Origin: Nitrospirota bacterium
GTDB lineage: Bacteria; Nitrospirota; 9FT-COMBO-42-15; HDB-SIOI813
Direction: 5' to 3'
DNA length: 32,086 nt
Assembly: GCA_020846775.1 (NCBI GenBank)
Contig: JADLDG010000047.1
Location: forward strand, 1 to 32,086
The translations under genes and the position numbers were made by a program. The notes beneath the pieces are model-generated. The model searched no databases. It worked only from the letters and a program-made list of their open reading frames with translations, and had not been told where the DNA came from. Positions 1-32,086 of this stretch are shown here, piece by piece (the stretch's first letter is position 1; each line of letters opens with the position of its first letter).

Positions 1-827
1 GCGGCAACATCAAGGTCGAATATATCTACCTCTCCGATCGGCCGTTGGTGAAGATCGACATCGGGAGCACCTCTGAAGAACCTTACTATTATCACACCGA
101 CCACCTGGGGACGCCGCTGTTTATGACGGACAGCACGGGGCAAAAGGTCTGGAGCGCGGAGTTGTTGCCTTTTGGAGAAGGGTATGATATCAACGAAGAT
201 GTGGACGGCGACCAGGTGAATATCGTGAACAACCTGAGATCCCCAGGACAGTATTATGACGCGGAGACGGGGTTGCATTATAATATGGCGAGGGATTATC
301 ATCCTCAAGTCGGAAGGTATACTCAGTCCGATCCGATTGGCTTGGCGGGAGGGATCAATACATTTGTGTATGCTGGAGGTAACCCTGTCTACTGGAAAGA
401 TCCCTCAGGACTATTATGGATTTATGAACAATCAACTGGAAACTTGTATCACCAACCGGATACGCGAGGGGGAGTACCACCGGAGTTGGTTGGAACAGGA
501 TATGCTGGACACAAGGAAGGATTAAATAATCCAAATTATCAAAACGTGCGGGGTACTGGGCCTAGCTCTAATGCAGGACCATTGCCGCAGGGAAATTACA
601 TAATTGGTCCACAGAAAGATAATGAAATAGAGCTTGGCAAGGTATTACCGGGTTCCATGAGAATGATACCTGATCCAAACAATAAAATGTTTGGTCGGTA
701 CGGATTTCTTATTCATGGCGGTAATATGAAAAACAAAACTTCGTCGCAGGGTTGCATCGTTATGTCTCCAAGTGTTCGGGACAAGATAGGGAGAAGTGGC
801 GATACAAATTTGACGGTGATTCCATGA
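1..827 (+). CDS. Rhs/YD-repeat protein, C-terminal part, with Tlde1-like (DUF2778) toxin domain; 5' end outside window
   Basis: The reading frame is open from the left edge (first whole codon at base 3), so this is the 3' end of a much longer gene. Residues are numbered from the TTG at base 45, an internal codon. Residues 14-123 are the hallmark Rhs core: YHTDHLGTP, then LRSPGQYYDAETGLHYN, RYTQSDPIGL and the terminal DPSGL. The ~137 residues after DPSGL are a separate C-terminal domain. It contains GPLPQGNYIIGP, MFGRYGFLIHGG and SSQGCIVM, the pattern of the Tlde1/DUF2778 family of L,D-transpeptidase-like effectors. His224 and Cys237 are the expected catalytic pair. Family knowledge: Tlde1 acts in the periplasm on peptidoglycan stem peptides. 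The DNA is GC-rich up to about base 410 and clearly more AT-rich after it, as expected for an exchanged toxin tip. The stop overlaps the next gene (ATGA). The Rhs call is very sure; the toxin family is likely. Confidence 0.9.
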   Translation, partial: GNIKVEYIYLSDRPLVKIDIGSTSEEPYYYHTDHLGTPLFMTDSTGQKVWSAELLPFGEGYDINEDVDGDQVNIVNNLRSPGQYYDAETGLHYNMARDYHPQVGRYTQSDPIGLAGGINTFVYAGGNPVYWKDPSGLLWIYEQSTGNLYHQPDTRGGVPPELVGTGYAGHKEGLNNPNYQNVRGTGPSSNAGPLPQGNYIIGPQKDNEIELGKVLPGSMRMIPDPNNKMFGRYGFLIHGGNMKNKTSSQGCIVMSPSVRDKIGRSGDTNLTVIP

Positions 828-1327
828 GGCATCATTCAGTTGTGTTTATGTGGTTAGCTGCTTTTGTTCTGTTATCGATTGTAATTTCAAATAACGTTCA
901 GGGACAAACTAAAATAACAGAATCTGGGAGTACCTCTATCAGTGCGTCATCAAAGAAGGTAAAAGTGAATGTGACCATTAATACGGTTCGGATTGATGAC
1001 GTTGAAAAACTCCCGTGGGTTTGGCCTATTGATCATAAAACTCTAACTGTTATTCGGAATCTGGACATTTCAATCAATGGCCGAGTTCTATTTGTCCCAC
1101 GTTCAGTTTTTGTTGATTTGATAGATCCTGCGGAAGCCTCTATTCGATTTATAGAAGGAGATACAGCTGTTCTTACGATTAATGGAGGTGATGGCGCGAA
1201 TTCTTACTTTGTACGTGTGTACTTCGACTCAAGAAAAGTTAAGAGAAAAATGCTCTATGATACGTTATTCCCTAAGGAACCAATGCAAGATACACAATAC
1301 TGGATTCGTGTACTGAAAGACCAGTAA
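824..1327 (+). CDS. secreted hypothetical protein, probable immunity protein to the Rhs toxin
   Basis: A 167-residue protein whose ATG overlaps the TGA of the Rhs gene by 4 bp, so the two are translationally coupled. An in-frame codon farther upstream (752) lies inside the toxin domain and is an unlikely start. The N-terminus (MRHHSVVFMWLAAFVLLSIV, followed by a VQG-Q junction) is a typical Sec signal peptide, predicting a periplasmic mature protein of about 140 residues rich in short polar and hydrophobic alternations, probably beta. I recognise no named family. Position immediately downstream of a polymorphic toxin tip is where the cognate immunity gene normally sits. A periplasmic location fits a toxin that would act on peptidoglycan. 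The immunity role is inference from context; the gene itself is well supported. Confidence 0.82.
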   Translation: MRHHSVVFMWLAAFVLLSIVISNNVQGQTKITESGSTSISASSKKVKVNVTINTVRIDDVEKLPWVWPIDHKTLTVIRNLDISINGRVLFVPRSVFVDLIDPAEASIRFIEGDTAVLTINGGDGANSYFVRVYFDSRKVKRKMLYDTLFPKEPMQDTQYWIRVLKDQ

Positions 1328-1428
1328 GATCAAATATTGCTCATGCAATAATTAATGGTGATGAGAATCTTGGTGAAAGGAGACCACTCACTGCTCCAAC
1401 GACTGCAACTATTCCTAAGAGCGAACGA

Positions 1429-1671
1429 TCATCTATGAAGCTTATAATGAGCAAAGTCGGCGTAGATTCTCCGGTCGCGAGTCTCGTTGGCATGGGCCAG
1501 GGTGTTTCGGGAGACCTTTCCCCTGATACCCATGTGATAGAGTTTGGTTTTTGCTACGCGCAGGCATGCCTCGATGTCCCTGAGGCTTTCTCGGTAAGTC
1601 AGTTGAGCAAAGGTCATGCAGAGGAACTGATCCCAGCAAGAAAACACTCCGCCAGGAGTTGACAACTGCAC
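1429..1671 (-). pseudogene. IS4-family transposase remnant (DUF4372 N-terminal region)
   Basis: Minus-strand frame of 80 codons containing FSCWDQFLCMTFAQLTYRES, then SLRDIEACL, KLYHMGIRG, VSRNTLAHANETRDRRIYADFA. This is the conserved N-terminal segment of the IS4-type transposases that begin with a DUF4372 domain. The frame stops right after the FAHYKLHR region, where a full protein would continue for about 300 more residues including the DDE catalytic core, and the usual first ~25 residues are missing. It is therefore a decayed fragment, not a functional insertion sequence. I could not find terminal inverted repeats. It separates the Rhs/immunity pair from the thiamine operon. Bases 1328-1428 hold no gene I recognise. 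Confidence 0.72.
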
Positions 1672-1688
1672 AATACCGCTGTTATCAT
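1659..1688 (+). promoter_or_regulatory. probable sigma-70 promoter of the thiamine operon
   Basis: TTGACA at 1659-1664, an 18-bp spacer, and TATCAT at 1683-1688 (5 of 6 matches to TATAAT). The predicted start point, about 1695, lies just ahead of the riboswitch aptamer. The -35 box lies inside the end of the transposase remnant. Confidence 0.5.
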
Positions 1689-1707
1689 ATTTTATACTTT
1701 AATATAT

Positions 1708-1887
1708 TTCTACTGGGGGAGCCTTGAGAAGGCTGAGAGTCTCTTATCCTGTACATGTGCAAACAAGCTAATGGTTAGTTGGTAATAGTTGTTGATCAAT
1801 TAATCAATGGTTTGATTCTGTGGAATAGAGTAGACAGAGATGACCCTTTGAACCTGAGCTGGATAATGCCAGCGTAGGGAAGTAGAA
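1708..1887 (+). promoter_or_regulatory. TPP riboswitch (THI element)
   Basis: The conserved halves are present: a GGGGGAGCC...GGCTGAGAG segment near 1715-1740 and the diagnostic ACCCTTTGAACCTGA followed by TGGATAATGCCAGCGTAGGGA near 1843-1880. P1 is visible as TTCTACT (1708-1714) pairing perfectly with AGTAGAA (1881-1887). The P3 arm is long, occupying roughly 1745-1835. It senses thiamine pyrophosphate and controls the thiS-thiG-thiE genes that follow. The class is certain; exact ends are from the P1 pairing. Confidence 0.95.
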
Positions 1888-1894
1888 TGATGGA

Positions 1895-1927
1895 GCCGTA
1901 CTTCCCTGCTCGTGAGGTACGGCTTTT
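1895..1927 (+). terminator. riboswitch-controlled intrinsic terminator
   Basis: GCCGTAC (1895-1901) pairs with GTACGGC (1917-1923) and is followed by TTTTCTGTTATTT. A competing pairing exists: AGGGAAGTA (1876-1884) is a perfect complement of TACTTCCCT (1899-1907), which uses both the 3' strand of riboswitch P1 and the 5' strand of the terminator. Ligand-bound P1 should therefore permit termination, and the free RNA should form the antiterminator. Confidence 0.8.
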
Positions 1928-1973
1928 CTGTTATTTGGGTTCAATGGAAATTATATGATGGTAAACAGGTAAT

Positions 1974-2183
1974 ATGAATATAAATGTAATGATTAATGGA
2001 AAGTCGGATAAAATCCACGAAGGGACATCGCTTCTTACATTGTTGGAGCAACTTGAAATTGATCCTGGTCGTGTAGCCGTTGAGCATAATATGGAGATTG
2101 TTAATAAAGGTGATTTTAACAACACTATCTTAAAAGATAACGACACATTGGAAATTATAACATTTGTTGGAGGGGGAATATGA
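1974..2183 (+). CDS. thiS: sulfur carrier protein ThiS
   Basis: A 69-residue beta-grasp protein of normal ThiS length, first gene after the TPP riboswitch. ThiS carries sulfur as a C-terminal thiocarboxylate to ThiG for assembly of the thiazole ring. The sequence shows the ubiquitin-like pattern [11 protein letters not shown]...[11 protein letters not shown]...[12 protein letters not shown]. The terminus is FVGGGI, with one Ile beyond the glycines. The family normally ends at Gly-Gly (B. subtilis-type proteins end VGGG), so the last residue would have to be removed before adenylation, or the family tolerates it here. The stop overlaps the thiG start by 4 bp. No thiF is present in the window. 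Confidence 0.93.
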
Positions 2184-2953
2184 ATGACATCCTGAGAGTC
2201 GCTGGCATAGAGATTAAATCACGCTTGTGGGTGGGTACTGGTAAATATAAGGACTTCGAAGAGACGAAGGCGGCTATTGAGGCTTCCGGTGCTCATGTTG
2301 TGACTGTTGCTGTCAGGAGGGTCAATATTACTGACCGCTCAAAAGAGGGTCTCTTTGATTACATTGATCCTAAGAAATACATCATCCTTCCGAATACCGC
2401 CGGCTGTTATACAGCTAAGGATGCGATTAGGACTGCAGGCCTTGCGCGTGCTGCAGGTGTCTCTGACATGGTTAAACTTGAGGTCATCGGTGATGAGAAA
2501 ACACTATTGCCTGACAATGAAGCATTGTTAGAGGCGGCAAAGGAACTTGTGAAAGAAGGTTTCATAGTTCTGCCATACACGAATGATGACCCTGTTATGG
2601 CAAAAAAGTTACAGGATGCCGGGTGTCATGCAATTATGCCCCTCGCAGCTCCTATAGGCTCAGGGTTGGGTATAAGGAATCCCTATAACATAAGAATAAT
2701 CCTTGAGAGTGCCTCAGTGCCTGTGATAGTTGATGCAGGAGTGGGTACAGCCTCCGATGCGGCTATTGCAATGGAGCTCGGTTGTCATGCAATCCTTATG
2801 AATACTGCAATAGCATGTGCGAAGGATCCGGTGAAGATGGCGATTGCCATGAAAATGGCAGTTGATGCCGGAAGATTGGCGTATTTGGCAGGGAGGATTC
2901 CAAAAAAACTCTATGCCTCTGCAAGTAGTCCGGTTGAGGGTATGATTGAATAA
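2180..2953 (+). CDS. thiG: thiazole synthase ThiG
   Basis: A 257-residue (beta/alpha)8-barrel enzyme, full length for ThiG. It condenses 1-deoxy-D-xylulose 5-phosphate, dehydroglycine and ThiS thiocarboxylate into the thiazole phosphate of thiamine. Visible family segments are RLWVGTGKY near the N-terminus, [18 protein letters not shown], the active-site lysine segment VKLEVIGD, the phosphate-binding [13 protein letters not shown], and [14 protein letters not shown]...[12 protein letters not shown] toward the C-terminus. Start ATG overlaps the thiS stop. The 3' end overlaps thiE by 8 bp, so thiS-thiG-thiE are translationally coupled. Confidence 0.97.
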
Positions 2954-3572
2954 GGTTGATTTCAGCCTGTATCTGGTTGCAGATGTTGAACAGATTAAGG
3001 AAGATTTGTTTTCGTCTGTAAAGATGGCGATAGATGGAGGGATAAAAGCAGTACAGTTGAGAGGCAAAAATCTCTCTGCAAGGGAGCTGCTTAAGATCGG
3101 GGAAAGGCTGAGACATTTGACAAATATAGAATCCGTAAAGCTGTTTATTAACGACAGGATAGATGTAGCGATGGCTATAGAGGCCGATGGTATTCACCTT
3201 GGACAAAATAGTATGCCGGTCAGGTTAGTTAAAGAGATCTCAGGAGACCGCTTCTTGATAGGAGTATCTACTCATGGTTTGAAAGAGGCAATGGATGCAG
3301 AGGAGGGTGGAGCTGACCTTATTACAGTTGGCCCGATTTTTGAAACAGAAAGTAAATTGAGATATGGTTCACCGATTGGATTAACAAAATTATCTGATGT
3401 TTGTGAGAAGATTAAGATCCCGGTTTTTGCAATCGGAGGCATCAATATGGAAAGGGTTGACAGCGTTATGAGGGAAGGTGCACATGGAGTAGCAGTCATT
3501 TCTGCAATTTTGAAGGCTGAATCTGTCCATGATGCAACTGTCAAAATGCTTGATGAACTGAGGTGCAGTTAA
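2946..3572 (+). CDS. thiE: thiamine-phosphate synthase ThiE
   Basis: A 208-residue TIM-barrel enzyme that joins hydroxymethylpyrimidine pyrophosphate to thiazole phosphate to give thiamine phosphate. Family motifs are [45 protein letters not shown], the phosphate-binding FAIGGIN and [11 protein letters not shown]. The start used is a TTG at 2946 inside the end of thiG, with a GAGG ribosome site 5 bp upstream; no better start precedes the first conserved strand. It is last in the riboswitch-controlled operon. The catalytic role is well established for the family, and the protein is full length. Confidence 0.95.
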
Positions 3573-3573
3573 T

Positions 3574-3602
3574 TTGACTGTTCACTATTAGGGTGATAGA
3601 CT
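3574..3602 (+). promoter_or_regulatory. possible promoter of the proteasome locus
   Basis: TTGACT at 3574-3579, a 17-bp spacer, and TAGACT at 3597-3602, lying between thiE and mpa. The -10 is a weak match (4 of 6). Read-through from the thi operon is the alternative, since only 91 bp separate thiE and mpa and no terminator hairpin is visible there. Confidence 0.35.
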
Positions 3603-3663
3603 TGAATGACATAACTCATTGAAGAATAAGAATTATTTTGCATCCTGATGAAAGGAGAGAACA

Positions 3664-5400
3664 ATGTCTGAGTCAAAGAAAAGCTATAGAGTATCCTCTT
3701 CAAAAAAATCCCCGGACATGCCTGCAGCTGCCAAAGTTGCTGAATACGAGCAGGAGATAGAAAACCTCTGTACTCATATAAGAAACCTTGAGGATGAGAT
3801 TCAACGCTTAACGGAGTCAAGATACCGGCTGGACCAGGCCTTCAAGCATAATGAAAAACTTACATCTGCCCTGAAAGAGGCGAAAGAGCAGATACAGGTG
3901 CTCAGAGAAGAGGTGGAGAAGTTGACATCTCCTCCTGCAAGCTTTGGTGTCTTTTCCGAGCTGAATGAAGACAGTACTTTAACAGTATATGTTTCGGGCA
4001 GAAAGATGAAGGTTAATGCCCGTCCTGGAATTGATGTAAAGGTCATTCGCAAGGGGCAGGAGGTTGTTCTTAATGAGGCCCTGAATGTAATAGAAATACG
4101 TGGTTTCGATGGACAAGGTGAGGTAGTTCACCTGAAAGACAGGCTGGCAGAAGACAGGGCCGTTATTACACTTCATGGTGATGAGGAAAGGGTTTCAGAA
4201 ATTGCCGGACATCTGCGGGAAGAAAAGTTAAGCGTAGGAGATGTCCTTCTGTTTGACAGCCGCTCCGGTCTGCTGCTGGAGAAGCTTCCAAAGTCTGAGG
4301 TCGAAGAGGTTTGTCTGGAGGAGGTACCTGATGTCGCTTATTCAGACATAGGTGGTTTAAAGAAACAGATCGAAATTATTATGGATGCAATAGAGCTCCC
4401 TCTGATACATCCTGAATTGTTTAAAGAGTACAGACTACTTCCACCAAAAGGGGTCCTCCTTTACGGGCCTCCCGGATGTGGAAAGACATTGATTGCAAAG
4501 GCTGTTGCAAACTCTATCGCAAGGAGAATGGAGTCTAAGGGAGGAAAGGATGTAAGGAGTTACTTCCTGCATGTCAAGGGGCCGGAGTTGTTGAATAAAT
4601 ATGTCGGTGAGAGTGAACGGCAGATCCGGGAAGTCTTCAATAAGGCGAAAGATAAGGCAGAAGAGGGCATGCCGGTGGTGGTCTTCTTTGACGAAATGGA
4701 TGCCCTTTTCAGGACACGCGGAACAGGTATATCATCTGATGTTGAATCCACTATTGTCCCGCAGTTCCTGTCGGAGATAGATGGTGTTGAGAGTCTGAGA
4801 AATGTAATAGTTATTGGAGCAAGCAACAGGCAGGACCTTATTGACCCTGCGATATTGAGGCCGGGGAGGCTTGATATAAAAATCAGGATTGATCGTCCTG
4901 ACAGGGATGCTTCGGTAGATATATTTAAAAAGTATCTTACCAGTGATCTTCCTATTCATAAATCTGAACTCGAAAAGGACAATGGAGATTCCAATAAGGT
5001 TGTTGAGAGGTTGATCAATATTACGGTTGACCGCATGTTCAGCCTTGATGAAGAAAATAAGTTTCTTGAAGTTACATATGCAAATGGGGAAAAAGAGGTC
5101 CTCTATTTTAAAGATTTTGCAAGCGGCGCTATGATAGAGGGTGTTGTTGCAAGAAGTAAGAAATATGCGATAAAGCGCCTGCTGACTGAAGGCGAAGGCG
5201 GCATAAAGGGGGAGGATATACTTACAGCTATACAGGATGAATTTAAAGAGAATGAGGATCTGCCGAATACGACTAATCCTGATGACTGGGCAAAGATTGC
5301 CGGCAGAAAGAATGAGCGGATTATTAATGTCAGGACTATCAGCGGAAAGACTAAAGAGACGAGACGGATTGAAACAGTGCAGACGGGACATTATTTATAA
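3664..5400 (+). CDS. mpa: proteasome-activating AAA+ ATPase (Mpa/ARC)
   Basis: A 578-residue protein, normal for Mpa/ARC, the hexameric ATPase that recognises pupylated proteins, unfolds them and feeds them to the 20S core. Residues ~23-80 are a long heptad-rich coiled coil, the known Pup-binding element. Next comes the OB-fold region (about 95-225, including [12 protein letters not shown] and [17 protein letters not shown]). The AAA domain starts at YSDIGGL, with Walker A GPPGCGKT at 268-275 and Walker [10 protein letters not shown] around 339-347, then the second region of homology with [17 protein letters not shown]. The protein ends HYL, matching the Tyr-containing C-terminus of mycobacterial Mpa that docks on the core particle. 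Ribosome site AAAGGAGAG precedes the ATG. First gene of the pup-proteasome locus. Confidence 0.97.
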
Positions 5401-5409
5401 TGATTAGGA

Positions 5410-5485
5410 AAATCTCCCCTTACCCCCCTTTTCTAAAGGGGGGGTGTTATTCCTCCCTTTTGTAAAGGGAGGTCAGGAGGGATTT
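5410..5485 (+). repeat. intergenic double-hairpin repeat between mpa and dop
   Basis: Two adjacent hairpins with 9-bp stems: CCCCCCTTT/AAAGGGGGG (5423-5443) and CCTCCCTTT/AAAGGGAGG (5452-5472). They are flanked by an imperfect outer repeat of the type AAATCTCCCCT...AGGAGGGATTT. The layout is that of a small non-autonomous element inserted between cotranscribed genes. Similar CCTCCC/GGGAGG hairpins occur at 18090 and 23269. Confidence 0.7.
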
Positions 5486-5511
5486 ACAAGCAGGATCCAG
5501 GAAATATTTAT

Positions 5512-6996
5512 ATGTCAACAAAATTACTGACAGGAACAGAAACAGAATTCGGTCTTACTTCAAGAAAACCGGAAAGTTTTGACCCGGTAACAGGCTCTCT
5601 GTTTCTTATTAATCATCTGAGGCCATTTTCATCTCTGAGGATCTTATGGGACTATGAGAATGAAGACCCGCTTGTAGATGCAAGGGGTTTTGTGGTGGAT
5701 GGTGAGAAAGAGAAACCGTCGCAGGAAGATAACTTCAGTCTCAATAAGCCGCTTGAGAACGGGGGAAGGCTGTATGTTGATGGCGCTCACCCTGAATATT
5801 CAACACCGGAGTGTACCAATCCAAGAGACATCGTGGTCTATGAAAAGGCTGGTGAGTTGTTAGTCCAGATCTGTCTTGAGAACGCCAACAGGGTAAGAAA
5901 AGAAGATGACCCTCTTTATGTATACAAAAATAATACTGACGGCAAAGGGAACAGTTACGGTTATCACGAAAACTATTTAATGAAGCGGTCAACACCCTTT
6001 GAAAAGATTGTTCAGGGCCTTACTCCATTTCTTGTAACAAGGCAAATCTATGCAGGAGCCGGTAAGGTGGGAACAGATAACAGGTCTAATCCTGCGGAAT
6101 ATCAGATCTCCCAGAGGGCAGACTTCTTTGAGACGTTGATTGATCTCAATACTATGGCAAAACGTCCCATTATTAATACCCGTGATGAGCCGCATGCAGA
6201 CTCAAAGTTGTTCCGCAGATTACATGTAATTGTTGGTGATGCCAACATGTCGGAGTATTCTACCTATCTTAAGGTTGGGCCTGCGGCACTTGTCCTGCAG
6301 ATGATAGACAATAATCATGAGATTACCGGTTTAGACCTTGCAAATCCATTAGAGGCAATTAAGGCGATATCGCGGGATCTGACACTTAAGAAGACTGTTA
6401 AGCTGGCCAATGGGAAAGAATTTACTGCTGTTGAGATACAGAAGGCATATTTAGATGAAGCATACAAATATTTCGCTAAGATGGAACGGGATCCAATTGT
6501 TGACGAGATCCTTTCATATTGGTCTGACACACTGGAAAAACTGGGGAAAGACCCATTTGAACTTCATACCCATCTTGATTGGTTGATAAAATACGAGTTG
6601 TTGAATAATTATGCTCAAAAAAAGGGATTTGGCTGGGACAATCCGAGGCTTGCCATGATGGATCTTCAGTATCATGATATACGGCCGGATAAGGGACTTT
6701 ATTACACACTTTTAAGAGACGGATATGTTACACCCCTGGCCTCAGAAGGCTCTATCCTTATAGCTAAGGATACACCGCCGCGGGATACACGTGCATTTTT
6801 CAGGGGAACATGTATAAAAAAGTTTCCAAAAGATGTTTATGCAGCCAGCTGGACATCGGTCCTGTTTGATATAGGCAACTCTACTATTAAGAGGGTGCCG
6901 TTGGTCAACCCGCTAAGGGGTTCTGAGGACCTTGTGGGTAAAATTGTAAGTGAGTCTGAAACAGCAGAGGAGCTATTGCGAAATCTTGCTGGATAA
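5512..6996 (+). CDS. dop: depupylase/Pup deamidase Dop
   Basis: A 494-residue member of the Dop/PafA carboxylate-amine ligase fold. Dop removes Pup from substrates and, where Pup ends in Gln, deamidates it. It is assigned as Dop rather than PafA by the N-terminal TGTETEFG (E10 and E12 bind Mg-ATP) and by the retained Dop loop, WDYENEDPLVDARGF near residues 46-60, which the second paralogue lacks. LYVDGAHPEYSTPE follows, with Asp90 as the expected catalytic aspartate. Further shared blocks are YKNNTDGKGNSYGYHENYL, RQIYAGAGKVG, INTRDEPHAD and RLHVIVGDANMSEYSTYLKVG. Upstream AGGAAAT is the ribosome site. It precedes pup by 12 bp, the actinobacterial gene order. Confidence 0.96.
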   Translation: MSTKLLTGTETEFGLTSRKPESFDPVTGSLFLINHLRPFSSLRILWDYENEDPLVDARGFVVDGEKEKPSQEDNFSLNKPLENGGRLYVDGAHPEYSTPECTNPRDIVVYEKAGELLVQICLENANRVRKEDDPLYVYKNNTDGKGNSYGYHENYLMKRSTPFEKIVQGLTPFLVTRQIYAGAGKVGTDNRSNPAEYQISQRADFFETLIDLNTMAKRPIINTRDEPHADSKLFRRLHVIVGDANMSEYSTYLKVGPAALVLQMIDNNHEITGLDLANPLEAIKAISRDLTLKKTVKLANGKEFTAVEIQKAYLDEAYKYFAKMERDPIVDEILSYWSDTLEKLGKDPFELHTHLDWLIKYELLNNYAQKKGFGWDNPRLAMMDLQYHDIRPDKGLYYTLLRDGYVTPLASEGSILIAKDTPPRDTRAFFRGTCIKKFPKDVYAASWTSVLFDIGNSTIKRVPLVNPLRGSEDLVGKIVSESETAEELLRNLAG

Positions 6997-7008
6997 GGAG
7001 GAGGAATC

Positions 7009-7203
7009 ATGAGTTCTCAGGACAGGGAGAGAAAAAAATCTAAAGAGAAGACAGAGAAGGTAGAAGAGGCCAAACCTGAAGTCGTAGAAAAAGGTAAGAA
7101 GATAAAAGAAGATATAGATGATCTGTTGGATAAGATAGATGACGTACTTGAGGAGAATGCCGAAGAATTTGTGAAAAACTATGTACAAAAGGGGGGAGAA
7201 TGA
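7009..7203 (+). CDS. pup: prokaryotic ubiquitin-like protein Pup, ending GGE
   Basis: A 64-residue, highly charged protein, the expected size and composition for the disordered modifier Pup. The C-terminal half DDLLDKIDDVLEENAEEFV followed by KNYVQKGGE is nearly the actinobacterial Pup pattern: the helix that binds the Mpa coiled coil, then the GGE tail. Because it ends in Glu rather than Gln, PafA can ligate it without prior deamidation; Dop would be needed only for depupylation. The strong site AAGGAGGAGG lies ahead of the ATG. Its TGA overlaps the prcB ATG by 4 bp, so modifier and protease subunit are coupled. The C-terminus does not resemble UBact, the related modifier of other phyla. Confidence 0.96.
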   Translation: MSSQDRERKKSKEKTEKVEEAKPEVVEKGKKIKEDIDDLLDKIDDVLEENAEEFVKNYVQKGGE

Positions 7204-8006
7204 AAGCATGGTCTTCCAGTTTCTATGACATGCTACTTACAGAGTATCCGAATTTACTTCCGCAGTTTAAGACAGAGAACCTTACGCGTAATGCAGAAGA
7301 AAGAGGTCACTTGACAAATATACCTCATGGAACTACTGTCCTTGCCCTGAAATATAAAGATGGTGTAATAATTGCCGGGGACAGGATGGCCACAGAGGGG
7401 TATCAGGTCTCTGCACGCCGTATTGAAAAGGTCTACAGATGTGATGATTATTCTGCCATAGCAATTTCCGGCGCTGCCGGAGTTTGCATTGAGATTGCAA
7501 GACTCCTTCAGGTAGAGCTTGAGCACTATGAGAAGATTGAGGGTGTAGAGCTTACGATTGAGGGAAAGGCAAATAAACTGTCACAGATGATAAAGGGAAA
7601 CCTGCCGCTTGCCATGCAGGGTCTGGTAGTCATCCCGATATTTGCCGGCTATGACCTCAAGAAGGAAGAAGGACGCATCTATAAGTATGATATTACCGGC
7701 GGCAAGTATGAAGAGATAGACTATCATTCAACAGGTTCAGGCGGCAAGGATGCGAGGAATACACTTAAAAAATTATATTCACCTGATATGCCTGAGGATA
7801 AGGCTGTTCTGACGGCCTTAGAGGCATTATATGATGCGGCTGAGGAAGATATTGGCACGGGCGGTCCTGACATGGTAAGGGGAATATTCCCTATCGTTAA
7901 GGTTATAAATAAAGGCGGTATTACTGATATTGAGCAGGCTCAGATAGAAGCGTCGTACAGGCAGCTGATAAACAGCAGGCGTAAGGCGATAACAAAGGAG
8001 AAATAA
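7200..8006 (+). CDS. prcB: 20S proteasome beta subunit PrcB
   Basis: A 268-residue N-terminal-nucleophile hydrolase, the catalytic subunit of the bacterial 20S core. Residues 1-44 form the propeptide, ending in HG; autocleavage at G44/T45 exposes the catalytic threonine of the TTV start. Mature numbering places Asp17 in AGDRMATEG and Lys33 in RRIEKVY exactly where the family has its charge relay (Asp61 and Lys77 in the precursor). SGSGGKDA and the GTGGPD segment near the C-terminus are also typical. It overlaps pup at the start and lies 3 bp ahead of prcA, so the core subunits should be made together. Confidence 0.97.
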   Translation: MKAWSSSFYDMLLTEYPNLLPQFKTENLTRNAEERGHLTNIPHGTTVLALKYKDGVIIAGDRMATEGYQVSARRIEKVYRCDDYSAIAISGAAGVCIEIARLLQVELEHYEKIEGVELTIEGKANKLSQMIKGNLPLAMQGLVVIPIFAGYDLKKEEGRIYKYDITGGKYEEIDYHSTGSGGKDARNTLKKLYSPDMPEDKAVLTALEALYDAAEEDIGTGGPDMVRGIFPIVKVINKGGITDIEQAQIEASYRQLINSRRKAITKEK

Positions 8007-8009
8007 AGC

Positions 8010-8690
8010 ATGCCACTTCCTTATTACGTATCACCTGAACAGATGATGCAGGACAAGGCTGAATATGCCCAGAAGGGGATAGCCAAAGGGAGGTCTATAA
8101 TATTATTAGATTATCAGGACGGTATATTCTTTTTTGCAGATAACCCCAGCGCTTCATTAAATAAGGTTTCTGAGATTTATGATCGCATTGCCTTTGCAGG
8201 TGCGGGGAAATACAGTGAATTTGAGAACCTGAGAAAGGCCGGTATCCGTCATGCGGATGTAAAGGGTTTTTCATACAGCCGTGATGATGTGACGGCAAAG
8301 TCCCTTGCCAATGCATATTCCCAGACACTCGGCACTATCTTCAGTCAGGAGATCAAACCTCTTGAGGTGGAGATACTTGTAGCTGAAGTTCATGACTCAC
8401 CGGATGCCAATGAGATCTACAGGATAATGTATGATGGGAGCATTTGTGATGAAAAGGGCTATACTGTAATAGGAGGAAGGGCAGAAGCAGTCAAGATCTA
8501 CTTAAAGGAAAAATTCAGTATGGGTCTATCACTTAAGGATGCATTAAAACTTTCTACAGATGCACTGGAGACAACTATAAATCAAAAGCTTGATTTGGAG
8601 AACCTTGAAGTAGCCGTCCTTGACAGGAGCAGGAACGGACGCAAATTCAGGAGAATCAGGATGGAGGAGTTGCAGGTGCTAATTGAATAG
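8010..8690 (+). CDS. prcA: 20S proteasome alpha subunit PrcA
   Basis: A 226-residue alpha subunit that forms the outer gating rings of the core particle and docks the ATPase. The N-terminus MPLPYYVSPEQMMQDKAEYA is the gate region, followed by KGIAKGRSIILLDYQDGIFF and IYDRIAFAGAGKYSEFENLR, standard for bacterial PrcA. It has no propeptide or catalytic threonine, as expected. AAAGGAG lies upstream. Full length for the family (about 230-250). The stop is followed directly by a palindromic repeat that separates it from pafA. Confidence 0.95.
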   Translation: MPLPYYVSPEQMMQDKAEYAQKGIAKGRSIILLDYQDGIFFFADNPSASLNKVSEIYDRIAFAGAGKYSEFENLRKAGIRHADVKGFSYSRDDVTAKSLANAYSQTLGTIFSQEIKPLEVEILVAEVHDSPDANEIYRIMYDGSICDEKGYTVIGGRAEAVKIYLKEKFSMGLSLKDALKLSTDALETTINQKLDLENLEVAVLDRSRNGRKFRRIRMEELQVLIE

Positions 8691-8764
8691 AATAAATAGG
8701 GACAGCGCCTATTTATTTTCAGGTACTGTCAGAGCTGAATAAACAGGCGCTGTCCCTATTTATT
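8691..8764 (+). repeat. REPIN-like inverted repeat between prcA and pafA
   Basis: The 27-bp left arm (8691-8717, AATAAATAGGGACAGCGCCT then ATTTATT) is the inverse of 8738-8764 with one mismatch, around a 20-nt loop. It begins at the base after the prcA stop and ends 12 bp before the pafA ATG. The AAATAGGGACAGCG core recurs at 10141 and as a half-copy at 15142. REP-type elements of this design are mobilised by RAYT transposases in other genomes; none is present here. Confidence 0.8.
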
Positions 8765-8776
8765 CAGAGGGCGATC

Positions 8777-10144
8777 ATGCATAACAGAATTTACGGCCTT
8801 GAAAACGAATATGGACTGATCTATTCATCGAGAGATAAGAACACCATCCCTCTTGAGAGAATTTTGGGCTATCTGTTTGAGGGGATCATATCAAACAGCT
8901 GGTCTTCAAATGCATTTCTCACAAATGGCGCAAGATTTTATCAGGATACAGGATGTCATCCGGAATATGCCACCCCCGAATGTGGTAATGTTGTTGACCT
9001 TGTAATTTATGACAAGGCTGGTGAGAGGATAATTGAGACATCCCTCAAAATAGCCGAGAGCAGGATGCTGGAAGATGGAATTGCCGGTGATATTTTTATA
9101 TATAAAAACAATACTGATTCAGCAGGCAATACCTACGGGTGTCACGAAAATTATCTTATTGCAAGACACGTAGACTTCTGGAGGTTTTCGGAACGCCTGA
9201 TACCATTCTTTGTAACGCGTCAGATCTATACAGGTGCAGGAAAGGTGATGAAAGAGGCTGGCAGGACCTATTTCTCCATCTCACAAAGGGCTGCTCACAT
9301 CAATCAGAAGATATCATGCTCCACGACCTCCTCAAGGAGTATTATAAATACCCGTGATGAACCTCATGCAGATGCCGAGCGCTATCGCCGGCTGCACGTA
9401 ATTGTTGGCGATGCGAATATGTCTGAGTATACCACTTACCTTAAGGTTGGGACTACGGCCCTTCTGCTTGAGATGATTGAAGATGGAAATCCTGTGAGAG
9501 GGTTGGACCTTGATGACCCTGTACGTGCCATAAAGGATATTTCAAGGGATCTTACCCTGAAGAAGAGCGTAAGACTGGAGAACGGCAGGTCACTTACGGC
9601 AATTGAGATTCAGAAGACCTACTTTGAGCTGGTCCAAAATTATTTTGCACACAAGGAAAAAGATTTAATGGTGCAGGACATCCTGGAGAAATGGGAGTAT
9701 GTACTGGATAAATTACAGGATAACCCGGCTGCGTTGTCAAGGGAGATAGACTGGGTTACAAAACATGAATTATTAAATGAGTACAGAAAGAAGAAGGGGT
9801 GTGATTGGGATGATCCCAGGATTTCCATGATGGACCTTCAGTATCATGATCTTAAAAGGGATAGGGGACTTTATTATCTCCTTGATAAGGAAGGTTTAGT
9901 CGAGAAGATTGTTGATGAGAAGGATATAGAACATGCCATAGATTATCCGCCTCAGAACACCCGGGCTAAGCTGAGAGGGGATTTTATAAGAATTGCAAAT
10001 ATGAAGAACCGCTCATACAGCGTTGACTGGACATATCTCAAACTGGACGGTTACGGTGAGGAGACAGTCCTATGCATGGACCCGTTTGCATCACATGACA
10101 GGCGCATAGAAAAGATGTTGTCTTACATTTTTTCCGGTAGATAA
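8777..10144 (+). CDS. pafA: Pup-protein ligase PafA
   Basis: A 455-residue carboxylate-amine ligase that couples the C-terminal Glu of Pup to substrate lysines using ATP. It is a paralogue of the upstream dop. It is called PafA because it lacks the Dop loop, starts MHNRIYGLENEYGL, has FLTNGARFYQDTGCHPEYATPE with Asp57 at the catalytic position, and matches the usual PafA length (about 452). It shares YKNNTDSAGNTYGCHENYL, RQIYTGAGKV, INTRDEPHAD and VIVGDANMSEYTTYLKVG with Dop. It follows prcA after a REPIN-like repeat and ends inside a second one, converging on lolD. Confidence 0.96.
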   Translation: MHNRIYGLENEYGLIYSSRDKNTIPLERILGYLFEGIISNSWSSNAFLTNGARFYQDTGCHPEYATPECGNVVDLVIYDKAGERIIETSLKIAESRMLEDGIAGDIFIYKNNTDSAGNTYGCHENYLIARHVDFWRFSERLIPFFVTRQIYTGAGKVMKEAGRTYFSISQRAAHINQKISCSTTSSRSIINTRDEPHADAERYRRLHVIVGDANMSEYTTYLKVGTTALLLEMIEDGNPVRGLDLDDPVRAIKDISRDLTLKKSVRLENGRSLTAIEIQKTYFELVQNYFAHKEKDLMVQDILEKWEYVLDKLQDNPAALSREIDWVTKHELLNEYRKKKGCDWDDPRISMMDLQYHDLKRDRGLYYLLDKEGLVEKIVDEKDIEHAIDYPPQNTRAKLRGDFIRIANMKNRSYSVDWTYLKLDGYGEETVLCMDPFASHDRRIEKMLSYIFSGR

Positions 10145-10209
10145 ATAGGGACAGCGACTATTTATTTTCCAGTGAAAATAAATAGTCGCTGTCCCTATTT
10201 ATCTACCGG
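10134..10209. repeat. perfect 36-bp-arm palindrome containing both stop codons; likely bidirectional terminator
   Basis: Bases 10134-10169 are the exact reverse complement of 10174-10209, with a 4-nt centre (CAGT). The inner part is the AAATAGGGACAGCGACTATT element. The outer part (CCGGTAGATAAA) is coding. The stop of pafA (10142-10144) and the stop of lolD (complement 10199-10201) both lie in the arms, so both proteins end Gly-Arg. The same hairpin can terminate or protect both convergent transcripts. Confidence 0.85.
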
Positions 10210-10894
10210 CTATCTGCCCGTCCACCATTTTTATTATCCTGTCTGCCCGCGATGCGAGTTTTTCATTGTGGGTAACAACTACAAAGGTTGTTCCGTATGT
10301 CTGATTTATTTCTTTAAGGAGTGAATATACCTCTTCCCCTGTATGGGTATCCAGATTTCCTGTTGGCTCGTCAGCGAGGATTATGTCCGGGGATGTCATC
10401 AGGGCCCTGGCTATTGCCACTCGCTGCTGTTCACCACCTGAAAGCTCACCTGGCCTGTGCGTTAAACGGCTGCTCAATCCGACATCTGCAAGGGACTTCT
10501 CTGCTATGTCCCTGGCCTTTTTTCGATCCATCCTCAGGATCATTGCTGGTATCAGGGTGTTTTCAATTGCTGTAAACTCAGGCAGAAGATGGTGGAATTG
10601 AAAGACAAAGCCAATCTTACTGTTCCTAAGGGATGCAAGTTCATCATCAGATTGTGCGAAGATGTCAGTTCCTTCAAAAATTACTTCTCCTGAAGTGGGT
10701 CTGTCAAGTGCGCCAAGTATATTGAGGAGGGTACTCTTACCAACACCTGAAGCGCCCATTACGGCGATCATTTCCCCCCTGCATATTGTGAGGCTTATTC
10801 CGTTAAGAATATCAAGCTGCTGACCGTTTGTATAGAAACTTTTCGTAATGTTTCTGGCAACCAACAACTCATTCATAAATCGCAAACCATTCAT
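10199..10894 (-). CDS. lolD: lipoprotein-releasing system ATP-binding protein LolD
   Basis: A 231-residue ABC ATPase, full length for LolD, which powers release of lipoproteins from the inner membrane to the LolA carrier. Walker A is GASGVGKST (residues 47-55). The Q loop is in [13 protein letters not shown], which is typical of the LolD/MacB group. The signature [15 protein letters not shown] and Walker [12 protein letters not shown] follow, then the switch in VVVTHN. The next Met (residue 7, [10 protein letters not shown]) is an alternative start, and neither start has a strong ribosome site. It lies downstream of the permease and a small membrane-protein gene in one minus-strand operon. 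It could in principle be another MacB-like ATPase, but the adjacent LolC/E permease makes LolD the best name. Confidence 0.92.
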
Positions 10895-10937
10895 GCTGAA
10901 CCTGGCGTTGAACCTTGTGCCGAATTAGTTTCAGCAT

Positions 10938-11216
10938 CTACTTTCCCTTTTCCCTTTTAATGATCCCATGTTCTTCCGCCTTCTTTACCACTGTTTTGAC
11001 TTTCTCCTCGATAAACTCTTTCTTTTCTGTTAAGTCCTCTTCGAGTTTATCAGATTTTTTACCGACAACATCAGATTTTTTCTTTACTGTATGTCCAATC
11101 TCTTCGCTCTTCCTGCCGAACCAGCGTATCTTATCCCCTCCGTTCCACATGACGAAGGCAATGATCACACCCGCTATTATGGTGAGATAAATAAGGTATT
11201 TTATTATCTTAAACAT
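10938..11216 (-). CDS. small membrane-anchored coiled-coil protein, unknown function
   Basis: A 92-residue protein read from the ATG at 11216, which has the strong site AAGGAGG 5 bp upstream; an earlier in-frame start at 11234 is less likely. The N-terminus FKIIKYLIYLTIIAGVIIAF is a single membrane segment (residues ~2-22). The rest is highly charged with repeated Lys and Glu heptads (KSDVVGKKSDKLEEDLTEKK), probably a cytoplasmic or periplasmic helix. I recognise no family. It lies between the lolC/E and lolD genes, 20 bp after the permease stop, so it is cotranscribed with a lipoprotein export system. A role in that complex is possible but unproven. Confidence 0.75.
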   Translation of the reverse strand: MFKIIKYLIYLTIIAGVIIAFVMWNGGDKIRWFGRKSEEIGHTVKKKSDVVGKKSDKLEEDLTEKKEFIEEKVKTVVKKAEEHGIIKREKGK

Positions 11217-11236
11217 ATATACCTCCTTCTGCACTT

Positions 11237-12481
11237 CTATTCATATCTTAATGCCTCCACCGGATCCAGTTTGGCCGCCTGCCATGACGGATAAAGTGTT
11301 GCAAGCAGGCTTATTCCTATTGCTGAGAATCCGACCAGCATTATATCCTGTATGTTTATTCTGACCGGTATATGTGCAATATAATAGACATCAGCAGGCA
11401 GCGAGAAGAAGTGCTGGATCAGGACTGAGATTCCATAACCAAGCGGTGTCCCGATTATTGTCCCGGTGACGCCGATTACAACCCCCTGTATGATAAATAT
11501 GCTCATTATACCACGCCTTCTTGCCCCCATGGTCTTGAGTATGGCTATCTCACGGGACTTCTCAATGACTATCATTGTCAGCGTCCCGATTATATTGAAT
11601 GCCGCAACAAGGACTATCAGTGTCAGTATTATGAACATCACGATCTTTTCAAGCAGCAGGGCTGAAAAAAGGTTCCTGTTCATCTCCATCCAGTCACGTG
11701 CGTAATAGGAAGGTCCGAGAACAGCCTCAATATCACGTGCGATCTCTTTAGCCTTGAAAATATCATCCGTCTTGACTGAGACGGCACTGACTACGTCAGC
11801 GGTATTAAAAAACTTCTGGGCGTCAGGTATTGATACGTATGCAAGTTTAGAATCGTACTCATACATTCCAGAATCAAATATCCCGACTACGGCAAACCTC
11901 TTGAACCTGGGTATCATGCCCATCGGTCCGATATCTCCGGTGGGTGACACAACATTTATAGTATCGCCCATTGAAACTGCAAGATGTCTTGCAAGTTCAG
12001 CCCCAAGTATTATGCCTGGATACAATGTCCCGTCAATGGTAAGTCCGCTCTGAAGTGATCTGATATCCCCCATTTTAATGGTCCGGGCCAAATCAGTGAC
12101 TGATCCCTCAAAAGACGGGTCTATTCCACGCACTACTGTTCCTGTTGTACCAAAAGGCGAGGTAAGCATTACTTCATTATGAATGAAAGGTGCGGCAGAA
12201 ATTACATGCGGAACCTTGTCTATATTATCCACAATTTTTTTATATTCAGATATTCCCGACCGTGTAGCGCCCTGAACAATGATATGTGCATTCGTCCCAA
12301 GTATCTTATTGCGCAGGTCCTCTGAGAAACCTGTCATTACTGCAAGTGTTGCAATCAGTGCAGCAACACCGAGGCTTACACCTCCTATTGATATAAATGT
12401 ATTTAGTGATATTGCCTTGTGTCTTTTCTTTGCTTTGAGATAACGGAGGGCGATAAAGAGCTCATAAGGGAGCTTTGTCAT
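11237..12481 (-). CDS. lolC: lipoprotein-releasing ABC transporter permease, LolC/LolE family
   Basis: A 414-residue inner-membrane permease with the LolC/E architecture. The cytoplasmic N-terminus (MTKLPYELFIALRYLKAKKR) is followed by a membrane segment at ~28-50 (FISIGGVSLGVAALIATLAV). Then comes a large periplasmic domain (about 55-265), and three C-terminal membrane segments in the FtsX-like region (IVMFIILTLIVLVAAFNIIG, IFIIQGVVIGVTGTIIGTPL and a last one ending in LATLYPSW). With LolD it extracts lipoproteins from the inner membrane. Only one permease gene is visible, so it may act as a homodimer as in many non-enterobacterial genomes; hence C versus E is not decidable. It starts 4 bp after lysS. 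Confidence 0.9.
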   Translation of the reverse strand: MTKLPYELFIALRYLKAKKRHKAISLNTFISIGGVSLGVAALIATLAVMTGFSEDLRNKILGTNAHIIVQGATRSGISEYKKIVDNIDKVPHVISAAPFIHNEVMLTSPFGTTGTVVRGIDPSFEGSVTDLARTIKMGDIRSLQSGLTIDGTLYPGIILGAELARHLAVSMGDTINVVSPTGDIGPMGMIPRFKRFAVVGIFDSGMYEYDSKLAYVSIPDAQKFFNTADVVSAVSVKTDDIFKAKEIARDIEAVLGPSYYARDWMEMNRNLFSALLLEKIVMFIILTLIVLVAAFNIIGTLTMIVIEKSREIAILKTMGARRRGIMSIFIIQGVVIGVTGTIIGTPLGYGISVLIQHFFSLPADVYYIAHIPVRINIQDIMLVGFSAIGISLLATLYPSWQAAKLDPVEALRYE

Positions 12482-12485
12482 CTTC

Positions 12486-14006
12486 TTAACGGACCTCAGG
12501 TCTCATCTGTGGGAACAGGATAACATCCCTGATTGATGTCTGTCCTGTAAGGAGCATGACAAGGCGGTCTATCCCTATCCCCTCACCGCCGGTGGGAGGC
12601 ATTCCATGTTCAAGTGCCCGGATGAAGTCATCGTCCATCACGTGTGCCTCCTCATCTCCGCCTGCGCGTTCTTTTTCCTGTGCGAGGAATCTGCCTCTCT
12701 GGTCTTCGGGATCAATAAGCTCTGAGAAGGCATTTGCTACCTCCATGCCTCCTATGAATAATTCAAAGCGTTCTGTCAGTTCAGGGGCGTCATCCTTTCT
12801 TCTCGCAAGAGGGGAGACTTCCGTAGGATAGTCTGTTATGAAAGTAGGTTTAATAAGTTGGTACTCCACTTTTTTCTCGAAAATCTCCAGGGTGATTTTG
12901 GCAAGCGACTCATCGCCCTTTAGCGGCACTCCTTCCGATTTTGCCCAATCAAGTGCAAGCGCCCTGTCTTCTAATGACTTCGCGCCGATGTTTGTATATT
13001 TTATAACTGCATCTTTAAGGCTTAACCTCTCCCATGGAGCTGCAAGGTCAATTTCTTCTGACCCAATGGTTATCCTTTGTCCACCCAGGGTCTTGTCTGC
13101 AACAAATGAAAATAACCTTTCTGTGAAATCCATAAGGTCATTGTATGTTGCATAAGCCATATAGAATTCAAGCATTGTAAATTCAGGATTGTGCTTGATT
13201 GATATCCCTTCATTTCTGAAGTTGCGGTTTATTTCGTAAACACGGTTAAATCCGCCTACGATTAATCTCTTCAGATAAAGTTCAGGTGCAATCCTGAGAT
13301 ACAGGTCTATACCAAGGGCATTATGATGTGTCTTAAATGGGCGAGCAGCTGCCCCTCCGGGGATAGACTGCATCATCGGTGTCTCCACCTCAAGGAATCC
13401 ATGATTATCCAGAAACTCTTTAATAGCCTTGATAATCTTACTGCGCATGACAAATACGTTCTTGACCTCAGGATTTACTATCAGGTCAACATACCTCTGT
13501 CTGTATCGTATCTCTTTGTCAGTCAGGCCGTGCCACTTCTCAGGAAGCGGCCTCAGTGATTTTGAGAGAAGGGTAAGCTTTTCAACCTCTATGGTAAGCT
13601 CCCCGGTCTTTGTCCTGAATATCTTTCCCTCTACACCGACGAAATCTCCTATGTCAATCTTTTTAAACAGTGAATATGTATCTTCCCCTACAGCCTCTTT
13701 CTTTATATATATCTGTACCCTTCCTGCATGGTCCTGTATATGGGAGAATGCAGCCTTACCGAAACTACGCAGGGCAACGACCCTGCCTGCAATGCTGCAG
13801 TTATACTTCTTCTCCTCCAGTTCCTCTGAGGTAAGTTGGCCGTATTTATCTGAAATATCCTGAGATGAATCGCTGATCTTGAAGGTATTGCGGTATGGGT
13901 TGATCCCGATAGAGCGGAGTTCTTTGAGTGTTTTTATCCTCTGCAGAACGAGGTCATTTGTATCTTCCATTGTGGGCATTATACTGGTGTGGCTCTTATC
14001 AGTCAA
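12486..14006 (-). CDS. lysS: lysyl-tRNA synthetase (class II)
   Basis: A 506-residue class II LysRS. An N-terminal OB-fold anticodon-binding domain (about 60-170, with [20 protein letters not shown]) precedes the catalytic core. Motif 2 is [20 protein letters not shown], and motif 3 is [20 protein letters not shown] followed by [11 protein letters not shown]. The TTG at 14006 is preferred because AAGGTGAG lies 6 bp upstream; the internal ATG codons a few residues on (MPTMEDTND) lack a ribosome site. It lies 12 bp after prfB and 4 bp before lolC/E, so translation factors and lipoprotein export share a transcript. The assignment is firm. Confidence 0.96.
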
Positions 14007-14018
14007 GGGACGCTCACC

Positions 14019-15120
14019 TTAGGCCCTGACCTGTGAAGTAAGATATGCCTCAATAAACATGTCAATATCGCCATCAAGTACTGCGTTCACATTTCCTGTT
14101 TCTGTCTCTGTACGATGGTCTTTGACCATCTGGTAGGGCTGCATTACGTATGAGCGTATCTGGCTTCCCCATGCTATATCTTTTTTTTCAGAAGAAAAAC
14201 CTTCCATTACTTTTTCCTTCTCAAGCCTTTTAACCTCATAAAGTTTGGCGCGTAATATTTTCAAGGCAGTTGCCTTGTTCTTGTGCTGTGAGCGTTCGTT
14301 CTGGCACTGGACAACAATGCCCGTTGGTATGTGTGTGATGCGTACAGCAGAGGAGGTCTTGTTAACATGCTGTCCGCCTGCACCGCTTGCCCTGTAAGTA
14401 TCAATCCTCAGGTCATCATCTGATATCTCAACGGTGATGTCATCATCAATCTCCGGATAGACGAATACGGATGAAAAGGATGTATGACGTCTCTTGTTGG
14501 CATCAAAAGGGGATATGCGGACAAGTCTGTGTACACCTGACTCTGCCTTGAGATACCCATAGGCATAGTCGCCGATGACACTGAATGTTACATCTTTAAT
14601 ACCGGCCTCGTCGCCTGGCTGGTAATCAAGGATTTCAATCCTGTATCCGTGACGCTCCGCCCATCGTGTATAGAGTCTCATAAGCATCTGCGCCCAGTCC
14701 TGTGACTCAGTCCCGCCGGCCCCAGGGTGTATGGAGACTATCGCATTATTCAGGTCCATATCACCGGATAGCAGGGTTTCTATCTCGATTTGTTCCAATT
14801 TGAGCCGGAGTGCTTTAATCCCTTCTCTTATATCGCTGAAGAGAGTCTGCTCACCTTCTTCTTTTGACAGCTCAATAAGTACATCCAGGTCTTTCAATGC
14901 CTCTTCTGCGTATTTACACCCGGATACTTTTTTCTCAAGAACGGATTTTTCCTTGCTTATTCGCTGCGCCTCGCCGGGGTCATCCCAGAAACCTGGATTT
15001 TGCATGGATCTTTCCAGCTCTCTGACCCGAGTTTCAATGTTCCCTATGTCAAAGATACCCCCGAAGACTATTTGCCTTTTCTTTAAGGGCACTGATCTCA
15101 CTGATAAATTCGTCTAACAT
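14019..15120 (-). CDS. prfB: peptide chain release factor 2, with programmed +1 frameshift
   Basis: RF2 recognises UGA and UAA and triggers peptide release. The zero frame begins at ATG 15120 behind the site GAGAGGAG and reads MLDEFISEISALKEKANSL, then RGYL, before hitting TGA at codon 24. The rest of the protein is in the +1 frame from GAC at 15050, giving 366 residues in all, matching the E. coli length. Reading only the longer +1 frame hides the true start. Diagnostic motifs are the RF2 tripeptide SPF in VRISPFDANKR and the catalytic GGQ in GAGGQHVNKTSS. It heads the operon prfB-lysS-lolC/E-x-lolD. The frameshift makes expression self-regulated by RF2 level. Confidence 0.95.
15048..15063 (-). 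promoter_or_regulatory. programmed +1 ribosomal frameshift site of prfB
   Basis: On the minus strand the codons read CGG GGG TAT CTT TGA C. This has all known RF2 frameshift parts: an internal Shine-Dalgarno-like CGGGGGT three bases ahead, the slippery CTT, an in-frame UGA, and a following C. The in-frame stop is complement(15049-15051). Slow termination at UGA when RF2 is scarce lets the ribosome slip forward and complete the protein. Confidence 0.93.
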
Positions 15121-15141
15121 TGCAAATATCTCCTCTCAGGA

Positions 15142-15154
15142 CTGTCCCTATTTA
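15142..15154. repeat. half-copy of the AAATAGGGACAG repeat
   Basis: CTGTCCCTATTTA is the reverse complement of the core shared by the elements at 8691 and 10141, here without a partner arm. It lies in the leader or promoter zone of prfB. Confidence 0.5.
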
Positions 15155-15187
15155 GTGTCCGTGTATAACCTCACGTTTTCACAAAAA

Positions 15188-15262
15188 GTCGTCTTTCCCG
15201 CGAAGGCGGGAATCCAGTTTCTTCAATAGGTTCTGGATCCTCCGGTCAAGCCGGAGGATGAC
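15188..15262. repeat. REP-like cruciform repeat upstream of prfB and uvrC
   Basis: Two hairpins in tandem: TTCCCGC/GCGGGAA around GAAG, and ATCCTCCGG/CCGGAGGAT around TCAAG, joined by a CCAG...CTGG outer pairing. The family form GTC-TTCCCGCGAAGGCGGGAATCCAG with GGATGAC at the other end is widespread in bacterial intergenic regions. It fills much of the 326-bp gap between the divergent prfB and uvrC genes. Confidence 0.75.
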
Positions 15263-15370
15263 AAATACTGAGTTTATACACAGACCCTGTTTAAACTACT
15301 ATTAGCCTGTATGCTATCAGTTTTTATCCGTAAAATCAAACAGGTAGAAAGTGTAATCCGGTATCTATTA

Positions 15371-15400
15371 TTGACAGTGGATAAAATGATGGGATAAGGT
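15371..15400 (+). promoter_or_regulatory. possible uvrC promoter
   Basis: A perfect TTGACA at 15371-15376 is followed 18 bp later by a weak TAAGGT at 15395-15400. The -35 is good and the -10 poor. Nothing better is visible between the cruciform repeat and uvrC. Confidence 0.3.
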
Positions 15401-15446
15401 ATGTTATAAGAAGCAATGAATAATAAGAAGCAATGAGCGATGAGCA

Positions 15447-17261
15447 ATGAGCAATGAGTTAAGTGAAAAAATTCGGATACTTCCTGATCTGCCCGGCACA
15501 TATCTGATGAAAAATCAGAGGGGGACGGTTATATATATCGGTAAGGCCCTCTCGCTGAAAGACAGGGTACGCTCCTATTTCTCAAAAAGCACAATCTTAA
15601 GTGCGCGTATTGAATCCATGGTTCAGCATATTGCAGATATTGAGTGGATTGTTACCGGTTCTGATCTTGAGGCATTTATTCTGGAGAATAACCTGATAAA
15701 GAGGCATAGGCCGCGGTATAACATAATTTTAAGGGATGACAAGAACTATCCTTTCCTCAGGCTTGATGTGGAAGATAATTTTCCGAGGATAACAGTTGTT
15801 CGGCGAATCAAAAAAGACGGTGCCCTGTATTTTGGTCCTTATGTCCCTGCCGGTGCTATGCGTGAGACACTCAGGATAATCAAGAGGATTTTTCCACTTG
15901 CAACATGTAAGACAGACCTGAATAAGAAGTATGACAGACCATGTATAGAATATGAGATAGGGCGGTGCATAGGTCCTTGTGTTGGGGCTGCGGCAGTTAA
16001 CGACTATAAGAAAGTGGTGAAAGATGTAAGACTATTCCTCGAAGGGAAGGATAAGGAGCTTATCAGGGAGATGAGGCGTCGAATGAAAATGGAGTCGGAG
16101 ACGTTGAATTTTGAAGAGGCGGCAAAGATCAGGGACAGGATATTTAATATTGAAAAGGTGATGGAACGGCAGCGCATCGTATCTGCAGAGATGAAAGACA
16201 TTGATGTTATTGGCATGGCCAGAGACAGGGAGGGTGTTGACTTGCAGATTTTGTTCTTTCGCGGCGGGATGCTTGTTGGAAGAAAAGACATTTTTTCTGA
16301 AAAGACTGATCTGGTTTCTGATAATGAGATATTGACATCTTTTATTGAGCAGTATTACAGCAGTGATGTTCTTATACCGCATAGTATACTTCTTCCCATA
16401 GCGCTTCCTGATACAGAACTGATAGAGAAATGGCTCTCTGGTCTAAGAAACAGCAAGATAGAAATTATAATGCCGAGGCGCGGGAAAAGACTTGGGATGC
16501 TGCAGCTGGCAATGGAAAATGCCCGTGAAGCGATTAACGGGCATAAAAAAAAGGCATGGGTAAAGGATCAGGAATCCAGTGAACTTAAGGAACTGCTTGG
16601 ACTGGCAATCATCCCTGACAGGATTGAGGCTTTTGATATCTCAAATATCTTTGGCGCTGAGGCAGTCGGTTCCCTGGTCGTATGGCAGGATGGCCGATTA
16701 CGCAGAGAAGAGTATCGTCACTATAAAATAAAAACAGTGTCAGGGGCAGATGATTTTGCGATGATAGGTGAGGTCGTGGAGAGGAGATACTCGTTATTAA
16801 AAACCGGAAAGGGAGAACGTCCGGACCTGATTATTATAGATGGCGGTAAGGGGCAGTTAAATTCTGCTATTTCGGTTCTGAATAGACTTGCTATAGATGA
16901 TATTGCTATAATAGGCATTGCAAAGGCAAAAGAGGATAAGGTTGACCGGGTATTTTTACCTGAGGCTTCTGAGGCAATTGAACTAAATGCTAAATCTGGG
17001 GCGGCCCACCTATTGCAGCGTATTAGAGATGAGGCCCACAGATTTGCTGTCTCGTATCACAGAAAACTGCGAAGTAAAGAGGCCATGCTGTCCGAGCTTG
17101 ATAATGTAAGGGGGATAGGAAGGGCGCGTAAACTTGCACTCTTAAAATACTTTGGCAGGATTGACTCGCTTAGAAATGCCAGCATTGAGGATCTAATGAA
17201 GGCACCGAAGATGACAAAAGGTGCAGCGGAGATATTATTTCAGGAGCTTAGAAACAGATAA
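15447..17261 (+). CDS. uvrC: excinuclease ABC subunit C
   Basis: A 604-residue UvrC, normal length, the nuclease that makes both incisions around bulky DNA lesions with UvrAB. The N-terminal GIY-YIG domain (PGTYLMKNQRGTVIYIGKA, residues ~16-34) makes the 3' cut. A UVR motif lies near 205-235 (LNFEEAAKIRDRI), for UvrB binding. The RNase H-like domain has FDISNIFGAEAVGSLVVW and LIIIDGGKGQL, for the 5' cut. C-terminal helix-hairpin-helix motifs contain LDNVRGIGRARKLALLKYFG. The ATG at 15447 lies in a run of repeated AATGAGC units without an obvious ribosome site, so the start is the least certain part. Confidence 0.96.
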   Translation: MSNELSEKIRILPDLPGTYLMKNQRGTVIYIGKALSLKDRVRSYFSKSTILSARIESMVQHIADIEWIVTGSDLEAFILENNLIKRHRPRYNIILRDDKNYPFLRLDVEDNFPRITVVRRIKKDGALYFGPYVPAGAMRETLRIIKRIFPLATCKTDLNKKYDRPCIEYEIGRCIGPCVGAAAVNDYKKVVKDVRLFLEGKDKELIREMRRRMKMESETLNFEEAAKIRDRIFNIEKVMERQRIVSAEMKDIDVIGMARDREGVDLQILFFRGGMLVGRKDIFSEKTDLVSDNEILTSFIEQYYSSDVLIPHSILLPIALPDTELIEKWLSGLRNSKIEIIMPRRGKRLGMLQLAMENAREAINGHKKKAWVKDQESSELKELLGLAIIPDRIEAFDISNIFGAEAVGSLVVWQDGRLRREEYRHYKIKTVSGADDFAMIGEVVERRYSLLKTGKGERPDLIIIDGGKGQLNSAISVLNRLAIDDIAIIGIAKAKEDKVDRVFLPEASEAIELNAKSGAAHLLQRIRDEAHRFAVSYHRKLRSKEAMLSELDNVRGIGRARKLALLKYFGRIDSLRNASIEDLMKAPKMTKGAAEILFQELRNR

Positions 17262-17296
17262 AACTCAATTAACCAGGGACAAAGGGGGGGAAATTC

Positions 17297-17554
17297 ATGA
17301 AACAATTAGTTCTTTACACTATCCAGGGTTGTCCATACTGTGCAGCGGCAAGGAATCTACTGAGTGCCAACAGTATTGACCATGAAGAGGTTGATATAAC
17401 ACCAGATTCATCAAACTGGAGGGATAAACTCCAGAAGATGTCTGGCGGAGAAAGGAGTGTCCCCCAGGTTTACATCAATGGTAAATATATGGGGCAGGAT
17501 GATGAGCTGAAAGATTTGATTGAAAGTAAGAAGATATATGAAATGATTCAGTGA
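17297..17554 (+). CDS. grxC: glutaredoxin
   Basis: An 85-residue thioredoxin-fold redox protein with the dithiol motif CPYC (in TIQGCPYCAAARNLL), the cis-proline segment SVPQVYINGKYMG and the glutathione-binding GQDDEL. It reduces disulfides at the expense of glutathione or a similar thiol. A purine-rich ribosome site (GGGGGGG) lies 7-8 bp before the ATG. It starts 35 bp after uvrC in the same direction and converges on the fur-like gene. The family is certain; the choice of the GrxC name over other class I glutaredoxins is by length and the CPYC motif. Confidence 0.9.
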   Translation: MKQLVLYTIQGCPYCAAARNLLSANSIDHEEVDITPDSSNWRDKLQKMSGGERSVPQVYINGKYMGQDDELKDLIESKKIYEMIQ

Positions 17555-17612
17555 GAAGCCTTTTACCATGTCCTTGGGATTGTAGAGTTAGACGCGGGGT
17601 TTTCAGAGGACT

Positions 17613-18038
17613 TTACTTTTTGCACTCGGCGCACAATCCGTATATCTCAAGCTTGTGAGAATATATCGTAAACCCATGAAGGTTGGCGACCTGTTCCTGA
17701 TGCTGCTCGATGTCGCAGTCTTCAAATTCGATGATTTTGCCGCATTTTGTGCAAATAAGATGATCGTGGTGTTTGTATTCCTGAACTATTTCGAACCTGG
17801 TGCGGCCTTCTCCAAACTCCCGCTGTTGTGCAATACCAAACTGACATAAGAGCGTGAGTGTGCGGTAGACAGTGGCAAGCCCTATTGATGCATCCCGCTT
17901 GACGACTTTCTGATATAACTCCTCAGCACTGATATGTCCTCCCGTCTTGATGAATGTCTCAAGAATCAACTCCCGTTGGCGGGTCTGTTTCATCTTGTGA
18001 CGGGTAATGTGTTCCCGTAGGATTTCCTTTTCTTTCAC
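17613..18038 (-). CDS. fur: Fur-family metal-dependent transcriptional regulator
   Basis: A 141-residue Fur-type repressor. The N-terminal winged helix contains TRQRELILETFIKTGGHISA and the recognition helix ASIGLATVYRTLTLL. The C-terminal half has the metal-binding HHDHLICTKCGKIIEF and a second CxxC in YGLCAECKK, the structural zinc site found in Fur and PerR. The start used is a GTG; an ATG 15 codons later (MKQTRQRE) is possible but would trim the N-terminal helix. Iron or peroxide sensing cannot be told from sequence alone. It lies directly beyond the 3' end of the redox operon, without evidence that it regulates it. Confidence 0.9.
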   Translation of the reverse strand: MKEKEILREHITRHKMKQTRQRELILETFIKTGGHISAEELYQKVVKRDASIGLATVYRTLTLLCQFGIAQQREFGEGRTRFEIVQEYKHHDHLICTKCGKIIEFEDCDIEQHQEQVANLHGFTIYSHKLEIYGLCAECKK

Positions 18039-18089
18039 TTGATAACAACCCCATCTCCACCCTTTCGATAAGCATAGGGCAGCCTTGAG

Positions 18090-18109
18090 CCTCCCCTTTT
18101 AGAGGGAGG
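18090..18109. repeat. short CCTCCC/GGGAGG hairpin after the redox operon
   Basis: CCTCCC and GGGAGG form a 6-bp stem around an 8-nt loop, 5 bp beyond the stop of the last NHL gene. It belongs to the same hairpin type as those at 5452 and 23269. It could end the operon transcript, but there is no T-run on the minus strand. Confidence 0.45.
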
Positions 18110-18114
18110 ATTAT

Positions 18115-19179
18115 CTACTGCAAATATCTGAAAACCTGTACCCTGTCATTATAGGTGTCTGCCACAAATATATAATTGTCTTTATCCACAAACAAGCCGT
18201 TTGGCAACCATAATCCCTCCTTGCCTCCGCCATGAGATGCGAAGTTAAGGAGCAATTCACCTGACCTGTTGAATATTTGTATCGTATCATAGAGATTATC
18301 TACTACATAAATATTCCCATCGCTGTCAGTGCCTAATCCCTTAGGCTTCGAAAATGTCCCCAGTGTATCTCCCATCTTTCCCACTGAAGTTATGAACTTT
18401 CCCTCGGGATTAAAGATCTGAACACGGAAATTCAATGCATCAGTCACATAGATGTCACCTTTTCGATCAACGGCGAGGTGTGTCGGGAAGTTAAACTCGC
18501 CATCTTCCTTCCCCCGGTTCCCAAAAGAAGACCATCTTTTTTCGTTATCTGTAGATGAGTAAGGGGGATTGACATCGTATACCCAAACCTTATGATTTAT
18601 GGTGTCAGATATATACAATTTGCCTCTTGATTTATCCAGAGCAAGCCCCGTAGGTCTTCCAAATTCACTATTAGCTCCGATTGTGAAGATATGATTTCCT
18701 GTATTATCAAATACGAAAACCTTTTTTAAAATTGAATCAGATACATATAGTCTGTCGTTAGCGTCGAGTACAACGCTCAATGGTGATAATAATCTTGATG
18801 GCTGAGGTTCGTTGTTAAGTTTGAATATCTGGCGATATTTTTTGTTCTTGTAATCAAAGACATGGACTGTTTGGAGACCTGTGTCTGTAACATATACCGA
18901 GCCTTTACCGTCCGAGAGTACACCAAATGGTCTTTGAATCCTCGGTTCAGGTTCCTTGCCTACAACGAACTCAACTATTCTCTTAAATATAGACTTTTTA
19001 ACACCTACATTTCTTGGTGTCTCAATAGTCATTACATACGATATCTTTGGTTCATCCGGAGGTAATGGCCATGCAGCCCTGTCTTTCTTTGACTGTTCAG
19101 GGAATGTAAAGCCGAGAATAAAGATGGCTATCAGAGAGACAGCAGAGATTAAAATTATGTTATTTTTACTCTTGTTCAT
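18115..19179 (-). CDS. NHL-repeat beta-propeller protein (NHL1)
   Basis: A 354-residue protein read from the ATG at 19179, which has AAGGGTGA 5 bp upstream; the longer frame to 19314 lacks a ribosome site and overlaps the OMP gene. The hydrophobic N-terminus NNIILISAVSLIAIFILGF is a signal peptide or anchor, so the rest is outside the cytoplasm. After a WPLPPDEPKISYV segment come about six NHL repeats (RPFGVLSDGKGSVYVTDT, RLYVSDSILKKVFVFD, GDIYVTDALNFRVQIF, GNIYVVDNLYDTIQIF, NYIFVADTYNDRVQVF), forming a propeller. It is the same length and layout as NHL2 in this operon. NHL propellers usually bind partner proteins or matrix; no enzymatic motif is seen. Role inferred only from its cytochrome neighbours. 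Confidence 0.88.
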   Translation of the reverse strand: MNKSKNNIILISAVSLIAIFILGFTFPEQSKKDRAAWPLPPDEPKISYVMTIETPRNVGVKKSIFKRIVEFVVGKEPEPRIQRPFGVLSDGKGSVYVTDTGLQTVHVFDYKNKKYRQIFKLNNEPQPSRLLSPLSVVLDANDRLYVSDSILKKVFVFDNTGNHIFTIGANSEFGRPTGLALDKSRGKLYISDTINHKVWVYDVNPPYSSTDNEKRWSSFGNRGKEDGEFNFPTHLAVDRKGDIYVTDALNFRVQIFNPEGKFITSVGKMGDTLGTFSKPKGLGTDSDGNIYVVDNLYDTIQIFNRSGELLLNFASHGGGKEGLWLPNGLFVDKDNYIFVADTYNDRVQVFRYLQ

Positions 19180-19228
19180 TTTATCACCCTTCAGGCAGAT
19201 TTCTATTTCAATCACGATGAAGTATAGG

Positions 19229-21130
19229 TTAGAACGGTCTGCTTGCCCGTACAAAATATGTCTGTATATTATATACAGATTCAGGATATTTTGTATAGTC
19301 CTCACGGACTTCAAAGTTTAAGGTAACCTTGCCGATCTGGTAGTTAAACCGGGCCGTCATGATCAGCCTGTCTCTGTTCGTGAATGTAAAGTCCTCTCGC
19401 TCACCCCTGAGCGTTAGATTCATCCCGAGGCGCCATGTTATATTCTGGAAATGGTTTCCTTCGATGATGTAGAGTTGTGAGTCCTGAGTATTTGATGAAC
19501 CAGGATAATTGGAAAGTTTATATTCACCTGCAAACCTCGTCCCGAATCTGTAGAAATATTCCGCCCTCGTGTCAAATATGAATGTATCTCCATAGTCCAG
19601 GACATCAGAATAGCTTGATGATGCTCTGAAGTGAAACTGATTCTTATAATTGGTCTGCGCCTCGACCCGCACAGACTGTTCCTGCCTGTCATCAGATTCT
19701 ACAATTGTGTTAGACCTGATCAGGATGGTATATGAAGCAATTATCTGAACAGCCTGAAGTGTGCGGCTTTGAACGCCGACAGAAGCTGCTTGAGTAAAAA
19801 TATTGCCATCTGAATTTTTTTCGTCTGAGAAGACGGTACTATAATCAGCAGAATAATTTGTATTTAGAGTGACGACATCGAGCAGTTTAAAGTAGTTGAT
19901 TCCTACTATGTTTCCGATACGATCAATGCTCTTGTCGTCTATGCCTGAGACATTGAAATGATGTAGCACGATATTGTCCGAAATGGACAAACCATAAAAC
20001 GGACGGTGGCTGACTCCTCCTGCAAGACGATAGTCTTTTGTTTCTGTCTGCTGGCCGCTGGTTGAGGAATATACCGCGTCACCTCTGTAATCTGTCTTGC
20101 CAAGGGGCCTGTAGCTCACGTTATATAAGAGAGAATCCCTTTGGATATCACCACCTGAAGTCTTACGAAATGAATAATTACCGCTTTGTGTGAATCTATC
20201 CGCCTGGTTAAGTAGACCTATGTCTCCTGTTGTCTCGGCAGTAGTAGTAATACCAGGGGTATAGTAACTTCCTGTTGGGAAATATGTAACATTTCCGCTT
20301 AGAAAAAGGAAAGGAGAGATCCTGTTCTCTCCACGCAGACTGTAGCTGTTTACCTTGCTGTGTGTTTCGTTTTTGCATCGTATTTTGTTTTCTTCTATCG
20401 GGCCGATCTGTGTCTTGTCAGTGCAGTTGATATTGTTTTTTTCATCATTTTCAATTTGTTGTGCGGTTTTAATCTGTGTAGTCATCGTGAAATAATCTGT
20501 ATACTGAAAGTTGGCAGCAAGAAATCCTGACCTCAATGGTTGAGTAAGTCCAAAATTGGCTATCCTTACGCGAGTATCCCTGGGTTCAATATTATCTTCA
20601 TAATTTGTACTGATTTGCATAAGTGTCAATCTCAGGGCTGTTTGACTCCTGAGGATACCAGACCAGCCAATATTGTATGTATCAGAGATCAAATCAGGTG
20701 CGTTTTCAATGCCTATCAAATTTCTCTGTGCGAAAACGTTTATAGGAAAACGAACCGGCATAATATTCAACTGAAGACTGTATGTAACTATGTCCCGGCT
20801 TACTTTTGTAGATTCTCCTTCTGCCGGATTATTTCTGTAAACAGAATTTGCAATACCGATGCTGGCTGAATAGGAAGCGAGCCTTGGATCAACTATAATC
20901 CCAGTGCTGCTTATTGCATAAGTCTGGAGGAAATCAGAAGTCTTGCTCGTTGACTTCTGATCAGCAGCGTCACTTACTGTGATGTTAGTATGATAATCAA
21001 GAGCTACAAGACCGCTGAGATTTAATGACTGAGACGACAGGACGTCATTAGGAATAAGAAATAATATAATTCCTGCTGCAATGACAATAAATATACTTTT
21101 CCACAATCCTGTAATAGGAGACCCAATCAC
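19229..21130 (-). CDS. outer-membrane beta-barrel protein
   Basis: A 633-residue protein read from a GTG at 21130 behind GAAGGGAG. The frame extends 19 codons farther, but that part encodes the hairpin repeat at 21152. The signal peptide is around WKSIFIVIAAGIILFLIPND with a likely cut near VLSS. The mature protein is rich in alternating strands with aromatic girdles (for example ANFQYTDYFTMTTQ, NYKNQFHFRASSSYSD) and ends ...YFVRASRPF; a terminal Phe is the usual BAM recognition signal. This predicts a barrel of roughly 20-plus strands. It has no haem motifs. Lying between a multihaem cytochrome and NHL genes, it resembles the porin part of a porin-cytochrome conduit. No named family is recognised, and conduction is inference. 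Confidence 0.85.
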   Translation of the reverse strand: MIGSPITGLWKSIFIVIAAGIILFLIPNDVLSSQSLNLSGLVALDYHTNITVSDAADQKSTSKTSDFLQTYAISSTGIIVDPRLASYSASIGIANSVYRNNPAEGESTKVSRDIVTYSLQLNIMPVRFPINVFAQRNLIGIENAPDLISDTYNIGWSGILRSQTALRLTLMQISTNYEDNIEPRDTRVRIANFGLTQPLRSGFLAANFQYTDYFTMTTQIKTAQQIENDEKNNINCTDKTQIGPIEENKIRCKNETHSKVNSYSLRGENRISPFLFLSGNVTYFPTGSYYTPGITTTAETTGDIGLLNQADRFTQSGNYSFRKTSGGDIQRDSLLYNVSYRPLGKTDYRGDAVYSSTSGQQTETKDYRLAGGVSHRPFYGLSISDNIVLHHFNVSGIDDKSIDRIGNIVGINYFKLLDVVTLNTNYSADYSTVFSDEKNSDGNIFTQAASVGVQSRTLQAVQIIASYTILIRSNTIVESDDRQEQSVRVEAQTNYKNQFHFRASSSYSDVLDYGDTFIFDTRAEYFYRFGTRFAGEYKLSNYPGSSNTQDSQLYIIEGNHFQNITWRLGMNLTLRGEREDFTFTNRDRLIMTARFNYQIGKVTLNFEVREDYTKYPESVYNIQTYFVRASRPF

Positions 21131-21151
21131 CCCTCTCCCTTCAAACCCAAA

Positions 21152-21180
21152 AGGGTAAGGGAGACAATTTCCCTTACCCT
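21152..21180. repeat. stable hairpin between cyt1 and the OMP gene
   Basis: AGGGTAAGGGA (21152-21162) pairs perfectly with TCCCTTACCCT (21170-21180), around a 7-nt loop. It occupies the gap between two genes of the same operon and may modulate their relative expression through RNA stability or processing. Confidence 0.6.
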
Positions 21181-21218
21181 GATTCACAAATTGCTATAAC
21201 CTGGAGTTCCTCATCCCG

Positions 21219-22145
21219 CTATTTCTGATGGCAGCTAAGACAGACTAAACTACCTTTATTCCTGTCCGTTTCTGCTGTAGCAAGCCCTAGTCCGGAATCC
21301 GTTTTTTCCTGAGGTGTAGCTGTCGGATATCTCAGGAAGCGTGTAGCTGTACCCTCATGAGGGTTGTGACATGAGGCACATTCGATATACCATCCACTTG
21401 CGTCACCTGTCGGATCCGATTTATAAGCCCTTATAGTATCCCGGATATCAGTAGGAACTTCTCTTGTTCCTCCACGTGAGATTTTCAGAATGCCTGGATT
21501 ATTAGTAGGGGCAGAAGAGTTGGTGCATGCTTCTTCAAACTGCGGGTCATGCGCTGTTGTTCCATTGCAGATCCTCATACTGACAGGGTGATCATTGGAA
21601 AGATCTGTTCCCAACATTGGAAAAGGTCCTGCAGGAGCAGCAAATGCACCATCTACCACTTTCCCATCAGTCACATATGTCCCTGTAGCAGTCCAGCCAG
21701 CTCTGACATTACCGACACCACCGATATCGTTTCCAGCAATATATCCCCCTGAACCAGAGAGATTGACCAGTGAGTCAAATGCTACGGTCCCATCATGACA
21801 TGACAAACAGGCTACAGATACACCCCGTGGTTGTCCTGCATTATTCGCACCGTCATCAAAATTCGGGCTATCATAAATAACGTATGTTGCTTTAGATAGG
21901 GCTCTGTTCCACAAAGGGGCTGAACCACCTGCCACGTCTGTCCTTCCGCCATGAGGCGTATGGCAGAACACGCATACTTCCGTTGTCTCTGAAAACTTCA
22001 GGTTGTTGTCTATGGTTCGTGAAACCGATAAGTTATGCTTGGTTTGACGCACATTCTCCGTAGCCCAGCTGCTGCCTATAAAAGCGACGGCGGCCAGAGT
22101 AAAAATGCCAGCTCCAATTGCAAGCTTTGATTTTGAATACTTCAT
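21219..22145 (-). CDS. tetrahaem c-type cytochrome (cyt1)
   Basis: A 308-residue secreted protein from the ATG at 22145, with AAGGAGGTG upstream; in-frame starts farther up overlap NHL2. The Sec signal peptide KLAIGAGIFTLAAVAFIG ends near SSWA. Four CxxCH haem sites are seen: CVFCH (58-62), CLSCH (113-117), CASCH (256-260) and CLSCH (302-306). The blocks HTPHGG, PLWNR, YDSPNFDD, SCHDGTVAFDSLVN, LSNDHPVS and SCHNPHEGT are shared with cyt2, marking a common family of multihaem cytochromes with a widely spaced second half. It probably sits in the periplasm or on the outer membrane and passes electrons. The redox partner is not evident from sequence. Confidence 0.92.
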   Translation of the reverse strand: MKYSKSKLAIGAGIFTLAAVAFIGSSWATENVRQTKHNLSVSRTIDNNLKFSETTEVCVFCHTPHGGRTDVAGGSAPLWNRALSKATYVIYDSPNFDDGANNAGQPRGVSVACLSCHDGTVAFDSLVNLSGSGGYIAGNDIGGVGNVRAGWTATGTYVTDGKVVDGAFAAPAGPFPMLGTDLSNDHPVSMRICNGTTAHDPQFEEACTNSSAPTNNPGILKISRGGTREVPTDIRDTIRAYKSDPTGDASGWYIECASCHNPHEGTATRFLRYPTATPQEKTDSGLGLATAETDRNKGSLVCLSCHQK

Positions 22146-22185
22146 TTTCTTTTCACCTCCTTTCTGATTATGAATATTTTCTGAC

Positions 22186-23247
22186 TTAATTGTTGTTTTC
22201 ATCTTCACCTCCTGTTTTGGGGTCTGGGTTTGTAGTTGTGCCACTTCCCAAAAACTTGTATACGTTTATACGTCTGTTATATTGGTCAGCTACATATATG
22301 TTATCTTCATCATCAATATCCATGCCGGCAGGCAGCCAAAAGAGCCCGGGACTCGTGCCCATTTCTCCAAAAGGTAAAAGCAGCCGTCCATCACGATCAA
22401 ATATCTGTACATTATTAAATGCAGCATCTACTACATAGATATCGCCATCGCTGTCAATGGCTATCCCCTTTGGTTTTGAAAACATACCTAAGCCGGTTCC
22501 TACTCCCCCGAACTTCTTGAGAAATTTCCCATCGGCATCAAAGATCTGAACACGAAAGTTAAAACTATCCATTACATATACCGTACCATCTTTACCAATA
22601 TCAATATTTGTAGGAAAATTAAACTCCCCATCCATAGTTCCCCGCTGACCTATTGTTTTTATTATGTTGCCATCCATATCGAGCACCTGTACATGGTGGT
22701 TCCTTGTATCTACTACAAAAATTCGACCTGCCTCTTCATTTAAGGCGATTCCAACAGGCTGTTCAAATGTCCCCTGTTTACCCAGAGCCTTTATAAAATT
22801 CCCATCCCTGTCGTAAACGATTACCCTGTTCTGGGCGCTGTCTGTGACATATACATTGTTCATAGAATCTGTAGTAATCCCGAGTGGTTTGCTAAGTATG
22901 CCTGAGCCACTCGTGCCGATAACTGAAAACTTATGATTCTTCTTGTCGAAAACAAGCACCTTGCCCCATGCGCTGTCTGCTACCAGGATTCTGCCTTCTC
23001 TGTCAGCATGTACTGCGTATGGCTTTGTTAAAGAAGATGCCACATCCTGCCCAATAACTACTTCTTTCAACTTATTCAAAAACGTCTCTTCCTTAACATC
23101 ATCAGAGGACGAAATACTGTATAAATACTTAATCCTTGGTGGATCCGGGGGCAGCGGCCAAATAAGATCCCCTTCCTTCTGTTTGCCTGCGCAACCGGTG
23201 ATGGTCGCAGTTACTATTACTGTCCATATAAAATAACGTATCCTTAT
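22186..23247 (-). CDS. NHL-repeat lipoprotein (NHL2), apparent ATA start codon
   Basis: The open frame gives 353 residues if it begins at ATA 23247, seven bases after GGGAGG. No ATG, GTG or TTG occurs in frame between the upstream gene and the lipobox; the first canonical codon (TTG at 23079) lies inside the protein. The upstream part encodes RIRYFIWTVIVTATITGC, a lipoprotein signal with lipobox ITGC, then WPLPPDPPRIKYL, matching NHL1. About six NHL repeats follow (YAVHADREGRILVADSAWGK, NNVYVTDSAQNRVIVYD, RIFVVDTRNHHVQVLD, GTVYVMDSFNFRVQIFD, GDIYVVDAAFNNVQIFD, DNIYVADQYNRRINVYK). Its length equals NHL1, supporting the upstream extension. ATA initiation or a lost start codon is the open question. 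Confidence 0.82.
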   Translation of the reverse strand: MRIRYFIWTVIVTATITGCAGKQKEGDLIWPLPPDPPRIKYLYSISSSDDVKEETFLNKLKEVVIGQDVASSLTKPYAVHADREGRILVADSAWGKVLVFDKKNHKFSVIGTSGSGILSKPLGITTDSMNNVYVTDSAQNRVIVYDRDGNFIKALGKQGTFEQPVGIALNEEAGRIFVVDTRNHHVQVLDMDGNIIKTIGQRGTMDGEFNFPTNIDIGKDGTVYVMDSFNFRVQIFDADGKFLKKFGGVGTGLGMFSKPKGIAIDSDGDIYVVDAAFNNVQIFDRDGRLLLPFGEMGTSPGLFWLPAGMDIDDEDNIYVADQYNRRINVYKFLGSGTTTNPDPKTGGEDENNN

Positions 23248-23268
23248 TTCTTCGCCCTCCCTTTTTAT

Positions 23269-23290
23269 CCCCTCCGGTAAAAGGAGAGGG
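23269..23290. repeat. CCCCTCC/GGAGAGGG hairpin between NHL2 and cyt2
   Basis: An imperfect stem with a one-base bulge around a GGTAAAA loop, in the 49-bp gap between two operon genes. Same style as the other purine/pyrimidine hairpins in this window. Confidence 0.45.
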
Positions 23291-23296
23291 TTATCA

Positions 23297-24097
23297 TCAC
23301 TTCTGATGACATGTCAAACACAAAGAACTTGACTTGTTGGAAGCCCGTAAAAACGGGTCCCTTCCTTCTGCATTTCTTTCATCCGGGTCATGTGGGTTAT
23401 GGCATGATGCACACTGAATTTTATCGCCGGCAAATGTCTTCACTCCATTAGGGAATTCCCTCCCGCCGTCTTTGGTTATTAAAGCTGGTTGGTTAAACCC
23501 CGGGTCAATATTATAGGAAGGGAGATTAATAGAAATCGGGTGGTCATTTGTCAGGTCAGTCTGCAGATATTTCAGTGTTGCATCATGTGCTCCTGACATA
23601 CCGCCATAAGCGCCCGAGTTCTGGCTGTGGCACTTTCCACACGCATTTCCACCAGCTTCTGCACTACCTGGTTTCATTTGATAGTGGACTCCCGTGTCTG
23701 TAATTTCCCGGCTTCTTGGCTGATTTACAACTGCGTCAACAGCTACGGTCCCGTCATGACATGACAGACATGCGAGAGATATCCCGTCAGGACCATTATT
23801 CTGGGAATCAAAATTTGGACTTGTGTATAGCTTATAGCTTGAATGAGATGGCAACTGGCGGTTCCATAAAGGGGCAACGGGATCAGCATTGTGCGGTGTA
23901 TGACAGTATATGCATATTTCGCCGAAGTCAATGTATGCTGTCCCCTGCATGGGACCGACGTTACTCCCGAATGCCCTTTGATTTAAATAACCCAGGTCAT
24001 GCTTGGAACCTATCATTGAGTTACCTGTTGCCGATATTGTTATAAGCAAAATAATTCCTATTAAAACGACCGGTACTAATAAATAGTTTTTTTTCAT
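23297..24097 (-). CDS. pentahaem c-type cytochrome (cyt2)
   Basis: A 266-residue secreted cytochrome read from ATG 24097, chosen because the signal sequence KKNYLLVPVVLIGIILLITI begins there; GGAGGGG lies 11 bp upstream. A start 7 codons earlier is possible. Five CxxCH sites are present: CIYCH (62-66), CLSCH (110-114), CGKCH (153-157), CASCH (229-233) and CLTCH (260-264). Four align with cyt1; CGKCH is the extra one. It shares HTPHN, PLWNRQL, YTSPNFD, CHDGTVAVDAVVN, LTNDHPIS and SCHNPHDP with cyt1, so the two arose by duplication. It is the first gene behind the sigma-54 promoter. A periplasmic or surface electron carrier is the likely role. Confidence 0.92.
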   Translation of the reverse strand: MKKNYLLVPVVLIGIILLITISATGNSMIGSKHDLGYLNQRAFGSNVGPMQGTAYIDFGEICIYCHTPHNADPVAPLWNRQLPSHSSYKLYTSPNFDSQNNGPDGISLACLSCHDGTVAVDAVVNQPRSREITDTGVHYQMKPGSAEAGGNACGKCHSQNSGAYGGMSGAHDATLKYLQTDLTNDHPISINLPSYNIDPGFNQPALITKDGGREFPNGVKTFAGDKIQCASCHNPHDPDERNAEGRDPFLRASNKSSSLCLTCHQK

Positions 24098-24141
24098 TAT
24101 GTAAATATCCCCTCCCATTGTTAATACCGGGATAAATACGG

Positions 24142-24159
24142 CCCTTTTATTAAAAAGGG
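24142..24159. repeat. leader hairpin of the redox operon
   Basis: CCCTTTT (24142-24148) pairs with AAAAGGG (24153-24159) around a 4-nt loop. It lies between the predicted sigma-54 start point (about 24171) and the cyt2 start, so it would form in the 5' untranslated RNA. Confidence 0.45.
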
Positions 24160-24182
24160 GGATAAATCTACATTACTAAATT

Positions 24183-24198
24183 AGCAACAAGCATGCCA
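24183..24198 (-). promoter_or_regulatory. sigma-54 promoter of the cytochrome/NHL/OMP operon
   Basis: On the minus strand the sequence is TGGCATGCTTGTTGCT. The invariant GG and GC are 10 bp apart, and it matches the sigma-54 consensus TGGCAC-N5-TTGCW at all but one listed position. It is 85 bp upstream of cyt2. The adjacent gene encodes a sigma-54 activator. The rest of the 490-bp gap (24119-24588) holds a leader hairpin and a pair of palindromes but no gene that I can support. Confidence 0.75.
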
Positions 24199-24414
24199 TT
24201 GTAACTATTGGAAAAATAAACTAAAAAATGTTTATTCTTAAAAGCAGTCTCATTTTCCTGTCATACCAAATTTCTCGCAATCTTTAAATATGAGATTTAT
24301 AATCAAAACTGAAACGAGTTCTGCGCAAGGTTCAGGGTGACACGCCTCGCATTTTAAGACCATTTGTGAGCCTATTCATTGATGACGTATAAAAGGTCTG
24401 TTTCTTCTTACATG

Positions 24415-24448
24415 ATTTGCTCAACAAATGTCAAGGTGTTTTTCTTGA
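24415..24448. promoter_or_regulatory. candidate enhancer (activator-binding) palindromes
   Basis: Two adjacent inverted repeats: ATTTG-N5-CAAAT (24415-24429) and TCAAG-N8-CTTGA (24431-24448). They lie about 220-260 bp upstream of the sigma-54 promoter, within the range used by enhancer-binding proteins. Palindromy and position are the only evidence. Confidence 0.35.
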
Positions 24449-24588
24449 GTGTGAACAGGCTATGTATGTGTTAATATTATACGGAAATGACCGGGATAAT
24501 GTTCCGACTTGTTAACGCTTTGTTTTTAAAGAATTTATTGAGGTGTATATATTTAATACATATGGTGTGTAATTAGTCTGATAAGCTA

Positions 24589-26133
24589 TCAACTGCGTCG
24601 TTTTTTCTCGACTTTTTCAAGACCGTACTTAATTACCTTTAGTATCAGATTCTTTCTGCTGATTCCAAGCTCCCTGGCCAATTTGCTTTTATTCCAGCTT
24701 GTCCGTTCAAGCCCTTCACGTATTACATCCCTCTCTATATTTTCTACAATTGACTTTAGTGTACCGCTTGCCTTGGGTTTCTTTAAATAGGATTTTTTTT
24801 CTACTTCTTCCACGATATTGGGTGAGATTAGCTTCCTGTGAATGACTGTATCAAAACCGGATAACAGTGTAGTCCTCTTTATCTCATTTTGCAGTTCTCT
24901 TACATTGCCAGGCCAACTGTAATTTGAAAAGTATTCAAGTACCTCTTCAGACAGTTGCTTAACAGGTATGTTACGCTCTGTACAGAATTTTGTAAGGAAA
25001 TAATTTGAAAGCAGGATTACATCTTCAGTCCGCTCACGTAAAGGCGGCAGGTGAATCTTTATCTCATTCAAACGGTAATAGAGATCTTCCCTGAATGTCC
25101 CCTTTTCCACCATCTTCTTCAGGTCTTTATTTGTAGCTGCAATAATGCGAACGTCAACATGTATAAACTTTGTACCGCCAACGCGTTTAAAAACGCCATC
25201 CTGAAGCACGCGGAGAAGTTTTGTCTGGAGTGCAGGGCTTGTATCACCGACTTCGTCCAAGAGAAAAGTACCGCCGTCAGACAATTCAAAAAGCCCCTTT
25301 TTTTGGACAATTGCACCTGTAAAAGCGCCTTTTTCATGGCCAAACAGTTCGGACTCCAGGAGGTTTTCACTAAAGGCACTGCAATTTTCTGCAATGAAGG
25401 CCTTGTCTCTGCGAGGGCTGTTAAAATGAACTATCCGGGCTATCATTTCCTTGCCGGTCCCGCTTTCACCGAGCAGGAGTACAGTGCTGTCGCTTGGTAT
25501 AATCTTTTCAAGAGTCCCGAATATTCTCAAAAGAGGGGCGCTTTTCCCTACGACACTGGAGAAATCGAATTTTTTCTGCATCTCCATCAGAGGGTTTGGG
25601 TGCTCCTCTTTGGTTATCTCCCTCTGGTAGCTTACCATCTCTTCGACCATGGTCTGCAGCAAGCCTTTAAATACCTCTAATTTCTCTGAAGTAACAACGG
25701 GGACATCTCTCAGCTTGTTTTCATACTCAACGGCATCTATACCTAATTGCAGTGCATCATTCGTAAGGTCGTCAATCTCCTTATCGCCCAGCGTACGATC
25801 CACAACTCCAACAGCCATTACATATCCCAGGCAGTTCTCACTGTTAAGAATCGGGACTATAAGTCCCGTGAGGCCTGAAGGGCATTTGTCTATGACAGGT
25901 TGTCTCGTTTCTAATGTTTCAGATGTGAGTTTCTTAATCCAGTTGTTGCAGGCTTGTTTACCGAGGGGTGATTGTTCAACAAAATTGCAGAGCGAGGCAT
26001 CAGATTTGTAAACGCTTCTAATCTCCTGGCCAATGCTGTTGTAGTAGTGGATATTAAATCCCCAGTTGTTGCACACCTCAACGAGTTTTTTGCTTATCCT
26101 TAACCCTAATACTTTTTCCCAGAAGAGCTCCAT
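24589..26133 (-). CDS. sigma-54-dependent transcriptional activator with PocR-like sensor domain
   Basis: A 514-residue enhancer-binding protein. Residues ~10-115 look like a PocR sensory domain, with Cys21, Cys49, Cys62, Cys84 and Cys101 and the segment CPSGLTGLIVPILNSENCLG. A linker helix follows (145-175). The AAA+ domain has Walker A GESGTGKE (222-229), GAFTGA (269-274, the loop that contacts sigma-54), Walker B GGTFLLDEV and the LYYRLNEIKIHLPPLRER block. The C-terminal Fis-type helix-turn-helix contains NKSKLARELGISRKNLILK. There is no receiver domain, so it senses a ligand directly. Start ATG has AGGAG-type site GGAGC 12 bp and CCTCCT close upstream, so the ribosome site is unclear. It lies immediately upstream of the sigma-54-controlled redox operon, its likely target. 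Confidence 0.93.
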   Translation of the reverse strand: MELFWEKVLGLRISKKLVEVCNNWGFNIHYYNSIGQEIRSVYKSDASLCNFVEQSPLGKQACNNWIKKLTSETLETRQPVIDKCPSGLTGLIVPILNSENCLGYVMAVGVVDRTLGDKEIDDLTNDALQLGIDAVEYENKLRDVPVVTSEKLEVFKGLLQTMVEEMVSYQREITKEEHPNPLMEMQKKFDFSSVVGKSAPLLRIFGTLEKIIPSDSTVLLLGESGTGKEMIARIVHFNSPRRDKAFIAENCSAFSENLLESELFGHEKGAFTGAIVQKKGLFELSDGGTFLLDEVGDTSPALQTKLLRVLQDGVFKRVGGTKFIHVDVRIIAATNKDLKKMVEKGTFREDLYYRLNEIKIHLPPLRERTEDVILLSNYFLTKFCTERNIPVKQLSEEVLEYFSNYSWPGNVRELQNEIKRTTLLSGFDTVIHRKLISPNIVEEVEKKSYLKKPKASGTLKSIVENIERDVIREGLERTSWNKSKLARELGISRKNLILKVIKYGLEKVEKKRRS

Positions 26134-26181
26134 AGGAGGGAAGTAGCTCCTTTTAATTGGATTATTTTTTTGAAGTGCTAA

Positions 26182-26196
26182 TAGTTAACTTAACTA
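26182..26196. promoter_or_regulatory. 15-bp palindrome at the activator gene's start point (possible operator)
   Basis: TAGTTAA-C-TTAACTA is a perfect inverted repeat that touches the -10 box and covers the predicted start point of the activator gene. A repressor, or the activator itself, bound here would block transcription. Confidence 0.4.
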
Positions 26197-26225
26197 TATT
26201 ACTCTACATGTTGTGATAATGTCAA
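26196..26225 (-). promoter_or_regulatory. sigma-70 promoter of the sigma-54 activator gene
   Basis: On the minus strand TTGACA (26225-26220) and TAATAT (26201-26196) are separated by 18 bp. The rest of the 157-bp gap is AT-rich without other clear signals. Confidence 0.5.
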
Positions 26226-26290
26226 TAATAGAAAAACATAATAAAAAAGAGAAGATAAGAATGGAATAGTTCTGATTTGGGTTAGATGGT

Positions 26291-26974
26291 CTATTGGTAT
26301 AGTTGTGTATTAATTTCACATACTTGCTTAATAAGCCTCCAGTTTTTCTCAGCTGAAATCAGTTCAACGCCAACTGTGTGCATATCGCTGGTCTCGCTGA
26401 ACCTAACAGGTTTCCCCTCCAGCTCTATTGAGCCGATAACAGGCACATTCATTATTATGTTAATATGCCTGATGCTGTTCTGGTCTTCCGTCAGTGAGTC
26501 CAGAAATCCTACAAGAGCGCCGCTTTCACTTACATTCAGGAGTACACCCTGCTGTAGTTGACAACCTATGGATATTTCTATAGGAATATTTGTTTTGACA
26601 CGCTTGTATTTCCTCAACTCTTTGGTTATGACAGGAACCTCATTTGTTCCCTCTATTGCCTCCTCTTCAGATCCCAGAATAGGAATTACATGCGTCTTGT
26701 TGTGTTGCTCAAAGATGTCCCTGCAATTGGTATTCATGTGGAAAATCTTGGTAATAAGACCGCTTTCAAGGCCTGATAGAATAGCAAAGACCCCAAGAGA
26801 ATCTATAGATGAGACACCCTGAAAGTTCAGGACTGCACTTGAAATACCTGATTCCCGCAACTGGCGCAGTTCATCTTTAAGATGAACTGCCCTGCTTCCA
26901 ATAAGCTTTCCATATAAATCCAGTATGGCTATGTTGCCCTTTTTGCGTACTGAAAAAGGTAGATTGTCACTCAT
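26291..26974 (-). CDS. STAS-PilZ two-domain protein
   Basis: About 227 residues from the ATG at 26974; the frame allows a GTG at 27004 that abuts an AGGAGG with no spacing, so the start is uncertain. The N-terminal half is a STAS (anti-anti-sigma-like) domain: FSVRKKGNIAILDLYGKLIG, SAVLNFQGVSSIDSLGVFAI and a helix to about residue 100. The segment ELRKYKRVKTNIPIEISIG opens a PilZ domain with VLLNVSESGALVGF and a final strand around HTVGVELIS. PilZ domains often bind cyclic di-GMP; the usual RxxxR and D/NxSxxG signatures appear here as RKYKR and NVSESG. A second-messenger-responsive regulatory role is plausible. The partner is unknown. It has its own strong promoter upstream of the sigma-54 activator gene. 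Confidence 0.82.
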   Translation of the reverse strand: MSDNLPFSVRKKGNIAILDLYGKLIGSRAVHLKDELRQLRESGISSAVLNFQGVSSIDSLGVFAILSGLESGLITKIFHMNTNCRDIFEQHNKTHVIPILGSEEEAIEGTNEVPVITKELRKYKRVKTNIPIEISIGCQLQQGVLLNVSESGALVGFLDSLTEDQNSIRHINIIMNVPVIGSIELEGKPVRFSETSDMHTVGVELISAEKNWRLIKQVCEINTQLYQ

Positions 26975-27140
26975 AAACTTATTTGGTGGCTCTGAAAATT
27001 CCACCCTCCTGTAAAATAAATAAACTATTGATGGTTAAAGCTTGCAAATTATATACCTAATCGCAGGTGTGTCCATGAAGTGATGTCTCAGCTGATGTGG
27101 TTAAAAAATTGAAAATGTATAGGTATAAATAAATGTCCAA

Positions 27141-27169
27141 ATTATAATCATAAAAAAGAAGATTGTCAA
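27141..27169 (-). promoter_or_regulatory. perfect-consensus sigma-70 promoter of the STAS-PilZ gene
   Basis: On the minus strand TTGACA (27169-27164), a 17-bp spacer and TATAAT (27146-27141): both hexamers are exact. The start point near 27134 leaves about 130-160 nt of untranslated leader, in which I recognise no known RNA element. Confidence 0.75.
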
Positions 27170-27177
27170 GCCAAGTT

Positions 27178-27498
27178 TTAATCTGCTATCAAAATAAAGG
27201 CGGGAAGGATAGCGTGTCCGCTCCCGACTTTAGCAAAATATACCAGAAGGAGGTGCAGCAGGAGTATATATTTGATCTCTGGCTCTATCACCTTGTTTTT
27301 AAACCTTGGATTATCAAAGATATAATGTGAAAATTTCGTAGCAACAAAGATTGCGATGAAAGTTGATGCAATAATGAATTTTCCGACCTCGGTCTGCGAC
27401 AGGTTGGTTTCAACAGGGGCAGAGTAAACAACAGCGATTGATGTTTCAGAGAGTGTTGTCCCGGCTATAAGGGATGCATGCAGGATCCATTGAGACCC
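27178..27498 (-). pseudogene. cation:proton antiporter (CPA2 type) fragment
   Basis: A stop-free minus-strand frame of about 107 codons without a usable start. It reads SQWILHASLIAGTTLSETSI, then AVVYSAPVETNLSQTEVGKF, IIASTFIAIFVATKFSHYIF, and EPEIKYILLLHLLLVYFAKV ending GHAILPAFILIAD. This resembles the middle of CPA2 sodium/proton antiporters (typical blocks ALSTTSVAVVYAVMVETGLN, TEIGK, SEPETKFILL, AVLPAYL). A family member would have about 30 more residues between STFI and AIFV, so there is an internal deletion, and both ends are missing. A stop (complement 27499-27501) closes the upstream side. Bases 27499-27664 and 27005-27140 show no other gene. Confidence 0.62.
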
Positions 27499-27664
27499 CT
27501 ACCTTCAGAGAGAGAAGGCTTGAAAGGAATACAAAAAAGACCGACTAATAAAGGGACAATATCTGCTTTCATAAGTTTTTCGAAAGCATTATCAGCTGCA
27601 GACAGGAGTTATCAGCCGTCTCAGGCGGTTATAAGGTGAACCCCATCACCTTTAGTAAATTTAG

Positions 27665-27750
27665 TGCCGGGGGGGGGATTTGAACCCCCACGAACCTTGC
27701 GGTCCTCGGGATTTTAAGTCCCGTGTGTCTACCAATTCCACCACCCCGGC
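27665..27750 (-). tRNA. tRNA-Leu (anticodon UAA)
   Basis: An 86-nt cloverleaf on the minus strand. The acceptor stem GCCGGGG pairs with CCCCGGC, followed by discriminator A. The D-loop has GGTAGACAC, and the anticodon stem-loop CGGGA-CTTAAAA-TCCCG gives UAA. A long variable arm (GAGGACCGCAAGGTTCGT region) marks a class II tRNA, and the T-loop is GTTCAAATC. CCA is not encoded (CTA follows). The 5' end lies one base from a large inverted repeat. Confidence 0.96.
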
Positions 27751-27751
27751 T

Positions 27752-27878
27752 GGGTAATACTGAAAAACGCCCATCAGCGGCGTCAGGAGGGTGGATTTGA
27801 GACTCAACGTACTAAAAAGTACGCCTCCTCTCAAATCCACCCTCCGTCCTTGCATCTGGACATTTTTGAGTATTACCC
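27752..27878. repeat. 127-bp nested inverted repeat abutting tRNA-Leu
   Basis: Three nested tiers share one axis. The outer pair is GGGTAATACT (27752-27761) with AGTATTACCC (27869-27878). The middle is a perfect 17-bp pair, GGAGGGTGGATTTGAGA (27786-27802) with its complement at 27829-27845. The centre is CGTACT-AAAA-AGTACG (27808-27823). The whole folds into one long imperfect hairpin with about 50-nt arms, as in a MITE. It lies in the 5' leader of the tRNA transcript. The remaining ~290 bp to the next gene hold only the promoter noted at 28109. Confidence 0.75.
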
Positions 27879-28108
27879 GGAGAAGTTTGTCTACGGTATT
27901 TCTCGTCGTCAGCCTTGTCTGCATTCCTGTCTGCCAGAGATATTCTTTATAGTTTTGACAGGAGTTATTACATAATACCTGATCCTGACACCTGTCACAT
28001 GGACATTGTATGAGCTCATTTTTAACATATGAGGGTTTTTACTGTCAATCGGCAAATAATAACTGTGTAAAAATTGTAATAAATGTTTGAAGACTACTTG
28101 CACTCTTA

Positions 28109-28136
28109 TTGATAATATGCTTTTATATAGTATTAA
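28109..28136 (+). promoter_or_regulatory. possible promoter of the response-regulator operon
   Basis: TTGATA (28109-28114), a 16-bp spacer and TATTAA (28131-28136), about 30 bp ahead of the start codon. A moderately good match in a very AT-rich stretch. Confidence 0.4.
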
Positions 28137-28166
28137 CAAAAAAATGAAAAAGGGAGAGAAGTTAAC

Positions 28167-29591
28167 ATGGATGACAAAAGACTAAAGATATTAGTAATAG
28201 ACGATGATCAGAGTATGCGTGAATTTCTTGTAACAATATTGAAGGATAAATACACGGTGTCAACGGCATCCAGCGGAAGCGCCGGACTTCGCTTACTGGA
28301 CCAGGAAAATATAGATATTGTTTTGCTGGACCTGAAGCTTCCTGATATTAATGGTCTTGATGTATTGAAGGTAATCAAAGATAAGTATGCTCAGGTGGAA
28401 GTCATGGTTATTTCAATTCTTAAAGATATTGATGTAGTCGTGAGCGCCATGAAGCTCGGGGCATACAATTATGTTACCAAGGATATTGATCCTGATGAGT
28501 TGTTAACCCTGGTTGACAGATTGCGTGACCGTATTGAATGTTATAAAGAGCGCTGCTATCTTCGAAGTGAAGTTGAACAACTTTCAACGACAGAGATTAT
28601 AATCGGTCAGAGTGTAGTCATGCGTCAGATATATGAGACTTTAAGTAAAATAGCCCAACTTCCTTCAACCATATTGTTGCTCGGAGATACCGGTACAGGT
28701 AAGAAGGTTATGGCAAGACATATTCACAAAATGAGTAATCTCAGTGATAAACCCTTTGTAACTGTAGATCTGTCCGCCATACCTGAGAATCTTATGGAAA
28801 GTACGCTCTTTGGGCATGAGAAGGGGGCTTTTACCGGAGCTGTCAGGCAACGGTATGGTAAGGTTGAGCTTGCAGATGGCGGCACCCTTTTCCTGGATGA
28901 AATTGGTTGTCTTAAGTACGATATTCAAAGCAAGCTATTGCGTCTGATTCAGGATAAAGAGATTGAGAGGGTTGGAAGTAACAAGACCGTCAAAGTAAAT
29001 GTGCGGTTGATTGTTGCTACGAATGCCGATCTTTCTGATGCTGTCAAGAAAGGAAGTTTTCGCGAAGACCTGTATTACAGAATAAATGTCGTCCCTGTAA
29101 AGCTTCCCCCGTTAAGAGAAAGGACAGAAGATATCCCTGAGCTTATCCGTTATTTTATGGATAAATTCAGTAAGAGCTTCAGAAAGGATGTAAATAAAAT
29201 TACTGACTCGGCCTTGACAATATTGATGAATTACAAATGGCCGGGAAACATCCGTGAACTTGAAAATCTGATGGAAAGGCTCGTAGCTATTGCCGACAGT
29301 AGTTTCATTTCTCAGGAGGATATCCCCGTTGACTATTATATAAACGAGAAGGTAAAGGCAGAGACTGAAGATGGTCTTCTTGACAGGGCATGTAAGACAT
29401 TTGAAAGGAATTTTATTTTAAAGACCCTGGAGCAGGAGAGGTGGAGCAGGACAAAGACAGCAAACACGCTTGGTATTCCTATTAGTACTCTTAAGTATAA
29501 ATTTAACAGGCTTGAAATTTACAATGTTTTAGCCCAGAAAAAAAAACTCTCGAGAAGGTCGAGAATTATCAGGGGAGGGGCTAACGCATGA
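28167..29591 (+). CDS. NtrC-family sigma-54-dependent response regulator
   Basis: A 474-residue response regulator. The receiver (1-120) has the acidic pocket IDDD, phospho-acceptor Asp55 in VLLDLKLPD, switch Ser83 and Lys105. The lysine is followed by Asp (TKD) where most receivers have Pro. The AAA+ domain has Walker A GDTGTGKK (173-180), GAFTGA (220-225), LFLDEIG, and [18 protein letters not shown]. The C-terminal Fis-type helix-turn-helix has [20 protein letters not shown], then a basic tail. No histidine kinase gene is in the window. Ribosome site AGGGAGAG lies upstream of the ATG. The stop overlaps ndk by 4 bp, an unusual coupling of a regulator to a housekeeping gene. It could also act on the sigma-54 promoter at 24183. 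Confidence 0.94.
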
Positions 29592-30007
29592 AGGAGAGGA
29601 CTCTCTCGCTGATTAAACCCGATGGTGTAAGAAGAAATCTTATTGGTGAAGTAATAAGACGTTTTGAATCGAATGGTCTTAAAGTGGTTGCCGCAAAGAT
29701 GTTGTGTCTTTCAAAGAAGGATGCAGAAGGTTTCTATTTGGTTCATAAGGATCGGCCATTTTATGACAGCCTGTCTACGTATATGTCTTCAGGGCCAATA
29801 ATGGCAATGGTTCTCGAGGGCGACAATGCAATCAGGAGAAACAGAGAGCTAATGGGCGCAACGAATCCGGCTGAAGCAGCTAAAGGTACAATACGAGCTG
29901 ACTTTGGCGAAGGCATAGAGTTCAATGTAGTTCACGGTTCGGACTCTCAGGCATCTGCTGATTTCGAGATACCATATTTCTTTGGAAGAATGGAAATTTT
30001 ATTTTAG
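29588..30007 (+). CDS. ndk: nucleoside diphosphate kinase
   Basis: A 139-residue NDP kinase, full length, which transfers the gamma phosphate of ATP to other nucleoside diphosphates through a phosphohistidine. [16 protein letters not shown] at the N-terminus, the [15 protein letters not shown] block and [18 protein letters not shown] are family hallmarks. The catalytic His116 is in [10 protein letters not shown]. The start ATG overlaps the response regulator stop and lies just behind GGGGAGGGG. It is followed by gcvH 11 bp later and then tyrS, so all four genes are probably one transcript. The assignment is firm. Confidence 0.97.
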
Positions 30008-30018
30008 GAGGTTTTAGG

Positions 30019-30402
30019 ATGTATCCGGATGATTTGAAGTACCATAAGGATCATATGTGGCTGCAGGCAAATGGTAAGAAAGCAAAAATAGGAATTACGT
30101 ATTATGCTCAGGAACAGTTAGGTGATATAGTTTATGTAGAACTGCCTGAGACAGGTTCTGAGGTTAAGATGAATGCGGTCATTGGAGAGATAGAATCAAC
30201 TAAGACGACGTCAGCAATTGAGGCCCCGGTTGGGGGTAAGATTATTGAGGTAAATAGTGCCCTTGGTGATACGCCGGAAATTATCAATGACGACTCTTAC
30301 GGAAAGGGATGGATTGCAGTTATAGAGATGAATAACACTGAAGATATCAGTCAATTAATGAACTCCGGTGAATATCAGAACTATATTGAAGAAGTGAAGT
30401 AG
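30019..30402 (+). CDS. gcvH: glycine cleavage system H protein (lipoyl carrier)
   Basis: A 127-residue lipoyl-domain protein of normal GcvH length. [20 protein letters not shown] is the N-terminal signature, and [13 protein letters not shown] follows. The lipoylated lysine is Lys62, in [14 protein letters not shown]; the more usual segment is ESVKAVSDLYAP, so this is a divergent version. GcvH shuttles the aminomethyl group in glycine cleavage, and in some organisms it also serves as a lipoate donor. No gcvT, gcvP or lipoyl enzyme gene is nearby, leaving its partners open. AGGAGGTTTTAGG precedes the ATG. It lies between ndk and tyrS in the same operon. Confidence 0.93.
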
Positions 30403-30419
30403 CTGACACCGTGATTATC

Positions 30420-31604
30420 ATGGAGAACAATGTTGCAAAACAGATTGACCTTATAAAGCGAGGGTCAGTTGAAGTCATATCAGAAGAGTTTCTGGCAGTA
30501 AAACTTGAAAAAGCCCTGAGAGAGAATACCCCTTTAAAAATAAAGGCTGGCTTTGATCCTACTATGCCTGATCTGCATTTAGGGCACACGGTTTTATTGT
30601 ACAAACTCAGACAATTTCAGGAACTCGGACACAAGGTAATCTTTCTTATTGGCGATTTTACTGGTATGATCGGCGATCCCAGCGGTGTCTCCGAAACGAG
30701 AAAATCGTTGACAAGAGAAGAAGTTTTAGAAAACGCAGCTACATACAAAAGACAGGTCTTCAGGATTCTTGATCCATCAAAAACAGAGGTTGTGTTTAAC
30801 AGTCAGTGGATGAACAGCATGTCCGGTGAAGAGATCGTTCATTTATGCGCTAAATATACTGTAGCCAGGATGCTCGAAAGAGAAGATTTTAAAAGAAGAT
30901 ATAGTACAGGACAATCTATAGGTATTCATGAGTTCCTGTATCCGCTGGTACAGGGTTATGACTCTGTCATGTTGAATGCTGACGTCGAGGTAGGTGGAAC
31001 TGATCAGAAGTTTAATCTCCTCGTTGGAAGGGATCTTCAGAAAGAATACGGGCAGGAACCACAGGTGGTTATTACGATGCCCTTACTTGAAGGCCTTGAT
31101 GGAATCAAGAAGATGAGTAAAAGCCAGAAGAATTTTATCGGCATTGAGGAATCTCCAAAGGAAATATTCGGTAAGATCATGTCTATAGATGATCAGCTTA
31201 TGATAAGATACTATGAGCTCTTGACATCGAGGGATATGGATGAAGTTAAATCTGCCCACCCTATGGAGGCAAAGAAAAGACTTGCAGAGGAGATTGTAGA
31301 GCGATTTTATGACAGAGATGAAGCCATTAAGGCAAGGGAAGAGTTTGAGAGAGTCTTTTCCGGCAGAAATAGTCTGCCTGCAGAAATCCCCGAATATACT
31401 GTGCCAGATGAAAAAAGATGGTTACCGCACGTTCTGACTGCCTCAGGTATGACGAAGAGTAATTCAGAGGCTGTCAGGCTTATTAAGGAGAACGCAGTTG
31501 AGATAGATGGCGTAAAGGTATCACATAGTGATATGGATTTAAATCCCGGACAGGAGCAGATAATAAAAATAGGGAAAAGAAGATTTATTAAAATAATCTC
31601 TTGA
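30420..31604 (+). CDS. tyrS: tyrosyl-tRNA synthetase
   Basis: A 394-residue class I TyrRS read from ATG 30420; a GTG three codons earlier (30411) is an alternative, and neither has a clear ribosome site. The HIGH signature appears as HLGH in [30 protein letters not shown], the tyrosine-binding QGYDSV and GGTDQKFN, and KMSKS in [14 protein letters not shown] complete the catalytic core. A C-terminal S4 RNA-binding domain covers about 335-394 ([20 protein letters not shown]). It is the last gene of the response regulator-ndk-gcvH-tyrS group. The rRNA promoter -35 box overlaps its stop codon. Confidence 0.96.
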
Positions 31605-31629
31605 CAAATACTTTTGAATTCATTATTAT
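31601..31629 (+). promoter_or_regulatory. rRNA operon promoter
   Basis: TTGACA (31601-31606), a 17-bp spacer and TATTAT (31624-31629, 5 of 6). The -35 contains the TGA stop of tyrS (31602-31604). About 130 nt of leader follow to the 16S 5' end. Confidence 0.75.
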
Positions 31630-31761
31630 TAGCTTTCGCCTGTAGGGATAGGTGATGATTCGAAGCAGTGGCAGGCTGGTAAGCAGATGGCGCTGTGTTA
31701 AGAAAAAAATTGGTCTTTGATAACTAAATAGCGTGCACTTTTTTGATCGGGTTTTATAGTT
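31630..31761 (+). other. rRNA operon leader
   Basis: Transcribed spacer between the promoter and 16S. It includes GGTCTTTGATAACTAAATAG near 31711-31730, the type of conserved leader stretch seen before many 16S genes, possibly part of an antitermination or processing signal. The 3' partner of any RNase III stem would lie outside the window. Confidence 0.55.
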
Positions 31762-32086
31762 TATTTGGAGAGTTTGATTCTGGCTCAGAACGAACGCTGG
31801 CGGCGTGCTTAACACATGCAAGTCGTACGAGAAAAGGGTAGCAATACCCCCAGTAAAGTGGCGCACGGGTGAGTAATGCATGGGTAACCTGCCTTGAAGA
31901 CCAGAATAACCCCCCGAAAGGGGAGCTAATACTGGATGAGAAAGGGGGGACGATAGTCATTCCCTTTTAAAGGATCCCCGCAAGGGGTAATCGCTTCAAG
32001 ATGGGCTCATGTCCCATTAGCTTGTTGGCAGGGTAATGGCCTACCAAGGCAATGATGGGTAGCCGGTCTGAGAGGATGGCCGGCCA
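31762..32086 (+). rRNA. 16S ribosomal RNA, 5' part (truncated by window end)
   Basis: Begins about 7 nt before AGAGTTTGATTCTGGCTCAG, the universal 27F site, followed by GAACGCTGGCGGCGTGCTTA and ACACATGCAAGTCG. Further conserved marks are GGCGCACGGGTGAGTAA and, at the right edge, GGTCTGAGAGGATGGCCGGC. About 325 nt of roughly 1,540 are present. The 5' end is set by counting back to E. coli position 1. Confidence 0.97.

What the first reader, a model, noticed from the sequence alone, without database searches (positions are those of the whole stretch)
410..1327. Tlde1-like toxin tip on an Rhs protein, coupled to a signal-peptide-bearing immunity candidate
Seen: after the Rhs DPSGL boundary the protein carries FGRYGFLIHGG and SSQGCI, with His224 and Cys237, and the next ORF starts within its stop codon and has a clear signal peptide. 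Known: Tlde1/DUF2778 enzymes act on peptidoglycan in the periplasm, and their immunity proteins are periplasmic. Inferred: this is a toxin-immunity pair with a possibly undescribed immunity family.
Basis: partly seen in the sequence, partly recalled or inferred. Interest (0 to 1): 0.7.

Follow-up and report, generated by a model that had tools for sequence, protein, structure and literature searches.

The report
Rhs wall-toxin tip with immunity gene
An environmental bacterium carries the end of a large Rhs protein that is predicted to attack rival cell walls, followed directly by a gene for an exported protein that most likely protects the producer; the toxin type is known, but the protector belongs to a small family that is absent from the family databases searched.

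Summary
The Rhs tail matches PF10908 (Tlde1 domain) at 40.8 bits (cut-off 30.1), carries the His/Cys pair, and models as an L,D-transpeptidase fold. The next gene (824-1327, 167 aa) starts inside the toxin's stop codon (ATGA) and has a signal-peptide-like N-terminus. Relatives of the 167-aa protein were found in the window's own phylum, in Acidobacteria and in the phylum of a Syntrophaceae genome. Of eight clear members, seven sit directly behind a Tlde1 tip; the eighth is an orphan between heme-synthesis genes. A ninth, weak relative has no toxin beside it. No Pfam or NCBIfam family, solved structure or fold match describes the protein. Other Tlde1 tips in the phylum are followed by unrelated proteins that also look exported or membrane-bound. 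So this is a toxin-immunity pair of a known kind with an apparently undescribed, mostly beta immunity family. Tox-LD-peptidase tips on RHS proteins were catalogued in 2012 with other immunity families (Imm16, Imm57), so the architecture is not new. The contig starts inside the rhs gene, so the delivery end is unseen; the genome holds a type VI secretion sheath gene in a likely type VI cluster. Inhibition of the toxin by the protein is inferred, not shown.

The parts
3..413 (+). C-terminal end of the Rhs shell (core domain), cut by the contig start; DPSGL boundary at 399-413
   Evidence: TIGR03696 82 bits, PF03527 49.8 bits, both over cut-off; contig C47 begins at window base 1
414..827 (+). 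Tlde1-type toxin tip; PF10908 match at 495-770, stop codon TGA 825-827
   Evidence: PF10908 40.8 bits, cut-off 30.1; L,D-transpeptidase fold in the model
714..716 (+).
   Evidence: Invariant in 13 aligned tips
753..755 (+).
   Evidence: Invariant in 13 aligned tips
824..1327 (+). Candidate immunity protein, 167 aa; ATG overlaps the toxin stop (ATGA)
   Evidence: Eight-member family, seven directly behind a Tlde1 tip; no Pfam or NCBIfam match
824..904 (+). Signal-peptide-like N-terminus of the immunity candidate (possible cleavage after residue 27, VQG|QTK)
   Evidence: Hydropathy heuristic; helix 3-21 in the model

Best explanation
The end of an Rhs polymorphic toxin carries a Tlde1-type domain of the L,D-transpeptidase fold that attacks peptidoglycan stem peptides in the periplasm of a neighbouring cell. 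The translationally coupled 167-aa protein is exported to the producer's own periplasm and protects it and its sisters, most likely by binding the enzyme and blocking its active site. Shown here: domain match and fold, catalytic residues, gene overlap, recurrent pairing, and an export-signal-like N-terminus. Inferred: enzymatic activity, delivery (type VI secretion, or Sec export as one relative suggests), export of the partner, and inhibition by direct binding.
For: PF10908 over its curated cut-off; tip profile finds Tlde1a 7uo8 at E 0.001; L,D-transpeptidase entries fill the top 50 PDB matches of the tip model. Seven of eight family members lie directly behind a Tlde1 tip, six with the same ATGA overlap. 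All eight have a hydrophobic N-terminus. Other tips of the phylum are followed by unrelated proteins with a hydrophobic N-terminus, as expected of exchangeable periplasmic or membrane-bound immunity. A VipB/TssC gene lies in the genome, in a run of ORFs that reads as a type VI cluster.
Against: No activity, export or binding was tested. One member (L045) has no toxin, and one weak relative (L055, 22.8 bits) lies beside a membrane protein without a toxin. The delivery end of this Rhs protein is not in the assembly. The His just before GC of Tlde1a is Gln here, so details of catalysis may differ.
Confidence: 0.82

Rival explanations
1. The tip is a displaced, no longer delivered toxin cassette, and the 167-aa gene is kept as an orphan immunity gene against neighbours that still deliver such a toxin.
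For: No other Rhs core and no RHS repeat was found in the rest of the 99.6% complete assembly. Related tips are displaced (L005 behind a Y1 transposase part, L004 without an Rhs core in its ORF), truncated (L003) or gone (L045), while the immunity gene is intact. A transposase remnant lies just downstream in the window.
Against: The window's tip and Rhs core are in one open frame up to the contig edge, and an assembly break inside a repetitive rhs gene would look the same. The acidobacterial relative L047 also has Rhs core plus tip in one frame that runs off its contig.
Confidence: 0.25
2. The 167-aa protein is not an immunity protein but a helper of the toxin, such as an exported chaperone or co-enzyme.
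For: The pairing alone would also fit an obligate helper; the overlap shows coupling, not the sense of the effect.
Against: Tips up to 48% identical to the window's have unrelated partners (L010), and L045 keeps the gene without a toxin. A helper would be expected to stay with its toxin and to be lost with it.
Confidence: 0.08
3. The tail is a housekeeping-type L,D-transpeptidase domain that remodels the producer's own wall, not a toxin.
For: The fold is shared with housekeeping L,D-transpeptidases, and YkuD matches weakly, below its cut-off (16.5 bits).
Against: The curated match is to PF10908, the position after the Rhs boundary is the toxin slot, and annotated plasmid relatives lie beside the type VI tube gene tssD in Pantoea.
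Confidence: 0.05

Closest known systems
Tlde1/Tldi1 effector-immunity pair (Salmonella; PMC9638812)
   Same: Same Pfam domain over cut-off, catalytic His and Cys, L,D-transpeptidase fold; the Salmonella immunity protein also has a Sec signal by that paper
   Different: Here the domain is the tip of an Rhs protein, the immunity gene is downstream rather than upstream (upstream in Salmonella by PMC10434147), and the His just before GC is Gln. The Salmonella immunity protein was not compared.
Tox-LD-peptidase tips on RHS proteins with Imm16 or Imm57 (PMC3482391)
   Same: L,D-peptidase tip on an RHS protein with an adjacent immunity gene
   Different: The immunity protein matches no Pfam family and models as mostly beta, whereas Imm57 is described as mostly alpha; Imm16 is DUF2750
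Tlde1 genes on Pantoea and Paraburkholderia plasmids (L048-L050)
   Same: Tips 38-44% identical to the window's, each overlapped by a following gene with a hydrophobic N-terminus
   Different: Stand-alone genes, beside tssD in Pantoea; their partners do not match the immunity profile

Membership tests
PF10908 Tlde1 domain family | Profile match over the curated cut-off | tested here: met
   40.8 bits against 30.1
PF10908 Tlde1 domain family | Catalytic His and Cys in H...[ST]xGC | tested here: met
   H and C invariant in 13 tips, SSQGCI in the window
PF10908 Tlde1 domain family | L,D-transpeptidase fold | tested here: met
   Top 50 PDB matches are of this fold, best E 4.5e-4, TM-score about 0.5; model pLDDT 71.8
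Tlde1a-type subgroup (Salmonella) | His before GC in the motif (S/T)HGC (PMC9638812) | tested here: not met
   Gln here, and the position varies in the 13 tips; so it is filed under the domain family, not as a Tlde1a
PF10908 Tlde1 domain family | L,D-carboxypeptidase or transpeptidase activity and toxicity | not testable with these tools
   Needs an assay
Rhs polymorphic toxins | Rhs core before a variable C-terminal domain | tested here: met
   TIGR03696 82 bits against 32.5; tip follows DPSGL
Rhs polymorphic toxins | N-terminal delivery part and full repeat shell | tested here: inconclusive
   Contig starts inside the gene; no RHS repeat elsewhere in the assembly
Imm16 / Imm57 | Profile match in Pfam | tested here: not met
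   None of the eight members matches a Pfam immunity family at E up to 1
Imm57 | Mostly alpha (PMC3482391) | tested here: not met
   Model mostly strands after an N-terminal helix (moderate confidence)
Tldi1 | Sequence similarity to the Salmonella immunity protein | not tested
   That protein was not fetched; partners of plasmid Tlde1 genes show no similarity

The most novel reading that the evidence does not exclude
The 167-aa protein founds an undescribed family of exported, mostly beta proteins that inhibit L,D-transpeptidase-fold enzymes, possibly with a fold not yet seen in solved structures, and that moves between phyla and is also kept as an orphan.
Probability: 0.55. Interest if true: 0.5.

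Novelty: new member of a known kind. Interest (0 to 1): 0.42.

Why it matters
L,D-transpeptidases make cross-links that escape many beta-lactams (own knowledge), and dedicated protein inhibitors of this fold would be useful to know. This family gives a small set of testable candidates with their presumed targets. It also points to predicted wall-attacking Rhs tips in a phylum where they are little described in the papers searched: strong Tlde1 matches occurred in 9 of 396 sampled genomes, with several unrelated partner types.

Tried and rejected
A scan of genome contigs with P0002 alone found nothing; one with a three-member alignment found three loci. Plasmids held no relative of P0002. The weak Pfam match of P0002 to bCoV_NSP1 (12.7 bits, cut-off 25) and the Foldseek matches to spike and viral proteins (no E below 0.001, low TM-scores) are taken as chance. 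L057 (18.4 bits, in a ribosomal operon) was rejected as a family member, and L055 (22.8 bits) was set apart as doubtful. The tree of 17 tips is too poorly resolved to say whether tips with this immunity type form one group. PF10908 matches below the cut-off, at 21-27 bits in many genomes, were not counted as tips. Likening the partners of L013, L016 and L051 to Imm57 is a resemblance only: no Pfam match for any of the three. The alignment of tips was too divergent for a viral-contig scan.

Full report
What is there. The window is contig C47 of an assembly of 2.7 Mb in 136 contigs, 99.6% complete. It starts inside an rhs gene. Frame 3-827 encodes the end of the Rhs shell (TIGR03696, 82 bits), the boundary DPSGL (399-413) and a tail of 137 residues that matches PF10908 (Tlde1 domain) at 40.8 bits against a curated cut-off of 30.1. 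The family search over the whole genome finds this one place only. The second ORF, 824-1327, begins with an ATG inside the ATGA overlap and has a signal-peptide-like start.

The toxin tip. Aligned with 12 other tips from the same phylum, an acidobacterium and proteobacterial plasmids, the tip shares 14 invariant columns, among them the His, the Cys and the S, G and I around the Cys. The profile of these tips finds Tlde1a in the PDB (E 0.001) and an L,D-transpeptidase. A model made from three sequences (pLDDT 71.8, pTM 0.72) has L,D-transpeptidase-fold entries throughout its top 50 PDB matches (best E 4.5e-4, TM-scores about 0.5). Tlde1a trims tetrapeptides and exchanges D-amino acids, and its motif has a His just before GC (PMC9638812). 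Here that position is Gln, and it varies among the aligned tips, so details of the activity may differ.

The immunity candidate. P0002 alone found three relatives in 396 genomes of the phylum: L003, L004 and L005. An alignment search of genome contigs added L045 (Syntrophaceae) and L047 (Acidobacteria); its third locus, L046, is the same place as L003. Profile searches of 396 and 395 genomes in the phyla of L047 and L045 added L054 and L056. A repeat in the own phylum with the eight-member profile found the same four genomes and no more. Every member was read in context. The window, L003, L004, L005, L047, L054 and L056 follow a Tlde1 tip directly. Six share the ATGA overlap; in L054 the ATG follows one base after the stop. 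L056 lies at a contig end, so only the last 55 residues of its tip are seen. The tips of L003, L054 and L056 were read by eye from the frames for their HG...SxGCI motif; L003's place also matches PF10908 below the cut-off (21.3 bits, one stop inside). L045 is an orphan: the hemC-like ORF ends 35 bases upstream, and the locus holds no tip motif. The closest relative of P0002 is the acidobacterial one (41-43% identity), which suggests transfer between phyla.

Pfam and NCBIfam hold no family that matches the eight members beyond chance, and the PDB none by sequence. The model from four sequences is mostly strands after an N-terminal helix (pLDDT 73.2, pTM 0.68) and has no PDB or viral match at E below 0.001. 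With a model of this quality a new fold is possible, not shown.

Other tips in the phylum. Ten places in nine sampled genomes exceed the PF10908 cut-off. Where it is not this family, the gene behind the tip encodes a Sel1-repeat protein (L009), a HEAT-repeat protein with a membrane-spanning start (L011, L038), an exported-looking protein (L013, L016) or an unrelated 174-aa protein (L010), each with a hydrophobic N-terminus. None matches the P0002 family profile. In L015 the tip runs on in one frame into a membrane protein. The tip of L010 is 48% identical to the window's but has an unrelated partner, so partners are exchanged. That is usual for immunity genes and hard to explain for a fixed helper.

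A series of decay. The window and L047 have an Rhs core plus tip. L005 has the tip behind a Y1 transposase part, and L004 has a tip after a glycine-rich stretch without an Rhs core in its ORF. L003 has a tip fragment only, and L045 the immunity gene only. In each case the immunity gene is intact. Orphan immunity genes are a known idea: PMC10539506 speaks of them for Rhs effectors in its abstract.

Delivery. The genome has a VipB/TssC gene over cut-off, in a run of ORFs that reads as a type VI cluster (only VipB was tested by profile). In one relative, G239, a 1175-aa Rhs protein with the same kind of tip starts with a hydrophobic, signal-like stretch, so Sec export is an alternative. The window's own delivery end is not in the assembly, so a displaced cassette is not excluded.

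Place among known things. Tox-LD-peptidase tips on RHS proteins with Imm16 or Imm57 were listed in 2012 (PMC3482391), and Tlde1/Tldi1 is characterised in Salmonella. The kind is therefore known; what appears undescribed is this immunity family. The paper library holds open-access papers only, so a description elsewhere could have been missed, and the 2020 paper that defined Tlde1 was not read here.

Noticed in passing
window 1429-1671 (-): Remnant of a transposase N-terminus (DUF4372, 72.4 bits) just downstream of the immunity gene, with no longer ORF on that strand.
   Followed up: partly
window 1705-1897 (+) and 27596-27659 (-): A TPP riboswitch ahead of thiamine genes, and a fluoride riboswitch next to a tRNA; the contig ends inside a 16S rRNA gene that starts at 31762.
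   Followed up: no
window 3664-10144: ORFs that read as a bacterial proteasome cluster: an AAA ATPase like Mpa/ARC, two Dop/PafA-like ligase ORFs (5512-6996 and 8777-10144) and beta and alpha subunits between them (by eye).
   Followed up: no
L045:6001-6516: Orphan member of the immunity family between a hemC-like and a cobA-hemD-like ORF in a Syntrophaceae genome, without any toxin motif in the locus.
   Followed up: partly
L015 (G131:C30), minus strand: A Tlde1 tip that runs on in one frame into a protein with several membrane-spanning stretches: a possible toxin-immunity fusion, or a frameshift.
   Followed up: no
L041:3857-4735 (same tip as L010): A 292-aa ORF with a signal-like start, only a short Rhs core stub and a Tlde1 tip: a possible Sec-exported mini-Rhs toxin.
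   Followed up: no
L055, minus strand, 216-aa ORF: Distant relative of the immunity family's core (VPxSxY...GGDGAGSY) beside a membrane protein and no toxin; it may show an older, wider family.
   Followed up: partly
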